Shown here: one piece after another, positions 1 through 64,000 of the stretch
Numbering within the stretch: the stretch's first letter is position 1
Layout of the letters: every line of letters begins with the position of its first letter
The notes under the pieces: model-generated
Told to the model about the DNA's origin: nothing
What the model saw: the letters and a program-made list of their open reading frames with translations, nothing else
Databases searched by the model: none
Source: Pseudomonadota bacterium
Lineage (GTDB): Bacteria; Pseudomonadota; Alphaproteobacteria; SP197
Length of the DNA stretch: 64,000 bases
Assembly: GCA_039028155.1 (NCBI GenBank)
Contig: JBCCIS010000010.1
Coordinates: 62,001 to 126,000 of the forward strand
Direction: 5' to 3'
Translations under genes and position numbers: made by a program

Positions 1-194
1 TACTGCTTCATCCATTTCGAATTGTCGTCGGCGATGCAGCTGTTGTAGTCCATCTGGAGGTATTCCGGCGGGATCGGTTCCGCCTTCGCGTCAAACGCCA
101 GGAAACCCGATACGACAACGAGAAGACCGGTCATAGCGAACCCGGCGGTGTGCCGCCCATATGCCCGTAGCGTTGCGCTTGTCGCCATAAACAT
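1..194 (-). CDS. Partial exported protein, unknown function (C-terminus beyond left edge)
   Basis: An open frame runs on the minus strand from an ATG at 194 (a second in-frame ATG is at 188) and off the left edge without a stop. The 64 visible residues have an Arg-bearing N-region, a hydrophobic stretch (TGLLVVVSGFLAF) and a likely signal-peptidase site after DAKA. The mature part begins EPIPPEYLQMDYNSC. This is a plausible secreted or periplasmic protein. No family is recognisable from so little mature sequence. It is divergent from the amidohydrolase starting at 364, with a 169-bp intergenic region. Confidence 0.55.
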   Translation of the reverse strand, partial: MFMATSATLRAYGRHTAGFAMTGLLVVVSGFLAFDAKAEPIPPEYLQMDYNSCIADDNSKWMKQ

Positions 195-363
195 CGCTGT
201 CCCCGTTTCTGCCCGTGGGCTGATCGTCCCAAGTGTGTTGCGCCATCAAACAATGTGCAATGCGAATCGTCACACCTGGCGCTTGCCTCCCTGGCGCGGG
301 ACTTTGCGCCGTTGCGGCCATGCTCTAGCATGCCGGCGGCTTTGATCACGCAGGAGGTTACCC

Positions 364-1296
364 ATGTCGAGCTTTGCCATTGCTGGCGTTCAGATGGCTG
401 TCAGCAATCACGACAACACCGACGCCTTGGAAACCCATGTCCGCCGTGCGCTGGCATCGTTTCCGTGGGTCCAGATGGTGGTCGTCGGCGAAGCCGCGCC
501 GGTGGGTTTTCGTCAGGACTTGGCCGTCGAGCTGCCGGGACCGATGGAGAACCGCTTCGCCGCCCTGGCGCATGAGCTCGGCATCTGGCTAATTCCAGGC
601 TCCTTCATGGAACGCCGCGGTGCGCTCGTTCACAACACCGCACCGGTGATCAACCCGGTGGGTGACGTGGTGACGCGCTACCGCAAGATCTTCCCGTTCT
701 ATCCGTACGAAGCCGGCGTAAGCCCGGGCAGCGAAGTCTGCGTCTTCGATGTGCCGGGGGTCGGGCGCTTTGGTCTTTCGATCTGTTACGACAAGTGGTT
801 TCCCGAGACGACGCGACAGATGTGTTGGCAAGGGGCGGAGGTCATCCTGCAGCCGACCGCGACCGGCACCGTCGACCGCGATGTCGAACTGGCCATCGCG
901 CGCGCCAACGCGGCGATCAACCAGTGCTACTTCGTCGATATCAACGGCGCCAAGGGTCCGCTGGGAACCGGCCGATCGGTCGTGGTCGCGCCGGAAGGCG
1001 AGATCGTGCACGAGGCCGGCGAGACCGAGGAGACCCTGCCCGTGATCCTGGATCTCGAACGGGTGCGCCGTGTGCGACGCGTCGGTTTCCACGGGCTGGG
1101 CCAGGTCATGAAAAGTTTCCGCGACAACCCGGTCGTGCTGCCGGCCTATCAGGCCGGCCGCCCGGTGCCAGCCGAGATGGCGGCCCTGGGCGAACTACGC
1201 ATGCCCCAGCAGCGCGACATGGCGGCCGGACGCATGGTCGACGACGTCGTCGACTTCGCGGTCCCCGATACCCGCACCGGCGCTACCGGTGACTAG
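364..1296 (+). CDS. Carbon-nitrogen hydrolase (nitrilase superfamily)
   Basis: This 310-residue protein has the nitrilase-fold catalytic triad: Glu43 (VVGEAAP), Lys108 (RYRKIFPF) and Cys141 (LSICYDKWFPE). It should hydrolyse a C-N bond in an amide or N-carbamoyl substrate, in the cytoplasm. The Glu motif GEAAP differs from the more usual PE form found in the second family member at 4395. The C-terminal extension past about residue 255 (MPQQRDMAAGRMVDD) is typical of aliphatic-amidase-like branches. The start is an ATG with AGGAGG upstream (ends about 8 nt before). The GNAT/Nudix pair follows after 29 bp and may be cotranscribed. The substrate cannot be assigned. Confidence 0.85.
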   Translation: MSSFAIAGVQMAVSNHDNTDALETHVRRALASFPWVQMVVVGEAAPVGFRQDLAVELPGPMENRFAALAHELGIWLIPGSFMERRGALVHNTAPVINPVGDVVTRYRKIFPFYPYEAGVSPGSEVCVFDVPGVGRFGLSICYDKWFPETTRQMCWQGAEVILQPTATGTVDRDVELAIARANAAINQCYFVDINGAKGPLGTGRSVVVAPEGEIVHEAGETEETLPVILDLERVRRVRRVGFHGLGQVMKSFRDNPVVLPAYQAGRPVPAEMAALGELRMPQQRDMAAGRMVDDVVDFAVPDTRTGATGD

Positions 1297-1325
1297 CTTG
1301 CCGGGGCGCTGAGGAACGCCCACCC

Positions 1326-1880
1326 ATGAAACGGCCCCTCATGACCGCGCTGAAGACCAGGCGGCTCAACCTGGTGCCGTTCACGACGGCGCATGCCGCT
1401 GACGTACAGCGTTACAGCGGATTTTGGGAAGTCGCGCGTTACACGGCAGGCATTCCACATCCTTATCCTCCGGGCGGCGCTGATGCCTTCGCCCGCGACG
1501 TCGAGTTTGACCGCCGCAATGGCCAGGGCGGCCTGGTCTTCGCGATCATGCGTATGCGCGAGACATCGGTTGTGGGTCTGATCGATCTCAACCTTACCGA
1601 CGATGCGCGCTCGGCCGAAATGGGCTATGCGCTCTCGCCTCAGGCATGGGGGCAGGGTATCGCCAGTGAGGCCGCGAAGGCGGTCATCGATTGGGGTTTT
1701 AGCAGCGCCAATCTCGATGCCATCTATGCACGCGCACTCGTGGTCAACCGCGCGTCGTGTCGGGTCCTGCAAAAGGCGGGGCTCCGGCGTATCGGTCACG
1801 GTTACCTCTGGATGCCCGAACGCAACAAGACAGGCCTGTTCGAAGACTATCGCCTACTGCGCCGGGAGTGGCAGGCATGA
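1326..1880 (+). CDS. GNAT N-acetyltransferase, RimJ/RimL type
   Basis: This 184-residue single-domain GNAT protein resembles RimJ/RimL acetyltransferases. It has an N-terminal TRRLNLVPF strand, the acetyl-CoA-binding segment AWGQGIASEAAKAVIDWGF, and the C-terminal VVNRASCRVLQKAGL motif typical of this branch. These enzymes acetylate amino groups of ribosomal proteins or small molecules using acetyl-CoA; the target here is unknown. An alternative start is the ATG at 1341 (MTALKTRRLN). The stop overlaps the following Nudix gene by 4 bp (ATGA), so the two are translationally coupled. Confidence 0.85.
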   Translation: MKRPLMTALKTRRLNLVPFTTAHAADVQRYSGFWEVARYTAGIPHPYPPGGADAFARDVEFDRRNGQGGLVFAIMRMRETSVVGLIDLNLTDDARSAEMGYALSPQAWGQGIASEAAKAVIDWGFSSANLDAIYARALVVNRASCRVLQKAGLRRIGHGYLWMPERNKTGLFEDYRLLRREWQA

Positions 1881-2275
1881 AGACCGTGTTGGTCGCTGCG
1901 TGTGCCCTGGTCGATCCCGATGACCGCGTTTTGCTGGCGCAACGCCCGCCGGGTAAATCGATGGCGGGGCTGTGGGAGTTTCCCGGCGGCAAGGTCGATC
2001 CCGGCGAGACACCGGAGGTCGCCCTGATCCGAGAGCTCCAAGAAGAGCTTGGAATCGACGTCACCGAGGCCTGCCTGGCGCCCTTCACCTTCGCGTCCCA
2101 CGTCTATGACGACTTCCATCTCCTGATGCCGCTTTACGTCTGTCGCAAATGGGAGGGGTTCGTCACGGCACAGGAAGGCCAGGAGCTCGCATGGGTTCGG
2201 CCAGTGCGTATGAACCAATATCCCATGCCGCCGGCCGACGAACCGTTGGTCGCTATGCTCTGCGACTTGCTCTAG
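1877..2275 (+). CDS. mutT: MutT-like Nudix hydrolase (8-oxo-dGTP diphosphatase candidate)
   Basis: This 132-residue Nudix protein has a complete Nudix box at residues 38-60 (GX5EX7REUXEEXGU, with Glu44, Arg52-Glu53 and Glu56-Glu57). The N-terminal strand VLVAACALVDPDDRVLLAQR and the GLWEFPGGK segment match MutT-type 8-oxo-dGTP pyrophosphatases, which remove oxidised nucleotides from the pool. The start is the ATG inside the GNAT stop overlap; the open frame extends further upstream but only through the GNAT gene. It is a standalone MutT without a ThiE domain. Its 3' end overlaps the convergent methyltransferase by 4 bp. Confidence 0.85.
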   Translation: MKTVLVAACALVDPDDRVLLAQRPPGKSMAGLWEFPGGKVDPGETPEVALIRELQEELGIDVTEACLAPFTFASHVYDDFHLLMPLYVCRKWEGFVTAQEGQELAWVRPVRMNQYPMPPADEPLVAMLCDLL

Positions 2276-3150
2276 CTGTCGTCGCCCAGAACGTCCGTTA
2301 GGCTGACTTCGCCACTGCCGCGCCTGGCCGGCTTCTGCTGGCTCTCGTGAGGTCGCCAGGCGGTCAGATAGATAACCTGGAAAGTCGCGGGCACGCGTCC
2401 TTCACGATCGGCAAACCGTTCGTGATAGGCGGCGACGGATGCCAGGATGACATCGCGCCGGCTCATATGGCGTGGGCGTTCGACCGCGGCGTTGGTCTCG
2501 CCCATGTGGCGGAGGTCGCGCATTAGCGCGAGCGCGTCGGGGTAGGTGACGTCAATGCGGTCGCTGTCGACGACGGGCAGGGCGAAGCCGGCGCGCTGAA
2601 GCAAGGCGCCGGCATCGCGTACGTCGACCAGTGGCGCGATGCGCAGCGCCATGCCGTCGGTTGCGGCAAGTTCCGCCTCGCCGAGCGCCTGGCCGAGCTC
2701 GTTGAGCGTCTGGACGCCGAAGAGGCTCGCCAGAAATAGACCGTCGGGTTTGAGGGCGCGGCGAATCTGGCTCAACACGCCCGGTAGATCGTTCGCCCAA
2801 TGCAGCGCGAGATTGCTGATGACCAGATCCAGGCTGCCCTCGGCGAAGGGCAGGACTTCTTCGTCGCAGATCACGCCGTGGGACAAGGCATCGCCGGACG
2901 CACCCAAAGAAAGGTTGGTCTCAACCAATCTCTCGACGCCGCCATGCCCGGCAAGCAAGTCACCCAATAGACCGTGCCGGGCACCGATCTCGACCGCCAA
3001 CGGAAAGACGCGGGTAATGTCATCAAGCCTGTCGACAAGACGTTCGCCGACCTCGCGAAAGAGGAAGTCGTGATCGGCAAAGCTGGCGGCCGCACGTTCC
3101 CGGTTGCGGCGAACCGTCGCGCGATCGAAGACCTGGGCCGGGGTGTCCAT
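2272..3150 (-). CDS. NDUFAF5/BioC-like SAM-dependent methyltransferase
   Basis: This 292-residue class I methyltransferase starts at the ATG at 3150; an in-frame extension upstream would run into the comF promoter region. Motif I is AVEIGARHGLLGD at about residue 52, followed by VISNLALHWANDLPGVLSQ and LKPDGLFLASLFG. The HWANDLPG segment and the C-terminal RRDVILASVAAYHERF region resemble NDUFAF5, the complex I assembly hydroxylase, and BioC. In alphaproteobacteria this family typically sits divergent from comF, as here. A role in complex I maturation is inferred from family only. Confidence 0.75.
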   Translation of the reverse strand: MDTPAQVFDRATVRRNRERAAASFADHDFLFREVGERLVDRLDDITRVFPLAVEIGARHGLLGDLLAGHGGVERLVETNLSLGASGDALSHGVICDEEVLPFAEGSLDLVISNLALHWANDLPGVLSQIRRALKPDGLFLASLFGVQTLNELGQALGEAELAATDGMALRIAPLVDVRDAGALLQRAGFALPVVDSDRIDVTYPDALALMRDLRHMGETNAAVERPRHMSRRDVILASVAAYHERFADREGRVPATFQVIYLTAWRPHESQQKPARRGSGEVSLTDVLGDDS

Positions 3151-3230
3151 GATGGTCCCTATTGCCAGGGTGTTGGCGGTCCGGCAACGGCGGTCTTGAA
3201 CTTTCGTCCGAATCGCCCCCGAATTGGCGG

Positions 3231-3989
3231 ATGACCGAGCACGCCACATTTCTCGATCGCGTTCGCTGGACCGGCAGGTTGGCGCTCGACACCGTGCTGC
3301 CGCCCCGCTGCCTTGCCTGCGGCGAGATCGTCGACCAACAGGGCCAGGTTTGCGCGACCTGCTGGCCTGTCCTCGACTTTATCGCTCGGCCGTACTGCAC
3401 GGTCTGCGGTACGCCGTTCGCCTATGACATGGGTGAAGATGCCGTTTGCGGCAGTTGTTCCGCCGAGGCGCCGGCATTCGATCGTGGCCGGGCGGCGCTC
3501 GTCTACAATGATCTTGCCGGCCGCTTGATCGTCGGTTTCAAACACGCCGACAGGACACTCCATGCGCCGGTCTTTGCGCGCTGGCTTGCAGTGGCCGGTG
3601 CAGATCTCTTGGGCGATGCGAACCTGGTGACCGCGGTGCCGTTGCACCGCCATCGCCTTTGGCGGCGACGTTTCAATCAATCCGTCATGATGGCGCACGC
3701 TCTAGCTTCGAAGACGGAAGCTCGGGTCGTGCCGGACCTTCTCGTACGGAACCGGCGGACGCCGAGTCAGAGCGGGCGCACGCGCCTGCAGCGGTTCGAG
3801 AACGTACGCGGTGCATTCGCTGTCAAACCGTCTCTCGCCAGTGCGGTAACCGGTCAGCGGATTATCGTTGTGGATGACGTCTTTACCACTGGCGCCACGC
3901 TGAGTGCCGTGGCGCGCTGCTTGAAGCAGGCCGGGGCGGCTCACGTCGATGTGTTAACCCTTGCACGGGTCGTGCGCCACCCTACCTAA
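3231..3989 (+). CDS. comF: ComF family phosphoribosyltransferase-like protein
   Basis: This 252-residue ComF/GntX-type protein has an N-terminal double zinc-ribbon-like Cys cluster (CLACGEIVDQQGQVCATCW, then YCTVCG and VCGSCS). A type I phosphoribosyltransferase domain follows with the PRPP-binding loop IIVVDDVFTTGATL. Upstream of that is the LHRHRLWRRRFNQS segment conserved in the family. ComF is linked to DNA uptake in competent bacteria; in most proteobacteria its role is undefined. The start is the ATG at 3231. It heads a probable run with grxC and the amidase, although 145 bp with a strong hairpin separate it from grxC. Confidence 0.88.
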   Translation: MTEHATFLDRVRWTGRLALDTVLPPRCLACGEIVDQQGQVCATCWPVLDFIARPYCTVCGTPFAYDMGEDAVCGSCSAEAPAFDRGRAALVYNDLAGRLIVGFKHADRTLHAPVFARWLAVAGADLLGDANLVTAVPLHRHRLWRRRFNQSVMMAHALASKTEARVVPDLLVRNRRTPSQSGRTRLQRFENVRGAFAVKPSLASAVTGQRIIVVDDVFTTGATLSAVARCLKQAGAAHVDVLTLARVVRHPT

Positions 3990-4049
3990 AGTCCGATCGA
4001 GCCGCATCGATCCGATGTGGGTCGTGAATCGGCCTCTACTGATAGAGGG

Positions 4050-4093
4050 GAGCAAGAATCACACATTGGATCGAATCCAATGCGATCTTGCTC
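4050..4093 (+). promoter_or_regulatory. Nested hairpin in the grxC leader
   Basis: A 19-bp perfect palindrome (CATTGGATCGAATCCAATG, 4064-4082) is nested inside an outer 8-bp inverted repeat (GAGCAAGA at 4050 with TCTTGCTC at 4086). The structure ends about 40 nt before the grxC start. No T-run follows, so it is not an obvious intrinsic terminator. It could be a comF 3' processing stem, a protein-binding dyad or an mRNA leader element. Confidence 0.4.
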
Positions 4094-4134
4094 AGACGTG
4101 CTAGATTGTGCGGAGACTTGGAGAAGACCGTCCG

Positions 4135-4398
4135 ATGGCCGAAGTCGTTATGTATTCCACCATGTTCTGCCCGTTCTGCATGCGGGCAAAGGCGCTTTTG
4201 AAGGACAAGGGCGTCGATTTCGAAGAGATCGACGTGATGTTCGACAGCGCCAAGCGCGCCGAGATGACCGAGCGGTCGGGCGGCGGGCGCACGGTGCCGC
4301 AGATCTTTATCGACGGCGAGCCGATCGGCGGGTTTGATGAATTGAACGCCCTCGACAAGGAGGGTCGCCTGGATGGCCTCTTGGGAATAGCCGCATGA
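4135..4398 (+). CDS. grxC: Glutaredoxin 3
   Basis: This 87-residue monodomain dithiol glutaredoxin has the active site CPFC at residues 12-15, the cis-proline loop GRTVPQIFIDG and the GG-F/D glutathione-binding segment GGFDELNALD. It reduces protein disulfides and glutathione mixed disulfides in the cytoplasm using GSH. The length is normal for GrxC. The start is the ATG at 4135; the in-frame upstream codons show no family similarity. Its stop overlaps the next gene by 4 bp (ATGA), a gene pair common in alphaproteobacteria. Confidence 0.93.
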   Translation: MAEVVMYSTMFCPFCMRAKALLKDKGVDFEEIDVMFDSAKRAEMTERSGGGRTVPQIFIDGEPIGGFDELNALDKEGRLDGLLGIAA

Positions 4399-5246
4399 CC
4401 ACACCCCTCACCATCGCCTGCGTGCAGGTCAACGCCGACGGCAATGTCGAGCGTAACATCGACAATGCCGTCAACCTGGTGCGCCAGGCCGCCGATGCCG
4501 GCGCCGAGCTGATCGGCCTGCCCGAAAACGTCGCGCTCATGGCGGCGAGCGAGGAAGAACGGCTCGACAAAGCCTATGCGCCAAAGGACCACCCGGCGCT
4601 GATCGCGTTTGCCGCGGTCGCGAAGGAGAAGGGGATTTGGCTACAGGCCGGTTCGGTCGCAGCGCTGCGGCCGGACGGCGACCTCGCCAACCACGCGTTC
4701 TTCTTCGGGCCGGACGGCGAAACCGTCGCGGACTACCAGAAGATCCACATGTTCGATGTCGATCTGCCTGATGGATCCGTCTATCGCGAATCCAAGATGT
4801 TTCATCCGGGCGACCAGGCCGTTCTGGCGCCGACCCCGTGGGGTCCGCTGGGCATGACCGTCTGCTATGACCTCAGGTTCCCGCAGTTCTACCGTGACCT
4901 CGCGCAGGCCGGTGCGCGGCTCCTGACCGTGCCCGCGGCGTTCACCAAGGTGACGGGCGATGCCCATTGGGAACTCCTGCTGCGCGCCCGCGCGGTCGAG
5001 AACGGTTGTTTCGTGTTCGCGCCGTGCCAGACCGGAAACCATCCGGGCAACCGGCGCACCTGCGGTCATTCCCTCATCATTGATCCGTGGGGCGTGGTCC
5101 TGGCCGACGGCGGCACCGATGTTGGTTTCATCAGCGCGACCGTCGACATGGACGAGGTCGATCGTATCCGCGGTATCATCCCGTCACTGACCCACGACCG
5201 CGCCTACAAGCCGCCGGTCGGTGAACACCGCGACGCCGCGGAGTAG
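4395..5246 (+). CDS. Carbon-nitrogen hydrolase, Nit1/deaminated-glutathione amidase type
   Basis: This 283-residue nitrilase-superfamily enzyme has the triad Glu44 (GLPENVAL), Lys116 (DYQKIHMFD) and Cys157 (TVCYDLRFP). The KIHMFDVD and CYDLRFPQFYR segments match the Nit1/NitA branch, whose known activity is hydrolysis of deaminated glutathione (a transaminase by-product) to alpha-ketoglutarate and Cys-Gly. Translational coupling to grxC fits a link to glutathione. The predicted location is cytoplasmic. The precise substrate is inferred from the branch, not shown. Confidence 0.88.
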   Translation: MTTPLTIACVQVNADGNVERNIDNAVNLVRQAADAGAELIGLPENVALMAASEEERLDKAYAPKDHPALIAFAAVAKEKGIWLQAGSVAALRPDGDLANHAFFFGPDGETVADYQKIHMFDVDLPDGSVYRESKMFHPGDQAVLAPTPWGPLGMTVCYDLRFPQFYRDLAQAGARLLTVPAAFTKVTGDAHWELLLRARAVENGCFVFAPCQTGNHPGNRRTCGHSLIIDPWGVVLADGGTDVGFISATVDMDEVDRIRGIIPSLTHDRAYKPPVGEHRDAAE

Positions 5247-5301
5247 GCGACAGAAGTCTAAGCATCCCCCTTACCCAGCTACGGCTAGTGAACTGACGAT
5301 C

Positions 5302-5345
5302 CCAAGCCTGCGCAACCCTCTCCCCCCTCGCGAGGGGGCGAGCGA
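5302..5345. repeat. Truncated copy of the CTCTCCC palindromic repeat
   Basis: The segment from CCCAAGCCTGCGCAACCCTC to the CCCCCTCGCGAGGGGG hairpin matches, in inverted orientation, part of the repeat at 26872-26950. It lies in the 187-bp gap between convergent genes ending at 5246 and 5434. The rest of the gap contains further loose CCCTCTC/GGAAGAGG inverted repeats and no gene. Confidence 0.55.
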
Positions 5346-5433
5346 TGATGGCTCGATGCTTGAACCCTCTCACGAGGTCCGGAAGAGGTAGGGGCCGGAC
5401 GCGTGAGTGTTGGGAGGGTAAGGGTTGTCTCCG

Positions 5434-5994
5434 CTAGGCCTCGCGGCGCGCGGCGATGCGCTGCACGGCCGCCGGGTTTGGCCGATCGACAATCAGATCT
5501 TCATACGCCAGCACGCGCAGGTGCGTTGCCGTAACGGCGAGCAATTCGCCGGGCTGCAGCAGAAAGTTCGGATTGCGCGGACGCCCGAACTGCTCGTTGC
5601 CCAGGGCGAAGGTCTCGTAGATAAGCATGCCGCCGGGCGCGACCGCTTCGACAAGGCGCGCCAACAACGGTCGATAGAGATAGTTGGCGACGACCACGCC
5701 AGCGAAGGTCTGGCCGGCGAAGGGCCAGGGCTGACCTGACTCCAGGTCGACGGCTACCAGCTTCAGGCCGGACCGGCCGGCCAGGTCGCTCATGCCGGAG
5801 ATATCGATGTCGGCTGCTGTGACCGGATGGCCGAGATCAAGGAACAGTCGGGTATGGCGACCGCCGCCGCACGCCAAATCCAGAATCGGTCCGTGCGGTG
5901 GGACAAAACCGGCAAATCGGCTGATCCAAGGTGACGGATCGGCGGTATGAGCATGCGGGGCGGGCGTGTCGGTCATCGGTCCGTCATCTTGCAT
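5434..5994 (-). CDS. Class I SAM-dependent methyltransferase
   Basis: This 186-residue small methyltransferase has a clear SAM-binding motif I (ILDLACGGGRHTRLFLDLGH, about residues 37-56), an acidic residue at the end of strand 2 (TAADID) and a post-motif segment APGGMLIYETFALGNEQFG. The last segment is typical of a tellurite-resistance/TehB-like small methyltransferase group. The substrate is unknown. An ATG at 5976 (MTDTPAPH) is an alternative start. It is divergent from the DUF1178 gene across an AT-rich 73-bp gap. Confidence 0.75.
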   Translation of the reverse strand: MQDDGPMTDTPAPHAHTADPSPWISRFAGFVPPHGPILDLACGGGRHTRLFLDLGHPVTAADIDISGMSDLAGRSGLKLVAVDLESGQPWPFAGQTFAGVVVANYLYRPLLARLVEAVAPGGMLIYETFALGNEQFGRPRNPNFLLQPGELLAVTATHLRVLAYEDLIVDRPNPAAVQRIAARREA

Positions 5995-6067
5995 TTTTGC
6001 GGTTATGGTCTCATATAGGACACTAAGTGCTATCTAACGCTATGATATATAAGAAAGTTCCTGGTGA

Positions 6068-6526
6068 ATGATCGTTTTTGACCTCAAATGTGCGAATGAC
6101 CACGTCTTCGAAGGCTGGTTTGCCGACAGCGCGACCTTTGACCAGCAGGTCAAGGCGGGTGAGGTCACATGCCCCTATTGCGGTTCGCCCGATGTGAGGA
6201 AGGCGCTGATGGCGCCCAACGTTGCCACCCGTTCCTCGGCTGCCAAGAGTGAGGAGACGTCGCCCTCAAACGACATGGTCTCGGTCGCCAAGCAGAAGGA
6301 GGAGGCCGGCAAGGTCATGGCGATGATGCGCGCGGTCAAGGATCACGTTGAACAGAACTTTGACAACGTTGGCACCGAGTTCGCCGGCGAAGCGCGCAAG
6401 ATCCATTTTGGCGACGCCGAGAAACGCAACATCTACGGCAAGGCGACCCGGGAAGAAGCCCAGGAACTGAAAGACGAGGGTGTCGAGTTCGGCGAGCTAC
6501 CTGACCTTCCCGATCTCGATAGCTAA
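6068..6526 (+). CDS. DUF1178 family protein
   Basis: This 152-residue protein begins MIVFDLKCANDHVFEGWF and contains a zinc-ribbon-like pair: one Cys in LKCANDH and a CPYCGS knuckle near residue 37. This is the hallmark of DUF1178. Function is unknown for the family. The C-terminus ends in a conserved acidic stretch (EEAQELKDEGVEFGELP). In alphaproteobacteria it is usually encoded beside the ComF/GrxC/amidase genes, as here. The AT-rich upstream gap contains TATGAT at 6041-6046, a candidate -10 box with no convincing -35. Confidence 0.85.
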   Translation: MIVFDLKCANDHVFEGWFADSATFDQQVKAGEVTCPYCGSPDVRKALMAPNVATRSSAAKSEETSPSNDMVSVAKQKEEAGKVMAMMRAVKDHVEQNFDNVGTEFAGEARKIHFGDAEKRNIYGKATREEAQELKDEGVEFGELPDLPDLDS

Positions 6527-7696
6527 TCAGGCGGCCGGCAACGCCCGTTCCGCTAAGCGCGCCCAATAGCTCGCGCCCAGCGGCAACACCTCATCGTTGA
6601 AATCGTAGTGCGGGTTGTGCAGCAGACACCCGCCTTCTTCCGGCCCGTTACCGATCAGGATGTAGCAGCCGGGTTTTTCCTGCAGCATGAAGGCGAAATC
6701 TTCCGACCCCATGTCCGGTTCGAAGGCGCGATCAACATATTCGTCGCCCACCAGGTCGGCCGCGACCGAGGCGGCAAAATCGGTTTCGAACGGCGAGTTG
6801 ACCGTGGCGGGATAACGCCGTTCGTAGTGGATCGTCGCAGTGCACCGATGGGCGGCGGCGATGTTCTCAACGATGCGGGTGATCGCCGGCTGCAACATGT
6901 CGCGCACACGATCGTCGAACCAGCGACATGTGCCGCGCAAGGTTACCTCATCGGGGATCACGTTCCAGGTGTCGCCGGCATGGATCTGCGTCACGCTGAC
7001 GACAGCGGAGTGAAGCGGTGAAACTTCTCTGGAAACGACGGCTTTCAGCCCACTCACGATTTGCGCGGCGGGAACCAACGGATCGATGCCGCGGTCGGGC
7101 ATGGCGGCGTGGGTACCGACACCCTTGACCTTGATTTCGAAGATATCAAACGCGGCCAGGAACGGGCCTTCGCGCACGGCAAACTGGCCGACAGGGATGC
7201 CCGGCGCGTTGTGCATGCCGTAGACCGAGTCGACCGGGAACATCTCGAACAGGCCATCCTCGATCATCACGCGGCCGCCGCCTTCGTTTTCTTCTGCCGG
7301 TTGAAAGATGAAATGGATGGTGCCGTCGAAGTTCTTGGTTTCGGCGAGATAGCGAGCGGCGCCTAGCAGCATCGTCGTATGACCATCATGGCCGCAGGCA
7401 TGCATCTTGCCCTCGTGCTTTGAGACATGCTCGAACGTATTCTTCTCGTGGATGTGAAGTGCGTCGAGGTCGGCGCGTAGCCCGACGCGGCGGTCGCCAT
7501 TGCCGTTCTTGAGCGTGCCGACAACGCCGGTCGTGGCGAGGCCGCGATGCACCTCGATGCCGAATTCCTCCAACAAGCCGGCGACGACGTCGGCGGTACG
7601 GTTTTCCTCGAAGGCGGTTTCGGGGTGGGCATGAATATCGCGCCGCCAGCGCGTCATGTCGTCATGGAATTCGGCGATACGGTTGATAATCGGCAT
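6527..7696 (-). CDS. M20 family amidohydrolase (HipO/AmhX type)
   Basis: This 389-residue metal-dependent amidohydrolase starts at the ATG at 7696. The metal-binding motif MHACGHDGHTTMLLG is near residues 98-112. The signature also includes RRDIHAHPE, FQPAEENEGGG, GSEDFAFM near the C-terminus, and the final LHNPHYDFND with a conserved His. Such enzymes deacylate N-acyl amino acids (hippurate, N-acetyl-amino acids, IAA conjugates) in the cytoplasm. The neighbouring MFS gene (16 bp upstream, same strand) may move the substrate or product. No signal peptide is present. Confidence 0.88.
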   Translation of the reverse strand: MPIINRIAEFHDDMTRWRRDIHAHPETAFEENRTADVVAGLLEEFGIEVHRGLATTGVVGTLKNGNGDRRVGLRADLDALHIHEKNTFEHVSKHEGKMHACGHDGHTTMLLGAARYLAETKNFDGTIHFIFQPAEENEGGGRVMIEDGLFEMFPVDSVYGMHNAPGIPVGQFAVREGPFLAAFDIFEIKVKGVGTHAAMPDRGIDPLVPAAQIVSGLKAVVSREVSPLHSAVVSVTQIHAGDTWNVIPDEVTLRGTCRWFDDRVRDMLQPAITRIVENIAAAHRCTATIHYERRYPATVNSPFETDFAASVAADLVGDEYVDRAFEPDMGSEDFAFMLQEKPGCYILIGNGPEEGGCLLHNPHYDFNDEVLPLGASYWARLAERALPAA

Positions 7697-7712
7697 GGAA
7701 GTCTCCGGGCTT

Positions 7713-8894
7713 TTATTCGGTGCGCCGGCGGGCGACCGTGACGGCGCGAACTTGAGGATGGATGAGAATATAGGCCAGAAGCAACGCCATGAGCACGCCA
7801 TTCAGTACATAGGGCGCGCGCAGCCAGACCTCGTAGAGCGGCAGGGTGACGAAGGCGCCGATGACATGGCCGGACGCGCCAATGCCATTGATGATGCCGG
7901 CGGCCGAACCCTGCTCATCGGGATTGACGGCGAGCGACCCGGCGGCCGCGATGCCGGGTCGCAGCATGCCGTGACCGAATCCCAGGATGACCAGGGCCAG
8001 CATGATCGGCAGATAGCTGTTGCTGAGTGCGAACAGTACGAAACAGACCAGGCTGATCCCGGCACCGCCATAGAGCAGCACGCGTGGCGAGGGCTGAAAT
8101 CGCTGGACGATAAAGAGCTGCACCACCAGCGCCGCCGCGGCGGAGACGGTCAGCCCCAGACCGACCTGACGCACCGCCTGGTCGGCGCCATACTCAAGCA
8201 GGTCGATCATGTAGAACCCAACGGACTGCATGGTGCCGGCCTGACATGTGACCATGAGTATCGACGCGATGACGAACGGCCTGATGCGTCGGTCCCAGGT
8301 TCGCACGCGTGGTGGCATCCGCTTGCCGCGCGGTGGCGTTCGTTCTGGCAGCATGAACCAGCACGCGATTGCGCTGCAGAAGGCCAGGCCCGCGACGACA
8401 TAGAGCGGCGCGAGTGCCCCCAGGTCGACCAGCAAGGCGCCGATGCCCGGACCGACAATGATGCCAACACCGAACGCCGCACCGATGGTCGACAGCGCAG
8501 ACGTCCGCTCGCGGCGCGTTGTGCGATCGGCGACATAGGCCTGCGATGCCGGAAAGGTGCCCGAGCCGAACATGCCGAAAATGGCACGCGTGACGACCAT
8601 CAGCGGGAATGCGACGGCCAGGACCAGCGCACCGTTGATGCCGGCCTGAATCACGATCGCGAGCAACACCATGGAAACCGTGTATCCGGCGAGCCCAATC
8701 AGAATGACCGGCTTGCGACCGATGCGGTCGCTGCGCCGCCCCCAAAAGGGGCTGGCCACGATCCACAAGATAGCCGATAGCGCGAAGACGGCGCCCACCT
8801 GCCATTCCTGCATGGCGAGCTCGCGCGATAGCGGCGGCAGGATTGAAAGCAGCAGAGATTGGCCCATGCCCAGACACGTCAGCGAGACGAACAA
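7713..8894 (-). CDS. MFS transporter, 12-TM drug-efflux type
   Basis: This roughly 393-residue major facilitator has the motif A-like loop WGRRSDRIGRKPVI between TM2 and TM3 and motif C (GAAFGVGIIVGPGIGALLV), typical of drug:H+ antiporters such as TetA/Bcr. The C-half contains IMLALVILGFGHGMLRPG. The start is uncertain. TTG at 8894 puts TM1 immediately at the N-terminus, and the frame stays open upstream with no ATG or GTG that I could find. It probably forms a two-gene unit with the M20 hydrolase. Confidence 0.8.
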   Translation of the reverse strand: MFVSLTCLGMGQSLLLSILPPLSRELAMQEWQVGAVFALSAILWIVASPFWGRRSDRIGRKPVILIGLAGYTVSMVLLAIVIQAGINGALVLAVAFPLMVVTRAIFGMFGSGTFPASQAYVADRTTRRERTSALSTIGAAFGVGIIVGPGIGALLVDLGALAPLYVVAGLAFCSAIACWFMLPERTPPRGKRMPPRVRTWDRRIRPFVIASILMVTCQAGTMQSVGFYMIDLLEYGADQAVRQVGLGLTVSAAAALVVQLFIVQRFQPSPRVLLYGGAGISLVCFVLFALSNSYLPIMLALVILGFGHGMLRPGIAAAGSLAVNPDEQGSAAGIINGIGASGHVIGAFVTLPLYEVWLRAPYVLNGVLMALLLAYILIHPQVRAVTVARRRTE

Positions 8895-9043
8895 CAGGCG
8901 AAATGCGCGACGCCGTGCCTGCGGCGTCGTCGCCGTCGGCGGTGGTGTGTCGTCATCGATGAGAGAAATACCTGGTCTCCGGACTGTACGATCCCTTATA
9001 GACCACGCCCGCCGATCAACGCCAAGCCATGAGAGGTCGTATC

Positions 9044-9514
9044 ATGCAGCGTGAGCATAGCTATCGTGTCGTCACCGAGTGGACCGGCGCCGCCGAAGGC
9101 TCCACCGTCAACTACAAGAGCTATTCGAGGACCTATGACCAGCAGATCGGCGACAAGCTGACATTGACCGGCTCGGCGGACACCACGTTTCTTGGCGACG
9201 CCTCCCTGGTCAATCCCGAAGATCTCATGGTCGCTGCGCTGTCGTCATGCCACATGCTGAGCTATCTCGCATGTTGCGCGCTCGACGGTGTCGAGGTGAT
9301 CGCATACGAAGACGCGGCCGAAGGGGTCATGGTTGAAGAACGTGGCGCCGGACAGTTCCGTTCGGTCATGTTGCGACCGTCCGTGACAGTCGCCTCGGGC
9401 ACCGACTTGGACAAGGCGCACGCGCTTCACAAGAAGGCGCACGAAGTCTGTTTCATCGCGCGTTCGGTCAACTTTCCGGTCGAGCACGATGCGCGGGTTA
9501 TCGTCGCGGACTAG
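9044..9514 (+). CDS. OsmC/Ohr family peroxidase-like protein
   Basis: This 156-residue OsmC-fold protein has the two conserved redox cysteines Cys69 (LSSCHMLSY) and Cys135 (HEVCFIARS). OsmC/Ohr proteins reduce organic hydroperoxides using the first Cys as peroxidatic residue; this branch (YhfA/OsmC-like) is less well characterised. The start is the ATG at 9044, 7 nt after GAGAGG. Extra cysteines 77-78 (ACC) near the active site are unusual but not unknown. The 3' end overlaps the convergent HNH gene by 4 bp. Confidence 0.85.
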   Translation: MQREHSYRVVTEWTGAAEGSTVNYKSYSRTYDQQIGDKLTLTGSADTTFLGDASLVNPEDLMVAALSSCHMLSYLACCALDGVEVIAYEDAAEGVMVEERGAGQFRSVMLRPSVTVASGTDLDKAHALHKKAHEVCFIARSVNFPVEHDARVIVAD

Positions 9515-9801
9515 CGTCGCCGCGGCGAGCGGTGCCAGTCGATCCATTCGGGATGTTTACGACGCACCCACTGTATGAACTTCGCGATCTCGGGATGGCC
9601 GCGCAACGCTTCCGGCGTGTTGTAGTGGCGCGCCAGATCAGTCTCGTCCAACACCGCATGCACCTTCCGGTGACATACCTTGTGAAGCGGCGATTGGTGC
9701 TTGCCGCCGGCTGACTTCGGCACCCAGTGATGACGGTCGACACTCGGACCGTCAATCATCACGCGACCGCACAGCGGGCAGGGTCCAAGGTTGTCTGTCA
9801 T
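9511..9801 (-). CDS. HNH-endonuclease-like zinc protein
   Basis: This 96-residue protein has a CPLCGR knuckle, DRHHWVPKSAGG, and a downstream CHRKVH motif, matching a compact HNH/zinc ribbon core (Cys pair, His-His, Cys-His). These small chromosomal HNH-like proteins are common in alphaproteobacteria and their role is unknown; they are not tied to a phage here. The rest is an Arg/Trp-rich helical tail (WVRRKHPEWIDWHRSPRRR). Confidence 0.75.
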   Translation of the reverse strand: MTDNLGPCPLCGRVMIDGPSVDRHHWVPKSAGGKHQSPLHKVCHRKVHAVLDETDLARHYNTPEALRGHPEIAKFIQWVRRKHPEWIDWHRSPRRR

Positions 9802-9936
9802 GACGCTTGGCTGGTGTGTGCAAAGTTTGTGAACAACGGGCCGACCGCGTCAGATTTCCCAGGCTTCCATCGGTGTGCGCACCGGTTAGAATGTGCCATG
9901 ATCAACGTGGTTTCGAAAGCCGTGGTGGGTTAGAGC

Positions 9937-10767
9937 GTGTCAGAACGATCCAGGTTACCGCAGCAGATTGAGGACATCGGCCAGTTGGCGGACGATGCCA
10001 TCGATCTTGGCGCCGCCGCGTTGACTCTCGCGGCGCTCGACCGGGACGACGTGTCTCTGGAACCCTATCGTTCACATCTGGCGGCGTTGGCGGCCGACGC
10101 GGCGGCCCTGGGACATCGCGGCGGCGATCTCGACGGCCGGGCCTGGGCGCTTGCCCGCGTGCTCTACGAACGGCACGGCTATGCCGGCGATCAGGAAAGC
10201 TATGACGACCTGCGCAACGCCGATCTGATGAGTGTGATCGACCGGCGCAAGGGAATTCCCGTGTCGTTGGGTGTACTTTACATGCATACGGCACGCGCCA
10301 TGGGATGGCATGTTACCGGTCTGAACTTTCCCTCGCACTTCCTGGTCCGTTTGGAGGGGCAGGGGGCGCGGTTGATCATCGATCCCTTCGAGGGCGGTCG
10401 TGTCATGGAGCCACAGGATATCCGGGCGTTGGCGAAGACCGTGTTCGGACCCGAAGCCGAGGTTGAACAGGGCTGGTTCGAGGCGGTCAGCAACCGCGAC
10501 ATCCTGCTTCGGTTGCTCAACAACACGAGAACGCGTTCGATCCAGGCCGGTGAGCTGGAACGCGGCGCCGAGATTACGCGTCGCATGATTGCGATCGCGC
10601 CGGATGCCACCAATCTGCAACGCGATCTGGGCATGGTCGAAGCGCATATCGGCAATGTCGGGGCGGCTATCGAGGCGCTCGCGAGCTACTTGCAGTCCGG
10701 GCCACGCGGCGCCGATAAGGCCGAGGTCGAACGCATGCTCAACAAGCTGCGCCAGGCGCTGAACTAG
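9937..10767 (+). CDS. SirB1 family protein (transglutaminase-like plus TPR)
   Basis: This 276-residue protein has an N-terminal alpha-helical segment, then a transglutaminase-like SirB1 core (SVIDRRKGIPVSLGVLYMHT and GLNFPSHFLVRLEG) with the conserved His. A C-terminal TPR-like region follows from about residue 195. The start is GTG at 9937. SirB1 proteins are widespread in Proteobacteria and have no established enzymatic role. The upstream 135-bp gap contains a small dyad (CGGTGTGCGCACCG) and no gene. Confidence 0.82.
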   Translation: MSERSRLPQQIEDIGQLADDAIDLGAAALTLAALDRDDVSLEPYRSHLAALAADAAALGHRGGDLDGRAWALARVLYERHGYAGDQESYDDLRNADLMSVIDRRKGIPVSLGVLYMHTARAMGWHVTGLNFPSHFLVRLEGQGARLIIDPFEGGRVMEPQDIRALAKTVFGPEAEVEQGWFEAVSNRDILLRLLNNTRTRSIQAGELERGAEITRRMIAIAPDATNLQRDLGMVEAHIGNVGAAIEALASYLQSGPRGADKAEVERMLNKLRQALN

Positions 10768-10889
10768 CCGCGTCACCGACGCGCGACGGATTGGGGGCGT
10801 CGCTACGTGTCAGAAAATCCAAATGTTCGACGCTGTGCGATAACGCGCATCCGGCGGTTGTGCTATGGTCGCCCGTGGAGCGTGGTTGG

Positions 10890-11789
10890 GTGACGCGGGG
10901 GACTTCTTTGAGATCATTGCATTGCATCGTCTTGGTGGGCTTGGCGTTTGTCTTGGCGGCATGCGGCTTGGCTGAGAGCCCTGTCCTCGATCCCAAGGGA
11001 CCGGTTACCGAGATCGAACGCAATCTGATGTTGGAGACGCTGGCGATCATGATGATCGTCGTCATCCCGGTCTGGCTCATGGCCGCCTGGTTCATCCCAC
11101 GTTATCGGGCGACTAACAAAAAAGCGCGCTACATGCCGAACTGGCAGTCGACCGGACTTGACGCCGTCACATGGCTTGTGCCGGCCGCGATCATCGTCAC
11201 CGTCGGCACCTATGTCTGGATCTATACCCACAAGCTCGACCCCTACAAGACGATCGAAACAGAATCGGGTGCCGAACCGTTTGTCGTCGAGGTGGTCGCG
11301 CAGGATTGGAAGTGGCTGTTTCTCTACCCCGATCAGGGTGTCGCCAGTGTCAATGAGCTGGTCTTTCCCAGCGGCGTGCCGCTGGAACTCATCATCACGT
11401 CCGACACCGTCATGAACTCGTTCTACGTGCCGGCGCTCGGCAGTCAGATCTACGCCATGGCGGGTATGCAGACAGAGCTCAACCTGCTGGCCTGGGAGCC
11501 CGGCAAGTTTGTCGGCAGAAACGCCCAGTACAGCGGCAAGGGTTTCTCGCAACAGTACTTCGACGTGATCGCCGCGACGCAGGAAGACTTCGATGCCTGG
11601 GTCGAGACCGTCAAGCAGTCTGGCTTGACCCTGGATGATGCAACCTATCAAGAGCTCGCCAAACCCAGCACCGCGCATCCGATAACGCACTACGCGTCTT
11701 ACGAAGCCGGGTTGTTCGACACGATCATGATGAAATACATGCACGCCCCAGGGCACATGCACGGCGCCGTGACCGGTGTGGAGGAATAG
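10890..11789 (+). CDS. cyoA: Cytochrome bo3-type ubiquinol oxidase subunit II
   Basis: This about 299-residue lipoprotein has the lipobox VLAAC (Cys25 with the GTG start at 10890), two transmembrane helices and a periplasmic cupredoxin domain (NSFYVPALGSQIYAMAGM). The CuA ligands of cytochrome c oxidases (the CxxxC pair) are absent, so this is a quinol oxidase subunit. Alternative starts are GTG at 10875 and TTG at 10908. It leads cyoABCD with 2-bp spacing to cyoB. The subunit relays quinol-derived electrons to the binuclear centre of CyoB at the inner membrane. Confidence 0.92.
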   Translation: MTRGTSLRSLHCIVLVGLAFVLAACGLAESPVLDPKGPVTEIERNLMLETLAIMMIVVIPVWLMAAWFIPRYRATNKKARYMPNWQSTGLDAVTWLVPAAIIVTVGTYVWIYTHKLDPYKTIETESGAEPFVVEVVAQDWKWLFLYPDQGVASVNELVFPSGVPLELIITSDTVMNSFYVPALGSQIYAMAGMQTELNLLAWEPGKFVGRNAQYSGKGFSQQYFDVIAATQEDFDAWVETVKQSGLTLDDATYQELAKPSTAHPITHYASYEAGLFDTIMMKYMHAPGHMHGAVTGVEE

Positions 11790-11791
11790 GG

Positions 11792-13828
11792 ATGCTCGGT
11801 AGACTGACGATCGATGCGTTGCCGTTCTATAGCTGGATCGCCATGGGCGGTGCGGGCGTCACGGTCCTGGGCGGTGTCGTCATCTTCGTTCTGCTGACTT
11901 GGTTCAAGAAGTGGGGCTACTTCTGGAGCGAGTGGCTGACCAGCCTCGATCACAAGCGTATCGGCGTCATGTACATCGCGCTTGCGCTTCTGATGCTGGT
12001 ACGCGGTTTTGTCGATGCCCTGATGATGCGCAGCCAGCAGGCCTTCGCCTACGATTCCGGTGGTTACCTGCCGGCTGGCCATTTCGATCAGGTGTTCAGT
12101 TCTCACGGCACGATCATGATCTTTTTCATGGCCATGCCGTTCATGACGGGGCTTTTCAACCTGATCGTGCCGCAGCAGATCGGCACGCGTGACGTCGCCT
12201 TTCCGTTCATGAACTCTCTCAGCCTGTGGTTCACCTCATCGGGTGCGGGCCTGGTGCTGGTGTCCCTGGTGATCGGCAAGTTTTCGACCGCCGGCTGGAC
12301 CGGTTACCCGCCCTATTCGGGGCTTGAGTATTCGCCTGGCGTCGGCGTCGATTACTGGTTGTGGGCTGTGTTGATAAGCGGGATCGGCTCAACGCTGACC
12401 GGTATCAACTTCATTGTCACGATCCTCAAACGACGAGCGCCGGGCATGACGCTGTTGCGCATGCCGCTCTTCACCTGGACCGTTCTGGTCAGCAGCGTGC
12501 TCATGGCGTTTGCATTTCCCGCCTTGACCGTCGCCACCGGCCTACTCGCTCTTGACCGCTACCTCGATATGCACTTCTTCACGAATGCCGATGGCGGCAA
12601 CATGATGAATTTCATCAGCCTGCTATGGATCTGGGGCCATCCCGAGGTCTACATCCTGATCCTGCCGGCCTTTGGTGTGTTCTCGGAAGTCGTCGCGACG
12701 TTCTCGCGCAAGGCTCTGTTCGGCTATAAATCGCTGGTCTTCGCGACGGCCGCGATCGGCATTCTCTCGTTTTCAGTCTGGCTGCACCACTTCTTCACGA
12801 TGGGTGCGGGCGCCAATGTCAACGCGATATTCGGCATCGCCACAATGATCATCGGCGTGCCGACGGGCGTGAAGGTGTTCGACTGGCTGTTCACCATGTA
12901 TCGCGGGCGCATCACGTTCGATCCGACGATGTACTGGACGATCGGCTTCATCGTGACCTTCGTCATCGGCGGCGTTACCGGCGTGTTGCTCGCCATCCCG
13001 CCCGTCGACTATTTGATGCACAACACGACCTTCCTGGTCGCCCACTTCCACAACATGATCATTCCCGGCGTGCTGTTCGGTTATGTCGCTGGCCTGATCT
13101 ACTGGTTCCCCAAGGCGATCGGGTTCCAACTCAGCGCCAAGTGGGGCATTCGTGCCTTCTGGTGCTGGATCATCGGTTTCTACCTTGCCTTCATGCCGCT
13201 CTACTTCCTGGGCCTGCTCGGCATGCCGCGGCGCATGGAGCGTTATGAGATCGCTGCGTGGCAGCCTTACCTGATCATTGCCGCCATCGGTGCCGCGGTC
13301 ATTCTGGCCGGTGTCGTCTGCATGGCGATGCAGTTGCTGGTCGGTATCAAAGAGCGTGAGAAAACGCGTGACCTCAGCGGCGATCCCTTCAACGGTCGTA
13401 CGCTGGAATGGCTGACGTCGTCACCGGCCGCGCCTTACAACTTCGCCGTCATACCCAAGGTCGACAGCCTTGACGCCTTCTGGAAGATGAAGGTGGACGG
13501 TACCGCGTATCAGAGACCGTCGGGTTACACCGATATCGTGATGCCGAGAAATTCGAGCCTGGGTGTCATCGCGGGCGCCTTCTCCTTCGTCCTTGGCTTC
13601 GCCATGATCTGGTACATCTGGTGGCTGGCGGCCCTCAGTCTGCTGGTGATCGGCATCGTGGTCGTGGTGCGCAGCAGCATGGAAAACACGGACTACGTCA
13701 TCACCGCCGACGAGGTCGCCGCGATCGAGGAGCAACGCTTCAACGATCTCGCGCGTGTGCCGCGCCACGACACGGGCGACCCCGCGGCAAGTCCGCAGGC
13801 CGCGCCGGCGCCGGGGAGTGCATCATGA
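11792..13828 (+). CDS. cyoB: Cytochrome bo3-type ubiquinol oxidase subunit I
   Basis: This 678-residue haem-copper oxidase catalytic subunit shows all expected ligands. The low-spin haem His is in FSSHGTIMIFF, the CuB His and cross-linked Tyr in WGHPEVYILILP, the CuB His pair in WLHHFF, and the high-spin/low-spin haem His pair in LVAHFHNMI. It reduces O2 to water and pumps protons. The length and the extra N- and C-terminal helices fit the quinol oxidase (CyoB/QoxB) type. It overlaps cyoC by 4 bp. Confidence 0.96.
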   Translation: MLGRLTIDALPFYSWIAMGGAGVTVLGGVVIFVLLTWFKKWGYFWSEWLTSLDHKRIGVMYIALALLMLVRGFVDALMMRSQQAFAYDSGGYLPAGHFDQVFSSHGTIMIFFMAMPFMTGLFNLIVPQQIGTRDVAFPFMNSLSLWFTSSGAGLVLVSLVIGKFSTAGWTGYPPYSGLEYSPGVGVDYWLWAVLISGIGSTLTGINFIVTILKRRAPGMTLLRMPLFTWTVLVSSVLMAFAFPALTVATGLLALDRYLDMHFFTNADGGNMMNFISLLWIWGHPEVYILILPAFGVFSEVVATFSRKALFGYKSLVFATAAIGILSFSVWLHHFFTMGAGANVNAIFGIATMIIGVPTGVKVFDWLFTMYRGRITFDPTMYWTIGFIVTFVIGGVTGVLLAIPPVDYLMHNTTFLVAHFHNMIIPGVLFGYVAGLIYWFPKAIGFQLSAKWGIRAFWCWIIGFYLAFMPLYFLGLLGMPRRMERYEIAAWQPYLIIAAIGAAVILAGVVCMAMQLLVGIKEREKTRDLSGDPFNGRTLEWLTSSPAAPYNFAVIPKVDSLDAFWKMKVDGTAYQRPSGYTDIVMPRNSSLGVIAGAFSFVLGFAMIWYIWWLAALSLLVIGIVVVVRSSMENTDYVITADEVAAIEEQRFNDLARVPRHDTGDPAASPQAAPAPGSAS

Positions 13829-14430
13829 GCGCGGATGTCGCGATGAACCCGCAACGTCGCGGACCGGAAGAGGAGGCGTACGAGGAACGGGCGTTCGGGT
13901 TCTGGCTCTACCTGATGACCGACGCCATTATCTTCGCGCTGCTGTTCGCGACCTATGTGGTAATGGCGCCCAACATCGCCTCGGCGCCCGCGCCCAAATC
14001 GCTGTTCGATCTCTGGCATACGGCGGGCGAGACGGCATTGCTTCTGGTCAGCAGCCTGACATTCGGCGTCGCCACCATATCGATGATCCAAGGCAAGAAG
14101 GGACAGGTTCTCCTGTGGCTCGCGGTCACCTTCGTGCTGGGCGCCGGCTTCGTCGCCATGGAGATCATGGAGTTCGCCGGCATGATCGCGGCGGGCGCCG
14201 GGCCGGGCGGCAGCGGTTCGCTCTCGGCCTTCTTCACCCTGGTCGGGACCCACGGCCTGCACGTCAGCCTGGGTCTTGTCTGGATCATCATCCTGGGACT
14301 GCAGGTGGCCGTGAAAGGGCTCACCATGCCCGTCACGTCGCGCCTGTTCCGCCTGGGCCTGTTCTGGCACTTCCTAGATATCGTCTGGATCGGGATCTTC
14401 TCGGTCGTCTACCTGCCGGGGATCATGTAG
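13825..14430 (+). CDS. cyoC: Cytochrome bo3-type ubiquinol oxidase subunit III
   Basis: This 201-residue subunit III has five predicted transmembrane helices beginning with FGFWLYLMTDAIIFALLFATY. The conserved VGTHGLHVSLGLVW motif is near the C-terminal third. The start is the ATG at 13825, inside the cyoB stop overlap; the large open frame that extends upstream is antisense-like coding noise inside cyoB. Subunit III stabilises the complex. Immediately followed by cyoD. Confidence 0.94.
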   Translation: MSADVAMNPQRRGPEEEAYEERAFGFWLYLMTDAIIFALLFATYVVMAPNIASAPAPKSLFDLWHTAGETALLLVSSLTFGVATISMIQGKKGQVLLWLAVTFVLGAGFVAMEIMEFAGMIAAGAGPGGSGSLSAFFTLVGTHGLHVSLGLVWIIILGLQVAVKGLTMPVTSRLFRLGLFWHFLDIVWIGIFSVVYLPGIM

Positions 14431-14748
14431 ATGGAACACGCGACCGTCAGCGGTGGCCACAGCCTGAAGAACTACCTGATCGGCTTTGTGCTCGCCGTCA
14501 TCTTGACCGCCATTCCGTTCGTGCTGGTCGCGATGGGGGCGCTGCCGCGCGTGACGATGTTCTTTGTCATCGCGATTGCGGCGGTCGTGCAGGTCTTCGT
14601 GCACCTGCGTTACTTCCTGAATCTGAGTTTGAAGGAAACACCGCGCGAGAACATCCTGGCCCTGGCCTTTGCCTGCGTGCTGGTCTTCCTGATGGTCGGT
14701 GGCACCATTTGGATCATGTTCAATCTGGAATACCGCCACGACATGTGA
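14431..14748 (+). CDS. cyoD: Cytochrome bo3-type ubiquinol oxidase subunit IV
   Basis: This 105-residue three-helix membrane protein has the family pattern: an N-terminal SLKNYLIGFVLAVILTAIPF, a VFVHLRYFLNL turn and a C-terminal helix. CyoD assists CuB insertion and complex assembly. It starts directly after the cyoC stop, and its TGA shares one base with the next ATG (TGATG). No cyoE (haem O synthase) follows within the window. Confidence 0.93.
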   Translation: MEHATVSGGHSLKNYLIGFVLAVILTAIPFVLVAMGALPRVTMFFVIAIAAVVQVFVHLRYFLNLSLKETPRENILALAFACVLVFLMVGGTIWIMFNLEYRHDM

Positions 14749-15146
14749 TGGCGCACGGTGATGGTCTGACCACCGTGTCGGCGCGTATTTGGCTCGTCCT
14801 GGCTGGCCTGAACGGCGCCATCGCGGTCGCGGCCGGCGCCATGGCCGCGCATGTCGCCCAAGACGCCGGTGGCGAGACCGTCGCGACGGCCGCGCGTTAT
14901 CAGATGTGGCACGCGCTCGCGCTTCTGGCGGTGGCGTGGATCTCGACGACCACACGGTACAAACTGGCCAACCTCGCCGGTTGCCTCTATTTCGCCGGCA
15001 TCCTGCTTTTCTGCGGCTCTCTTTACCTCTCGGTCGCGGCCGGCTGGTCCGGCATCACGATGGCCGCGCCCTTTGGTGGCATCGCCTTCATCCTGGGCTG
15101 GCTGGTGCTGCTCGGCGCGGGCATTGGCCGGCTAAGAAAAGACTGA
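14748..15146 (+). CDS. DUF423 family membrane protein
   Basis: This 132-residue protein of the DUF423 (YgdD) family has four predicted helices with the signatures AGLNGAIAVAAGAMAAH, RYQMWHALALL and FGGIAFILGWLVL. Function is unknown. The start overlaps the cyoD stop by one base, so it is cotranslated with the oxidase operon. This placement suggests, but does not show, a link to oxidase assembly or membrane homeostasis. Confidence 0.88.
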   Translation: MAHGDGLTTVSARIWLVLAGLNGAIAVAAGAMAAHVAQDAGGETVATAARYQMWHALALLAVAWISTTTRYKLANLAGCLYFAGILLFCGSLYLSVAAGWSGITMAAPFGGIAFILGWLVLLGAGIGRLRKD

Positions 15147-15152
15147 ACAGGC

Positions 15153-16565
15153 TTAGATTGGTGGTCGTTTGTCGGCCCACGGACGATGTTTCTCGATCGC
15201 CGCGCCGATGCGAAGCGTGGTCAGGTCGTCGAACCGATGGCCGACAATCTGCAAGCCGGTCGGCAGACCGTTCCCCGCCCACCCTGACGGTACGGAGAGT
15301 GCCGGGCATTGCGCGATATTGTTGAAGGGCGGCGTCATTTCAGCGCAGAGCATCTTGCCGTCGGCATCTTCGCCCGACATCTCGCCTTCGGTTTTCTCCG
15401 CAGATGGCGCGGGAATGGGCGTGGTCGGGCAGAGTAGGGCATCGTAGCGTTCAAACACGTCGCACAGACTGAGCCACTGCTCGGTGCGGACGAACTCAAG
15501 CCGTTTGAGGGTGATCGCGTCAACTGTCCGCGCATGATCGAACATCTTAACAATGGTTGGATCGAGGTCGTCGCGCCGTTCGTCAAGATGCTGACCGAAG
15601 AACGCCGCCAGATAGACGGTCCAGTACTCATCCCAGGAATCGGAGACCTCTCGGGTCCAGCCCAGATCGACCTCCTCGACCGTGGCGCCAGCGTCGCGCA
15701 AGACGTCGACACAGGCCATCACGTTGGCGGCGACCTCGTTGTCGACCGCATAGAAACCAAGATCCATGTCGAGCGCGATGGTCATCCCGCTGACGTCGCT
15801 GCTGATTGAATCTGGAACGTCGAGGGGCAGGGGGTTGGACATGATGTCACGTTCGAAAGGCCCCTGGGCCGCGGCCAGGAACATGGCGGCATCGTCGATG
15901 GTACGGGCCAGCGGGCCGAAGTGCGAGATGTTGTCGAAAACGGTCGGCAACACGGTCATCGGAATGCGGCCCAGGCTCGGCTTCAGGCCGACAATGCCGC
16001 AGAACGACGCGGGAATACGCACCGAACCTCCCATGTCCGAACCTTCGGCAAACGGCACGCAGCCGGACGCGACGGCGGCGCCGGAGCCGCCCGACGAACC
16101 GCCCGGTGTGCGGGTGGGGTCCCAGGGACTGCGCGTAACGCCCCAAAGGGGGCTGTGCGTGAAGCTGGAATGGGCGAACTCCGGCGTCGTCGTCTTGCCG
16201 ACCATAATCGCGCCGGCGCCGGTCAGGTCCTTGACGATCTGCGCGTCATCATCGGGCACCCAGTCGCGATAGACCTTGCTGCCCATGGTCGTCGTTTTGC
16301 CCTTGGTCGGCGTGAAGTCCTTGATCGCGATGGGAACGCCATGCAGCGGGCCGACAGCGTCGCCGCGCATCACCGCCGCCTCGGCTTCCTTGGCCTTGGC
16401 GACCGCTTCCTCCGGATACACGAAACAGAAGCAGTTGAGGGTCGGGTTGATCTCGCCGATCCGATCCAGGCTGTTTTGGACGATGTCGACCGGCGACATC
16501 TCTTTGGCCCGGATGCGGCGCGCCAACTCCTTGGCTGGCGTGAAACTCAGATCGAGATCGCTCAT
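15153..16565 (-). CDS. Amidase signature family amidase
   Basis: This 470-residue amidase-signature enzyme has the Ser-cisSer-Lys triad: Lys82 (PIAIKDF), Ser157 (PGGSSGGSG) and Ser181 (DMGGSVRIP). The family hydrolyses amide bonds in nitriles-derived amides, peptides or aryl amides, or acts in GatA. With no gatC or gatB nearby and a C-terminus unlike GatA, a catabolic amidase is more likely. It faces the zapE-amidase pair across an intergenic region that carries a composite palindromic repeat. Confidence 0.9.
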   Translation of the reverse strand: MSDLDLSFTPAKELARRIRAKEMSPVDIVQNSLDRIGEINPTLNCFCFVYPEEAVAKAKEAEAAVMRGDAVGPLHGVPIAIKDFTPTKGKTTTMGSKVYRDWVPDDDAQIVKDLTGAGAIMVGKTTTPEFAHSSFTHSPLWGVTRSPWDPTRTPGGSSGGSGAAVASGCVPFAEGSDMGGSVRIPASFCGIVGLKPSLGRIPMTVLPTVFDNISHFGPLARTIDDAAMFLAAAQGPFERDIMSNPLPLDVPDSISSDVSGMTIALDMDLGFYAVDNEVAANVMACVDVLRDAGATVEEVDLGWTREVSDSWDEYWTVYLAAFFGQHLDERRDDLDPTIVKMFDHARTVDAITLKRLEFVRTEQWLSLCDVFERYDALLCPTTPIPAPSAEKTEGEMSGEDADGKMLCAEMTPPFNNIAQCPALSVPSGWAGNGLPTGLQIVGHRFDDLTTLRIGAAIEKHRPWADKRPPI

Positions 16566-16578
16566 CTAATCCTCCCCC

Positions 16579-16716
16579 TAGAGCGGATCGTGTTTAGCTG
16601 GAACCGTTTGACGGTTCCAGCTAAACGCGTGAATCCGCTCTGACTCGGAGAGTAGAGCAGATTCACCAGTCTTGACGGAATCGCGAAGCGATCCCGTCAA
16701 GACAGGATCTGCTCTA
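16579..16716. repeat. 138-bp composite palindromic repeat (copy 1)
   Basis: Two 64-bp palindromes are separated by 10 bp. Element A (16579-16642) starts TAGAGCGGATC and carries a 17-bp stem with a 5-nt loop (TTTGA). Element B (16653-16716) starts TAGAGCAGATTCACC and centres on a GCGAAGC hairpin. Both end in close variants of ATCYGCTCTA. The same composite occurs inverted at 33313-33450. It lies between the divergent amidase and zapE genes. BIME/REP-like; no coding capacity. Confidence 0.85.
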
Positions 16717-16778
16717 ATTGCGGATGGCCGCCGGCTCGGCTAAACCGAGGGCCGGTTTCGTGTTTGTGCAGTGATTTC

Positions 16779-17915
16779 ATGGCAAACGGCCCGTTGCAAG
16801 CCTACCACGCCTTGGTCGAGGGCGGCGATATCAAAGCGGATGGCGCTCAGCTTGCCGCCATGGAGCGGTTCCAGCGACTCTGTGACGATCTCGACGCGAT
16901 GTCGCGTAAGGGGTCGCGCAACGGCAATGGCCGTCTCTTTCGGGCCTTGTTCGGCAGCCGCAACGATGCGCCGGCGCCCAAGGGCGTCTATCTCTATGGT
17001 GATGTTGGCCGCGGCAAGTCCATGTTGATGGATCTTTTCTTTGAAACGGTCGACGTGCCGTCGAAGCGCCGGGTCCACTTCCACGCCTTCATGCAGGAAG
17101 TGCACGGGCTGATCCATGAGCAACGCAATGTCGGCCGTCACGACAACGATCGGGATCTGATCAAAGCCGTTGCCAAGGGTGTCGCCAACGACTCCAGCCT
17201 GCTGTGTTTCGATGAACTGCATGTCACGGACATCGCCGACGCCATGATCCTAGGCCGCCTGTTCAAGAAGCTTTTCGAACGCGGCATCGTCATGGTCGCA
17301 ACATCCAACCGTCCGCCACGCGACCTTTACAAGGGCGGCATAAACCGCGAGCTCTTCGTGCCATTCATCGACATGATCGAAGACCGTTTGGATGTGATTC
17401 ACCTGGAGGCCGAGCAAGACTACCGGCTGGCGTTCCTGCAACAGGCGAACGTCTATTGCACGCCTTTGGGTGAGGAAGCTGACCGCACGCTTGACGATGC
17501 CTTCGATCACCTAGTCGGCGGCGAGGCCCCCCATGCGCTTGATCTGGAAGTCCAGGGCCGGCAGCTTCATGTGCCGCGACAGGCCCGCCACGTCGCGCGG
17601 TTTAGCTTCGAAGAGCTTTGCGACCGACCGTTGGGCGCCGCCGACTACCTTCTGCTGGCCGAGCACTTCCACACGCTGGTCATCGACAACATTCCGCGTA
17701 TGGGCAAAGAGCAGCGAAACCAGGCCAGCCGATTCGTCACCCTGATCGACGTCTTGTACGAAAACCGTGTCAATCTGATCTGCTCGGCTGACGCGCCGCC
17801 TGATGAACTCTACGTTCACGGCGACGGGTCGTTCGAGTTTCAACGTACGGCGTCCCGGCTGATCGAAATGCAGTCCAGTGACTATCTCGCCGAACAGCGG
17901 CCGGAAGCGGCATGA
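16779..17915 (+). CDS. zapE: Cell division protein ZapE (AFG1-like ATPase)
   Basis: This 378-residue AFG1/ZapE-type P-loop ATPase has Walker A GDVGRGKSM near residue 76 and Walker B LLCFDELHV near residue 145. Sensor-like segments include VATSNRPPRDLYKGGINRE. ZapE destabilises FtsZ polymers during division in E. coli; the mitochondrial homologue LACE1/AFG1 acts in protein quality control. The start is the ATG at 16779 rather than the TTG five codons upstream. Its stop overlaps the downstream amidase by 4 bp. Confidence 0.9.
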   Translation: MANGPLQAYHALVEGGDIKADGAQLAAMERFQRLCDDLDAMSRKGSRNGNGRLFRALFGSRNDAPAPKGVYLYGDVGRGKSMLMDLFFETVDVPSKRRVHFHAFMQEVHGLIHEQRNVGRHDNDRDLIKAVAKGVANDSSLLCFDELHVTDIADAMILGRLFKKLFERGIVMVATSNRPPRDLYKGGINRELFVPFIDMIEDRLDVIHLEAEQDYRLAFLQQANVYCTPLGEEADRTLDDAFDHLVGGEAPHALDLEVQGRQLHVPRQARHVARFSFEELCDRPLGAADYLLLAEHFHTLVIDNIPRMGKEQRNQASRFVTLIDVLYENRVNLICSADAPPDELYVHGDGSFEFQRTASRLIEMQSSDYLAEQRPEAA

Positions 17916-19339
17916 CAGTCGATGCGTTCTCAAGTGCCGTTGCCATGCGCAAGGCGCTGTCGGCGGGCGTTGTCTCGCCAGTTGACTTGCTTGAGCTTCA
18001 CGCTCAGCGCATCGAGCGCCACAATCCCGCACTCAACGCTATTGTCATCGACGGCCTCGCCCATGCTCGCGAAGCCGCCCGGTCCGCCGACATCACCACG
18101 CCGCTGGGTGGCCTGCCGATGACGATAAAGGACGTCATGAACGTCAATGGACTGCCGAGTACCGGCGGTGGCGCCATGCCGCTTGATAACATCGCGCAGG
18201 CCGATGCACGCGCGGTGGCCAATCTACGCGCCGCCGGCGCCGTCATCATGGGAAAGACCAACACGCCGACCTTCGCCGCCGATTGGCAGACAACCAACGA
18301 GTTGTTCGGTGTCACCAACAACCCGTGGGATTTCGCGCGAACGCCGGGCGGCAGCACCGGCGGCGGCGCGGCCGCGGTTGCTGCCGGTCTATCGCCGCTT
18401 GAACTGGGGTCGGATATCGGCGGCTCGATCCGCATTCCCGCAGCGTTCTGCGGCATCTATGGGCACAAACCGAGCGAAGGGATCGTGCCGCGCAGCGGCG
18501 GTTTCGCTTCGCCCTACACCAACGCGGCGACCGGCCTTGCCGTGTGGGGGCCACTGGCGCGGGACGCGCGGGACTTGGAGCTGGCGCTGGATTGCCTGGT
18601 CGGCCCCGATCTGGGATTCGAACCGGCCTGGCGCGTGGACTTGCCGCCGGCGCGCCACGAACGGCTCGCCGATATCCGGGTCGCCATGCTGCCTTTGCCC
18701 GACTGGTTGCCTATCCAGCGCGAGATTGCCGATGCCATGGCATCGCTGGCGTCGGATTTGGCCCGCTGCGGCGTATCAGTGCGCGAGGTGAACCCTGAGG
18801 CGTGGGGTGACATGCAGGCGATTTATCGCACCTATCGAAGCACGATGTTCGCGATTACGTCCGCGGGCTGGAGCGACGAACGGCGTGCCCAGGAACTGGC
18901 CGACGCCGACGGCAACGAGGATGCCTTTGCTGTCGCCGACAAGCTCGGCATGGCGGCCGGCGCTGGCCAGTACATCGCCTGGTTCGGTGAGCGCGAGCGT
19001 TATCGCGAAACCTATCGCCGCTTCTTCCAGGATGTCGATCTGCTGATTTGTCCGGCCGCACCGGTCCTGGCGTTCCATCACGACGAGCGGCCCTGGCTCG
19101 CGCGCCGTCTGGATATCGACGGTGTGGCGATTGACTATCTCCACATCTGCTTTTTCTCCGGCCTCGCCACCTTGTGCGGGCAGCCGTCGACAGCCTTCCC
19201 GTGTGGCCTATCGGCAGACGGTCTGCCTGTGGGGTTGCAGGCGATAGGTCCATTCCTGGAAGATCGTACAACAATCCGCTTTGCCGAGCTGCTCGCCGCC
19301 GAAAGAGGCGGCTTTCAGCCGCCCAAGGGGTACCATTGA
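17912..19339 (+). CDS. Amidase signature family amidase (second copy)
   Basis: This 475-residue amidase has the triad Lys73 (MTIKDVMN), Ser148 (PGGSTGGGA) and Ser172 (DIGGSIRIP). It differs widely from the amidase at 15153 outside the signature, so they are distant paralogues rather than a recent duplication. The C-terminus SADGLPVGLQAIGPFLEDRTT is typical of catabolic amidases. It is translationally coupled to zapE (ATGA overlap), which is unusual for a catabolic enzyme. Its substrate is unknown. Confidence 0.9.
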   Translation: MTVDAFSSAVAMRKALSAGVVSPVDLLELHAQRIERHNPALNAIVIDGLAHAREAARSADITTPLGGLPMTIKDVMNVNGLPSTGGGAMPLDNIAQADARAVANLRAAGAVIMGKTNTPTFAADWQTTNELFGVTNNPWDFARTPGGSTGGGAAAVAAGLSPLELGSDIGGSIRIPAAFCGIYGHKPSEGIVPRSGGFASPYTNAATGLAVWGPLARDARDLELALDCLVGPDLGFEPAWRVDLPPARHERLADIRVAMLPLPDWLPIQREIADAMASLASDLARCGVSVREVNPEAWGDMQAIYRTYRSTMFAITSAGWSDERRAQELADADGNEDAFAVADKLGMAAGAGQYIAWFGERERYRETYRRFFQDVDLLICPAAPVLAFHHDERPWLARRLDIDGVAIDYLHICFFSGLATLCGQPSTAFPCGLSADGLPVGLQAIGPFLEDRTTIRFAELLAAERGGFQPPKGYH

Positions 19340-19379
19340 GCGCCATCGACGTCGCAGACCGTATGGAAGGAGCCAGTCC

Positions 19380-19976
19380 ATGATCACCCATCGTCGCCTT
19401 GCCTTGGCTGCCATGGCGGGTTTAGCCGCCTTGGCGCTTCAGTCCGCACCCCAAGCCGGCATGCTGGAGCCGCCGACTCTGCCGCCGTCCGGGCTTACCC
19501 AGATCGATATTCCGGTCGACGAAATGGCCCCTGAGACGGCCAAGGCCTACATGATCAGCATTCAGGAAGAACTGACCGAGCATGGTTACAACCCCGGCCC
19601 AGTCGACGGCAAAATGGGGCCGCAGACACGTTCGGCGATCCGGGCCTATCAACGTGATGCCGGGCTAACCGTTGACGGTTTCGCGACAAAGGAACTCCTT
19701 GAACACCTGAAATTCGCCCAGCCCAAGGTTTATGCCAGCACAAGCTCCAGCGGGCCGGCTCTCGATCCGGCGCTGGTTCGCGATGTCCAGATCGAGCTTG
19801 CCGATCGCGGCTACTACTATGGCGAGCTCGACGGCATTGCTGGCAGCGGGACACGCCAAGGTGTGCGTGACTTCCAGGCCGATGCCAAGCTGCCGGTGAC
19901 CGGCGAGATCAACCAGGCGCTGCTTGATCAGCTTCGCAAGGCCTCGCCCGATATCCGCGCGTCGTCGTCGATCTAG
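19380..19976 (+). CDS. Exported protein with two peptidoglycan-binding domains
   Basis: This 198-residue protein has a signal peptide (HRRLALAAMAGLAALALQSA), a short linker and two PG_binding_1 repeats at about residues 53-95 and 128-172. Each repeat shows the typical DGKMGPQTRSAIRAYQRDAGL / DGIAGSGTRQGVRDFQ pattern. No catalytic domain is present, so it probably anchors to or senses periplasmic peptidoglycan. The start is the ATG at 19380 with GGAAGGAG upstream. It is followed by a palindromic repeat between convergent genes. Confidence 0.85.
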   Translation: MITHRRLALAAMAGLAALALQSAPQAGMLEPPTLPPSGLTQIDIPVDEMAPETAKAYMISIQEELTEHGYNPGPVDGKMGPQTRSAIRAYQRDAGLTVDGFATKELLEHLKFAQPKVYASTSSSGPALDPALVRDVQIELADRGYYYGELDGIAGSGTRQGVRDFQADAKLPVTGEINQALLDQLRKASPDIRASSSI

Positions 19977-20002
19977 CCGTGGCGATTTTCATCTAGTTCG
20001 CA

Positions 20003-20115
20003 TCGCCGGCCCACTCCCGCTCCCGGCCACCCCGAGGATACTGCCACGGGTGGCCTCGGCGAAAATGCCTCTCGGCGTCTTGCCCCGGAGGAAGGGGGAG
20101 GGGGAGGGGGCCGGT
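20003..20115. repeat. Convergent-gene palindromic repeat (copy 1 of 3)
   Basis: This is an imperfect inverted repeat with a conserved core containing GGTGGCCTCGGCGAAAAT and CTCGGCGTCTTGCCCCGGAG. It is flanked by pyrimidine-rich and purine-rich arms (CCCACTCCCGC near 20011; GGGGGAGGGGG near 20100). It matches the elements at 29466 and 54293. It lies between convergent genes (stops at 19976 and 20150). Best explained as a dispersed repeat that may serve as a two-way terminator. Confidence 0.75.
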
Positions 20116-20149
20116 GCCGAACACGCGTAAGCGGGTTCAGTTCCGGTAA

Positions 20150-21091
20150 TCACCTGCCACGACCCTCGGGCACCGTGGTCCAGGCGTTCGCCGCGTATTC
20201 GGAGCGGTAATAGTCCATCTGGCGATGGGCGGCGGTGACGGTGTTTTGCATCAGCATGGCAACCGTCACCGGTCCGACACCGCCTGGCACCGGCGTGATC
20301 CATCCGGCGACGTCGCGGCAGGATTCATACTCGCAATCGCCGACCGTCAGCATCTGGCCCTCCGGCCCTTCGATCTGATTGATGCCGATGTCGATGACGG
20401 CGGCGCCCGGCTTGATCATGTTGCCGGTAACCAGGCCCGGTTTGCCGACCGCGACAAAAACCGCGTCGGCCTGGCGGGAATGGACGGCGAGGTTGCGGGT
20501 CAGGTGATGGCAGACGGTCACGGTCGCGCCCTCTGCCATCAGGAGAAAGGCGATCGGTTTTCCGACGATCTCCGAATGGCCGATGACGACCACCTCCATG
20601 CCCGGCAACTCCAAGCCCGTACGCTTCAACATCTCGACCGACGCCATCGCGGTACACGGGCCCAGCACCAGCTCGTTGTAGACGATGTTGCCGATCGACG
20701 CGGGGTGCAGGCCCTCGACATCCTTCAAGGGATGGATCGAGGATTGCAGCAGCTTGACGTTGAGATGCTTGGGTACCGGCCGCTGGATGATGATGCCGGT
20801 AACATGGGGGCTCGCGTTCATCGCCTGAATCGCGGCCTGCATCTCAGCTTCGGTAATCTCGGCCGGGAAGTGCCGTTCCTCAAACGAAATGCCGATGCGC
20901 TCGGCGGTGCGCTTCTGGTTGCGTACGTAGATGCCGACCGCGTCCACATCGCCGATCGTGACGGACACCAGTCGAGGTGGCCAATCGTTCTCGGTAAGCT
21001 CGTCGATCTTGAGCTTCAGGTCGTCGTTGATCGACGCGGCGATCGTGCGGCCGTTAAGGTCCTTGTGCTTCAAGGTCTCCTGATCGGCCAT
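20150..21091 (-). CDS. folD: FolD-like methylenetetrahydrofolate dehydrogenase (catalytic Lys replaced)
   Basis: This 313-residue FolD-family protein retains the PLKDVEGLHP motif with the folate-binding Asp, IIIQRPVPKHL with the conserved Gln, and the NADP-binding segment VVIGHSEIVGKPIA. The C-terminal PVPGGVGPVTVAMLM is also present. In canonical enzymes the active site reads YxxxK; here it is YVRNQKR, so Gln replaces the catalytic Lys, with a Lys one residue later. The usual PCTPxG motif is PCTAMA. It may be a dehydrogenase lacking cyclohydrolase activity, or a specialised paralogue. The start at 21091 has AAAGG upstream. Confidence 0.82.
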   Translation of the reverse strand: MADQETLKHKDLNGRTIAASINDDLKLKIDELTENDWPPRLVSVTIGDVDAVGIYVRNQKRTAERIGISFEERHFPAEITEAEMQAAIQAMNASPHVTGIIIQRPVPKHLNVKLLQSSIHPLKDVEGLHPASIGNIVYNELVLGPCTAMASVEMLKRTGLELPGMEVVVIGHSEIVGKPIAFLLMAEGATVTVCHHLTRNLAVHSRQADAVFVAVGKPGLVTGNMIKPGAAVIDIGINQIEGPEGQMLTVGDCEYESCRDVAGWITPVPGGVGPVTVAMLMQNTVTAAHRQMDYYRSEYAANAWTTVPEGRGR

Positions 21092-21120
21092 CGACTTCCT
21101 TTCGGTGCGCAGCCGTTAGG

Positions 21121-21975
21121 TCAGTTGCTGTCGCCGTCTGTCGCGTTTTCGATGGCGTCCGAGGCGTCGTCAGCTGCGTCGCCGACCGCATCGGCGGCAT
21201 CATCCGCCGCATCGCCAACCGCGTCGGCGGCATCGGACGCCGCGTCCATCGCATCGTCGGCGGCATCTGATGCTGCATCCATCGTATCACTGGCCGCATC
21301 AGACGCTGAATCCATGGCGTCACTGGCCGCGTCGGAAGCATCGTCCATGGCATCGCTGCCGGCGTCAGACGCATCGCCGGACGCGTCCTCCATCGTCCCG
21401 GTGGCGTCGCCTTCGGACTCGGCGCCGCCAACGTCCATCACGACCTCAGGGAGCGGTAACGGGTCGTCGCTTAAGGTGCGCATCCAGGCGATAAGGTCGG
21501 CGCGCTCGGCCATATCGGAGATACCGGCAAAGGTCATCTTGGTGCCCGGCGCGTACGCGCGGGGGCCAGCGAGGTAGTCGCTCAGCCGGTCATAGGACCA
21601 AACACCGCCCAGACCCTGCAGCGCACTCGAATAGTCGTAACCGGGGACGCTGGCGACCTCGGCGCCCACGATGTTCCACAGGTTCGGCCCCTGTTTGGCC
21701 GCACCGCCCGCCTCAAAGGTGTGACAGGACGTGCACTTGCGCGAAATCCGCTCGCCGCCATCGGGCAGGGCAACCGCCAGCAGTTGATCGAAACTCATGG
21801 CCGGCGCCGTGTCGTCTGACACGATGCCACTCGGATCGTCGGTTTCGACGATGTAGGACATCTCATCGGGCGAATCGGCGTGGTAGAGAATCCCGCCCAG
21901 CTTGCTGACGGCAACCACGATCAGGACTGCCGTCAGGACCGCAGCAGCAATCTTGTTGAATTCAAGGGATTCCAT
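21121..21975 (-). CDS. Membrane-anchored cytochrome c with acidic repeat tail
   Basis: This 284-residue protein has an N-terminal uncleaved anchor (residues 8-29) and one class I cytochrome c domain with haem motif CTSCH at 81-85. The likely Met ligand is Met147 (PGTKMTFAG). This half resembles CycM/cytochrome c552 of alphaproteobacteria, which shuttles electrons to terminal oxidases. From about residue 195 to the end it is a low-complexity tail of SDAASDAMD-type repeats rich in Asp, Ala and Ser. The cytochrome-kdsB-pheA order is recurrent in alphaproteobacteria. Confidence 0.88.
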   Translation of the reverse strand: MESLEFNKIAAAVLTAVLIVVAVSKLGGILYHADSPDEMSYIVETDDPSGIVSDDTAPAMSFDQLLAVALPDGGERISRKCTSCHTFEAGGAAKQGPNLWNIVGAEVASVPGYDYSSALQGLGGVWSYDRLSDYLAGPRAYAPGTKMTFAGISDMAERADLIAWMRTLSDDPLPLPEVVMDVGGAESEGDATGTMEDASGDASDAGSDAMDDASDAASDAMDSASDAASDTMDAASDAADDAMDAASDAADAVGDAADDAADAVGDAADDASDAIENATDGDSN

Positions 21976-22049
21976 GTGTACCGACCTTCCCGGTGACCCG
22001 TGAGAACGCGGCGGAGATTAGCCATGTCACGGACCTGTGTTCAACCCCT

Positions 22050-22799
22050 ATGGGCGCTAGACCTGTGACTCCCATTATAATGATTCCGGCCCGTATGGCG
22101 TCCCAAAGATTGCCGGGCAAGCCCCTGGCCGACATCCATGGCGAGCCGATGATCGTGCATGTCTGGCGCCGGGCCATGGAATCGGGTGTCGGGCCGGCCA
22201 TTGTGGCCGCTGGAGAGGCGGAAATCGCCGACGCGGTGACCGAGGTCGGCGGGCAGGCCGTCTTGACCGATACGGACCTTCCGTCGGGCTCCGACCGCAT
22301 CCTCGCGGCGTTGGAGACCTTTGATCAAGACGGGCGGTTTGACGTGGTGGTCAACCTGCAGGGCGATTTGCCGACCCTTGATCCGCATCTGATCGCAACG
22401 GCGGTCGCGACGCTTGAGGAAAGTGGCGCTGATATCGCCACGCTGGCGTGTCGAACGGAGTCGCCGGAAGAGCGGATCAACCCCAACGTTACCAAGGCCG
22501 TTGTCGCCTGGGACGAGACCGGTGACCAGGGCCGCGCCCTCTATTTCACCCGCGCCGAGGCACCGTCAGGCGAGGGGCCGGTCTATCACCATATCGGGCT
22601 CTATGCCTTCCGCCGCGATGCGCTCGCTCGTTTTGTCGCGCTGCCGGCAAGCCCGCTCGAACAGCGCGAAAAGCTCGAGCAACTGCGCGCGCTGGAGGCC
22701 GACATGACGATCGCGGTGGCGCGCGTTGACACGATTCCGCTTGGTGTCGATACTGCCGAGGACCTTGAGCGGGCCAGAGCCTTGCTCGCAACCTCCTGA
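22050..22799 (+). CDS. kdsB: 3-deoxy-manno-octulosonate cytidylyltransferase
   Basis: This 249-residue CMP-Kdo synthetase activates Kdo with CTP for lipid A-core synthesis in the cytoplasm. Family motifs are IIMIPARMASQRLPGKPL at the N-terminus (nucleotide loop), VVNLQGDLPTLDP (metal-binding Asp) and YHHIGLYAFRRDAL. The start at ATG 22050 was chosen because the conserved core begins about 8 residues later. It is divergent from the cytochrome gene and 6 bp upstream of pheA. Confidence 0.92.
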   Translation: MGARPVTPIIMIPARMASQRLPGKPLADIHGEPMIVHVWRRAMESGVGPAIVAAGEAEIADAVTEVGGQAVLTDTDLPSGSDRILAALETFDQDGRFDVVVNLQGDLPTLDPHLIATAVATLEESGADIATLACRTESPEERINPNVTKAVVAWDETGDQGRALYFTRAEAPSGEGPVYHHIGLYAFRRDALARFVALPASPLEQREKLEQLRALEADMTIAVARVDTIPLGVDTAEDLERARALLATS

Positions 22800-22805
22800 T
22801 TTTCC

Positions 22806-23684
22806 ATGGCAAACAGCGACAACATCATCGCCTTCCAGGGCAATCCTGGCGCTTACTCGCACCTTGCATGCCGGCATGCGTTTCCGGACCGGGATGTCCT
22901 GCCGTGTGAGTCGTTCGAGGACGTGTTCGCCGCCGTCGAACTGGGCGAGGCGTCGCTGGCCATGATGCCGGTCGAGAACTCGGTCGCGGGCAGGGTGGGC
23001 GACGTGCACCACCTGATGCCCCATTCGAGCCTGCATATCGTCGGCGAGCACTTTCAGCGGGTCGAACATCAACTGCTTGGCGTGCCGGGCGCCGGTCTGG
23101 ATGATTTGGCTGCCGTCCACTCTCATGTCATGGCGCTTGGACAGTGCCGGGAACTGATCCGCGAACTCGGCGTCAAACCGATGAACCACGCGGATACGGC
23201 GGGCGCGGCGCGCGATGTCGCCGCCCAAGGCGACAAGGCGCATGGCGCCATCGCCTCATCGCTGGCTGGCGAGATCTATGGACTCGATACGCTGAAGACC
23301 AATATCGAGGACGCCGAGCATAATCACACCCGCTTCCTGATCCTGGCGCGCGATGCCGTCGATCCGAACCCTGAAGACGGCACGATCGTGACAAGCATCC
23401 TGTTCCGTGTCCGCAGCGTGCCAGCCGCGCTCTATAAGGCGCTTGGCGGCTTCGCGACCAACGGCGTCAACCTGACCCGGCTGGAGAGCTACATGATCGG
23501 CGGGGCCTTTGTCGCAGCACAATTCTATCTGGACGCCGAGGGCCACCCGGATGACCGTCCGATGCATCTGGCGCTGGAGGAACTGCGCTTCTTTGCCCGT
23601 GAGGTCCGGGTCTTGGGCGTCTACAACGCGCATCCCTATCGCAAGGAATCCGAGCGTCTGGCGGCGCTGAACGGCGATCTCTAG
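22806..23684 (+). CDS. pheA: Prephenate dehydratase
   Basis: This 292-residue monofunctional enzyme converts prephenate to phenylpyruvate in phenylalanine synthesis. The catalytic domain starts IIAFQGNPGAYSHLAC and includes MMPVENSVAGRVGDVHHLM and the TRFLIL motif with its catalytic Thr-Arg. A C-terminal ACT domain (from about residue 195: VTSILFRVRSVPAALYKAL) contains LTRLESYMIGG, the phenylalanine-binding segment. There is no chorismate mutase domain. Feedback inhibition by Phe is expected from the ACT domain. Confidence 0.93.
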   Translation: MANSDNIIAFQGNPGAYSHLACRHAFPDRDVLPCESFEDVFAAVELGEASLAMMPVENSVAGRVGDVHHLMPHSSLHIVGEHFQRVEHQLLGVPGAGLDDLAAVHSHVMALGQCRELIRELGVKPMNHADTAGAARDVAAQGDKAHGAIASSLAGEIYGLDTLKTNIEDAEHNHTRFLILARDAVDPNPEDGTIVTSILFRVRSVPAALYKALGGFATNGVNLTRLESYMIGGAFVAAQFYLDAEGHPDDRPMHLALEELRFFAREVRVLGVYNAHPYRKESERLAALNGDL

Positions 23685-23687
23685 CGA

Positions 23688-24596
23688 TTAGCCTCTGGCA
23701 ATCCAGTCGTCGATCAGGCGCCGGGCGATCGAATCGTGGCGCGGCAGTTCGATATCCAGATCGGGACTTCTGAGGTCGTCGCGGCTGTACCAACCGGCTT
23801 CGGCCAGTTCGTCGTCGCCCATGTTGATCGTGGGGTCGCTGGCCTGGGCAAAAAATCCGATCATCAGGGAACAGGGATAGGGCCACGGCTGGGTGGCGTG
23901 GAAGCGGACGTCATGGACGCGCACGCCAGCTTCTTCAAAGACCTCGCGCACGACCGCTTCTTCCGCCGCTTCGCCCGGTTCGACGAAGCCAGCCAGACAT
24001 GAATGGAGCCGCCCCGTCCAGCCGCGCTGGCGGGCCAGCAGACAACGCCCCTGGTGTTCAACCAGGACGATGACGGCTGGATCGGTGCGCGGAAAGTGAA
24101 GCGCACCGCATGTCGCGTCCGTGCAGCGGCGCAGGTGGCCGGCTTGCGCCGCCGTTGTCGGCCGGCCGCAGGTGCCGCAGTGGTTATGTTTCTGCGCCCA
24201 ATGCACCAGCCAGGCGGCGTGGGATAGAAGCGACGCCTCGTCGCGCACCAACTGGGTCGCGACGCCGTAGAGCTCGACGAAGTGCCCGTCGCCGCCGAGC
24301 AGTGCGGCTTCGTTGTCATCGAGATAGGAGATATCGATGGCGAAGAGCGCGTGCCCGTTCGTCATGCCGAGCAGGATCGGTGCGACCGTCGCGTGATCGA
24401 TGAAATCACGCGCCTCCGCGGCCGTCAGCAGGACCGCGTCGGTCGTGCCGAGGTCGTTGATCAGGCTGTGGCCGCGCCACACGGGGATAAACCGGCTCTC
24501 GGGGTCGGCCAGGCGCGCGGCGACCCAGGTTTCGTCGGTGCGGCGCTCGGCGGCCCGGTCGATGACGGCGCCGCTATAGTGGGTCAGATCAACCAT
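23688..24596 (-). CDS. nudC: NAD+ diphosphatase NudC
   Basis: This 302-residue Nudix protein has an N-terminal NudC domain, a zinc ribbon (CGTCGRP and CTDATCG), and a Nudix box beginning GFVEPGEAAEEAVVREVFEEAG. It also has the NADH-pyrophosphatase tag TQPWPYPC, a variant of SQPWPFPxS. It hydrolyses NAD(H) and can remove NAD caps from RNA. Convergent with pheA (3-bp gap). The start at 24596 faces the SRP RNA promoter. Confidence 0.93.
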   Translation of the reverse strand: MVDLTHYSGAVIDRAAERRTDETWVAARLADPESRFIPVWRGHSLINDLGTTDAVLLTAAEARDFIDHATVAPILLGMTNGHALFAIDISYLDDNEAALLGGDGHFVELYGVATQLVRDEASLLSHAAWLVHWAQKHNHCGTCGRPTTAAQAGHLRRCTDATCGALHFPRTDPAVIVLVEHQGRCLLARQRGWTGRLHSCLAGFVEPGEAAEEAVVREVFEEAGVRVHDVRFHATQPWPYPCSLMIGFFAQASDPTINMGDDELAEAGWYSRDDLRSPDLDIELPRHDSIARRLIDDWIARG

Positions 24597-24664
24597 GGCC
24601 CGAAGCTCGCATGGCGGGCTTTTCGCCGCAATTGCCGGTCTTTTGGGTATTCCCCGGGCGGGGC

Positions 24665-24692
24665 TTGCATCGGGGGCGGCGCGCTCGATATG
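24665..24692 (+). promoter_or_regulatory. Candidate promoter of the SRP RNA gene
   Basis: A -35-like TTGCAT (24665-24670) and a -10-like GATATG (24687-24692) are separated by 16 bp. The expected start, about 7-8 nt downstream, coincides with the predicted 5' end of the SRP RNA near 24700. Assigned by eye from sigma-70 consensus. Confidence 0.45.
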
Positions 24693-24700
24693 GTGCGGGT

Positions 24701-24798
24701 GGAAGGCTGGCGCGGACGGGCGGCCTCGTGAACCCGGTCAGGTCCGGAAGGAAGCAGCCGTAGCGAGATTCGCGGCCCGGGTCGCTGTCCAGTCTTCC
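24701..24798 (+). ncRNA. ffs: Bacterial small signal recognition particle RNA (4.5S)
   Basis: The conserved SRP domain IV is present: GGTCAGGTCCGGAAGGAAGC followed by AGCC, at about 24737-24759. It sits at the tip of a hairpin whose outer strands are GGAAGGCTGG (5') and CCAGTCTTCC (3'). The size, about 98 nt, is normal for alphaproteobacteria. It binds Ffh and directs membrane protein targeting. Its place directly upstream of dnaX is the usual one in this class. Confidence 0.93.
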
Positions 24799-24823
24799 AT
24801 CTTCCCTGCCCGAAAAAGGCCCG

Positions 24824-26515
<1,692 letters not shown>

Positions 26516-26518
26516 GCC

Positions 26519-26839
26519 ATGAACCTTGGCAAGATGATGAAGCAGGCCCAAGAGCTGCAAAGCAAGATGGCCGAAATGCAGGAACGCCTGGCCGATGCCG
26601 AGGTCGAAGGCAGCGCCGGTGCCGGCATGGTGACCGCGGTCATGAGCGGCAAGCACGAATTGAGGCGTCTAAAGATCGATCCGACCCTGATCGACCCCAG
26701 CGATACCGAGGTCCTGGAGGATCTGATCGTCGCCGCCGTCAACGACGCGCGCACCCGCGTCGAGGAGCACGTGAAGGAAGAGATGAGCAAGCTCACCGGC
26801 GGCCTCAATCTGCCGCCCGGCATGAACCTGCCGTTTTGA
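26519..26839 (+). CDS. ybaB: YbaB/EbfC family nucleoid-associated protein
   Basis: This 106-residue YbaB/EbfC DNA-binding protein begins MNLGKMMKQAQELQSKMAEM and has the central VTAVMSGKHELRRLKIDP and the C-terminal MSKLTGGLNLPPGM, all family hallmarks. It binds DNA as a dimer. It lies 3 bp after dnaX and upstream of recR, the near-universal bacterial order. The 236-bp gap to recR is unusually long and holds repeats. Confidence 0.93.
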   Translation: MNLGKMMKQAQELQSKMAEMQERLADAEVEGSAGAGMVTAVMSGKHELRRLKIDPTLIDPSDTEVLEDLIVAAVNDARTRVEEHVKEEMSKLTGGLNLPPGMNLPF

Positions 26840-26871
26840 ATGATCTCGCCATCGCATAGCACCTTCCGGTT

Positions 26872-26950
26872 ATCCCCTCTCCCCTTGTGGGAGAGGGTTG
26901 CGCAGGCTTGGGCGCGTCAGCGCCCTAGCCGGAGCTGGGTGAGGGGTGAC
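26872..26950. repeat. CTCTCCC palindromic repeat (full copy)
   Basis: The element contains two hairpins, CCCTCTCCCCTTGTGGGAGAGG and GGCTTGGGCGC...GCGCCCTAGCC, bounded by CCCCTC and GAGGGG arms. Related sequence occurs inverted at 5302-5345 and in part at 26996-27042. It lies between ybaB and recR, which are otherwise one operon. Confidence 0.7.
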
Positions 26951-26995
26951 GGCGGGTGAAGCACCATGCTCTGACATCTTTGCGCGCAGACGCGC

Positions 26996-27042
26996 GCTCC
27001 CACTCACCCCGACCCTCTCCCTCGTCGGGGAGAGGGAGAAAT
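26996..27042. repeat. CTCTCCC palindromic repeat (second, partial copy)
   Basis: The segment CTCACCCCGACCCTCTCCCT followed by CGTCGGGGAGAGGGAG forms a hairpin. It shares its CTCACCCC and CCCTCTCCC arms with the element 50 bp upstream, in opposite orientation. It may act as an attenuator or processing site between ybaB and recR. Confidence 0.6.
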
Positions 27043-27075
27043 GCGAATCCCGCCAGAACCTTGAGCACCTAACGG

Positions 27076-27669
27076 ATGGGCGGACCGGAAGTCGAACGCC
27101 TGGCCGCGCTGTTGGCCAAACTGCCGGGGCTTGGGCCGCGTTCGGCACGCCGCGCGGTGCTGCATCTCCTGAAGCAACGCGACACGCTGCTGACACCGCT
27201 GGCAACGGCCCTGGAGGAGACCGCTGCTGCGGTCTCAACATGCTCGGTATGCGGCAATCTCGACACCACCAACCCCTGCGGCATTTGCCGAGACCCCCAG
27301 CGCGACAAGAGCCAGATCTGCGTCGTCGAGGAGGTTGGCGACCTCTGGGCCATGGAACGCGCCGGTGTCTTCGGCGGCCTCTATCACGTCCTCGGTGGCA
27401 CGCTCTCGGCGCTCGATGGCGTCGGCCCGGAGGATCTGCGTATCGCCGATCTGGTGACCCGGGCGAGCGACGAGACGGTCAAGGAAGTCATCCTGGCCAC
27501 CAACGCCACGGTCGACGGCCAGACCACCGCCCACTACGTCACCGACCGCCTGGATGGTGCTGGCGTCAAGGTCTCGCGCCTGGCGCTCGGCGTACCTGTC
27601 GGCGGCGAGCTCGACTATCTGGACGAAGGCACTTTGGGCGCGGCGCTCAAGGCACGGCGCGAACTCTAG
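27076..27669 (+). CDS. recR: Recombination mediator protein RecR
   Basis: This 197-residue RecR has an N-terminal helix-hairpin-helix ([20 protein letters not shown]), a four-Cys zinc finger (CSVCGNL...CGICRD) and a Toprim domain ([17 protein letters not shown]). The C-terminal Walker B-like region completes the fold. With RecF/RecO it loads RecA onto SSB-coated gaps. Third gene of the dnaX-ybaB-recR unit; convergent with the LysR gene (15-bp gap). Confidence 0.95.
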
Positions 27670-27684
27670 ATCCGCGCCAGGCTA

Positions 27685-28566
27685 TCACTCGCGATCGCTG
27701 ACCCGGCTTTCGGCTAGCCCGACCTCTGTCTTGATCGAGTCGGCCATGGCCGAGATGGCCTTTGATGCCGCATTGGCGCGTTTGCGTAGCGTGACGTTCG
27801 AGTCGATGGGATTGGGAAAGCCGTCGGCGGGCAGGAGGGGGCGGCAGTCGGCGGGCAGCATGCTGTCGGTCAGGGCGCCGATCGCCAGTCCGGCGCTGAC
27901 GGCGGCCTTCAGGTTGAAATTGTTGTCGCTCGTGTAGGCGGTCCGGTAGGGGCGTTTCATGCGGCGAAGGGTGTCGAGCGCCCAGTCGCGCCACCAGCAG
28001 CCGGGATCGAAGAGCGCGACGGGCAGGACATCGAGTTTGTGTGTCCTGTGGTGTTTCGACACCGCCCAGAATGTGCGATCGCGCATCAGGATCGTGCCGC
28101 CTCTCTGTCCCGGTTTGTCGAGCACGACAGCGAGGTCCAGCTCGTCCCGCTCCAGGGCGTCATAGAGAATGCCGGAGTGGGCGCATTTGACGGTGACCTC
28201 GACCTTGGGGTTGCTCTCGGCGAACCGGCCGAGGATGCGCGGCAGAAAGGTCGCGCCGTATTCCGCCAGAATGCCGATGCGCACCGTACCGTCGATGGGT
28301 CGGGTGTCGAAGTTGGTCCTGACGCGTTCCAGGTGGGCCAGGATCGGCCGGGCGTCCTCCAGCAGTTTTTCGCCGGCGTCGGACGGACGCACCGCGCCGT
28401 CGCCGCGCAGCAGCAGCGGTGTACCCGCGAGATCCTCCAGGCGCTTCATCTGCATGCTCACCGCCGACTGGGTGCGGCCGATTTGACGGGCGGCGAGCGT
28501 GAAGCTGCCGGTGTCGATGATAGCGACGAAGGTTCTGAGGAGATCGCTTTCGAACTGGGCCGGCAT
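27685..28566 (-). CDS. LysR family transcriptional regulator
   Basis: This 293-residue LysR protein has an N-terminal winged HTH (LLRTFVAIIDTGSFTLAARQIGRTQSAVSMQMKRLE, in segments) and a LysR substrate-binding domain. It is divergent from a TSUP-family permease across 117 bp, the classic arrangement for a LysR regulator controlling its neighbour and itself. The effector is unknown. A C-terminal Asp/Ser-rich end (ESRVSDRE) is unremarkable. Confidence 0.88.
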   Translation of the reverse strand: MPAQFESDLLRTFVAIIDTGSFTLAARQIGRTQSAVSMQMKRLEDLAGTPLLLRGDGAVRPSDAGEKLLEDARPILAHLERVRTNFDTRPIDGTVRIGILAEYGATFLPRILGRFAESNPKVEVTVKCAHSGILYDALERDELDLAVVLDKPGQRGGTILMRDRTFWAVSKHHRTHKLDVLPVALFDPGCWWRDWALDTLRRMKRPYRTAYTSDNNFNLKAAVSAGLAIGALTDSMLPADCRPLLPADGFPNPIDSNVTLRKRANAASKAISAMADSIKTEVGLAESRVSDRE

Positions 28567-28683
28567 AATGCCTCGTCATCAATGGGGTTGATGGTGTGAT
28601 CAAAGCTATTCGTTTGGCTGATGGCCCGCAACTGCCGACAATGCCTCGGAACCTATCGCGGACTGTCTAGAAGGCGGCGATCA

Positions 28684-29445
28684 ATGACGGCGGACCTGCT
28701 TTTAGCTTTGGGCCTTGATGCCGGTACGTTGGTGTTTTGTGTCCTGGCGGTTATCGCGGGGGCCTACCTCAAAGGCTACACCGGGTTCGGCGCCTCGATG
28801 CTGTGGGTCACGAGCTTGTCGCTCGTGCTGCCGCCACTCGGTGTCGTGCCGATGGTGCTGATGTTCGAGGTGGTAACCAGTGTGGTCCTGCTACCGCAGA
28901 TCTGGCACGACATCCGCTGGAAATCGATCCTGACGCTGCTGATTGGCGTCTGGATCGCAACGCCACTCGGCATCTACGGCTTATCGCACATGCCCGCCGA
29001 TCCCATACGAGTCGGTCTTGCAGCCGTGGTGTTCGTCGCCGCGATTCTGATCTTGCGCGGTTTCGCCTTGAAGCGGGAGCCCAGCCGCGCGGCAACGCTC
29101 TGTGTCGGCGCGATGGCCGGCGTGCTCAACGGCAGCATGGGGATCGTTGGCCCGCCGGTAATCCTGTTCTACTTCTCGTCACCCATTGGCGTTGTTGCCG
29201 GGCGCGCGTCCATCATCGCGTTCTTTATTGGCACGGACGCGGTCGGCGCGGCCATGTTCGCCAGCCAGGGACTGATCGGCAGCGAGGTCATGTGGCGCAC
29301 GCTGGTGTTCTTGCCCGTGCTCGTGATCGGTGTGTTGGTGGGGCATCGGGGTTTCGTGAAGACCGATGTCGAGACGTTCAAGCGGGTTGCGCTGTTCGTC
29401 CTGATGGCGCTATCGGCGGCGCTCGTGGTGCGCGCCCTGATTTAG
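28684..29445 (+). CDS. TSUP family (TauE/SafE) membrane permease
   Basis: This 253-residue protein has about eight predicted helices. It carries two TSUP repeats with GYTGFGASMLW in the first and GVLNGSMGIVGPPVILFYFSS in the second. TSUP proteins export or import sulfite, sulfoacetate and related organic anions. The start is the ATG at 28684, 6 nt after AAGGCGG. Presumably regulated by the divergent LysR protein. Confidence 0.86.
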   Translation: MTADLLLALGLDAGTLVFCVLAVIAGAYLKGYTGFGASMLWVTSLSLVLPPLGVVPMVLMFEVVTSVVLLPQIWHDIRWKSILTLLIGVWIATPLGIYGLSHMPADPIRVGLAAVVFVAAILILRGFALKREPSRAATLCVGAMAGVLNGSMGIVGPPVILFYFSSPIGVVAGRASIIAFFIGTDAVGAAMFASQGLIGSEVMWRTLVFLPVLVIGVLVGHRGFVKTDVETFKRVALFVLMALSAALVVRALI

Positions 29446-29465
29446 GAGGTGTCCGGTTTAGTCGG

Positions 29466-29576
29466 CATCACCAGCCCATTCCCCACGCCCGACCACCCCT
29501 AGGATGCTGCCATGGGCGGCATCGCCGAAAGCGCCTCTCGGCGTTTTGCCCCGGACGGCGGGGGAGTGGACTGGCC
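29466..29576. repeat. Convergent-gene palindromic repeat (copy 2 of 3)
   Basis: The core GGCGGCATCGCCGAAAGCGC and CTCGGCGTTTTGCCCCGGA is flanked by CCAGCCCATTCCCC and GGGGGAGTGGACTGG arms. It is homologous to the elements at 20003 and 54293. It lies between convergent genes ending at 29445 and 29608. Confidence 0.78.
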
Positions 29577-29607
29577 ACGGCCCGCGCGAGCGGGCGCAAT
29601 GTTCACC

Positions 29608-30066
29608 TCAGGCCGCTTCCGGACTCCCGGCGGGTTGCACGATCAGCGACGTGCCTTCGACCGCCGTCACCTCGACCTGGGTGCCGGCCGGCGTGTCCGG
29701 GCCTCTGATCTTCCACGTCGTGTCGGCAACGGTCAGTTTGCCGACGCCGTTGACGATCGCCGTCTCCAGCGTGAAGACGCGGCCGACATACTGCGTGCCC
29801 CTGCGATTGAGCGCGGGCTGGTCGGTCGGCTGGTTGAGGTTCGGTTTGAAGTGGCGCCAGGCAAAGACTGAGGCGACCGAGAGCAAGACCCAGATGAGAA
29901 CCTGGATCTCCCAACTCAGTCCGGGTGCCAGCACCGCGACAAGACCGGTGACGCCGGCCGCGGCCGCCAGCCACAGAAAGAAGTAGGTGCCGGCGACAGT
30001 CAGTTCGAGAATGATCAGGAAGGCGGCAATCACCCACCAGTGCCAAAAGAACAGCGCCTGAAACAT
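29608..30066 (-). CDS. NfeD family membrane protein
   Basis: This 152-residue NfeD-type protein has two to three N-terminal helices (HWWVIAAFLIILELTVAGTYFFLWLAAAAGV region) and a C-terminal OB-fold domain (RGTQYVGRVFTLETAIVNG...TWKIRGPDTPAGTQVEV). NfeD proteins partner with SPFH/stomatin proteins, and two such genes lie immediately upstream in the same direction. This is the short form without a protease domain. It is 11 bp downstream of the first SPFH gene. Confidence 0.88.
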   Translation of the reverse strand: MFQALFFWHWWVIAAFLIILELTVAGTYFFLWLAAAAGVTGLVAVLAPGLSWEIQVLIWVLLSVASVFAWRHFKPNLNQPTDQPALNRRGTQYVGRVFTLETAIVNGVGKLTVADTTWKIRGPDTPAGTQVEVTAVEGTSLIVQPAGSPEAA

Positions 30067-30077
30067 CGCTTAGGTCC

Positions 30078-31133
30078 TCATTCCCGTGGTCCCCAGGGAT
30101 CGCGTGTCGCGGCCGGGCGCGATGATGTCGTCGGCACGCTGGACGTCGGCTCGCGCACCGGCGTCGTGCCGCGCCGTTGCGTTTTCCGTTCGCTCACCGC
30201 CGGGCTCGTGTTGCCGCCGGAGCCACCGAATGCCTCGCGCGCGATCTCGGCGAGCCCACCGACCGCGCCGATGACATCGGCCGATTCGACCGGCAGGAAC
30301 AGAATCTTCTGGTTCGGTGCGTCGGCGAACTGACCGAGCGCGTCGACATAGCGTTGCGCGATGAAATAGTTCACCGACTGCGTATTGCCGGCCTCGATGG
30401 CGGCGGAGACGTCGTGGGTCGCCTTGGCTTCGGCCTTGGCCTGGCGTTCGCGCGCTTCGGCGTCGCGGAACGCGGCCTCGCGCCGGCCCTCGGCCTCCAG
30501 GATCGCTGCCTGCTTCTCGCCCTCGGCGCGCAGGATTTCGGCTTGGCGGTCGCCTTCTGCGTCCAGAATGGTCGCGCGTTTATCGCGTTCGGCCTTCATC
30601 TGGCGCGCCATCGAGTCGACGAGATCACGCGGCGGGTCGATGTTCTTGATCTCGATGCGTGTCACCTTGACGCCCCAGGTCGAGGTCGCCTCGTCGACCA
30701 CGCCCAGGATGGCGCTGTTGATGCGGTCGCGCTGTGAGAGTAGCTCGTCGAGCACCATCGATCCCATGACCGTGCGGATGTTGGTCATGGTGAGGTTCAG
30801 GATGGCATGTTCCAGTCGGTTGACCTCATAGGCCGCCTTGGCTGCCTCCAGCACCTGGAAGAACACCACGCCGTCGACCGCGACCATGGCGTTGTCCTTG
30901 GTGATGATTTGCTGCTCCGGCACCTCCAGCACTTGCTCCATCATGTTCATGCGCGAGCCGATGCGCTCGACAAACGGCGTGATGATGTGCAGGCCGGGCC
31001 GCAGTGTCTTCGTATAGCGACCGAAGAACTCGACCGTATACTCGGCTCCCTGGGGCACCGTCTTGACCGCCATGACGACGAGAATGATGACGAGAACGAT
31101 CAGAACCAGGGCAAAGATGGCAATGCCTTCCAT
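30078..31133 (-). CDS. SPFH/stomatin-like protein (QmcA type), long paralogue
   Basis: This 351-residue protein has an N-terminal membrane helix (residues 5-24), the SPFH core (VPQGAEYTVEFFGRYTKTLRPGLH) and a long Ala/Glu/Arg coiled coil (about 175-235). Its C-terminus ends in a Thr/Ser/Pro/Arg-rich tail of about 45 residues (KTQRRGTTPVREPTSS) that its neighbour lacks. Stomatins oligomerise in functional membrane microdomains and modulate FtsH and other membrane enzymes. It is 3 bp from its paralogue. Confidence 0.9.
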   Translation of the reverse strand: MEGIAIFALVLIVLVIILVVMAVKTVPQGAEYTVEFFGRYTKTLRPGLHIITPFVERIGSRMNMMEQVLEVPEQQIITKDNAMVAVDGVVFFQVLEAAKAAYEVNRLEHAILNLTMTNIRTVMGSMVLDELLSQRDRINSAILGVVDEATSTWGVKVTRIEIKNIDPPRDLVDSMARQMKAERDKRATILDAEGDRQAEILRAEGEKQAAILEAEGRREAAFRDAEARERQAKAEAKATHDVSAAIEAGNTQSVNYFIAQRYVDALGQFADAPNQKILFLPVESADVIGAVGGLAEIAREAFGGSGGNTSPAVSERKTQRRGTTPVREPTSSVPTTSSRPAATRDPWGPRE

Positions 31134-31136
31134 GGC

Positions 31137-32066
31137 TCAGCCCTCCCGCGCTTCGTTGTCGGCGGCCGCCTCGGCAAGCCGGGCGACACCGTCGATCGTC
31201 TCGATGACGTTGGAGGCTTCCATGGGCAGGAAGAGAACCTTTTCGCTGGGTGAATGGGCGAAGCGGGCGACCGCGTCGACATATTTCTGCGCAACGAAGT
31301 AGTTGACCGCCTGCAGGTTGCCTTCGGCGATCGCCTGGGAGACGTCGTGGGTCGCCTGCGCTTCGGCTTCGCCCAGACGCTCGCGTGCCTCGGCGTCGCG
31401 GAACGCGGCTTCGCGCCGGCCCTCGGCTTCCAGGATCGCTGCCTGTTTCTCGCCCTCCGACCGCAGGATCTGGGCCTGGCGCACGCCCTCGGCATCCAGA
31501 ATGGTCGCGCGTTTGTCGCGTTCTGCTTTCATCTGGCGCGCCATCGAGGCGACGAGATCGTTCGGCGGTTGGATCTTCTTGATCTCGATGCGGGTCACCT
31601 TGACGCCCCAGGTCGAAGTCGCCTCGTCCACCACCACCAGAAGCTTGGCGTTGATGCGGTCGCGATGAGACAGCAGTTCGTCCAGATCCATTGAGCCCAT
31701 GACGGTCCGGATGTTGGTCATGGTCAGGTTCAGGATGGCGATCTCGAGATCGGTCACCTCATAGGCTGCCTTGGCCGCCTCCAGGACTTGAAAGAAGATG
31801 ACACCGTCGACCGCGACCATGGCGTTGTCGCGGGTGATGATCTCCTGCTCGGGCACGTCGAGCACGGTCTCCATCATGTTGACCTTCTGGCCGATACGAT
31901 CCATCACCGGAACGATAATGGAAAGGCCCGGACGCAGCGTGCGTGTGTAACGGCCGAACCGGGTCAGCGTATACTCGAACCCCTGACGCACGGTGACGAC
32001 CGACATCGACACCAGGATCAGCATCAGGACAACCAGGACCACAATGAAGATGGCCAAGCCGCTCAT
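31137..32066 (-). CDS. SPFH/stomatin-like protein (QmcA type), short paralogue
   Basis: This 309-residue SPFH protein is strongly similar to the downstream one across the whole core (NAMVAVDGVIFFQVLEAAKAAYEV and others), so the pair is a tandem duplication. The membrane helix is at residues 4-24, and a coiled coil precedes the conserved VNYFVAQKYVDA segment. It ends shortly after the core, without the Arg/Thr/Pro tail. First gene of the SPFH-SPFH-NfeD unit; rmuC lies upstream on the same strand with a 48-bp gap. Confidence 0.9.
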   Translation of the reverse strand: MSGLAIFIVVLVVLMLILVSMSVVTVRQGFEYTLTRFGRYTRTLRPGLSIIVPVMDRIGQKVNMMETVLDVPEQEIITRDNAMVAVDGVIFFQVLEAAKAAYEVTDLEIAILNLTMTNIRTVMGSMDLDELLSHRDRINAKLLVVVDEATSTWGVKVTRIEIKKIQPPNDLVASMARQMKAERDKRATILDAEGVRQAQILRSEGEKQAAILEAEGRREAAFRDAEARERLGEAEAQATHDVSQAIAEGNLQAVNYFVAQKYVDAVARFAHSPSEKVLFLPMEASNVIETIDGVARLAEAAADNEAREG

Positions 32067-32114
32067 AAACGCCCCCTAGGTGGGTTGTTTCCCCAAAACC
32101 CCTTACTCGCGATC

Positions 32115-33263
32115 CTAGTTTCCCACGAGCCGGGGGCCGACGACAATGTTGTCGTCATCCTCGGATTCAAGTTCTAGTTCTGCAATGCGACCGACCTTGG
32201 TGGTGATCTTGTCGGTCGACGTGCGGACCTCGCGCACGGTGTTGTAGGCAGTCTCGAAGTTGCGCTGCAGTTTATCCACACGGTCACCCAGGCGGTTGAC
32301 GTCCTGCATCATCTTCATCAGTTCCTGCTGGATCAGGCCGGCCTGTTCGCGCATGCGCGCGTCCTTCAAGACCGAGCGGATGGTGTTAAGGAGCGCCATC
32401 AGTGTCGTCGGTGAGGCGAGGAACACGCGGCAGCGGAAAGATTCCTGGATCACATCGCCAAAACTTGCGTGGATCTCCGCATAGACGGCTTCGCTGGGAA
32501 TAAACATGATGGCCTGATCGGCGGTTTCGCCGACGACGATGTAACGCGCGGCGATGTCCTTGACGTGCTTCAGGACGTCCTGGCGGAACTGGCGCGCCGC
32601 GCGTTCCCGGTCTTCGCGCGTCTCGGCGGCGCGAAGACGCTGATAGCCGTCCAGCGGGAACTTTGAATCGACGCCGATCGAGCCCGGCGGGTTGGGCAGC
32701 ATCAGCAGACAGTCGACCTGGCGGCCGTTCCCCAGCGGTGCCTGAAACGCGTAGTCGTCGGGCGCCATGATGTCGCTGACGATGTCATTCAGCTGGATCT
32801 CGCCATAGGCGCCGCGGCTCTGTTTGTTGGAGAGGATCTGGTTCAGCGTCGCCATGTCGTTGCCTAGATGCTCCATGCGTTTCTGGGCTTCGTCGATGAC
32901 AGCCAGGCGTTTCTCCACCTTGCCCATGGTCTCCAGTGTCTGTTTGGTCGATTCCTGAAGCGAGTTGCCCATGCGCTGCTGGATCGAGTCCAGCCGGTTG
33001 TTGAGCTCCTTGGTCAGCCTCAGCTCCTGCTGGTGCAGCCGCTCGCCTAGTGCCGCCTGGGCCGCCGTGTTGGCTTCCGACAACTGCGCCAGCCGTTCCG
33101 TCAGGCCGGCCTGTCCGGCGGAGACGGTGGCAATGGTCTCGGCCAGATCCCTGGCGGTTGTCTCATTGTTGGAACGGCCGCGCGTGGCCATAAAGACGAC
33201 CCAAGGGATGGCGGCGCCGACCACGATCGCGGCGGCGATGATGACGAGGGTAAGTGTATCCAT
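32115..33263 (-). CDS. rmuC: DNA recombination protein RmuC
   Basis: This 382-residue RmuC-family protein has an N-terminal membrane helix (LVIIAAAIVVGAAIPWVVF), a coiled-coil region to about residue 150, and the conserved nuclease-fold RmuC domain (RGAYGEIQLNDIVSDI, SIGVDSKFPLDGYQRL, MFIPSEAVYAEIH). RmuC limits inversions between short inverted repeats in E. coli. The start is at 33263 with AGGAGGT upstream. The upstream gap carries copy 2 of the 138-bp palindromic repeat. Confidence 0.92.
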   Translation of the reverse strand: MDTLTLVIIAAAIVVGAAIPWVVFMATRGRSNNETTARDLAETIATVSAGQAGLTERLAQLSEANTAAQAALGERLHQQELRLTKELNNRLDSIQQRMGNSLQESTKQTLETMGKVEKRLAVIDEAQKRMEHLGNDMATLNQILSNKQSRGAYGEIQLNDIVSDIMAPDDYAFQAPLGNGRQVDCLLMLPNPPGSIGVDSKFPLDGYQRLRAAETREDRERAARQFRQDVLKHVKDIAARYIVVGETADQAIMFIPSEAVYAEIHASFGDVIQESFRCRVFLASPTTLMALLNTIRSVLKDARMREQAGLIQQELMKMMQDVNRLGDRVDKLQRNFETAYNTVREVRTSTDKITTKVGRIAELELESEDDDNIVVGPRLVGN

Positions 33264-33312
33264 GGACCTCCTGCGCCCCGGTGGCTTGAACCGGGGCCGT
33301 GCTTGGCCTACC

Positions 33313-33450
33313 TAGAGCAGATCCTGTTTTGATGGAATCGCTTCGCGATTTCGTCAAGGCAGGTGAATCTGCTCTATTTATCGATATAGAGCGGATTCAC
33401 ATGGTTAGTTGGGACCGTCAAGCGGTCCCAACTAACCATGATCCGCTCTA
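33313..33450. repeat. 138-bp composite palindromic repeat (copy 2, inverted)
   Basis: Element B' (33313-33376) and element A' (33387-33450), each 64 bp, are separated by 10 bp. Read on the minus strand it aligns without gaps to 16579-16716. Element A differs at 11 of 64 positions and B at 6 of 64. In A, eight of the 11 changes form four compensatory pairs in the stem and a ninth converts a T-G wobble to T-A. It lies between the divergent rmuC and def genes. Confidence 0.87.
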
Positions 33451-33519
33451 GACACCGGGGGCCGGCAGTATAGTCCGCCGGCCGCGAAGGTGCGATAAAT
33501 CAACAGGTTGACCACGTTC

Positions 33520-34044
33520 ATGGCCCTTTTGCCCATCATCGTAGCGCCGGATCCCCGGCTCAAGGTTGTCTCCAAGCCAGTCGAAACCATCGACGACGGC
33601 GTGCGTACGCTGATGGATGACATGCTGGAGACCATGTACGACGAACCGGGCATCGGGCTCTCGGCGATCCAAATTGGCGTGCCTAAGCGCATCGTCGTTG
33701 TCGATGTCGCCGGCCAGGACGACGAGCCTGCCCCGTTGCGCATGGTCAACCCAGAGATCGTCTGGCACTCCGAGGACAAGGCGGTCTTCGAGGAAGGCTG
33801 CCTGTCTCTTCCCGATCACTATGCCGAGGTTACCCGCCCGGCATCGATCAGACTGCGCTATCTCGACGATAACGCGAGAGAGCAGGAGCTTGATGCCGAC
33901 GAGATCCTGTCGCGCTGCATTCAGCACGAGATGGACCACCTGGACGGCATTTTGTTTGTCGACCATCTGACTGCGGTCAAGCGAAGCATCATTCTGCGCA
34001 AGCTTACCAAGTTGAAGAAGTCGAAGCTCAGGGAGTCGGCCTGA
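33520..34044 (+). CDS. def: Peptide deformylase
   Basis: This 175-residue PDF removes the N-formyl group from nascent peptides. All three motifs are intact: GIGLSAIQIG (residues 44-53), EEGCLSLP with Cys94 as metal ligand, and QHEMDHLDG with His136, His140 and catalytic Glu137. The start is the ATG at 33520; a TTG at 33508 is in frame but adds only four residues. First of def-fmt-truA. Confidence 0.95.
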   Translation: MALLPIIVAPDPRLKVVSKPVETIDDGVRTLMDDMLETMYDEPGIGLSAIQIGVPKRIVVVDVAGQDDEPAPLRMVNPEIVWHSEDKAVFEEGCLSLPDHYAEVTRPASIRLRYLDDNAREQELDADEILSRCIQHEMDHLDGILFVDHLTAVKRSIILRKLTKLKKSKLRESA

Positions 34045-34061
34045 CGGCCGGAAGCCGACCC

Positions 34062-34985
34062 GTGTCCGCGCTGAAGCTGGCGTTTCTCGGCGCCGCCGAT
34101 TTTGCCGTGCCGGCGTTGAAGGCGCTGGCCGAGACAGATCATAACGTCGTCACTGTCTATACCCAGCCGCCTCGGCCCGCTGGGCGCGGTCGCAAGGAAC
34201 GGCGGACGCCGGTGCATGCCTGTGCCGACGAACTAGGACTTCAGGTCGCCACGCCGACCAGCCTGAAGAACGCCGATGAGCAGACGGCGTTTAGGGCGCT
34301 TGGTCTGGATGTTGCTGTTGTCGTCGCCTATGGCCTCATCCTGCCGTCTCCGATCCTGGAGGCGCCGCGTCTGGGATGTCTGAACATTCATCCGTCCTTG
34401 TTGCCGCGCTGGCGCGGGGCTGCACCAGTCGCGCGCGCCATTCTGGCGGGGGATGAGGAGACGGGCGTCAGCATCATCCAGATGGACGAGGGGCTCGATA
34501 CCGGTCCGATCCTGGCGCAGCAACGCGTCGCCATGCCACCCCGCGCGACGACAGGCGGATTCGAGGCCGAATTGGCGGTTCAGGGAGCCCGCATGCTGAT
34601 TGAAACGCTGGATGGCTGTGCGTCAGGCGCCATTGATCCGGCACCGCAGGGCGATGACGGCGCGACCTATGCGCACAAGTTCGATAAACAGGACGGCCGT
34701 ATTGATTGGACCCAGCCAGCGGCGTCGATCGACCGCCAGGTGCGTGCATTTTCACCCTGGCCCAGCGCCTGGTTCGACTTCGGCGACAGCACGGTACGGG
34801 TACACGCCGCCGACCCCGTCGACGGGTCGGGCATGCCGGGCACGTTGCTGGACAACGGCTTTACGGTCGCGTGCGGCGAGGGTGCCCTGTCGCTGACCAA
34901 GGTGCAACGCGCCGGCAAGGCGGCCATGGATGGCGCCGATTTCCTGCGGGGCGCCCGGCTGACGCCTGGAACGGTCCTCGGCTGA
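34062..34985 (+). CDS. fmt: Methionyl-tRNA formyltransferase
   Basis: This 307-residue enzyme formylates initiator Met-tRNA using 10-formyl-THF. The N-terminal domain has [14 protein letters not shown], the catalytic region [20 protein letters not shown] and the conserved Asp in GLDTGPIL. The C-terminal OB-like domain follows ([20 protein letters not shown]). The start is GTG at 34062. The usual HG before [11 protein letters not shown] is HP here. It lies 17 bp after def and 4 bp before truA. Confidence 0.94.
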
Positions 34986-34989
34986 GGCG

Positions 34990-35745
34990 ATGTCGCGCTA
35001 CAAACTGACCCTTGAATATGATGGCACCGGCTATGTCGGCTGGCAGCGCCAGCAGAATGGCCCGTCGATCCAGGCGGCGCTGGAGGATGCCGTGGCGGCG
35101 TTCTGTGGCGAGGAGGTCAGGCTCACGGCCGCCGGCCGGACCGATGCGGGCGTGCACGCGCTCGGCCAGGTTGCCCACGTTGATCTCTCCAAGGACTGGC
35201 CTGCGGAGACGGTGCAGGGCGCCTTGAACCAGCATTTGCGGCCGCAACCGATTGCCATCCTGGCGGCCGAACCGGTCGACGCCGACTTCGATGCGCGTTT
35301 TTCCGCGGTCGAGCGGCGTTACCTCTACCGCATCGTCTGCCGCCGCGCGCCGCTGGCGCTCGATCGCGGTCGCGCATGGCAGATAGGACGTGACCTCGAC
35401 GCTGACGCCATGCATGAGGCGGCGCAGGTTCTGGTCGGGCGGCACGATTTCACGACGTTCCGCGATGCCCAATGCCAGGCGGCATCGCCGGTCAAGACTC
35501 TGGACGCGATCACGGTCAACCGCGACGGCAGACGGATCGAGATTCGGACACATGCCCGTTCTTTCCTGCACCGACAGGTGCGCAGCATGGTCGGCTCACT
35601 CAGCCATGTGGGCGAGGGCAAGTGGACACGCGATGATCTGAGAGCAGCGCTGGAGGCTTGCGATCGTCAGGTCTGCGGGGTCATTGCGCCGGCCGGCGGC
35701 CTTTACCTTGAGTCGGTTGGCTACACCGCGCTGAACAGCAGGTAG
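34990..35745 (+). CDS. truA: tRNA pseudouridine(38-40) synthase TruA
   Basis: This 251-residue pseudouridine synthase carries the catalytic Asp52 in [14 protein letters not shown]. Later motifs are [12 protein letters not shown] and [15 protein letters not shown]. It modifies U38-U40 of tRNA anticodon arms. The length matches the family. Its last 25 bp overlap antisense with the membrane protein gene ending at 35721. Confidence 0.94.
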
Positions 35746-36290
35746 GCGATAAAGATATCGATCACGGTTCCGATAATGACCATGGCGGCGGCAAACGAAA
35801 CCGTCGTCTCCAATGCGACACGGGCGACGAGCCAGCCGTACCAGAGTGTCACCAGAAACAGGATGAACTCGACAAAGCCGCTGATTTGCTCGCCGAGGAT
35901 ACCGACACGAACCAGCACTTCGAATACCAGGTAAACAAGGGCGACTAGACCTCCGGCCCAGTTGCGCGCGACGATATAGGGGACATAGGTCCTGCCGTAC
36001 CCCATGGGCCGCACGATGAGCGCGGCGACGACCGGAAAGACGATCCAGCTCGCCACATAGGCCAGCCCGCCGACGAGCACCACGACGAGAAGATTGGGCG
36101 GAGCCTCCAACGTGGCGACGTGATAGCCGAAACCCAGAATGAACGTCGGCAGGGCAATGACGGCAGCGAAGAACGAGCGCCAGAAACCGTCCATGCTGGT
36201 GTCGAACCAGCTCATGGCGTCGGCATCCATGCGGAACAGGCGCCAGGCACCGAAGAGCGACGAGGAAATCTCGGCGCGATCGGGGATCAC
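35721..36290 (-). CDS. Conserved integral membrane protein, unknown function
   Basis: This 189-residue protein has about five predicted helices ([77 protein letters not shown] and a C-terminal helix). An N-terminal amphipathic/cytosolic part reads [15 protein letters not shown] cannot assign a family. The GTG start overlaps the dapE stop by 4 bp, so it is coupled to lysine/peptidoglycan biosynthesis. An ATG at 36230 would trim the N-terminus by 20 residues. Confidence 0.75.
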
Positions 36291-37432
36291 GGGTTGAAGT
36301 ACCGTTTGAGGACAGCGTGGTAGACGTCGGTGAGCCGCACGAGGTCGTCAACGGCGACCCGTTCGTCGACCTTGTGCATGGTCTGGCCGACCAGGCCGAA
36401 CTCGGCGACCGGACAATAGTCCTTGATGAACCGTGCGTCGGACGTGCCGCCGGTGGTGCTGTATTCCGGCCGCTCGCCGAGCACCGCTTCGGCGGCATCG
36501 GCGATCACCACGGCGAACTCGTCGGGCTGGCGCAGAAAGGATTCGCCGGAGACGCTGACATCAAGCTCGACAGCGTCGCCGGCCTCCCGGCACAGGCCCT
36601 CAAGCCACGCCGTCAGCGACGCGCCGGTGTGGCAGTCGTTGAAGCGAATATTAAGACCGGCCGAGGCCTTGGCGGGGATCACATTGGTCGCGGCATTACC
36701 GACATCGACCGTCGTGACGGCCAGCGTTGACGGTTGGAAGTGCTCGCTGCCGCCGTCCAGTTCGGATTTTATGATCGTGTCGAGTAGGCCGACCAATCGG
36801 TTGATCGGGTTGTCGGCCAGGTGCGGGTAGGCCGAGTGGCCCTGTGTTCCGTTGACCGTGATGCGCGCGTTGAGCGAGCCGCGCCGGCCGACCTTGATCA
36901 TTTCGCCCAGCCGTGTCGGGTTGGTCGGCTCGCCGACCAGGCACGCATCGATGCGTTCGCCGCGCTCGGCGAGCCACTCGAGAACCTTGCGCGTGCCGTT
37001 CACGGCCGGGCCTTCCTCGTCGCCGGTGATCAAAAGGCTGATGCTGACATCGTGCTCGGCTTCGGCAAGGAAACGATCGGTGGCGGCGACAAAGCAGGCG
37101 ATGGCGCCTTTCATGTCGCAGGCGCCGCGTCCGATCAAATTACCGTCCTTGAGCGCGGCGTCGAACGGATCGACGGACCACTCGGCCGTATCGCCGGGCG
37201 GCACCACGTCGGTGTGGCCGGCGAAACAGAAGTTTCGCCCGCTATCGCCGCGCCTGGCGTAAAGATTGTCGACCGGGTCCGTCCCCGGTTCTTCGAACGG
37301 CAGCCGGTGGCAGATGAAGCCGAGGCCCTCGAGCGCCTCCTGCAGCACATCCAGCGCGCCCGCATCGGCCGGCGTAACGCTCGGCCGACGTATCATGTCG
37401 GCCGCCAGTGTTATGGCGTCGATGGTTGCCAT
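36287..37432 (-). CDS. dapE: Succinyl-diaminopimelate desuccinylase
   Basis: This 381-residue M20 metallopeptidase-fold enzyme has the zinc ligand motifs [19 protein letters not shown] and [12 protein letters not shown], and the C-terminal [11 protein letters not shown] loop typical of DapE. It releases succinate from N-succinyl-LL-diaminopimelate in the lysine and meso-DAP pathway. Directly abuts dapD (1-bp spacing) and overlaps the membrane protein downstream. Confidence 0.95.
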
Positions 37433-38263
37433 TTAGCTGCGAAGCAGCTCGTTGATCGACGTCTTTGCCCGGGTCTTTTCGTCGACGCGTTTGATAATGA
37501 CGGCACAATAGAGCGACGGTGCACCCTGGTCCTTGGCCGGCAACGTGCCAGGCACAACGACGGAGTAGGCGGGGACGCGGCCCATGAAGATCTCACCGGA
37601 CGTTCGGTCGACGATTTTGGTCGAGGCGCCGATGAAGACGCCCATCGATAACACCGAGCCGGTTTCGACGATCACGCCCTCGACCACCTCGCTGCGCGCG
37701 CCGATGAAGCAGTTGTCCTCGATAATCACCGGGGCGGCCTGCAGGGGTTCCAGAACGCCGCCGAGGCCTGCGCCGCCTGAGATGTGGCAGTTCTTGCCGA
37801 CCTGGGCGCAGCTTCCCACCGTCGCCCACGTGTCGACCATGGTGCCGACATCGACATAGGCGCCGATGTTGACGAAGCAGGGCATCAGGACGACGTCGGG
37901 CGCGATAAAGGCGGCGTGACGCACGATGGCATGCGGCACCGCGCGGAAACCGGCGTTGTTGAAGCGGTTGGCGTCCCAGTCCTCGAACTTGTTGTCGACC
38001 TTGTCCCACCAGCTTGCGTTGTAACCGGGCGCGCCGGGGACGATCTTGTTGGGTGTCAGCCGAAACGACAGCAGCACGGCCTTTTTCAGCCACTCGTTGA
38101 CGGTCCAACCGTTGTCGCCCGGCTCGGCGACGCGGCGCTGGCCGTTATCGAGCAGTTTGAGGCTTTCCTGGATGGCGTCGCGGGTTTCGCCCTTGGTTCC
38201 GGGATTGACGTTCGTCCGGTCTTCCCAGGCGGCGTCGATGGCCTTGATCAGGTCGTCAGACAA
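37433..38263 (-). CDS. dapD: 2,3,4,5-tetrahydropyridine-2,6-dicarboxylate N-succinyltransferase
   Basis: This 276-residue left-handed beta-helix enzyme transfers succinate from succinyl-CoA in lysine/DAP synthesis. Motifs include [19 protein letters not shown], the hexapeptide coil region [20 protein letters not shown] and [15 protein letters not shown]. The start was set at TTG 38263 because AAGGAG lies 8 nt upstream and the family begins at about this point ([12 protein letters not shown]); the ATG at 38323 would add 20 unrelated residues. Confidence 0.94.
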
Positions 38264-38319
38264 GCTTCGGTCTCCTTTATCGCAAAGGCGGTTCCGAGAT
38301 ACCTGAGCGGCAGGCGATG

Positions 38320-39012
38320 TCAACTACGCGCGAGCGCTGCCGAAAGATCAACCAGCCAGGGTGTCAGGTCTTCGGTGATGTGATCGATGTGGCCGTCGCG
38401 ATGCCCGTCGCTTGCCCAGGCGCTCTCGCCGCGCACCCACACCGTGGTCATGCCGAGTGCTTTGGCCGGTGCCAGGTTGCGCGCGATATCCTCGAACATG
38501 GCCGCCGAGCGTGGCGCGATAGCATGGCGGCTGACCATACTCTCATAGACCACGTGTTCGGGTTTCGGAATGTAGTCCGACGCCACGATATCGAAGATGC
38601 CTTCGAAATGGTGCGCAATGCCCAGGCGTTCGGTAACCCGCTCGGCGTGCGGCACATCGCCGTTGGTGAAGATCAGTTTGCGTCCGGGAAGACCATCCAG
38701 CGCCGCGTCAAGCGTGGGGTCCTCCGGGATGATCGTGTAGTCGATGTCGTGGACATAGGCCAGGTAGTCCTCGGGATCGCACTCGTGCAGCGCGACCAGA
38801 CCATTCAGCGTCGTGCCGTGACTCTGGAAGTATGCTTTCTGAAGGCGCCGCGCCTCATCGTGAGGGATCTCAAGCAAGCGCGCGACGTAGTTCGTGATGC
38901 GCACATCGACCTGATCGAACAGGCCGTGACGGGCGTGGTACAGCGTGTTGTCCAGGTCGAAGACCCAGGTGTCGACATGGCCGAAGCCGCCTTCGGCTGG
39001 TGCGCTGCTCAT
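38320..39012 (-). CDS. Pyrimidine 5'-nucleotidase (SDT1-like HAD hydrolase)
   Basis: This 230-residue HAD-superfamily phosphatase has motif [11 protein letters not shown], motif II LIFTNGD, a Lys in [12 protein letters not shown] and the acidic motif [13 protein letters not shown]. It is the SDT1/Phm8-like group that dephosphorylates pyrimidine and related nucleotides. The start is the ATG at 39012, which overlaps argB's stop by 4 bp. Its location between argB and dapD is a recurrent alphaproteobacterial order. Confidence 0.85.
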
Positions 39013-39929
39013 AGTGTGATTTTGGTGCCCGTGCCGTCCTGGGTGAAGAGCTCCAGCAACAGGACGTGGGGCACCCGGCCGTCCAGGATGTGTGCCGCCT
39101 CGACGCCGCCTTCCATCGCGTGCAGGCATGTCTCCAGCTTGGGGATCATGCCGCCTGTGATCGCGCTGGTCTTGAAGAGGCGATTGGCCTCGTCGCGGGT
39201 CATTTCCGAGATCAGCTCGCCTTCGCCGTTCATGACGCCCGCGATATCGGTCAGCATCAGGAGTTTGGAGGCGTTCACCGCCTCGGCGATGGCGCCGGCC
39301 GCCGTGTCGGCATTGATGTTATAGGTTTTGCCGTTGCTGCCGACACCGATCGGCGCGATCACCGGAATGGCGTCGGACCCTTCGAATATCTTGAAGACAT
39401 CGGCATTCACCTTCTGCGGTTCGCCGACATAACCGAGGTCGAGGATCTTTTCGATATTGGAATCGGGGTCGCGCTTGGTGCGGCGCAGCTTGCGGGCCTC
39501 GATCAGGCGTCCGTCTTTGCCGGACAAGCCGATCGCCTTGCCGCCTGCCTCGTTGATCGAGGTCACGATATGCTTGTTGATCGAGCCGGCCAACACCATC
39601 TCGACGATGTCGACGGACTCCTGGTCGGTCACGCGCAGACCATCGACGAACTCAGACTGAATATTGACCCGCTTCAGCATTTCGCCGATCTGCGGGCCAC
39701 CGCCATGGACCACGATCGGGTTGACGCCGACCTGTTTGATCAAGACGACATCGCGGGCGAAATCGCTGGCCAATTCGTCATCACCCATGGCATTGCCGCC
39801 GTACTTGATGACAAACGTATGGCCGGAAAAGGCGCGCAGATAAGGCAGCGCTTCCATCAGCGTGCTGGCGGTGCGCAGCCAGTGCTTGGTCTCACCGATA
39901 TTCTTGTCGTCGACTTTGCGTATTTTCAT
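39009..39929 (-). CDS. argB: Acetylglutamate kinase
   Basis: This 306-residue kinase phosphorylates N-acetylglutamate in arginine synthesis. Motifs are FVIKYGGNAMGDDEL (Lys/Gly ATP loop), VVHGGGPQIGEML and NINADTAAGAIAEAVNASKLLMLTD. The N-terminal helix (HWLRTASTLMEALPYLRAF) is the segment seen in arginine-sensitive hexameric kinases, so feedback by arginine is likely. Overlaps the downstream nucleotidase gene. Confidence 0.95.
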   Translation of the reverse strand: MKIRKVDDKNIGETKHWLRTASTLMEALPYLRAFSGHTFVIKYGGNAMGDDELASDFARDVVLIKQVGVNPIVVHGGGPQIGEMLKRVNIQSEFVDGLRVTDQESVDIVEMVLAGSINKHIVTSINEAGGKAIGLSGKDGRLIEARKLRRTKRDPDSNIEKILDLGYVGEPQKVNADVFKIFEGSDAIPVIAPIGVGSNGKTYNINADTAAGAIAEAVNASKLLMLTDIAGVMNGEGELISEMTRDEANRLFKTSAITGGMIPKLETCLHAMEGGVEAAHILDGRVPHVLLLELFTQDGTGTKITL

Positions 39930-39940
39930 CGCGGGGTACT

Positions 39941-40594
39941 TTAGGTCAGGGCGGGGGCGTCGGCCAGCGCCGCGAACTCAGCGCGCAGCTCGGCAATGCC
40001 AAGCCCTTTGGCAGCGCTCGTGGTAACGACCGACGAGATCGCCGCCGGCCGGCGCGCGATGGCATCGCCGATCTCCGCCAGGCGCTTGTCGCGCTCGGCG
40101 GCTTTGACCTTGTCGCCTTTCGTCAGCACGATCTGATAGGGCGCGGCGACCGCGTCCAGAAAGTCCATGGCTTCGATGTCGTTGGCCATCAGACCGCGCC
40201 GGGCGTCGATCAGCAGGGCGACGCGCCTGAGCGTCTGGCGGTTCTCCAGATAGAAACGAATGGTCTCGGCCCAGCGCGCCATGTCGGTCTTGCCGGCGCG
40301 GGCGTAGCCGTAACCCGGCAGGTCGACGAGCCGAAGCTGGGCGCCCAGATCGAAAAAGATCACCAGACGCGTGCGTCCCGGCGTTTGCGACGTCCGTGCC
40401 AGGTTCTTGCGCCGCGTCAAGGCGTTGATCAGCGACGACTTGCCGACATTGGAGCGGCCGGCGAAGGCGATCTCCGGCAGGCCCGGCGGCGGCAGTTCCG
40501 CGGGCACCGACGCGGCGGCCTCGAAGTCGCAAGGCCGTTCGAACAGCAGGCGGCCGCGTTCAAGCCTGGCATTGTCGTCGTTGCTATCGGTCAT
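39941..40594 (-). CDS. engB: Ribosome biogenesis GTP-binding protein EngB/YsxC
   Basis: This 217-residue TrmE-Era-EngA-EngB-type GTPase has G1 FAGRSNVGKSSLINAL, G3 VDLPGYGYA and G4 VLTKGDK. It takes part in late 50S assembly. An N-terminal acidic segment precedes the GTPase domain. It lies between yidC and argB, 11 bp upstream of argB. Confidence 0.94.
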   Translation of the reverse strand: MTDSNDDNARLERGRLLFERPCDFEAAASVPAELPPPGLPEIAFAGRSNVGKSSLINALTRRKNLARTSQTPGRTRLVIFFDLGAQLRLVDLPGYGYARAGKTDMARWAETIRFYLENRQTLRRVALLIDARRGLMANDIEAMDFLDAVAAPYQIVLTKGDKVKAAERDKRLAEIGDAIARRPAAISSVVTTSAAKGLGIAELRAEFAALADAPALT

Positions 40595-40619
40595 GGCCCG
40601 TCGCGGCCCGGTCCGTGGT

Positions 40620-42389
40620 TCAGGAAACGCCCATGCGCTTCATGATGAACCATTGCTGGGCAATCGACAGCAAGTTGTTCCACGTCCAGTAGATCACCAG
40701 CCCGGCCGGGAAGGTGTTGAAGATGAACAGGAAGAAGATCGGCATCAGCATGAAGATGCGGGCCTGCATGGGGTCAGGCGGCTGCGGGCTGATCTTTTGC
40801 TGCAGATACATGGTGCCGGCCATCAAAAGCGGCCAGGCGCCGATCGAGACGAGAGCCGGCAGGTAGTCCGGTGAGAAGGGCAAGAGGCCGAACAGGTTCA
40901 GGATCGATGTCGGGTCGGGTGCCGAGAGGTCGGAGATCCAGCCATAGAACGGTGCGTGACGCATTTCGATGGTGACGAACAGCACCTTATAGAGCGCGAA
41001 GAAGACGGGTATCTGAATCAAGATCGGCAGACAGCCGGAAGCCGGATTGACCTTCTCCTTCTTGTACATGGCCATCAGTTCCTGCTGCATCTTCTGCTTG
41101 TCGTCTTTGTAGCGCTCGCGCAGCCGCTTCATCTCCGGCGCCAGTTTGCGCATCTTGCTCATGGCCTTGTAGGACTTGTTGGCCAGCGGGAAGAAGATCA
41201 GCTTGATGACGACGGTCAGCAGCAGAATGGCAAGTCCGAAGTTGCCCAGCAGATCCTTGAAGAAAAGCAGGACGAAGAAGATCGGTTTGGTCAGGAAGTA
41301 GAACCAGCCGAAATCGACGGCGCGGTCGAACAACGGAATGTTGAGGGTCTCGGCATAAGCGTCGAGCAGGGTGACCACCTTGGCGCCGGCAAACAGGTGA
41401 TCGGTGACCTCGGCCGACCCGCCGGCGGGGATCTGGATCCCCTCGCGCAGGAAATCGGCCTGATAGGTGTCGAGGTTGCCGAATTTGAGGTCGTGAACGA
41501 AGCGCCCGTCAAAGGACTGGGTTTGGTCCGGCACCAGCGCCGCCAGCCAGTACTTGTCGGTGATACCAATCCAGCCGCTGGTCGACTTGTAGTCAATCCT
41601 GCCGCCGTCTTCGTCGATCACGTCGTCATAGTCGATTTCGGTCAGGGTCTCGTCAAAAACGCCGATTAGGCCTTCATGCAGAATGTAAAAGCCCAGAGTC
41701 TCGGGCGTGCCGTATCGGTTGACCAGGCCATAGGGAAACAGCGTGACCTGGCTGCCGGAGTTGTTGGTCACCGACTGGGTGACGGTGAACATGTAATTCT
41801 CGTCCACCGATATAGCCCGCTGGAAGACAAGGCCTTCACCGTTGTCCCAGGTCAGGTTCAGCGGCGAACCCGGTGTCAGCTCCGTGTCGGAGGTCTGCCA
41901 GACCGTGTCGTTTGTTGGGACCTTGACGTTCTCGTCCTGGGCCAGCCAGCCGAACTCCGCCCAATAGGCGTCCGGGCCGCCAACCGGCGAGAACAACGTC
42001 ACCTCCGGTGACGAGGGACTAACCGTCTCGCGGTACTTCCTCAGGGTCAGGTCGTCGAACTTGCCGCCGCTTAAGGAAACCGAACCGTGTAGGCTGGGCG
42101 TCTCGATCGTGATGCGCGCGCTTTCGGCGAGCGCTTCGTCGCGCGTCACCATCGTGTCCGGGTCGGGCGTCGTCACCGCCGGCAGCTCGGCTTCGCTCGT
42201 GTCCCCGGTCGTCGCCGTGCTGACATCTGGCAGAACGGCATCAGACTGTTCGGTCTGCGCCTCGGTCTGTTGCTGCTCTTCCAGCAGCGCCTGCTCGCGT
42301 TCCAGGCGCGGCAACTCATAGAAGAATTGATAGGCGAAGAACATCACCAGGATGATCGCCATGGCAATCCATACGTTCTTTTGATCCAT
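40620..42389 (-). CDS. yidC: Membrane protein insertase YidC
   Basis: This 589-residue YidC has an N-terminal membrane anchor (WIAMAIILVMFFAYQFFY), a low-complexity linker rich in Glu/Gln/Thr, a large periplasmic P1 beta domain (about 90-340) and the conserved five-helix insertase core. The core's cytoplasmic hairpin is MSKMRKLAPEMKRLRERYKDDKQKMQQE. It inserts membrane proteins alone or with SecYEG. Part of rpmH-rnpA-yidD-yidC-engB; yidD stops 11 bp upstream. Confidence 0.96.
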   Translation of the reverse strand: MDQKNVWIAMAIILVMFFAYQFFYELPRLEREQALLEEQQQTEAQTEQSDAVLPDVSTATTGDTSEAELPAVTTPDPDTMVTRDEALAESARITIETPSLHGSVSLSGGKFDDLTLRKYRETVSPSSPEVTLFSPVGGPDAYWAEFGWLAQDENVKVPTNDTVWQTSDTELTPGSPLNLTWDNGEGLVFQRAISVDENYMFTVTQSVTNNSGSQVTLFPYGLVNRYGTPETLGFYILHEGLIGVFDETLTEIDYDDVIDEDGGRIDYKSTSGWIGITDKYWLAALVPDQTQSFDGRFVHDLKFGNLDTYQADFLREGIQIPAGGSAEVTDHLFAGAKVVTLLDAYAETLNIPLFDRAVDFGWFYFLTKPIFFVLLFFKDLLGNFGLAILLLTVVIKLIFFPLANKSYKAMSKMRKLAPEMKRLRERYKDDKQKMQQELMAMYKKEKVNPASGCLPILIQIPVFFALYKVLFVTIEMRHAPFYGWISDLSAPDPTSILNLFGLLPFSPDYLPALVSIGAWPLLMAGTMYLQQKISPQPPDPMQARIFMLMPIFFLFIFNTFPAGLVIYWTWNNLLSIAQQWFIMKRMGVS

Positions 42390-42400
42390 GACGGCGGGTC

Positions 42401-42640
42401 CTAGCGCTTGGCCGGTGCTTTGGGCACCGGGTCATAACCATGGCCACCCCACGGGTGACAACGGGAAACTCGACGAAAGGCCAAAATGCCGCCGCGCCCG
42501 GGCCCGTGCAGGCGGACGGCATCCAGCGCGTATTCCGAGCAGGTCGGCAGGTAACGACAGGATACCGGCGTGAAGGGTGAGATGCCGTACTGGTAGAGCC
42601 GGACCAGTCCGATAATCAACCATGACGACAATCGCTTCAC
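42401..42640 (-). CDS. yidD: Membrane protein insertion efficiency factor YidD
   Basis: This 79-residue YidD has its hallmark Cys pattern (SCRYLPTCSEYALDA, then RVSRCHPWGGHGYDPVP) and an amphipathic N-terminal helix. It associates with the inner membrane and aids YidC. Start ATG overlaps the rnpA stop by 4 bp. Confidence 0.93.
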   Translation of the reverse strand: MKRLSSWLIIGLVRLYQYGISPFTPVSCRYLPTCSEYALDAVRLHGPGRGGILAFRRVSRCHPWGGHGYDPVPKAPAKR

Positions 42641-43005
42641 GCTCTTTCCCTCGACGTTCGATGGACGCGCTCCAGCGCCGTCGTCAGATCGTGGCGCAAG
42701 GCGTCAAAGGGCCGGGTCAGCATCGCCCGGCGGGCGATCATGACATAGTCCGTATGGGGCGCCGCCAGTGGGACCAGAACCTCTGTCGCCAGGGCCCTTA
42801 GTCGCCGGCGCGCCCGGTTTCGCGCCACCGCGTTGCCGACCTTGCGGCTTGCGGTGAAGCCGACCCGGCAGGCGCCATCGTCGGAATGGGCCGAATCGCG
42901 TGTCTTGGCCTGCAGAACGAGGCCAGGCGTAACAGCCTTGTTGCGGGCTGCCGCGACACGCAGAAAGTCGCTCCGCCGCTTGAGACGCGCAGGCCGGGGC
43001 GGCAT
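42637..43005 (-). CDS. rnpA: Ribonuclease P protein component
   Basis: This 122-residue RnpA, with an ATG at 43005, has the expected N-terminal RLKRRSDFLRVAAARN and the RNR signature GNAVARNRARRRLRAL. It binds the RNase P RNA and helps process tRNA 5' ends. A longer open frame runs upstream through rpmH in another frame, so the chosen start leaves only 4 bp after the rpmH stop. Confidence 0.93.
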   Translation of the reverse strand: MPPRPARLKRRSDFLRVAAARNKAVTPGLVLQAKTRDSAHSDDGACRVGFTASRKVGNAVARNRARRRLRALATEVLVPLAAPHTDYVMIARRAMLTRPFDALRHDLTTALERVHRTSRERA

Positions 43006-43009
43006 AAAA

Positions 43010-43144
43010 TCAGGCTGAGAGACGCTTGCGCCCTCTGGCGCGACGGCGAGAAAGCACCTTGCGGCCACCGACCGTTTTCATGCGCGACCGGAACCCGTGA
43101 CGACGTTTCCGGACAAGCCGGCTTGGCTGGTAAGTCCGCTTCAC
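43010..43144 (-). CDS. rpmH: 50S ribosomal protein L34
   Basis: This 44-residue very basic protein reads [20 protein letters not shown] at the start and ends GRKRLSA, the L34 signature. The start is GTG at 43144. It is the first gene of the rpmH-rnpA-yidD-yidC unit and is short enough to be missed by length-limited gene calling. A sigma-70-type promoter lies upstream. Confidence 0.95.
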
Positions 43145-43202
43145 CGTTGAGTCTCCACATACTTCTAGGGTTGAGTGGTTCGCCTACGCGAACAGCCGGC
43201 GC

Positions 43203-43231
43203 TGTATAGGTGTTGGGCCTGATCGTGTCAA
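43203..43231 (-). promoter_or_regulatory. Strong sigma-70 promoter of rpmH
   Basis: On the minus strand a perfect -35 TTGACA (43231-43226) and a -10 TATACA (43208-43203) are separated by exactly 17 bp. They stand about 58 bp upstream of the rpmH GTG. Few promoters in this window approach consensus so closely, which fits a highly expressed ribosomal protein gene. Confidence 0.75.
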
Positions 43232-43399
43232 CGGCGCGCGGAGGGCCCCGGGTTGGAGCCATTTCGGCTGTTCCCAAGTGTTCACAAGCGCTTGACAGGG
43301 CCTTTCTCTTCGGCCGGCGCACCGCCATAAAGAGATGAGTACCACGCGGCATCCTCGCTGCGGTAGGTTCGTGACACGCTTGGGTGCCTGGTGAACGGT

Positions 43400-44146
43400 A
43401 TGAGCGAGAAGACGGCGGTGGGGGCCGGCAAACGGTCTCCCCTTTGGAAGCGCCTTCTACCCTTGGCCTTTTTGGTCGCGGTGCTGATCGCCTTCTTCGC
43501 TACCGGACTCAACGACTACGCCACCTTCGATACATTGAAGGAAAACCGCGAAACGCTGCTCACGTTCGTGCGCGACTACTTCGTCATCGCGATCCTGATC
43601 TACGTCTTAGGCTACGCGTTCTTGACAGCCGCTTCGGTGCCGGTCGCGTCGCTGGTGACGATTGCCGGCGGATTTCTGTTCGGCAGCTATCTCGGCACAT
43701 TCCTGACCGTGCTGGCAGCGACGATCGGCGCCACCGTGCTGTTCCTCTTGGCGCGCACCGCCTTCGGTGAAGCGCTGCAAGAGCGCGTCGGACCCTATAT
43801 CCGCCGCATGGAAGAGGGGTTTCAGGAAGACCAGGTCAACTACATGCTGTTCCTGCGTCTGGTGCCGGTCTTCCCATTCTGGGTCGTCAATCTGGCGCCC
43901 GCCTTTCTGGGCGTGTCGACGCGGGTCTTCGCGATCACGACCTTCATCGGCATCATCCCCGGCACGGCGGTCTTCACGATTGTCGGGTCCGGGTTGGGCT
44001 CGGTGTTCGACCGTGGCGAGTCATTCTCGATCGACAGTGTTCTGACCCCGGAGATTTTGGCGGCCCTGGCGGGGCTTGGTATTCTCGCCCTGGTGCCGAT
44101 CGTGGTGAAGAAGCTGAGAAAACGGCGGGCCGCATCGTCGCAATAG
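43400..44146 (+). CDS. TVP38/TMEM64 (VTT domain) membrane protein
   Basis: This about 248-residue VTT/DedA-like protein has helices including LAFLVAVLIAFFATGL, FVIAILIYVLGYAFLTAASVP and GGFLFGSYLGTFLTVLAATIG. The core motif NYMLFLRLVPVFPFWVVNL ends in a conserved LR.VP..P signature. A terminal Lys/Arg tail is cytosolic. VTT proteins are linked to lipid scrambling and membrane homeostasis. GTG at 43391 is an alternative start. It heads a cluster with an exported protein and an FAD oxidoreductase. Confidence 0.85.
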   Translation: MSEKTAVGAGKRSPLWKRLLPLAFLVAVLIAFFATGLNDYATFDTLKENRETLLTFVRDYFVIAILIYVLGYAFLTAASVPVASLVTIAGGFLFGSYLGTFLTVLAATIGATVLFLLARTAFGEALQERVGPYIRRMEEGFQEDQVNYMLFLRLVPVFPFWVVNLAPAFLGVSTRVFAITTFIGIIPGTAVFTIVGSGLGSVFDRGESFSIDSVLTPEILAALAGLGILALVPIVVKKLRKRRAASSQ

Positions 44147-44210
44147 CGGCGCGCCAATCGAGGGGGCGGCGAGGGCGTGGTCCTGGCAAGTTTAATGGAG
44201 GAAACCTGCT

Positions 44211-44678
44211 ATGAACTGGAAGACGAGCGGAATCGCCGCTGGACTGGCTGCCGCGGGCCTGGCTCTTGGACTGACGGCCCATGCGGCAGAAGAGCCGACC
44301 GTCATCGAGCTGACCCAGACGGGCTGTCAGTTTGTAGAGTCAGAGAACAGTATCGATCGTGGCTTCGCGCCGACCGAAAAGGCCGACTGCGAAGCGATCA
44401 ACAGCGAATCCGGCGAACAGCGACTCTCAGAGGCCGAGCCTCTTCGGCTCAGCCCCGGCAGTTACGTTTTTCGCGTCACCAACGAAGACGTGCCCTACAT
44501 GCTGGGTTTCTATTTGAGAGCCGAGAGTGTGATCGAACGTCCTTTCCTGCCGTCGACGTCGGGCGGTGGCCTGCATGAGGGCGTGACCCAGGACTACGCA
44601 ATCGAGTTGGAGGAGGGCGAGTACGTTTATTCATGCCCGCTGAACACCACACCCGATTACGTCCTGATCGTCGAATAG
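44211..44678 (+). CDS. Exported cupredoxin-like protein without obvious copper ligands
   Basis: This 155-residue protein has a signal peptide (GIAAGLAAAGLALGLTAHAA) and a likely beta-rich domain. The segments SPGSYVFRVTNEDVPYMLGFYLRAE and LEEGEYVYSCPLNTTPDYVLIVE suggest a cupredoxin or plastocyanin-like Greek key. The usual Cys-His-Met ligand loop is not evident: one Cys in SCPLN has no downstream His. Function is unknown. It lies between the VTT gene (64 bp) and the FAD oxidoreductase (39 bp). Confidence 0.65.
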   Translation: MNWKTSGIAAGLAAAGLALGLTAHAAEEPTVIELTQTGCQFVESENSIDRGFAPTEKADCEAINSESGEQRLSEAEPLRLSPGSYVFRVTNEDVPYMLGFYLRAESVIERPFLPSTSGGGLHEGVTQDYAIELEEGEYVYSCPLNTTPDYVLIVE

Positions 44679-44717
44679 GCGACGGGGTCCAGGTGGATTT
44701 GTTCGAGGTGGTCGAAC

Positions 44718-46142
44718 ATGAGCGGTGACCGCTATGATGTTTGCGTGATCGGCGCGGGGTCCGGCGGTTTGTCGGTCGCCTATGGCGCCAGTCACATGGG
44801 CGCGAAGGTCGCACTGATCGAGCGCGACCGCATGGGTGGCGACTGCCTGAATTTCGGCTGTGTACCATCGAAGGCGCTGCTGGCCGCGGGGCATGCGGCC
44901 GACGTCGTGCGCGATCCCGAAGCGTTCGGTGTGGCCGGCCATGAACCGGAGGTCACGTTCACAAGGGTGCGCGATCACATCAAGGACGTCATCGCGACCA
45001 TCGCGCCCAACGACTCCGTCGAGCGCTATGAAGGTTTCGGCGTTCACGTCGTGACGGACCACGCGCGATTTGTCGGACAGGACGAGATCGAGGCCGGCGG
45101 TGAGCGCCTGAGGGCGCGCCGCTTTGTCATCGCCACCGGCAGCCGCGCCATGGTGCCGCCGATACCCGGTCTCGACACCGTGCCCTTCATGACCAACGAG
45201 ACGGTATTCGATAATGGTGAGCGGCCCCAGCACTTGATCGTCATCGGCGGCGGACCGATCGGCTGTGAGCTCGCGCAAGCGCACCGGCACCTGGGCTCAG
45301 ACGTCACGGTGGTCGAGATGTTCTCGATCCTGCCGAAGGACGATGCCGACCTTGTCGATGTTGTTCGCCAGCGCCTGATCGAAGACGGCGTCAACCTGGT
45401 CGAGGGCGCGAAGGTACAGTCGGTTGCGATGCATGACGGCCAGATCCGCGTCACGGTCGAGCGTGATGGCGCGGAAGAGCATGTCGACGGCAGCCATCTT
45501 CTGGTCGCCGCCGGGCGCCGGCCCAACATCGAAGACATGGACCTTGAAAAAGCCGGTGTTGCCGTTGAGCGAACCGGCATCACCGTCGATCAGCGCCTGA
45601 GAACATCGAACAAGAAAATCTACGCCATCGGCGATTGCGCGGGCGGGTTTCAGTTCACCCATGTCGCCAACTATCACGCGGGGATCGTCATCCGGAACGC
45701 GCTGCTGCGCCTGCCGGCGAAGGTCAACTACAAAGCGCTTCCGTGGGTTACCTATACTGATCCCGAACTGGCCCATGTCGGCATAAGTGAAGAGCAGGCA
45801 CGCCGCGAGCACGGCGACAGCTTGCGCGTCCTGACCTTTCCCTATCACGAAAACGACCGCGCCATTGCCGAGCGTGAGACGACCGGCATGGTCAAGGCGG
45901 TCGTGTCCAAGAAAGGCAAGATCCTGGGCGCAACCATCGTCGGCGCCCATGCTGGCGAGATCATTCATCCCTGGGTTCTGGCGATCAGCAGTGGGCTTAA
46001 AATCGGCGCCATGGCGCAGATGATCGCGCCCTATCCGACAATGGGAGAGATCAACAAACGTGCGGCCGGCAGCTTTTACACGCCGAGCGTCTTCGGCCCG
46101 CGCATGAAGGCCGTCGTGCGGTTCCTGGGCCGCTTCGGCTGA
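44718..46142 (+). CDS. FAD-dependent pyridine nucleotide-disulfide oxidoreductase (mercuric-reductase-like)
   Basis: This 474-residue class I disulfide oxidoreductase has the FAD Rossmann motif VIGAGSGGLSVAYG, redox-active Cys43 and Cys48 (DCLNFGCVPSKA), an NAD(P)H Rossmann motif VIGGGPIGCELAQ and the second FAD motif KIYAIGDCAGG. The sequence is closest to the MerA/dihydrolipoamide dehydrogenase-like group beside VTT proteins. It lacks the C-terminal vicinal Cys pair and N-terminal HMA domain of true mercuric reductase, so mercury reduction is unlikely. Confidence 0.87.
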   Translation: MSGDRYDVCVIGAGSGGLSVAYGASHMGAKVALIERDRMGGDCLNFGCVPSKALLAAGHAADVVRDPEAFGVAGHEPEVTFTRVRDHIKDVIATIAPNDSVERYEGFGVHVVTDHARFVGQDEIEAGGERLRARRFVIATGSRAMVPPIPGLDTVPFMTNETVFDNGERPQHLIVIGGGPIGCELAQAHRHLGSDVTVVEMFSILPKDDADLVDVVRQRLIEDGVNLVEGAKVQSVAMHDGQIRVTVERDGAEEHVDGSHLLVAAGRRPNIEDMDLEKAGVAVERTGITVDQRLRTSNKKIYAIGDCAGGFQFTHVANYHAGIVIRNALLRLPAKVNYKALPWVTYTDPELAHVGISEEQARREHGDSLRVLTFPYHENDRAIAERETTGMVKAVVSKKGKILGATIVGAHAGEIIHPWVLAISSGLKIGAMAQMIAPYPTMGEINKRAAGSFYTPSVFGPRMKAVVRFLGRFG

Positions 46143-46192
46143 CGTGATTCCCAAACGTGGCCCCGATGGGCCGTGATGGCGTACACTGGCGC

Positions 46193-47662
46193 ATGGCCAA
46201 GTCCAACATAGAGATGCCGGGATTGTGGCGCGGGCTGTCGGCGCGGTTGATCGTGCTGACCGTGACCTTCGTCATGCTGGCCGAGATTTTGATCTTCGTG
46301 CCGTCGGTCTCGCGCTATCGGCTGAACTACCTGCAGCAGCATCTGGATGCGGCCTATCAGGCCAGCCTGGTCGTTCAGGCCGCGCCTAACGGCGTGGTCT
46401 CCACGGACCTTGCCTATGAGCTGCTCGACTACGTCGGCGTGAATTCGATCGCGTTGAAGATGGAGCACGCGTCCTATTTGATGCTGGGCCGGCCACCGAC
46501 GACCGTGAACAGCTATGATCTGGATAGCGCCAGTGTGTTCCAACTGATCACGGATGCGTTGGCGGCAATGGCGGCGCCCGAGGATGGGCCGATACGTGTC
46601 TATGGCTCGCCGACACGTGTTGACGGCGTGACCGTTCAGGTCACGCTCGATCCCGACGACCTGCATCAGGCGGTGTTGGAGTTCGGCACCCGTATTCTCG
46701 TGCTCTCCATCTTGATTTCCTTCATCACCGCGGGCCTCGTCTTCCTGGCGCTGCAGCGCCTGATGGTGAGGCCGATTCAGCGCATGACCGAGGACCTGAT
46801 CGCGTTTCGCGAAGCGCCGGAGGATGTGACACGCGGCATCGAAGTCTCGAACCGAAATGACGAGATCGGCATTGCCCAGCGTGAGCTGGCGGAAATGGAG
46901 CGCGGGCTGCGCGCGGCGCTGCGTCAACGCGCGCGGCTCGCGGCCGTCGGGTCGGCGGTCAGCAAGATCAGCCACGATCTCCGCAACATTCTGGCGACGG
47001 CGGCGCTTGTGTCCGATCGGCTGGGCAGTTCGGAGGACCCGCAGGTTCGCCGCCAGGCGCCGCTGGTCCTGGATGCGATCGATCGTGCCGTCAAGCTGTG
47101 CCAGGATACGCTCAGGTTCGCCCGCGCTGATGAACCGGATCTCGACATTCGGCGTTTCGAGTTGGCGCCGCTGGTCGACGAGGTCATCGCGTCTCTCGGC
47201 ACCGCGCCCGAGCAGGCGATAACCTGCCACAACGACATCGACGCGTCTGTTGTGGTGCAGGCCGACCGCGATCAGCTGTTCCGCGTCATCATGAATCTCA
47301 CCCGCAATGCGGTCGACGCGATGGCGCACCATGGCGGTGAGTTGACGATATCCGCGTCCCGCGGCGACACCACCACAACCATCGATGTCGCCGACAGCGG
47401 TCCGGGCATTCCCGATCGCATCAAGAGCCGATTGTTCGAGGCGTTTTCCGGTGGCGCAGGCGGTACCGGCCTGGGCCTTGCCATCGCGCGCGAACTCATG
47501 CGCGCCCATGGCGGCGATCTGGTGCTGCTGACCACCGGACCGACCGGCAGCACGTTCCGGATGACGCTGCCTAGTCGAGACGCAGGCAGAAGAACTTCAG
47601 ATAGGTCGACTCGGGAAGCGCGGGATGGATCGGATGATCAGGACTTGCGCCAGAGCGCCTGA
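46193..47662 (+). CDS. Orphan sensor histidine kinase
   Basis: This about 489-residue membrane kinase has TM1 (about 14-37), a periplasmic sensor region of about 125 residues, TM2 (ILVLSILISFITAGLVFLAL), a HAMP domain, then HisKA with the phospho-acceptor His261 (SKISHDLRN). HATPase motifs follow (N box MNLTRNAVDAM, G1 DVADSGPGIP, G2 GGTGLGLAIA). No response regulator gene is in the window. Alternative starts are GTG 46157 and ATG 46166. Its last 92 bp lie antisense inside the RlmI-like gene and encode a polar tail (RRTSDRSTREARDG). Confidence 0.86.
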   Translation: MAKSNIEMPGLWRGLSARLIVLTVTFVMLAEILIFVPSVSRYRLNYLQQHLDAAYQASLVVQAAPNGVVSTDLAYELLDYVGVNSIALKMEHASYLMLGRPPTTVNSYDLDSASVFQLITDALAAMAAPEDGPIRVYGSPTRVDGVTVQVTLDPDDLHQAVLEFGTRILVLSILISFITAGLVFLALQRLMVRPIQRMTEDLIAFREAPEDVTRGIEVSNRNDEIGIAQRELAEMERGLRAALRQRARLAAVGSAVSKISHDLRNILATAALVSDRLGSSEDPQVRRQAPLVLDAIDRAVKLCQDTLRFARADEPDLDIRRFELAPLVDEVIASLGTAPEQAITCHNDIDASVVVQADRDQLFRVIMNLTRNAVDAMAHHGGELTISASRGDTTTTIDVADSGPGIPDRIKSRLFEAFSGGAGGTGLGLAIARELMRAHGGDLVLLTTGPTGSTFRMTLPSRDAGRRTSDRSTREARDGSDDQDLRQSA

Positions 47663-48773
47663 CGACCCGCCCTTCGCGCCCTGAATCTCGCAGACCCAGC
47701 TTAATCTGTTCCAGGAGAAGATCCTCCGATACGTGATGAGAGCAGCTAGCGATCGCCAACCACCCGTCCGTGTCGACGAGGCGCGCGGCGAGGCGCGTCA
47801 GCTTGCGGTAACCTCTCGCCCCGGACTTCAGGTCCTTCTTCGTGCGCACGAAGGCCGGGGGGTCACAGATCACGATATCGAAACGCTCGCCGCGGTCGCG
47901 CCGCGCTTCCAGGTCGCCGAAAGCATCGCCCTGAGCGAATGTGCAAATCGTCGTGACGTTGTTTTTGTCCGCGGCGCGCCGGGCCAGATCCAACGCGGCC
48001 TCGGCGCGGTCGACCATGGTCACCGCGCGGGCGCCCGACCCGGCGGCGGCAAGACCGAACCCGCCGGTGTGGGCGTAGACATCCAGCACGCTCTGGTCTC
48101 GCGCCAAGCCTGCCATGAAGCGGCGGTTGTCCCGTTGGTCGAAGAACCAACCGGTCTTTTGACCAGCGGTGGGATCGGCAAGGTAGTGACAGTCGTTTTC
48201 GATGATGCTGATCGGCCCCTCAGATAGGTCGCCGATCACCTCGATCCGCTCCTCGAGTCCTTCCAAGTGTCGAACGGGACTATCGGCACGAACGACAATG
48301 GCGCGGGGCGATAGGCAGTCCTGGATGGCCGCAATCACTTCACCGCTCATGCGGTCCATGCCGGCGCTGTTGGGCTGCATAACGACGACATCGCCCAACC
48401 GGTCGACGATCAGACCGGGCAGACCATCGGCCTCGGCGTGGATCAGGCGGTAATAGGGTTCGGCAAAGAGTGCCTCGCGCATCGCCAAGGCCGACTGGAG
48501 CCGTTCGGCGAGGAAGGTTCTGTCGATCGTTACGTTGATGTCGCGGATCAAGAATCGCGCGGCGATCAGGGAGTGCGTGTTGAACATGGCGACGCCGAGG
48601 GCTTCGCCGCTATCGGTCATGACACGCACTAGACTGCCGGGCGCAAGCGCCTTGGCATCCTGATCCATGACGATCTCGTTCGAATAGACCCACGGGTGGC
48701 CGCTCTGGGCGCGCCGTCCAATGCGTGGCGACAGCTTGATCGGCGGATAGACGGCGTTCAACGGCTTGCTCAC
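47571..48773 (-). CDS. rlmI: RlmI-like class I SAM-dependent rRNA methyltransferase
   Basis: This 400-residue enzyme has an N-terminal PUA domain (RIGRRAQSGHPWVYSNEI and following), a linker, and a Rossmann methyltransferase domain. Motifs are LDVYAHTGGFGLAAAGSGAR (SAM), DIVICDPPAFV and ASCSHHVSED with the probable catalytic Cys. RlmI methylates C1962 of 23S rRNA. The start is GTG 48773; the frame continues upstream into unrelated sequence. Antisense overlap of 92 bp with the kinase. Confidence 0.86.
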   Translation of the reverse strand: MSKPLNAVYPPIKLSPRIGRRAQSGHPWVYSNEIVMDQDAKALAPGSLVRVMTDSGEALGVAMFNTHSLIAARFLIRDINVTIDRTFLAERLQSALAMREALFAEPYYRLIHAEADGLPGLIVDRLGDVVVMQPNSAGMDRMSGEVIAAIQDCLSPRAIVVRADSPVRHLEGLEERIEVIGDLSEGPISIIENDCHYLADPTAGQKTGWFFDQRDNRRFMAGLARDQSVLDVYAHTGGFGLAAAGSGARAVTMVDRAEAALDLARRAADKNNVTTICTFAQGDAFGDLEARRDRGERFDIVICDPPAFVRTKKDLKSGARGYRKLTRLAARLVDTDGWLAIASCSHHVSEDLLLEQIKLGLRDSGREGRVVRRSGASPDHPIHPALPESTYLKFFCLRLD

Positions 48774-48818
48774 TTGTCTGCTATGCTGGCGGCGCTGACA
48801 TAACAGGTGGGATCGGGG

Positions 48819-49586
48819 ATGGACATCGATTTTGGGCGTACGGCCGACGACTACGGGACTCACCGCGCGGGGTTCCCCGATCGTTTCTTCGATCGCGTCA
48901 TCGCCGGCGGCCTGGTCCAGCCCGGTCACGAGTTGCTCGACCTTGGCACCGGTACCGGCAGCCTGGCGCGCGGCTTCGCCCATCGTGGGTGTGGCGTCAC
49001 CGGCCTTGATCCTTCGCGCGAGCTGCTCGCCGAGGCGGCGCGCCTAGCCGGTGAGACGGGGCTTGAGGTAACGTGGGTCGAGGGAACGGCGGAAGAGGCG
49101 GGGCTCGACGGCGATGCGTTCGACGTAGTGACCGCCGGCCAATGCTGGCATTGGTTCGACAGGCCGAGAGCGGCGGAGGAAGTGTGCCGCCTGTTACGCC
49201 CTGGCGGCCGTGTCATCATCGCCCACTTCGATTGGATCCCGCTGACCGGCAACCTGGTCGCGGCGACGGAAGGCCTGATCGAAAAACACAATCCCGCCTG
49301 GGCCTACGGCGGCCACACTGGCATTAATCGCGAGTGGCTAACCGATCTGGCCCTTGCCGGTTTCACGGACTTGGAAACGGCGTCGTTCGACCACATGCAG
49401 CGCTATAGCCACGCTGCATGGCGCGGACGGATCCGGGCGAGCGCCGGGGTCGCAGCGAGCCTGTCGCCTGAGGAAGTCGAAGCCTTCGACCGTGAACTCG
49501 CCACGCTGCTGGCCCGGGATTTCCCCGATGACCCGCTTATCGCCCACCATCGTGTTTGGTGGGTGACCGCCGTGGCGCCTGGCTGA
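48819..49586 (+). CDS. Class I SAM-dependent methyltransferase (UbiE/Ubie-like)
   Basis: This 255-residue methyltransferase starts MDIDFGRTADDYGTHRAG. The SAM motif is LLDLGTGTGSLARGF, with VTGLDPSRELLAEA, then FDVVTAGQCWHWFD and LRPGGRVIIAHFDWIP. The substrate is unknown. It starts at an ATG after GGGG; a GTG at 48807 is possible. It is divergent from the RlmI-like gene and convergent with GGT (adjacent stops). Confidence 0.82.
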   Translation: MDIDFGRTADDYGTHRAGFPDRFFDRVIAGGLVQPGHELLDLGTGTGSLARGFAHRGCGVTGLDPSRELLAEAARLAGETGLEVTWVEGTAEEAGLDGDAFDVVTAGQCWHWFDRPRAAEEVCRLLRPGGRVIIAHFDWIPLTGNLVAATEGLIEKHNPAWAYGGHTGINREWLTDLALAGFTDLETASFDHMQRYSHAAWRGRIRASAGVAASLSPEEVEAFDRELATLLARDFPDDPLIAHHRVWWVTAVAPG

Positions 49587-51296
49587 TTACTGGCCGAGCG
49601 CGGTACCTTCGCGGCGCGGATCGGCGCCGCCATAGATGACGCCGTCGACAATGTGGAAGCCGTGCAGTCCGGTCGTGTGCACGCGAAGCGATACGTCATG
49701 GCCCATGTCTTCGAGGTCGTCCTGCAAGTCTGCGAGTGATGTGCCGTCTTCCAGTTCGGTGGTGCCGTTACGGTTGACGTGGTGCGGCAACTCGATCGCG
49801 GCTTGAATGTCGAGGCCCCAGTCGAGATTGGCGATCACGGTTTTTGCGACATAGGCAATGATACGTGATCCGCCGACCGTACCGACCGCCATCACCAGGC
49901 GGCCTTCCTGATCCAGCACGATCATCGGTGCCATGGACGAGCGCGGACGTTTGCCTGGTTCGACACGATTGGCGACGAGCTGACCGTCGATCTCCGGTAC
50001 GAAGGAGAAGTCGGTCAGTTCGTTGTTCAACATGAAACCATCGACCATCAGACGGCTGCCAAACGCCTGTTCGATGCTGGTGGTCATGGAAACGGCGTTG
50101 CCGTCGCGGTCGACAATGCTGACATGGCTGGTGGAATAGCCGACTGATGCGTCGGGGTCGGGTGCCAAGAAACTGTGATCGCTATCCGGCGGCGTACCCG
50201 CTTCTGCCTCGCCCATACTTGATCCCGGATCGATCAGCGTGGCGCGCTCGGCAAGATAGTCCTTGTCGAGCAGGCCCGCGATCGGCACGGCAACGAAGTC
50301 GTTATCGCCGATGTAGAGGTTCCGGTCGGCATAGGCGAGGCGACTTGCCTCCGAGACCATATGGACCGCCTCAAGCGAAGCCGGCTCGACTGACTGGATC
50401 TCATGGTTTTCTAGCAACAGGAGGATCTGCAACACGGTAATCCCGCCGGAACTGGGCGGTCCCATGCCGCAGATCTTCCAGACCCGATAGGGCGCACAGA
50501 CCGGCGGACGTTCCTTGGCTTGATAGGCGGCAAAGTCGTCCAGGGCGAGAAGACCCGGATTGACGGATGCGCCTTCGACCATGGCGACGATGCTCTCGGC
50601 GATCGGGCCTTCGTAGAACGCATCGGCGCCGCCTTCGGCGATCTGGCGCAAGGTCGCCGCATAATCCGGGTTAACCAGCCGGGTGCCCACCGGTTTTCGC
50701 TCACCGTTATGGTCGAAATAGAAGTTGAAGAAGGTCGGAAATCGCTCGGGCTCCTCGACCCAATCCAGCACCTCGTGGAGACGCGGCGACATGGTGAATC
50801 CGTTCTCGGCAAGCCCGATGGCCGGCTCGAACAAGTCCGCCCACGGCAGCTTCCCGTGACGTGCGTGAACCATCTCGAGCATTTTGACGACACCAGGCGT
50901 GCCAACCGGCAGGCCGCCTTCCGATGCTGTCGTCCACGACATCGGTTCGCCGTCCGGTTCAAGGAACAGAGCGGGAGTGGCTGCCAATGGCGCGGTCTCG
51001 CGGCCATCGAACGATGTCACCGTCCGCTCGTCGGCGTCATAGAACAACAGGAACGCGCCACCGCCGATGCCCGACGATTGTGGTTCGACCAGGCCCAGCA
51101 CCATCTGGGCCGCGATCGCCGCATCGACCGCGCTGCCGCCGGCAACGATCATGTCACGCGCGGCCTTGGTCGCCAGAGGATTGGCCGTCGAGGCCATGAA
51201 GTCCTCGGAGACGACCGGGCCGGCGGCCCAACTGTCATGGCGTCCGAACGGCAGGACGAACAAACCTATCAGTGCTAACGCGACCAACAAACGCAT
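49587..51296 (-). CDS. ggt: Gamma-glutamyltransferase
   Basis: This 569-residue Ntn-hydrolase precursor has a signal peptide (RLLVALALIGLFVLPFGRHDSWA) and autocleaves before the nucleophile Thr in NAVSMTTSIEQAFGS. Other motifs are GGGAFLLFYDA, MGPPSSGGI and the C-terminal GTVGGSRIIAYV. It cleaves the gamma-glutamyl bond of glutathione in the periplasm. The start is the ATG 51296 with GGAG upstream. Conserved PRxS(x)MxP-like RPRSSMAPMIV is intact. Confidence 0.93.
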   Translation of the reverse strand: MRLLVALALIGLFVLPFGRHDSWAAGPVVSEDFMASTANPLATKAARDMIVAGGSAVDAAIAAQMVLGLVEPQSSGIGGGAFLLFYDADERTVTSFDGRETAPLAATPALFLEPDGEPMSWTTASEGGLPVGTPGVVKMLEMVHARHGKLPWADLFEPAIGLAENGFTMSPRLHEVLDWVEEPERFPTFFNFYFDHNGERKPVGTRLVNPDYAATLRQIAEGGADAFYEGPIAESIVAMVEGASVNPGLLALDDFAAYQAKERPPVCAPYRVWKICGMGPPSSGGITVLQILLLLENHEIQSVEPASLEAVHMVSEASRLAYADRNLYIGDNDFVAVPIAGLLDKDYLAERATLIDPGSSMGEAEAGTPPDSDHSFLAPDPDASVGYSTSHVSIVDRDGNAVSMTTSIEQAFGSRLMVDGFMLNNELTDFSFVPEIDGQLVANRVEPGKRPRSSMAPMIVLDQEGRLVMAVGTVGGSRIIAYVAKTVIANLDWGLDIQAAIELPHHVNRNGTTELEDGTSLADLQDDLEDMGHDVSLRVHTTGLHGFHIVDGVIYGGADPRREGTALGQ

Positions 51297-51392
51297 GACC
51301 AAACTCCAGGGTCCGCAAGGACGGGCGAAGCGGCTATTCTTTGGGCCAGGCGATTGATTGGCAAGACATGTGACAGGCGGAGGGCAGGGGCG

Positions 51393-51818
51393 TTGTTCCT
51401 AGGAATCGTGATTTCCATCGTTCTGGTACTGATTACGATCGGCATCCATTTCGAGTTCCTGCGGCAGATGCCGAACATCGCCGAGAAGATCAACGTGCGA
51501 CCGCGGCTGAGAATTTTGATCGTCATGGTCGGCGCGTTCGTGGCGCACACCCTGGAGATCTACTTCTTCGCGCTTGGCTACTGGCTGCTCGACTCGATCT
51601 ATCCGCCCGAGCTGTTCGACGGCGTCTTTGACGGCGAGTTCATGGACTATGTCTATTTCTCCGCGGCGTCCTATACCTCGCTTGGTGTCGGCGATATCTG
51701 GCCCCTGGGCCCGGTTCGCATCATCAGCGGTTCGGAGGCGCTTACTGGCCTGATCATGATCGCCTGGACCGCCTCCTTCACCTACCTGATGATGGGTCGA
51801 TACTGGCACCAGAAGTAG
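51393..51818 (+). CDS. Small two-helix ion-channel-like membrane protein
   Basis: This about 141-residue protein has two or more transmembrane helices and a pore-like segment SYTSLGVGDIWPLGPVRI. That segment resembles the K+ channel P-loop but has SLGVGD in place of TVGYGD. After the pore is ALTGLIMIAWTASFTYLMM, an inner helix as in Ion_trans_2 proteins. The start is uncertain: TTG 51393 follows AGGGG, while TTG 51354 would add 13 residues. No ligand domain is present. Confidence 0.7.
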   Translation: MFLGIVISIVLVLITIGIHFEFLRQMPNIAEKINVRPRLRILIVMVGAFVAHTLEIYFFALGYWLLDSIYPPELFDGVFDGEFMDYVYFSAASYTSLGVGDIWPLGPVRIISGSEALTGLIMIAWTASFTYLMMGRYWHQK

Positions 51819-51852
51819 AAATTCCGAAAAAGCGGCTTACCGAGGAGGAACC

Positions 51853-52857
51853 ATGGCGCGTCCAGGTTCACGCAACCTGATCACCGATGTCGACGGCATC
51901 AAGGTCGGCAGCGCGGAGGATCACGATGCGCGCAGCGGCGTCACCGTGGTTCTGCCGGACGCCCGCACGACTTGTGCGGTCGACGTGCGTGGCGGCGCGC
52001 CGGGTACCCGCGAGACCGAAGCGCTCGACCCGACATGCCTGGTCGACGCCGTCGACGCGGTCGTCTTAAGTGGCGGATCGGCGTTCGGCCTCGACGCGGC
52101 ATCCGGCGTCATGAGCTGGCTTGCCCAGGCCGGCCGGGGCTTTGAGGTGGGCGGCATGACGGTCCCCATCGTGCCGGCGGCGATCCTGTTCGATCTGTTG
52201 AACGGCGGCGACAAGAGCTGGGTTGCCGAGCCGCCCTATCGCGCGCTTGGCCATCGGGCAGCCCAGAACGCCTGTGAGTCGTTCGATCTGGGCAATGCGG
52301 GGGCGGGACTGGGCGCGTCTGCCGGTACGCTGAAGGGCGGCCTGGGCAGTGCATCCGCCGTCTCAAACGACGGCCTTCAGGTCGCCGCCTTGGTCGCGGT
52401 GAACTGCGTCGGTTCCGCTGTCATACCCGACACCGGCACGCTGTGGGCCTGGCCGTTTGAACAACAGCGCGAGATGGGCGGCCAGAAACCGCCGACGTTT
52501 GATGGCGACCTAGCGTTGGCGGAGGCCATGCCCGGCCTACCGGGCGAGAACACCACAATCGGCGTCGTCGCCTGCAACGCCCGGCTATCCAAGGCCCAGG
52601 CCGAACGCGTGGCGATCATGACCCATGACGGTTATGCGCGTGCCATCCGTCCGGTTCACACACCCTTCGACGGCGACACGGTCTTCTCGCTCGCCACGGC
52701 AACGTGGGGCCCCGATGCGGTTGAATCGGACCTTGTCATGCGTATCGGTGGTCTTGCCGCGGACTGCATGACGCGGGCCGTCGGACGCGCCATTTGGCAT
52801 GCCGAAAGTCTGGGTGACCTGAAAAGCTATCGCGACACGCATGCCGGTGCGGACTAA
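51853..52857 (+). CDS. P1 family peptidase (DmpA-like aminopeptidase)
   Basis: This 334-residue P1/DmpA family Ntn-like peptidase has LSGGSAFGLDAASGVMSWL, GGLGSASAVSNDG and the cleavage-site region TPFDGDTVFSLATATWG, where Thr would be the nucleophile after autoprocessing. These enzymes act as aminopeptidases or amidases on D- or beta-amino acid peptides. No signal peptide is seen. AGGAGGA precedes the ATG by 6 nt. It lies next to GGT and may take part in peptide salvage. Confidence 0.87.
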   Translation: MARPGSRNLITDVDGIKVGSAEDHDARSGVTVVLPDARTTCAVDVRGGAPGTRETEALDPTCLVDAVDAVVLSGGSAFGLDAASGVMSWLAQAGRGFEVGGMTVPIVPAAILFDLLNGGDKSWVAEPPYRALGHRAAQNACESFDLGNAGAGLGASAGTLKGGLGSASAVSNDGLQVAALVAVNCVGSAVIPDTGTLWAWPFEQQREMGGQKPPTFDGDLALAEAMPGLPGENTTIGVVACNARLSKAQAERVAIMTHDGYARAIRPVHTPFDGDTVFSLATATWGPDAVESDLVMRIGGLAADCMTRAVGRAIWHAESLGDLKSYRDTHAGAD

Positions 52858-52878
52858 ACTCGGCGCGAAGGGGGTGCC

Positions 52879-53568
52879 ATGCCGACTGTGCTTGTGACCG
52901 GCGCCAGCCGGGGATTGGGGCTTGAGTTCGTCCGCCAATACGCCGAGTCCGGCTGGACGGTTCATGCCGGCGCCCGCGACCCCGATACCGCCCCCTTGTT
53001 GCAGGAGGCAGCCACGCTTGGCGACGTCCATTGCCATCATCTCGACGTCGCTGACCGCGATCAGATCGCCGCGTTGGCCGACTCGCTGATCGGACAGCCG
53101 GTCGACCTCCTGATCAACAACGCCGGGCTATGGGCCGGCGAAGACGAGGCTTACGGTCGTGTCACCGACGACCTGTGGATGGAGGAGTTTCGCGTCCATG
53201 TCTTCGGCACGATGGCGATGTGCGAAGCCTTCGTCGACAACGTAGCGGCGAGCGACAGGAAGCAGATCGTGAACATCTCCAGCGGCAACGGCAGCCTGGC
53301 CTGGGATGCCAATGTCAGCGACTACGCCTACAACACCAGCAAGGCGGCGTTGAACATGATCACCCGCAGCATGGCGGTCGACCTCGCCGACCGTGGCATC
53401 ATTGTCGTCGCCTATTCGCCCGGTTTTGTTGCCACCGATATGTCAGGGCCTGACGCGGATCTGACGCCCGTGGAGAGCATAGGTGCCCTGCGGCAGTTGA
53501 TTGAGGCCCTGACCCCCGCCGACACCGGAACGTTTCGCCGCTACAACGGCGAGACTATTCCCTGGTAG
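52879..53568 (+). CDS. Short-chain dehydrogenase/reductase, C-factor-like (first copy)
   Basis: This 229-residue classical SDR has the NAD(P) motif VTGASRGLGLEF, LLINNAGLWAGE, catalytic Ser in NISSGNGSL, and YAYNTSKAAL with Tyr-x3-Lys. It resembles CsgA/sniffer-type SDRs. The next gene is a close paralogue. Small-molecule substrate unknown. Starts 21 bp after the P1 peptidase stop. Confidence 0.87.
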   Translation: MPTVLVTGASRGLGLEFVRQYAESGWTVHAGARDPDTAPLLQEAATLGDVHCHHLDVADRDQIAALADSLIGQPVDLLINNAGLWAGEDEAYGRVTDDLWMEEFRVHVFGTMAMCEAFVDNVAASDRKQIVNISSGNGSLAWDANVSDYAYNTSKAALNMITRSMAVDLADRGIIVVAYSPGFVATDMSGPDADLTPVESIGALRQLIEALTPADTGTFRRYNGETIPW

Positions 53569-53574
53569 CCGCCG

Positions 53575-54270
53575 ATGAGCAAAACAACCGTTCTCGTGAC
53601 AGGCGCCAACCGCGGCATCGGCGAGGCTTTCGTGCGCCATTATGCGGACGCCGGCTGCCGGGTTCACGCCTGTTGCCGCGCGCCTGATCGCGCGTCGGCG
53701 CTGCGCGACACCGCCAAGACCTGCGATGTCGTGGTGCACCGGCTCGACGTTACCGACATGGCCTCGATCCACGACCTGGCAGCCGCAATCGACGACGAGC
53801 CGATCGACATCCTGATCAACAATGCCGGCATCGCCGGCGCCGAGCCCCAGAGTTTCGGCCACATGGACTATGACGATTGGGCGTTGGTGCTGCGCACCAA
53901 CGTCATCGGTCCCTATCGTGTCGCCGAGGCCCTGGCGGACCGGGTCGCGGCGAGCGACATGAAGCGCATTGCCAACATCTCCAGCGGCATGGCGAGCCTG
54001 GCCGACAATCTGTCCGGTGGCAGTTACGCCTACCGTTCGTCCAAGGCGGCGTTGAACATGGTCGTGGTCAATCTGGCGCGCGACCTTGCCGATCGTGGCA
54101 TATCCGTGATTGCGCTCTGTCCAGGATGGATCGTCACGGACATGGGCGGCCCGGACGCCGAGCTAAGCGCCGATGAGAGCATTGCTGGCATGAGCCGGGT
54201 GATCGCCGGCGCCGACCTCGCGCATTCCGGTCGTTTCTACCATCACACAGGCCCCGAATTCCCCTGGTAG
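53575..54270 (+). CDS. Short-chain dehydrogenase/reductase, C-factor-like (second copy)
   Basis: This 231-residue SDR, a tandem paralogue of the preceding one, has VTGANRGIGEAFVRHYADAG, ILINNAGIAGAE, the catalytic NISSGMASLADN and YRSSKAALNMV. The two share ending residues (FYHHTGPEFPW versus FRRYNGETIPW), so they arose by duplication and then diverged. Starts 6 bp after the first copy. A palindromic repeat follows. Confidence 0.87.
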   Translation: MSKTTVLVTGANRGIGEAFVRHYADAGCRVHACCRAPDRASALRDTAKTCDVVVHRLDVTDMASIHDLAAAIDDEPIDILINNAGIAGAEPQSFGHMDYDDWALVLRTNVIGPYRVAEALADRVAASDMKRIANISSGMASLADNLSGGSYAYRSSKAALNMVVVNLARDLADRGISVIALCPGWIVTDMGGPDAELSADESIAGMSRVIAGADLAHSGRFYHHTGPEFPW

Positions 54271-54292
54271 GGGAGCTGTTTGGTAACAACCG

Positions 54293-54402
54293 ACGCCAGC
54301 CCACTCCCCCACCCGGCCACCTCGCGGATGCTGCCATGGGTGGCCTCGGCGAAAACGCCTCTCGGCGTTTTGCCCCGGAGGTGGGGGAGTGGGCTGGTGA
54401 TG
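54293..54402. repeat. Convergent-gene palindromic repeat (copy 3 of 3)
   Basis: The most symmetrical copy: arms GCCAGCCCACTCCCCCACC and GGTGGGGGAGTGGGCTGG flank the core GGTGGCCTCGGCGAAAACGC and CTCGGCGTTTTGCCCCGGAG. It lies between the SDR stop at 54270 and the DUF4864 stop at 54417, which are convergent, as for the other two copies. Confidence 0.82.
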
Positions 54403-54416
54403 CCGCTAGATCGCAA

Positions 54417-54842
54417 CTACACCTGAACGTCGGGCACCGGGAACAGCGAGCAGCCGTTGATACGCCAGCTGCCGTCAGCCTGTTGCTCCATGGTGTAGAC
54501 GGCCAGGAATGATTCGCCGGTCTGGCCGGTGACGACGACCTCCTGGATGGTCGTTTCACCGATCTTGCGCGGCGCTTCGAAGCTGGCGTCGATCGAGCGG
54601 TAGACGGCGGGGTAGCCAGTCCTGACCATTTCCATGAAGATCTCGACCGACTGGAACTTGTCCTGGATCCCCGGCGCGGCGTAACCGAATGCCTCGTTGC
54701 CGTCGTCGCGCTTGAAGGCGTCAAGTTGGCGTTCGATGACGTCGCGGATCGCCAGGGCGTCGTCGCCGCTGACCTCCTGATCGGCCTGAGCCGGCAAAAC
54801 GACCAAGACGGCCGCGACAAATGAGAGAAGAAGTCGTTTCAT
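54417..54842 (-). CDS. Exported DUF4864 family protein
   Basis: This 141-residue protein has a signal peptide (KRLLLSFVAAVLVVLPAQA) followed by a small alpha/beta domain. Its RDVIERQLDAFKRDDGNEAF, GIQDKFQSVEIFMEMVRTGY and GSWRINGCSLFPVP segments are typical of DUF4864, an NTF2-like fold. Function unknown. The start is the ATG at 54842; an in-frame extension upstream would spoil the signal peptide. Confidence 0.82.
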   Translation of the reverse strand: MKRLLLSFVAAVLVVLPAQADQEVSGDDALAIRDVIERQLDAFKRDDGNEAFGYAAPGIQDKFQSVEIFMEMVRTGYPAVYRSIDASFEAPRKIGETTIQEVVVTGQTGESFLAVYTMEQQADGSWRINGCSLFPVPDVQV

Positions 54843-54937
54843 GATGCCCCTCCGAAGCAGCATGCAGCAGGCGTCACAAGCCGCCCACAACATACCTACG
54901 CAACAGGGACCCGCGCCGATCACCGGCACGTGAACCG

Positions 54938-56083
54938 TCAGCGAACGTAGATGCGCACCTGATTGACGTCGGCATCGCCGGCGGTGACTGCCGAGAGCGT
55001 CAGGCGGTCGGCCGGCAGACCCATTTCCGAGAGCGTGCGCAGAACATCTTCCGCGTTACGCTTCACTGCGCTGCTGTTGAGCGCGACCTCGCCGGCCGAA
55101 CCGGCGGCCGGTGCCACGGCGACCAGATCGAACAGCGCGCCCGGCTTGCGCTCCAGCGCGGCGCTGACGGCCTGATAGAGCGCGTCCTGGTAGGCGACGT
55201 CGTCCTCGGCGAAGCGGATCACGACCAGCGGCTCGCGGGTCGCCAGCGCGACCTCGCTGGTCAGCGCCGCGGGCGCCTGGAGCGTGCCCAACTGATCCAG
55301 CGCCGGTCCATAGAGGCGGCCGCTGTTGATCGCCTGGGCCAGTTGCGTCAGGCGGCGGCGTTCGGCATTGACATAGACGGTCTGGCGTTCGACCAGCGAG
55401 TTCAGATCGTTCAGCGTGCGCTCGACTGTGACGATCGTGCGGTTGTTTTCGTCTTCCAGGACGCCGAGCTGGCGATGGTCTTCCTCGACCGCGCCGGACA
55501 GTCGGAACGTCGCGTCGATGGCGTCGGAGATATAGCTGGTCAGTGCCGCGTTCGAGGCGACCGCGCTGTTCAGCGTGTTGAAGATTGCGACATCGTTGGC
55601 GACCTGATCCAGCTGCGCCTGGGCGGCGTTGTACTGGCTGACCAGCACCGGGTTGCCGGGCGTCGTGCCGATCTGCAGGCGCGCGGTGATCGCGGCGACC
55701 GTCGCGTAGTAGCGCTGGGCGTTCTGCTCGGCGATGACGCGCTGGTTCTCATAGCTGTTGCGGTTCTGGCGCACCGAGGACTTGAGCTGCTCCAGTTCGC
55801 CGGCCAGTTCGCGGACCTTCTGGCCGACGAAGGTGCCGGTGTTGCCGAACGCGGTCTCGTCGATCTGCGTCTCGGTCACGCTGCCCATCGGCTCGACGGT
55901 AATGGTTTCGTCGCTATAGAGAACGACGCTCTCGCCGTCGGCCAGCTCGCCCTGCTGCGCCTCGGTCTCTCCGGCAGGGTCTTCGCCGGTCAGGGTCGGG
56001 AACAGGACGGAGTCGGCGGTCTCGCAACCGGCGAGCAGAAGCACGGCCCCAAAGAGCCCGATCCAACGGTGCGAGAAAGTCAT
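54938..56083 (-). CDS. Predicted lipoprotein with long helical region
   Basis: This 381-residue protein has a lipoprotein signal (FGAVLLLAGCETADS) and an acidic N-terminal region. A long helical, probably coiled-coil segment follows (about residues 80-265), rich in Gln, Asn and Ala, and then a smaller alpha/beta domain (about 285-380: PLVVIRFAEDDVAYQDAL and VKRNAEDVLRTLSEMGLPADRLTLS). The latter resembles the C-terminal part of OmpA-like domains, but the family is not recognised. The start is the ATG at 56083. Confidence 0.65.
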   Translation of the reverse strand: MTFSHRWIGLFGAVLLLAGCETADSVLFPTLTGEDPAGETEAQQGELADGESVVLYSDETITVEPMGSVTETQIDETAFGNTGTFVGQKVRELAGELEQLKSSVRQNRNSYENQRVIAEQNAQRYYATVAAITARLQIGTTPGNPVLVSQYNAAQAQLDQVANDVAIFNTLNSAVASNAALTSYISDAIDATFRLSGAVEEDHRQLGVLEDENNRTIVTVERTLNDLNSLVERQTVYVNAERRRLTQLAQAINSGRLYGPALDQLGTLQAPAALTSEVALATREPLVVIRFAEDDVAYQDALYQAVSAALERKPGALFDLVAVAPAAGSAGEVALNSSAVKRNAEDVLRTLSEMGLPADRLTLSAVTAGDADVNQVRIYVR

Positions 56084-56313
56084 CAGACGCGGCCTATCGC
56101 TTTGACAAGTATGGTAAAAATGCTGATCCCCCCGGATCGGCTCAAACCCCGAATGCCGATCCCCTAATGCGCCGGATACTACGCGACGGCCAATGCGCCT
56201 ACAAGGTTGAATTCCCTGGCATTTCAACCAGTGCTTGGGGCTTGCGGGCGGGCGCTGGTTCGACTAGGTTCCGGCCTCCGGCGAGACGGGCAGGCCGCCC
56301 GCCGCCATGCGGT

Positions 56314-56390
56314 GCACCCCTAGCTCAACTGGATAGAGCACCTGACTACGGATCAGGAGGTTGGGGGTTCGAATCCTCCGGGGTGCGCCA
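56314..56390 (+). tRNA. tRNA-Arg (anticodon ACG)
   Basis: A full cloverleaf is present. Acceptor strands GCACCCC (56314-56320) and GGGGTGC (56380-56386) pair; the anticodon stem CCTGA/TCAGG has loop CTACGGA (anticodon ACG, reading CGU and, if A34 is modified, CGC/CGA); the T-arm loop is TTCGAAT. The 3' CCA is encoded. A T-run (TTTTT) follows immediately. It lies alone between genes of opposite orientation. Confidence 0.95.
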
Positions 56391-56526
56391 TTTTTCAAGA
56401 TCAGTCCGCAACAAGACGTGCTGCCATCGGGGATGTGGGCCCTTTTGGCGCCATCAAAGTTGGGCGCATCGGCCGAAGGTTGGTCATCGGCGTCGGTGAC
56501 TGAACCCGAGCCTTTGGTCATCGGAT

Positions 56527-57123
56527 TTACTCTCGTTCCTCAGCCACGTTGGTGTTGGCGATTGTCTCTTTCAGGGAGTCGCGTTCTTTCTTCGTGGCGC
56601 CTTCATGGGACAAGAGATCTCTTTGGACCTCCTTCAGTTCCGGTCGCGATTCTGCCTTGTCCAGTTCTCCCCCATCCTCATTGTTCAGGCCTGACAGTCG
56701 CCCATTGATTTCCTTCTTCAGCGTGGAGATATCCATCAGGCGGACGGCGATGCAGCGGTTGAGTTCGGCCAAGTCCTCCTGGGCCACGGGGGTGCCGGCG
56801 GTGTTGCAGTCGCGCAACCGCCGGTGCTCAGCCTTGCAATAGTCGAGCGCGTCCTGCATCTGGGCCAGCGACAACCGCAGGACATCATTGGACCATTGGG
56901 CGACCTGCGCCGCCTCATACGGCACGTACGGATCGTATCCCCCGTTTCCGAGTTCCATGACCTCCTCGCCGGACGAGTTATCGACAAGCCCAAGATACGT
57001 ATCATCGGTGGGAAACAAGCCATCGACATCGATCAGGTCGCATTGCTGGGCCCGACCGGCCGTCGGCATGCAAAGCGTCAGAAGTACCGTCAATGTGGCC
57101 ACGCCACCCCATGTTCTAAGCAC
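56527..57123 (-). CDS. Secreted hypothetical protein
   Basis: This 198-residue protein has a signal peptide (GGVATLTVLLTLCMPTAGRAQ) and five cysteines in the mature part (QQCDLIDV, DYCKAEHRR, RDCNTAG, NRCIAV and others), which may pair as disulfides. The C-terminal third is highly charged and helical (DLLSHEGATKKERDSLKETI). No family is recognised. It lies downstream of tRNA-Arg, reading toward it, at the border of the accessory region. Confidence 0.6.
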   Translation of the reverse strand: MLRTWGGVATLTVLLTLCMPTAGRAQQCDLIDVDGLFPTDDTYLGLVDNSSGEEVMELGNGGYDPYVPYEAAQVAQWSNDVLRLSLAQMQDALDYCKAEHRRLRDCNTAGTPVAQEDLAELNRCIAVRLMDISTLKKEINGRLSGLNNEDGGELDKAESRPELKEVQRDLLSHEGATKKERDSLKETIANTNVAEERE

Positions 57124-57188
57124 TACGTCATCTCCGTTTTTCAGGTGTCAGCATAGCTCTCTTGGCGAGAACGCCAAAGCCGACCTGC

Positions 57189-57326
57189 GACGCCGCCGGC
57201 CTGGGCGTGTTGCTCGGCGGGCAGGGTGTGCAGCATGGCCTTGCGCGACGGTCCGAACATGGCCGGCGCGAAGCAACTGATGACGAGCAGCGCGGGGAGC
57301 ATGACCCAATAGCTTGGGATATCCGC
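57189..57326 (-). pseudogene. Exact 138-bp duplicate fragment of the MFS gene at 59722
   Basis: Every base from 57189 to 57326 matches 59872-60009 inside the MFS gene, with no similarity on either side. In the MFS frame it encodes the DIPSYWVMLPALLVISCFAP region and following residues, so it is a stranded internal piece without start or stop. Perfect identity suggests a recent event. It lies in the 290-bp gap between two genes, the rest of which holds no recognised feature. Confidence 0.85.
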
Positions 57327-57413
57327 CCTCGATCACCGCCCATTGTGATCGCAGGGATGCAATCCAATCACGGAAAGACCGTCGTGTTCCGGCGCATCAT
57401 TGGCAACTCATTG

Positions 57414-59009
57414 CTAACGTCTCGGTTGGGTCAGCTCGGCCGCGCTATGCACGGGCGGTACCGGACCACGCAGCAACCACAGAGCAAGCAACGTTCCGGC
57501 AATCGCGCCGGCAGCGGCGACCAGCATCGTGCTGTCGAAGGCATTGTCCTGCAGGTCCCGCAGTGCTGTTGACAGGGCGGTTCCAGCTTCCGGGGTCAGT
57601 CCTGCAATCAGTTCTTGTATCTGGCTTGGTGTGCCATGCGTCAAAGCGTTTGCCAGGTGCTCGTGTTGGGTGGACCCATCTGGTAGGGCGGCAACAACAC
57701 CCGACAGACCGGTACGTATCGCAATGGCCGATGCTAGGCCGCCGAGGACGGCGCCGAGAGTCCCGCCGAAGTAAAAGAAGGTGTTGATAACACCCGAACC
57801 CTCACCAACGTGTTCCTCTGGCAAAAGCCGAAGCCCGAGTCGTGGAAGCAGCGAGTAACACATTCCGGCGCCAACCCCGACAATGACCAGTTTCCACCAT
57901 AGGTCAGCGAAGCTTGTCGAATTGGATGTTAGGGCCAGCAGCAGAAAGCCAATGGTCATTGCCGCCATGCCAAAACCCAAAGGCCATTGAAAACTGTAGG
58001 GCGCGAGAAAGCGGGGCGCAGCGAGCGAGACGATAAACATGCTGACGCTTAGCGGCAAAACGGCAAGACCGGCTTCAATTGCCGAGTAGCCGGCGGCATC
58101 TGGTGATTGAATGAAGACGTTGAAGAACACGAAGAAACAAAACAGGCTGAACCCGGCCAGGAACATGCCCAATGCCGACATCAGATAACGCGGTTGACCG
58201 AAGTAACGCAGTTCGACAAGCGGGCTTTTGTTTCGGCGAGACGTGACCACCAGCGCAACAAGGGCAACCGCAGATACGACCAACGGCAGCAAGGTCATCC
58301 AACTACCCCAGCCAAGACTCTTGCTGTTGCTGAGAGAAAAAGAAAGAGGACCCAGAAGCAGTATCAGAGCCAATGCGCTTGCATAATCAAACTTTGCCCC
58401 TGCCGTGCGCGTGTCAGGAACGTATTTCTGCCTTCTGACACGCAGTCCAATGACAAAGGCGATGGACAGAAGGACAATGTCGGTCGCAAAGACGCCACGC
58501 CAGCTCAAATAGTTCGCAAACGCACCACCCACAATCGGACCAATACTTATGGCGAGCCCGACCACGGCTCCCCAAAAGCCCATTACTGCCGCACGCTGCT
58601 CTTCCGGGGTTGCGGCATTCAAAACGACAAGGGAAGTTCCCAAGAGGGCGGCCGCCCCAACACCCTGCACACAGCGCCCTGCAAGCAGCAATGTTGCATC
58701 TTGCGAGAACAGGACTATTGCTGAACCAAGGACAAAGACAGCCATGCCAAACAAGAAGACGTCCATCTTGCCCGTGATGTCACCAAGGCGGCTCAGGATC
58801 GAAACCAGTGTGGCGCCAGTCACGGTATAGATAGCCAGGACCCATTGGAGCTCGGTCGGAGTCAGATCAAAATCTGCCTTTAGATTTGGCATAATCGTTG
58901 TGACGGCCGTCGTATTGAACCCCACTACCATCATGCAGATCGCGGTCATGGTCAGAACCACGCGAACGCCGCTCGTTTCCGATGTTTCAGGATTCTTTGC
59001 AGAAGACAT
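57414..59009 (-). CDS. EmrB/QacA-type 14-TM MFS exporter
   Basis: This about 531-residue DHA2-family exporter has 14 predicted helices, motif A-like SRLGDITGKMDVFLFG, RCVQGVGAAAL and motif C-like SIGPIVGGAFANYLSWRGVF. The base composition looks less GC-rich than its neighbours (many CTTGT, AATTG-type words), and it is not close to the two MFS genes downstream, so acquisition from elsewhere is likely. The start at ATG 59009 is preferred; an upstream in-frame ATG at 59111 gives a 34-residue polar extension. No TetR-type regulator is adjacent. Confidence 0.85.
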   Translation of the reverse strand: MSSAKNPETSETSGVRVVLTMTAICMMVVGFNTTAVTTIMPNLKADFDLTPTELQWVLAIYTVTGATLVSILSRLGDITGKMDVFLFGMAVFVLGSAIVLFSQDATLLLAGRCVQGVGAAALLGTSLVVLNAATPEEQRAAVMGFWGAVVGLAISIGPIVGGAFANYLSWRGVFATDIVLLSIAFVIGLRVRRQKYVPDTRTAGAKFDYASALALILLLGPLSFSLSNSKSLGWGSWMTLLPLVVSAVALVALVVTSRRNKSPLVELRYFGQPRYLMSALGMFLAGFSLFCFFVFFNVFIQSPDAAGYSAIEAGLAVLPLSVSMFIVSLAAPRFLAPYSFQWPLGFGMAAMTIGFLLLALTSNSTSFADLWWKLVIVGVGAGMCYSLLPRLGLRLLPEEHVGEGSGVINTFFYFGGTLGAVLGGLASAIAIRTGLSGVVAALPDGSTQHEHLANALTHGTPSQIQELIAGLTPEAGTALSTALRDLQDNAFDSTMLVAAAGAIAGTLLALWLLRGPVPPVHSAAELTQPRR

Positions 59010-59159
59010 CTGTTTGGTTCGACTCCGTTTTACCTGCCTCCCCAAAACGGGACCGTTTTGAGCTGCAGTTTTCTGTTTATGATCCTGATTGTGGAGTAAG
59101 GAGGATTCCAACGCTCTTGGAAGCTTTGGATTTCGCCATCCTCGTATCCATCCAAATCA

Positions 59160-59659
59160 ATGGGGTTCACCTTACCAACATGTCCGGATCTCCGGGACCA
59201 CTTCACTTTCGATAGTTCAATTGATTTGCGACTAATGCAACCTCGCGCAGCATTGGATCTTGGAGAGGTTGATGCATCTGATTTTGATCAGGAACGGCGA
59301 GATCAGGCATCAGAAATGGTGTGGGGTGATTTGATCGGAAGTGTTCCCAAAACAGCGGATTTCGTCGTTGCTGGCGGTGATGCGGCATTCAAAAGTACTC
59401 TCGTAGATCAAAATGTCTTGTCAGGTCGCATCGACGGTTCACGCTTGGGCGTCAGCGATCGCTACCAAGATCTCGCACTCATTTGCGCGATGTCTGACCT
59501 TTGGGGACCCCATTGGAAGAACACCTCCTGCGGGTACATGGTATGCACCTGCTGGACTGGTTCCGACTACTGGGCAGTCCCTTGCATGTGCGCGCTGCAC
59601 CATCACCGGTCAGCAACAGAGCCAAACTGTATAGCTCCTTGTTGAGGTGCGTGACCTGA
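59160..59659 (+). pseudogene. Decayed APH(3')-type aminoglycoside phosphotransferase remnant
   Basis: The frame from 59160 encodes segments resembling the C-terminal half of APH(3'): CPDLRDHFTFDSSIDLRL, EVDASDFDQERRD, ADFVVAGGDAAFKSTLV and RIDGSRLGVSDRYQDLAL. In active enzymes the last two read VVTHGDxCLPN and IDxGRLGVADRYQD. The HGD His and the PN Asn are lost. Near 59510 the match moves to another frame (EEHLLRVHGM...NRAKLYSSLLRCVT), as expected for a frameshift. The N-terminal half is not recognisable. GC is lower than the surroundings. Confidence 0.62.
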
Positions 59660-59721
59660 CGGCACGAAGCCGTGCTCGAGGGATAGGCCGTCCGGATCGT
59701 CGCCATGCCTTGCGGCGGGCC

Positions 59722-61062
59722 TCAATCCAGCCACCGATAGGCCGTGAAGCACAGCGCTGCCAGGATGATCGCCATGAGTGCGAAGATCGGCCAGGTGAGG
59801 CCGGTCATGGAGAGCAGGACGCTACCGATGCTGATCGCGAGCGTGCTGCCGAGCATTTGCGCGGTCACGCTGACGCCGCCGGCCTGGGCGTGTTGCTCGG
59901 CGGGCAGGGTGTGCAGCATGGCCTTGCGCGACGGTCCGAACATGGCCGGCGCGAAGCAACTGATGACGAGCAGCGCGGGGAGCATGACCCAATAGCTTGG
60001 GATATCCGCGCCGAGCGCCAGCCAGGCGGTCGAGATGCCGATCGCCGCGATGCCAGAGAGCATGACGCGACGCGCGCCGAACCGGTCCGCGTAGCGTCCG
60101 ACAAGCACCGTTGACAACGGCAGCAGGGCGACGGCGGGCAATAGCGCGAGGCCGGCATAGAGCGGTGAGAAGCCCAGGCCGTCGCGTAAGAAAAGCGCGA
60201 GGTAAATCGAGGTGCCGACGCGCCGGTACTGCGCCATCGCGAGCGTCATTAGGGAGACTGCCGCCGCCTTGTCGCGGAAGAGTGTGAGGTCGATCAGCGG
60301 CGCGCGCGATTTCAGTTCGACAACGACAAAACAAACACCCGCCACGACCGCGACGGCAATGAGACAGATGATGGTGGGCGAAAGCCATCCCCATGACGGC
60401 CCCTGCATCAGCGCGATCGACAACGCCGCCACGGAGAGTGTCAGGGTGAGCGTGCCGGCCGGGTCGAGCCGAAGTGGCTTGCGCGCATAGGGCGCCGTGC
60501 CTTGCGGCAAACGCAAACCCACGAGGCAGAGCAGCGCAATGGGCACGGTGATCCAGAAGACCCAGCGCCACGAGAGATATTCGGTCAGCAGGCCGCCGGC
60601 GATCGGGCCGATCAGAATGAGCACCGTCACCAGCGAAGAGAAGATACCGAACGCGCGCCCGCGCTCGTTATCGGCGAACACCCTTCCGATCAGGACGACG
60701 GAGAGGGTGAAGATAAGCGCCGAGCCGATGCCCTGCACGGCCCGGATGGCGATCAGCCAGCCGATGGTGGGTGCGAAACCCGCGGCCACCGAGGTGACCA
60801 GGAAGATCACGATGCCAAGGCGCCACAGACGCTCGGGCGGCACAATGTCGGCCAGCCTGCCGCAGGCGGCGACCAGACTGGCCATGACCACCAGGTAGGC
60901 GTTGACCACCCAGTGGGTGGCGGCCGGCGTGGTCTGAAAGTCCTCGCGCAGCGTCGGCAGGACGACGCCCAGCGAGGTCTCGTCGAACGCGGTGAGCCCG
61001 GCCGAGAGGCCGATCAGCGCGACAAACACCACCTTGTTGGCGGCAAGGCGCGCGTCGCTCAT
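59722..61062 (-). CDS. MFS transporter, DHA2-like
   Basis: This 446-residue MFS protein has about 12-14 predicted helices with LDEx-type TM1 (TAFDETSLGVVLPTLREDF), motif A region GRLADIVPPERL, RAVQGIGSALIFTLS and motif C GPIAGGLLTEYLSWRWVFW. It is homologous to the MFS at 61520. An internal 138 bp (59872-60009) is duplicated exactly at 57189. Its start lies 35 bp downstream of the SnoaL-like gene, so both may share transcription from the 62-63 kb side. Confidence 0.87.
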   Translation of the reverse strand: MSDARLAANKVVFVALIGLSAGLTAFDETSLGVVLPTLREDFQTTPAATHWVVNAYLVVMASLVAACGRLADIVPPERLWRLGIVIFLVTSVAAGFAPTIGWLIAIRAVQGIGSALIFTLSVVLIGRVFADNERGRAFGIFSSLVTVLILIGPIAGGLLTEYLSWRWVFWITVPIALLCLVGLRLPQGTAPYARKPLRLDPAGTLTLTLSVAALSIALMQGPSWGWLSPTIICLIAVAVVAGVCFVVVELKSRAPLIDLTLFRDKAAAVSLMTLAMAQYRRVGTSIYLALFLRDGLGFSPLYAGLALLPAVALLPLSTVLVGRYADRFGARRVMLSGIAAIGISTAWLALGADIPSYWVMLPALLVISCFAPAMFGPSRKAMLHTLPAEQHAQAGGVSVTAQMLGSTLAISIGSVLLSMTGLTWPIFALMAIILAALCFTAYRWLD

Positions 61063-61097
61063 CGTGGCGGCGGAACTGGCGGGTCCGAGGACATCGT

Positions 61098-61523
61098 TCA
61101 GGAGGTCAAACCGCGCAGTGTCTCGATCAACGCAGGCGATGTATCGGTGTGGTGATGCACCATCTTCCAGCCGTCGTCCCGGCGGCGGTAAACGTTCGTC
61201 ACGCGATACTCGACCGGCACCCGTTGGCCGGCGAGTTCGAGGTGGCCGCGTTCGACGCCGACCTCATACGCCATGTCACCGCCGACCTCGATTATCTGAT
61301 CGTGGATCGTGTTGTCGCCGCCGGTCGCGCGTGCCGCGATCATCGCGAAGGCGTCGCGCACGGCCTGCCAGCCGACCTCGCGCCCGCCGAACGGGCGTAA
61401 GCTCGTCACGGTCGGCCCGTGGTCCCAGACGGCGGCCATCGGGCCACTATCGCCGTTGAACAGGCTGTTGAGGGCCGCATAGAACTGGCGGGACGCTTCG
61501 CGAACTTCGTCTTCGGCTGTCAC
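61098..61523 (-). CDS. SnoaL/NTF2-like protein (DUF4440 type)
   Basis: This 141-residue NTF2-fold protein begins TAEDEVREASRQFYAALN and contains VWDHGPTVTSLRPFGGREVG and YRVTNVYRRRDDGWKMVHHH. The latter is typical of ketosteroid isomerase-like DUF4440/SnoaL_3 proteins. Start GTG at 61523 is preceded by AGGAGG 7 nt away and overlaps the upstream MFS stop by 4 bp (GTGA), so it is translationally coupled to it. Enzymatic role unknown. Confidence 0.83.
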   Translation of the reverse strand: MTAEDEVREASRQFYAALNSLFNGDSGPMAAVWDHGPTVTSLRPFGGREVGWQAVRDAFAMIAARATGGDNTIHDQIIEVGGDMAYEVGVERGHLELAGQRVPVEYRVTNVYRRRDDGWKMVHHHTDTSPALIETLRGLTS

Positions 61524-62890
61524 GGAATGCCTCCTTTTCCGTTCTGGTCGCATTCGATGGTGAACCAGGCGGCGACGAAGGCAAGGAAGATCATCGCGGC
61601 GGTGATAGCGAAGATCAGGGGGAAGCTCCCGGTCATGGCGAGCAGCGTACCGCAAATTGCCATGCCGGCAGTACCGCCCACCTGCTGGATGCCGCGCGCG
61701 ACGCCGCCGGCCAGACCGCGCTGTTCCGCCGTGACCGCGTTCATCACCGCGCGCAAAGGCGGTGTGAAGAAGAAGACGCCGGTCCCGCTCAAGATAATGA
61801 GCGGCGGCAGAAGGTAGAGATAGGAGACGCCGTCCGCGACTAGAGCGAACCAGACGAAGGCGAGGCCTGAGAGTGCCAAGCCCCACAGCGTCGGGCGTCG
61901 GGTGCCGTAGCGATCGGCGATAATGCCGGCGAGCGGCGCCGATGGCGGTCCGAGCGCCACGGCGGCCAGCAGCACGGCACCGGCGCCCAGCGGGCTCATG
62001 TCCAGGACGTCCTGGAGGTAGAGCGAGCCGAAGACGAAGACCGAGAGCTTGACGAACTGGCCGGTGAAAATCACCACGGCAGAGCCGGAAAACGTCTTGT
62101 TGCGAAACAATTCCATGTTGACCAGGGGATCGGCGACGCGGCGCTCGACAGCGACAAAGGCGATCAGGATGAGGATGCCGGCCGCGAGCATGATGAGGAC
62201 CCTAATGTCGCTCCAACCCCAGTCCGGCCCCTGCATGACGCCTCCGACAAGTGTCGCCATGCCGGCGATGAGCACGACAAGTCCGATGGTGTCAAAGCGC
62301 GGAGGCTTGGCCTCGCGCTTCGCTTCCCGCCATACCACGGCGATGATCGAACCGATGGCGGCGACGAACGGCAGGTTGATCCAGAAGATCCAGCGCCACG
62401 ACAGCACCTCCGTCAACAAGCCGCCGACGAAGGGTCCGGCCGCGATGAAGAAGGTTGCGACCAAGGAGACGAAACCGAGCGCCTTGCCGCGCTCTTCGGC
62501 GGGAAACACCGCGCTGATAATCGCGAGCGCGAGCGGAAAGATAATCGCCGCGCCAATGCCTTGCACGGCGCGCGCGGCGAGGATCCACGTGCCCGATGTC
62601 GCGAAGCCGCAGGCGAACGAGCCCAGGCCAAAGATGGCGGCGCCGATAAGAAAGAGCGTGCGGATGCCGACGATGTCGGACAGACGGCCGGCGCCGACAA
62701 TCAGGCTAGCGAACACCAGCAGATAGGCGTTGACCACCCAGTGAGAGGCGACCTGGCTCATGGCGAGGTCGTCGCGGATCGACGGCAGCGCGACGCCGAC
62801 CACCGTCTCGTCGAGCACCGTTAGCCCCAACACGCCGCCGACGGCGAGCAGGATCCACCAGCGGTGTCGCTCGAGGTCGGTGGTCGTCAT
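61520..62890 (-). CDS. MFS transporter, DHA2-like (paralogue)
   Basis: This 456-residue MFS exporter closely resembles the one at 59722 (VLDETVVGVALPSIRDDLAM, HWVVNAYLLVFASLIVGAGR, RAVQGIGAAIIFPLAL, LSWRWIFWINLPF). The start ATG 62890 (MTTTDLERHRWW) is preferred over an upstream in-frame codon. Its stop overlaps the SnoaL-like gene, and it begins 7 bp after another SnoaL-like gene, giving an alternating order. Confidence 0.87.
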   Translation of the reverse strand: MTTTDLERHRWWILLAVGGVLGLTVLDETVVGVALPSIRDDLAMSQVASHWVVNAYLLVFASLIVGAGRLSDIVGIRTLFLIGAAIFGLGSFACGFATSGTWILAARAVQGIGAAIIFPLALAIISAVFPAEERGKALGFVSLVATFFIAAGPFVGGLLTEVLSWRWIFWINLPFVAAIGSIIAVVWREAKREAKPPRFDTIGLVVLIAGMATLVGGVMQGPDWGWSDIRVLIMLAAGILILIAFVAVERRVADPLVNMELFRNKTFSGSAVVIFTGQFVKLSVFVFGSLYLQDVLDMSPLGAGAVLLAAVALGPPSAPLAGIIADRYGTRRPTLWGLALSGLAFVWFALVADGVSYLYLLPPLIILSGTGVFFFTPPLRAVMNAVTAEQRGLAGGVARGIQQVGGTAGMAICGTLLAMTGSFPLIFAITAAMIFLAFVAAWFTIECDQNGKGGIP

Positions 62891-62897
62891 GACGTTG

Positions 62898-63254
62898 TCA
62901 GGCGGGCGGCGCTTTGTGGATCGCGACCTTTTGTGATCGCACGCCGTCGTCACCAACCTTGATCAACGCACAGCCCTCGACGTCCGTGCCGGCGAACCGC
63001 CACCACGTCCAGAGAATCAGTTCGCCACACCGGTCAACCCTGGCTTCGTCGCTGTTTTCAACTGCGCCCGTCCCCCCGGCCGCCTTAACCCGCTCGACCC
63101 AGCGGTGCATCCACTCGCCCATGGTGGTCTTGGTGATGACCTCGGCTTCGTCGGGATCGTGGAGCTCAAAGTTCTCCGCCAGCGCTGCGAACAACCTTTC
63201 TGGCTCGTCCCAGGCGCTCAGATAGGTTTCGAGATGTTCGAAGCGATCGGCCAT
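62898..63254 (-). CDS. SnoaL/NTF2-like protein
   Basis: This 118-residue protein has an NTF2-like profile (RFEHLETYLSAWDEPERLFAALAENFELHDPDEAEVI at the start and WTWWRFAGTDVEGCALIKVG near the end). It is only distantly similar to the protein at 61098. The start is the ATG at 63254 after GGGGGGCAAC. It lies immediately upstream of the MFS gene at 61520, same strand. Confidence 0.72.
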   Translation of the reverse strand: MADRFEHLETYLSAWDEPERLFAALAENFELHDPDEAEVITKTTMGEWMHRWVERVKAAGGTGAVENSDEARVDRCGELILWTWWRFAGTDVEGCALIKVGDDGVRSQKVAIHKAPPA

Positions 63255-63288
63255 GTTGCCCCCCAGCACGTTGAGCCGAGTATCCAAC

Positions 63289-64000
63289 TTAAGGATGTTC
63301 AGTGCTGAGTAAAGGCGCTTTGGGGTCCGCGTCTCCCAACGGCACGGTGGTTTCAGTGCCTTTGCTGCCTTGCCACGCACTCTCTTGTGCCTGCAGTTCG
63401 GCCCTCAGCCACTCGATGAAGGATTGCGCTCCCTCGACGGGCTGGCCATGACTGGGATGAACGAGGAAGTAGCCTCGTCGAATCGCGACAGTCTTGGCGA
63501 ATGGTCGCACCAGCGTGCCACGGGCAAGGGCGTCGTGGGTCAGCACGTTATCGCCAAGCGCAAAACCTTCACCTGCTTCCGCGGCCTGAAGTGCAAAATG
63601 AATGTTGGAGAGGATGGGGCCCTTCTGCGTGTCGACCGCGTCAACGCCGACGAGTTCGAGCCACCGCTGCCAGTAACGCTTCTTGGCCTCATGGATCAAG
63701 GTAAAGTCTTGCAGCGCCGACAAGTCGCCGCCCAGCTCGCGGCCCTCGATCAATGCCGGGCTGCACACAGGGAAGATCTCCACGTTTGTCAGTCGAACAG
63801 CTGTGACATCAGGCCACTCGCCGGTGCCAAATCGAATGCCGAATTGCGCTTCGTTGTCTCGAAAGCTGATTAGCTTGTCGGAAGGATTGATGTTCAGTTC
63901 CACATGGGGGCAAACCGCACGCAGTTGCCCGAGACGTGGAATCAACCATCGGGTCGCGAAGGGAACTTCGACACTGATGGTGAGCGTCGACACGATGTCG
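63289..64000 (-). CDS. Partial LysR-family regulator (GcvA-type effector domain), 5' end beyond the right edge
   Basis: The frame is open to the right edge. Visible residues form the effector-binding domain of a GcvA/AmpR-type LysR regulator: STLTISVEVPFATRWLIPRL, NEAQFGIRFGTGEWPDV, SPALIEG and FALGDNVLTHDALARGTLV. The N-terminal HTH must lie past 64000. It is transcribed in the same direction as the MFS/SnoaL genes and 35 bp upstream of them, so it may regulate and share their transcript. Confidence 0.85.
   Translation of the reverse strand, partial: DIVSTLTISVEVPFATRWLIPRLGQLRAVCPHVELNINPSDKLISFRDNEAQFGIRFGTGEWPDVTAVRLTNVEIFPVCSPALIEGRELGGDLSALQDFTLIHEAKKRYWQRWLELVGVDAVDTQKGPILSNIHFALQAAEAGEGFALGDNVLTHDALARGTLVRPFAKTVAIRRGYFLVHPSHGQPVEGAQSFIEWLRAELQAQESAWQGSKGTETTVPLGDADPKAPLLSTEHP

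Follow-up and report, generated by a model that had tools for sequence, protein, structure and literature searches.

A 138-bp two-hairpin repeat of Alphaproteobacteria as a probable MITE-like mobile element

The CcrM-associated intergenic repeats (CIR) of Caulobacter, Brucella, and other Alphaproteobacteria were reportedly described by Chen and Shapiro in 2003. A CIR consists of two inverted-repeat arms and a linker, is ~110 bp long, has TA termini, and carries a conserved GANTC, which lies at the loop of one hairpin (PMC2229807); how repeats of this type move, and why they contain GANTC, were still open questions in a 2007 review. IS711, which causes a TA duplication at YTAR, favors the Bru-RS repeats of Brucella as a site, and, going by a reference title cited in PMC2170065, IS630 prefers CTAG. 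REP sequences, in turn, are defined as carrying a tag, GTAG or CGTC, at one of their ends (PMC3733652). Here, we describe a composite palindromic repeat from a 64,000-nucleotide stretch of DNA (the window) belonging to an alphaproteobacterial genome of 5.31 Mb in 118 contigs (G000, the host genome), which was analyzed together with a congener (G001); both assemblies are fragmented MAGs. We consider it probable (roughly 0.8) that this composite represents a non-autonomous mobile repeat resembling MITEs, in which two palindromes and a short linker move as a 138-bp unit.

The composites and their relatives

As shown in Table 1, the window contains two composites in opposite orientations, each built from a 64-bp hairpin A, a 10-bp linker, and a 64-bp hairpin B. 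The preliminary description of this DNA had located both, and its coordinates and orientations were confirmed to the base; it counted only these two copies, both of which are real, and missed a decayed third one, the better-preserved hairpin of which still has GANTC (GAATC) on the inner arm versus GATC on the outer arm. When the two intact copies are aligned without gaps, they differ at 11 positions in A, 6 in the linker, and 6 in B. Our recount of the changes in the hairpins agrees with the earlier one: in A, the pairs 12-50, 15-47, 20-42, and 24-38 have changed on both sides with pairing kept, and at position 49 a T-G pair has become T-A, and none of the six changes in B is compensated. All four hairpins of these two copies fold far better than shuffled sequences. 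An Rfam search of the window returned no family matching the composites; the same search placed a bacterial small SRP RNA at 24704-24798 and a tRNA gene at 56314-56387.

Table 1. Features of the composites and the genes that flank them in the window.
Feature	Position	Strand	Remarks
Composite copy 1 (A-linker-B, 138 bp)	16579..16716	+	TA at both ends (16579-16580, 16715-16716), the insertion target
Hairpin A, copy 1	16579..16642	+	outer arm TAGAGCGGATC; inner arm GTGAATCCGCTCT with 3-nt bulge; fold -48.1 kcal/mol, z -11.5
GAATC (GANTC), inner arm of A, copy 1	16631..16635	+	read from sequence
Variable linker, copy 1	16643..16652	+	6 of 10 positions differ from copy 2
Hairpin B, copy 1	16653..16716	+	inner arm AGAGCAGATTCAC; conserved tip ATCGCGAAGCGAT; outer arm GATCTGCTCTA; fold -40.2 kcal/mol, z -11.1
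GATTC (GANTC), inner arm of B, copy 1	16660..16664	+	read from sequence
Composite copy 2 (138 bp)	33313..33450	-	inverted relative to copy 1
Hairpin A, copy 2	33387..33450	-	GAATC at 33394-33398; fold -48.9 kcal/mol, z -10.3
Linker, copy 2	33377..33386	-	read from sequence
Hairpin B, copy 2	33313..33376	-	GATTC at 33365-33369; fold -28.4 kcal/mol, z -6.5
Third copy, decayed and divergent, different stems	3987..4094 (about)	-	R1 covariance model 37.2 bits, E 1.1e-6
Amidase gene, left of copy 1	15153..16565	-	PF01425, E 8e-107
AFG1/ZapE-type ATPase gene, right of copy 1	16764..17915	+	PF03969, E 6e-119
rmuC, left of copy 2	32115..33263	-	PF02646, E 7e-64
def (peptide deformylase), right of copy 2	33508..34044	+	PF01327, E 3e-52

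A BLAST search of the host genome found the repeat at 40 places with an E value of 1e-20 or better, and a covariance model based on 30 copies (R1) gave 147 matches at 0.01 or better; as palindromes match on both strands, merging left at least ~70 clear places, plus fragments. By the same model, the congener carries a similar load, 11 of 15 other genomes of the host family have matches, and none was found in 25 genomes from other families of the class. Exact matches to the core GTGAATCNGCTCT-linker-AGAGCNGATTCAC are also present in Aquibaculum arenosum, Pelagibius, and Kiloniellaceae MAGs. Plasmid records contained no match to three members of the repeat family, and a stretch of Sinorhizobium meliloti pSymA contained no TAGAGC hairpins. 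Deletion derivatives were seen at L185 (~12660-12720), L203 (5057-5152), L211 (4994-5089), and L210 (4948-5054), in the form of a chimeric hairpin of two outer arms only and of hairpins with a lost interior, which are typical of slippage across hairpins.

Insertion sites and gene context

The flanks of copies in the congener were sought in the analyzed part of the host genome and counted only where they fell in contiguous, unselected sequence (n = 21). Orthologous flanks are mostly 85-95% identical, and the orthologous sites were empty in 16 cases, filled in 4, and partial in 1. The junctions of empty sites are mostly precise, with 2 bp left between the flanks, and these are TA in ~9 clear cases (for example, L058/L014, L070/L187, L020/L154, and L014/L229); a few empty sites have other dinucleotides (TG, AT, and CG), and some junctions are messy. 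TA was present at the left end of 93 of 137 copies, versus 112 at the right end. Both ends are TA in 76 copies, of which 64 sit in YTAR and 27 in CTAG, contexts that account for 10.9% and 3.2% of all TAs, respectively. The YTAR bias persists for copies away from stop codons (30/38, p 3e-22) and is stronger in other genera, where the left base is C in 45 of 54 cases and the right base is G in 48 of 53. Presence or absence alone would fit either insertion or precise loss, but, because of this target bias, insertion is the simpler reading and the one we favor. Overall, the copies combine the high number and the presence or absence at orthologous sites that characterize MITEs with precise junctions, TA at both ends where a site is filled and mostly TA where it is empty, the TA insertion preferring CTAG of MITEs mobilized by IS630, and a YTAR (mostly CTAG) target, as for IS711-like elements.

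We noted that the copies avoid gene interiors and that they are inserted into stop codons. Where a gene end faces an element, it overlaps the element by exactly 3 bp in 49 of 110 cases, the terminal TAG being the stop codon, and comparison of L014 with L058 shows that, in the empty site, the same gene has its TAG stop codon exactly at the insertion point. This indicates that, when an element inserts into the TA of a stop codon, a stop is restored.

Both intact window copies lie between divergent genes, amidase/zapE and rmuC/def, as first described; Pfam matches and gene directions agree on this. Such a position would suit a regulatory element that has a defined structure, as RNA or as DNA, and is maintained at promoters by selection, and so would the covariation of 26 pairs reported below and the conservation of copy 1, which is present at the orthologous site of the congener (L124/L242) with 135 of 138 positions identical. 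A bias toward divergent promoters did not emerge when 129 near-full copies were placed in context with a simple codon-usage gene finder written for this analysis, over ~2.2 Mb of the host genome (which includes the flanks of found copies) and the congener loci around copies. There, 68 copies are in tandem, 37 in divergent, and 24 in convergent gaps, compared with 111, 56, and 20, respectively, among 187 background gaps of at least 60 bp. The divergent share thus does not differ (37/129 versus 56/187, Fisher p 0.9); convergent gaps are slightly enriched for copies (24/129 versus 20/187, p 0.05), and the tandem copies show no orientation bias, with 34 of 68 on the gene strand. Further, most orthologous sites have no copy, no Rfam family matches the element, and orthologous copies diverge roughly like their flanks, mostly by uncompensated changes. 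A regulatory element at promoters is therefore an unsupported reading, which we regard as highly improbable.

Pairing of the arms and the GANTC bulge

In an alignment of 30 copies, 90% of cells pair, compared with 32-38% in slid controls, and 26 pairs change on both sides, compared with 10.3 in shuffles. The covariation seen between the two window copies is thus real, but its initial interpretation as selection on structure is not borne out at these sites. In orthologous copies, 42 stem changes are one-sided and 8 are two-sided, and 5 of the latter preserve the pair and lie in adjacent clusters. Further, whole arms have been made symmetric in five congener copies, in both directions: in L247, L246, and L329 (hairpin A) and L243 (hairpin B), the inner bulge has disappeared and the inner arm is now an exact match to the outer one, and L117 (hairpin B) has gained the bulge on the outer arm. 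The host-genome orthologue of L329 still has the bulge. This rewriting points to arm-to-arm templating. Because changes in orthologues are mostly one-sided and whole arms are rewritten from the opposite arm, we conclude that the symmetry of the palindromes is a property of the mobile lineage or a result of arm-to-arm correction. At L032 (1501-1638, contig C52 of the host genome), hairpin B has an inverted tip, GTCGCTTCGCGAT replacing ATCGCGAAGCGAT, which is what strand switching within a palindrome would produce.

Selection at the level of RNA was also considered and rejected. Mismatches of the G-T and A-C types are about equally frequent in hairpin A (53 versus 46), that is, there is no G-U excess, and this, together with the even split of tandem copies between strands, implies that neither strand is marked as a functional RNA. 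We suggest that the stems vary yet stay paired because the hairpin arms may be copied onto each other, through strand switching in replication or through cruciform intermediates; selection for hairpin recognition during mobilization would perhaps help to keep the pairing, and each copy would not be a regulatory RNA. A repeat may show strong compensatory changes that do not reflect selection for an RNA structure.

The two hairpins are alike in their asymmetry: the outer arm reads GAGCRGATC, and the inner arm reads GTGAATCYGCTC, the 3-nt bulge of which makes GANTC. Among 137 near-full copies, GANTC is found on the inner arm of A in 124 and of B in 113, as opposed to 1 and 3, respectively, on the outer arms. 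Pair 9-56 reveals a sequence constraint on the inner arm, as the outer A has become G in 15 of 90 cases with the inner T unchanged. The same inner/outer asymmetry recurs with unrelated stems in other families (genomes G366, G289, G093, G162, and G043), and in G093 it takes the full two-hairpin form, in a 115-bp composite (L412). Hairpin families with TAGAGC...GCTCTA ends and no GANTC bulge were also observed, in several copies each, in G359, G137, G200, and G293.

This placement of GANTC and its recurrence on unrelated stems would be expected of a CcrM-linked element as proposed for CIR, in which mobility or local DNA structure is controlled by whether GANTC is methylated (it is hemimethylated after replication); consistent with this, GANTC is the most under-represented of 16 such motifs relative to Markov expectation (0.70). 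On the other hand, RAMA, the C-terminal domain of CcrM, was detected in the Caulobacter control and in 34 of 61 genomes, but in 0 of 16 genomes of the host family, one of them a two-contig, 100% complete assembly, although a divergent CcrM with no recognizable RAMA is possible there. Further, two CcrM protein queries had no match in the ~41% of the host genome that was searched, and L243, L246, L247, and L329 have each lost one GANTC. Control by CcrM is thus a possible but not a favored explanation, and methylation as the reason for GANTC in the host family is doubtful. Most other alphaproteobacterial families sampled have a RAMA-domain CcrM, which the host family apparently does not.

Because the code persists in a family in which no RAMA-type CcrM was found, the bulge can instead be read as a structural mark. 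We tentatively propose that many alphaproteobacterial families share one code, with TAGAGC-N-GATC on the outer arm and GTGAATC-N-GCTCT on the inner arm of unrelated stems, often in mirror-image pairs, in which the 3-nt inner bulge would make GANTC only incidentally and would serve as a structural mark recognized by a novel mobilizing enzyme, and the stems would drift as arm-to-arm copying keeps them paired.

Mobilization and comparison with known repeats

For the MITE-like repeat, mobilization would depend on a transposase supplied in trans, either of the IS630/Tc1-mariner type or TA-duplicating like that of Brucella IS711, which would recognize the conserved TAGAGC(R)GATC ends and duplicate TA. 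Searches for IS630-type (DDE_3) and Y1 transposases and for longer elements with the same ends, made in the host genome and the congener, both of them fragmented MAGs, and in relatives, did not find a mobilizing enzyme. DDE_3 (IS630) is absent from the host genome and the congener, assemblies fragmented enough for an IS to be missing, and none of the IS630 copies of relatives with locatable ends ends in TAGAGC. IS630 as a resident helper was rejected on these grounds and because its occurrence does not correlate with copy number in the host family. The 3.4 Mb examined contained no longer element with TAGAGC ends; in the best candidates, ordinary genes turned out to lie between two separate repeats (e.g. 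L323).

With their bulge, variable paired stems, and fixed ends, the hairpins resemble the substrates of HUH enzymes (Y1, REP/RAYT-like), and an enzyme of this kind, reading single-stranded hairpins, could insert GAGC...GCTCTA 3' of (C)TA with no duplication, the conserved bulge being its recognition feature. Two copies would fit such a mechanism: in L246 (empty-site TG) and L041 (AT), the dinucleotide is found at the left end only and is not repeated by the right element end, so target duplication is not proven in all copies. However, Y1_Tnp (RAYT) is absent from the host genome, the congener, and every other carrier of the family except G004, in a search with a positive control, and G004, the sole carrier with a Y1 transposase, has only two weak element matches. 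Further, the base to the right of the target TA is G or A in ~88% of copies, which better suits a double-stranded CTAG target. We therefore consider an HUH enzyme unlikely. A REP/BIME element with its RAYT was rejected for the same want of Y1_Tnp, and the GTAG or CGTC end tag was not seen either, the ends being TAGAGC and the left flank mostly C. Of the original suggestion of a BIME-like mobile repeat, mobility stands, given at least ~70 copies and the empty sites; the assignment to BIME/REP does not, given the near absence of RAYT and the precise insertion at TA, which is not a REP trait.

Compared with REP/BIME, the composite likewise has paired palindromic units between genes in high copy number, but its carriers lack RAYT (bar G004), and it has no outer GTAG tag, inserts at TA, and forms much longer hairpins. 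It resembles the TA-inserting MITEs (Correia/NEMIS, RUP, and ERIC) and IS630/Tc1-mariner elements in its foldback structure, TA termini, TA insertion, and size (~100-155 bp), and differs from such MITEs in having two hairpins and a linker rather than one terminal inverted repeat and in that a partner IS was not found. By description, it is also like Bru-RS1/2 of Brucella (103-105 bp) and RIME of Rhizobium, which are intergenic alphaproteobacterial palindromes of MITE size. With CIR, likened by description (PMC2229807) and not by sequence, it shares two arms and a linker, GANTC, intergenic position, high copy number, TA termini, and occurrence in Alphaproteobacteria. Unlike CIR, it is 138 bp rather than ~110 bp long, has GANTC in an inner-arm stem bulge of both hairpins rather than at the loop of one, and resides in a host family in which RAMA-type CcrM was not found; further, its target and empty sites are documented here, whereas the review left duplication by CIR open. 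With clean YTAR empty sites, two-way rewriting of arms, and a host family apparently lacking CcrM, both questions about CIR, how they move and why they carry GANTC, become directly testable. Overall, mobile intergenic palindromes are ordinary objects, and the composite is one of them in an uncommon and well-resolved form; it is best filed near the CIR, Bru-RS, and RIME palindromes of Alphaproteobacteria rather than with REP/BIME.
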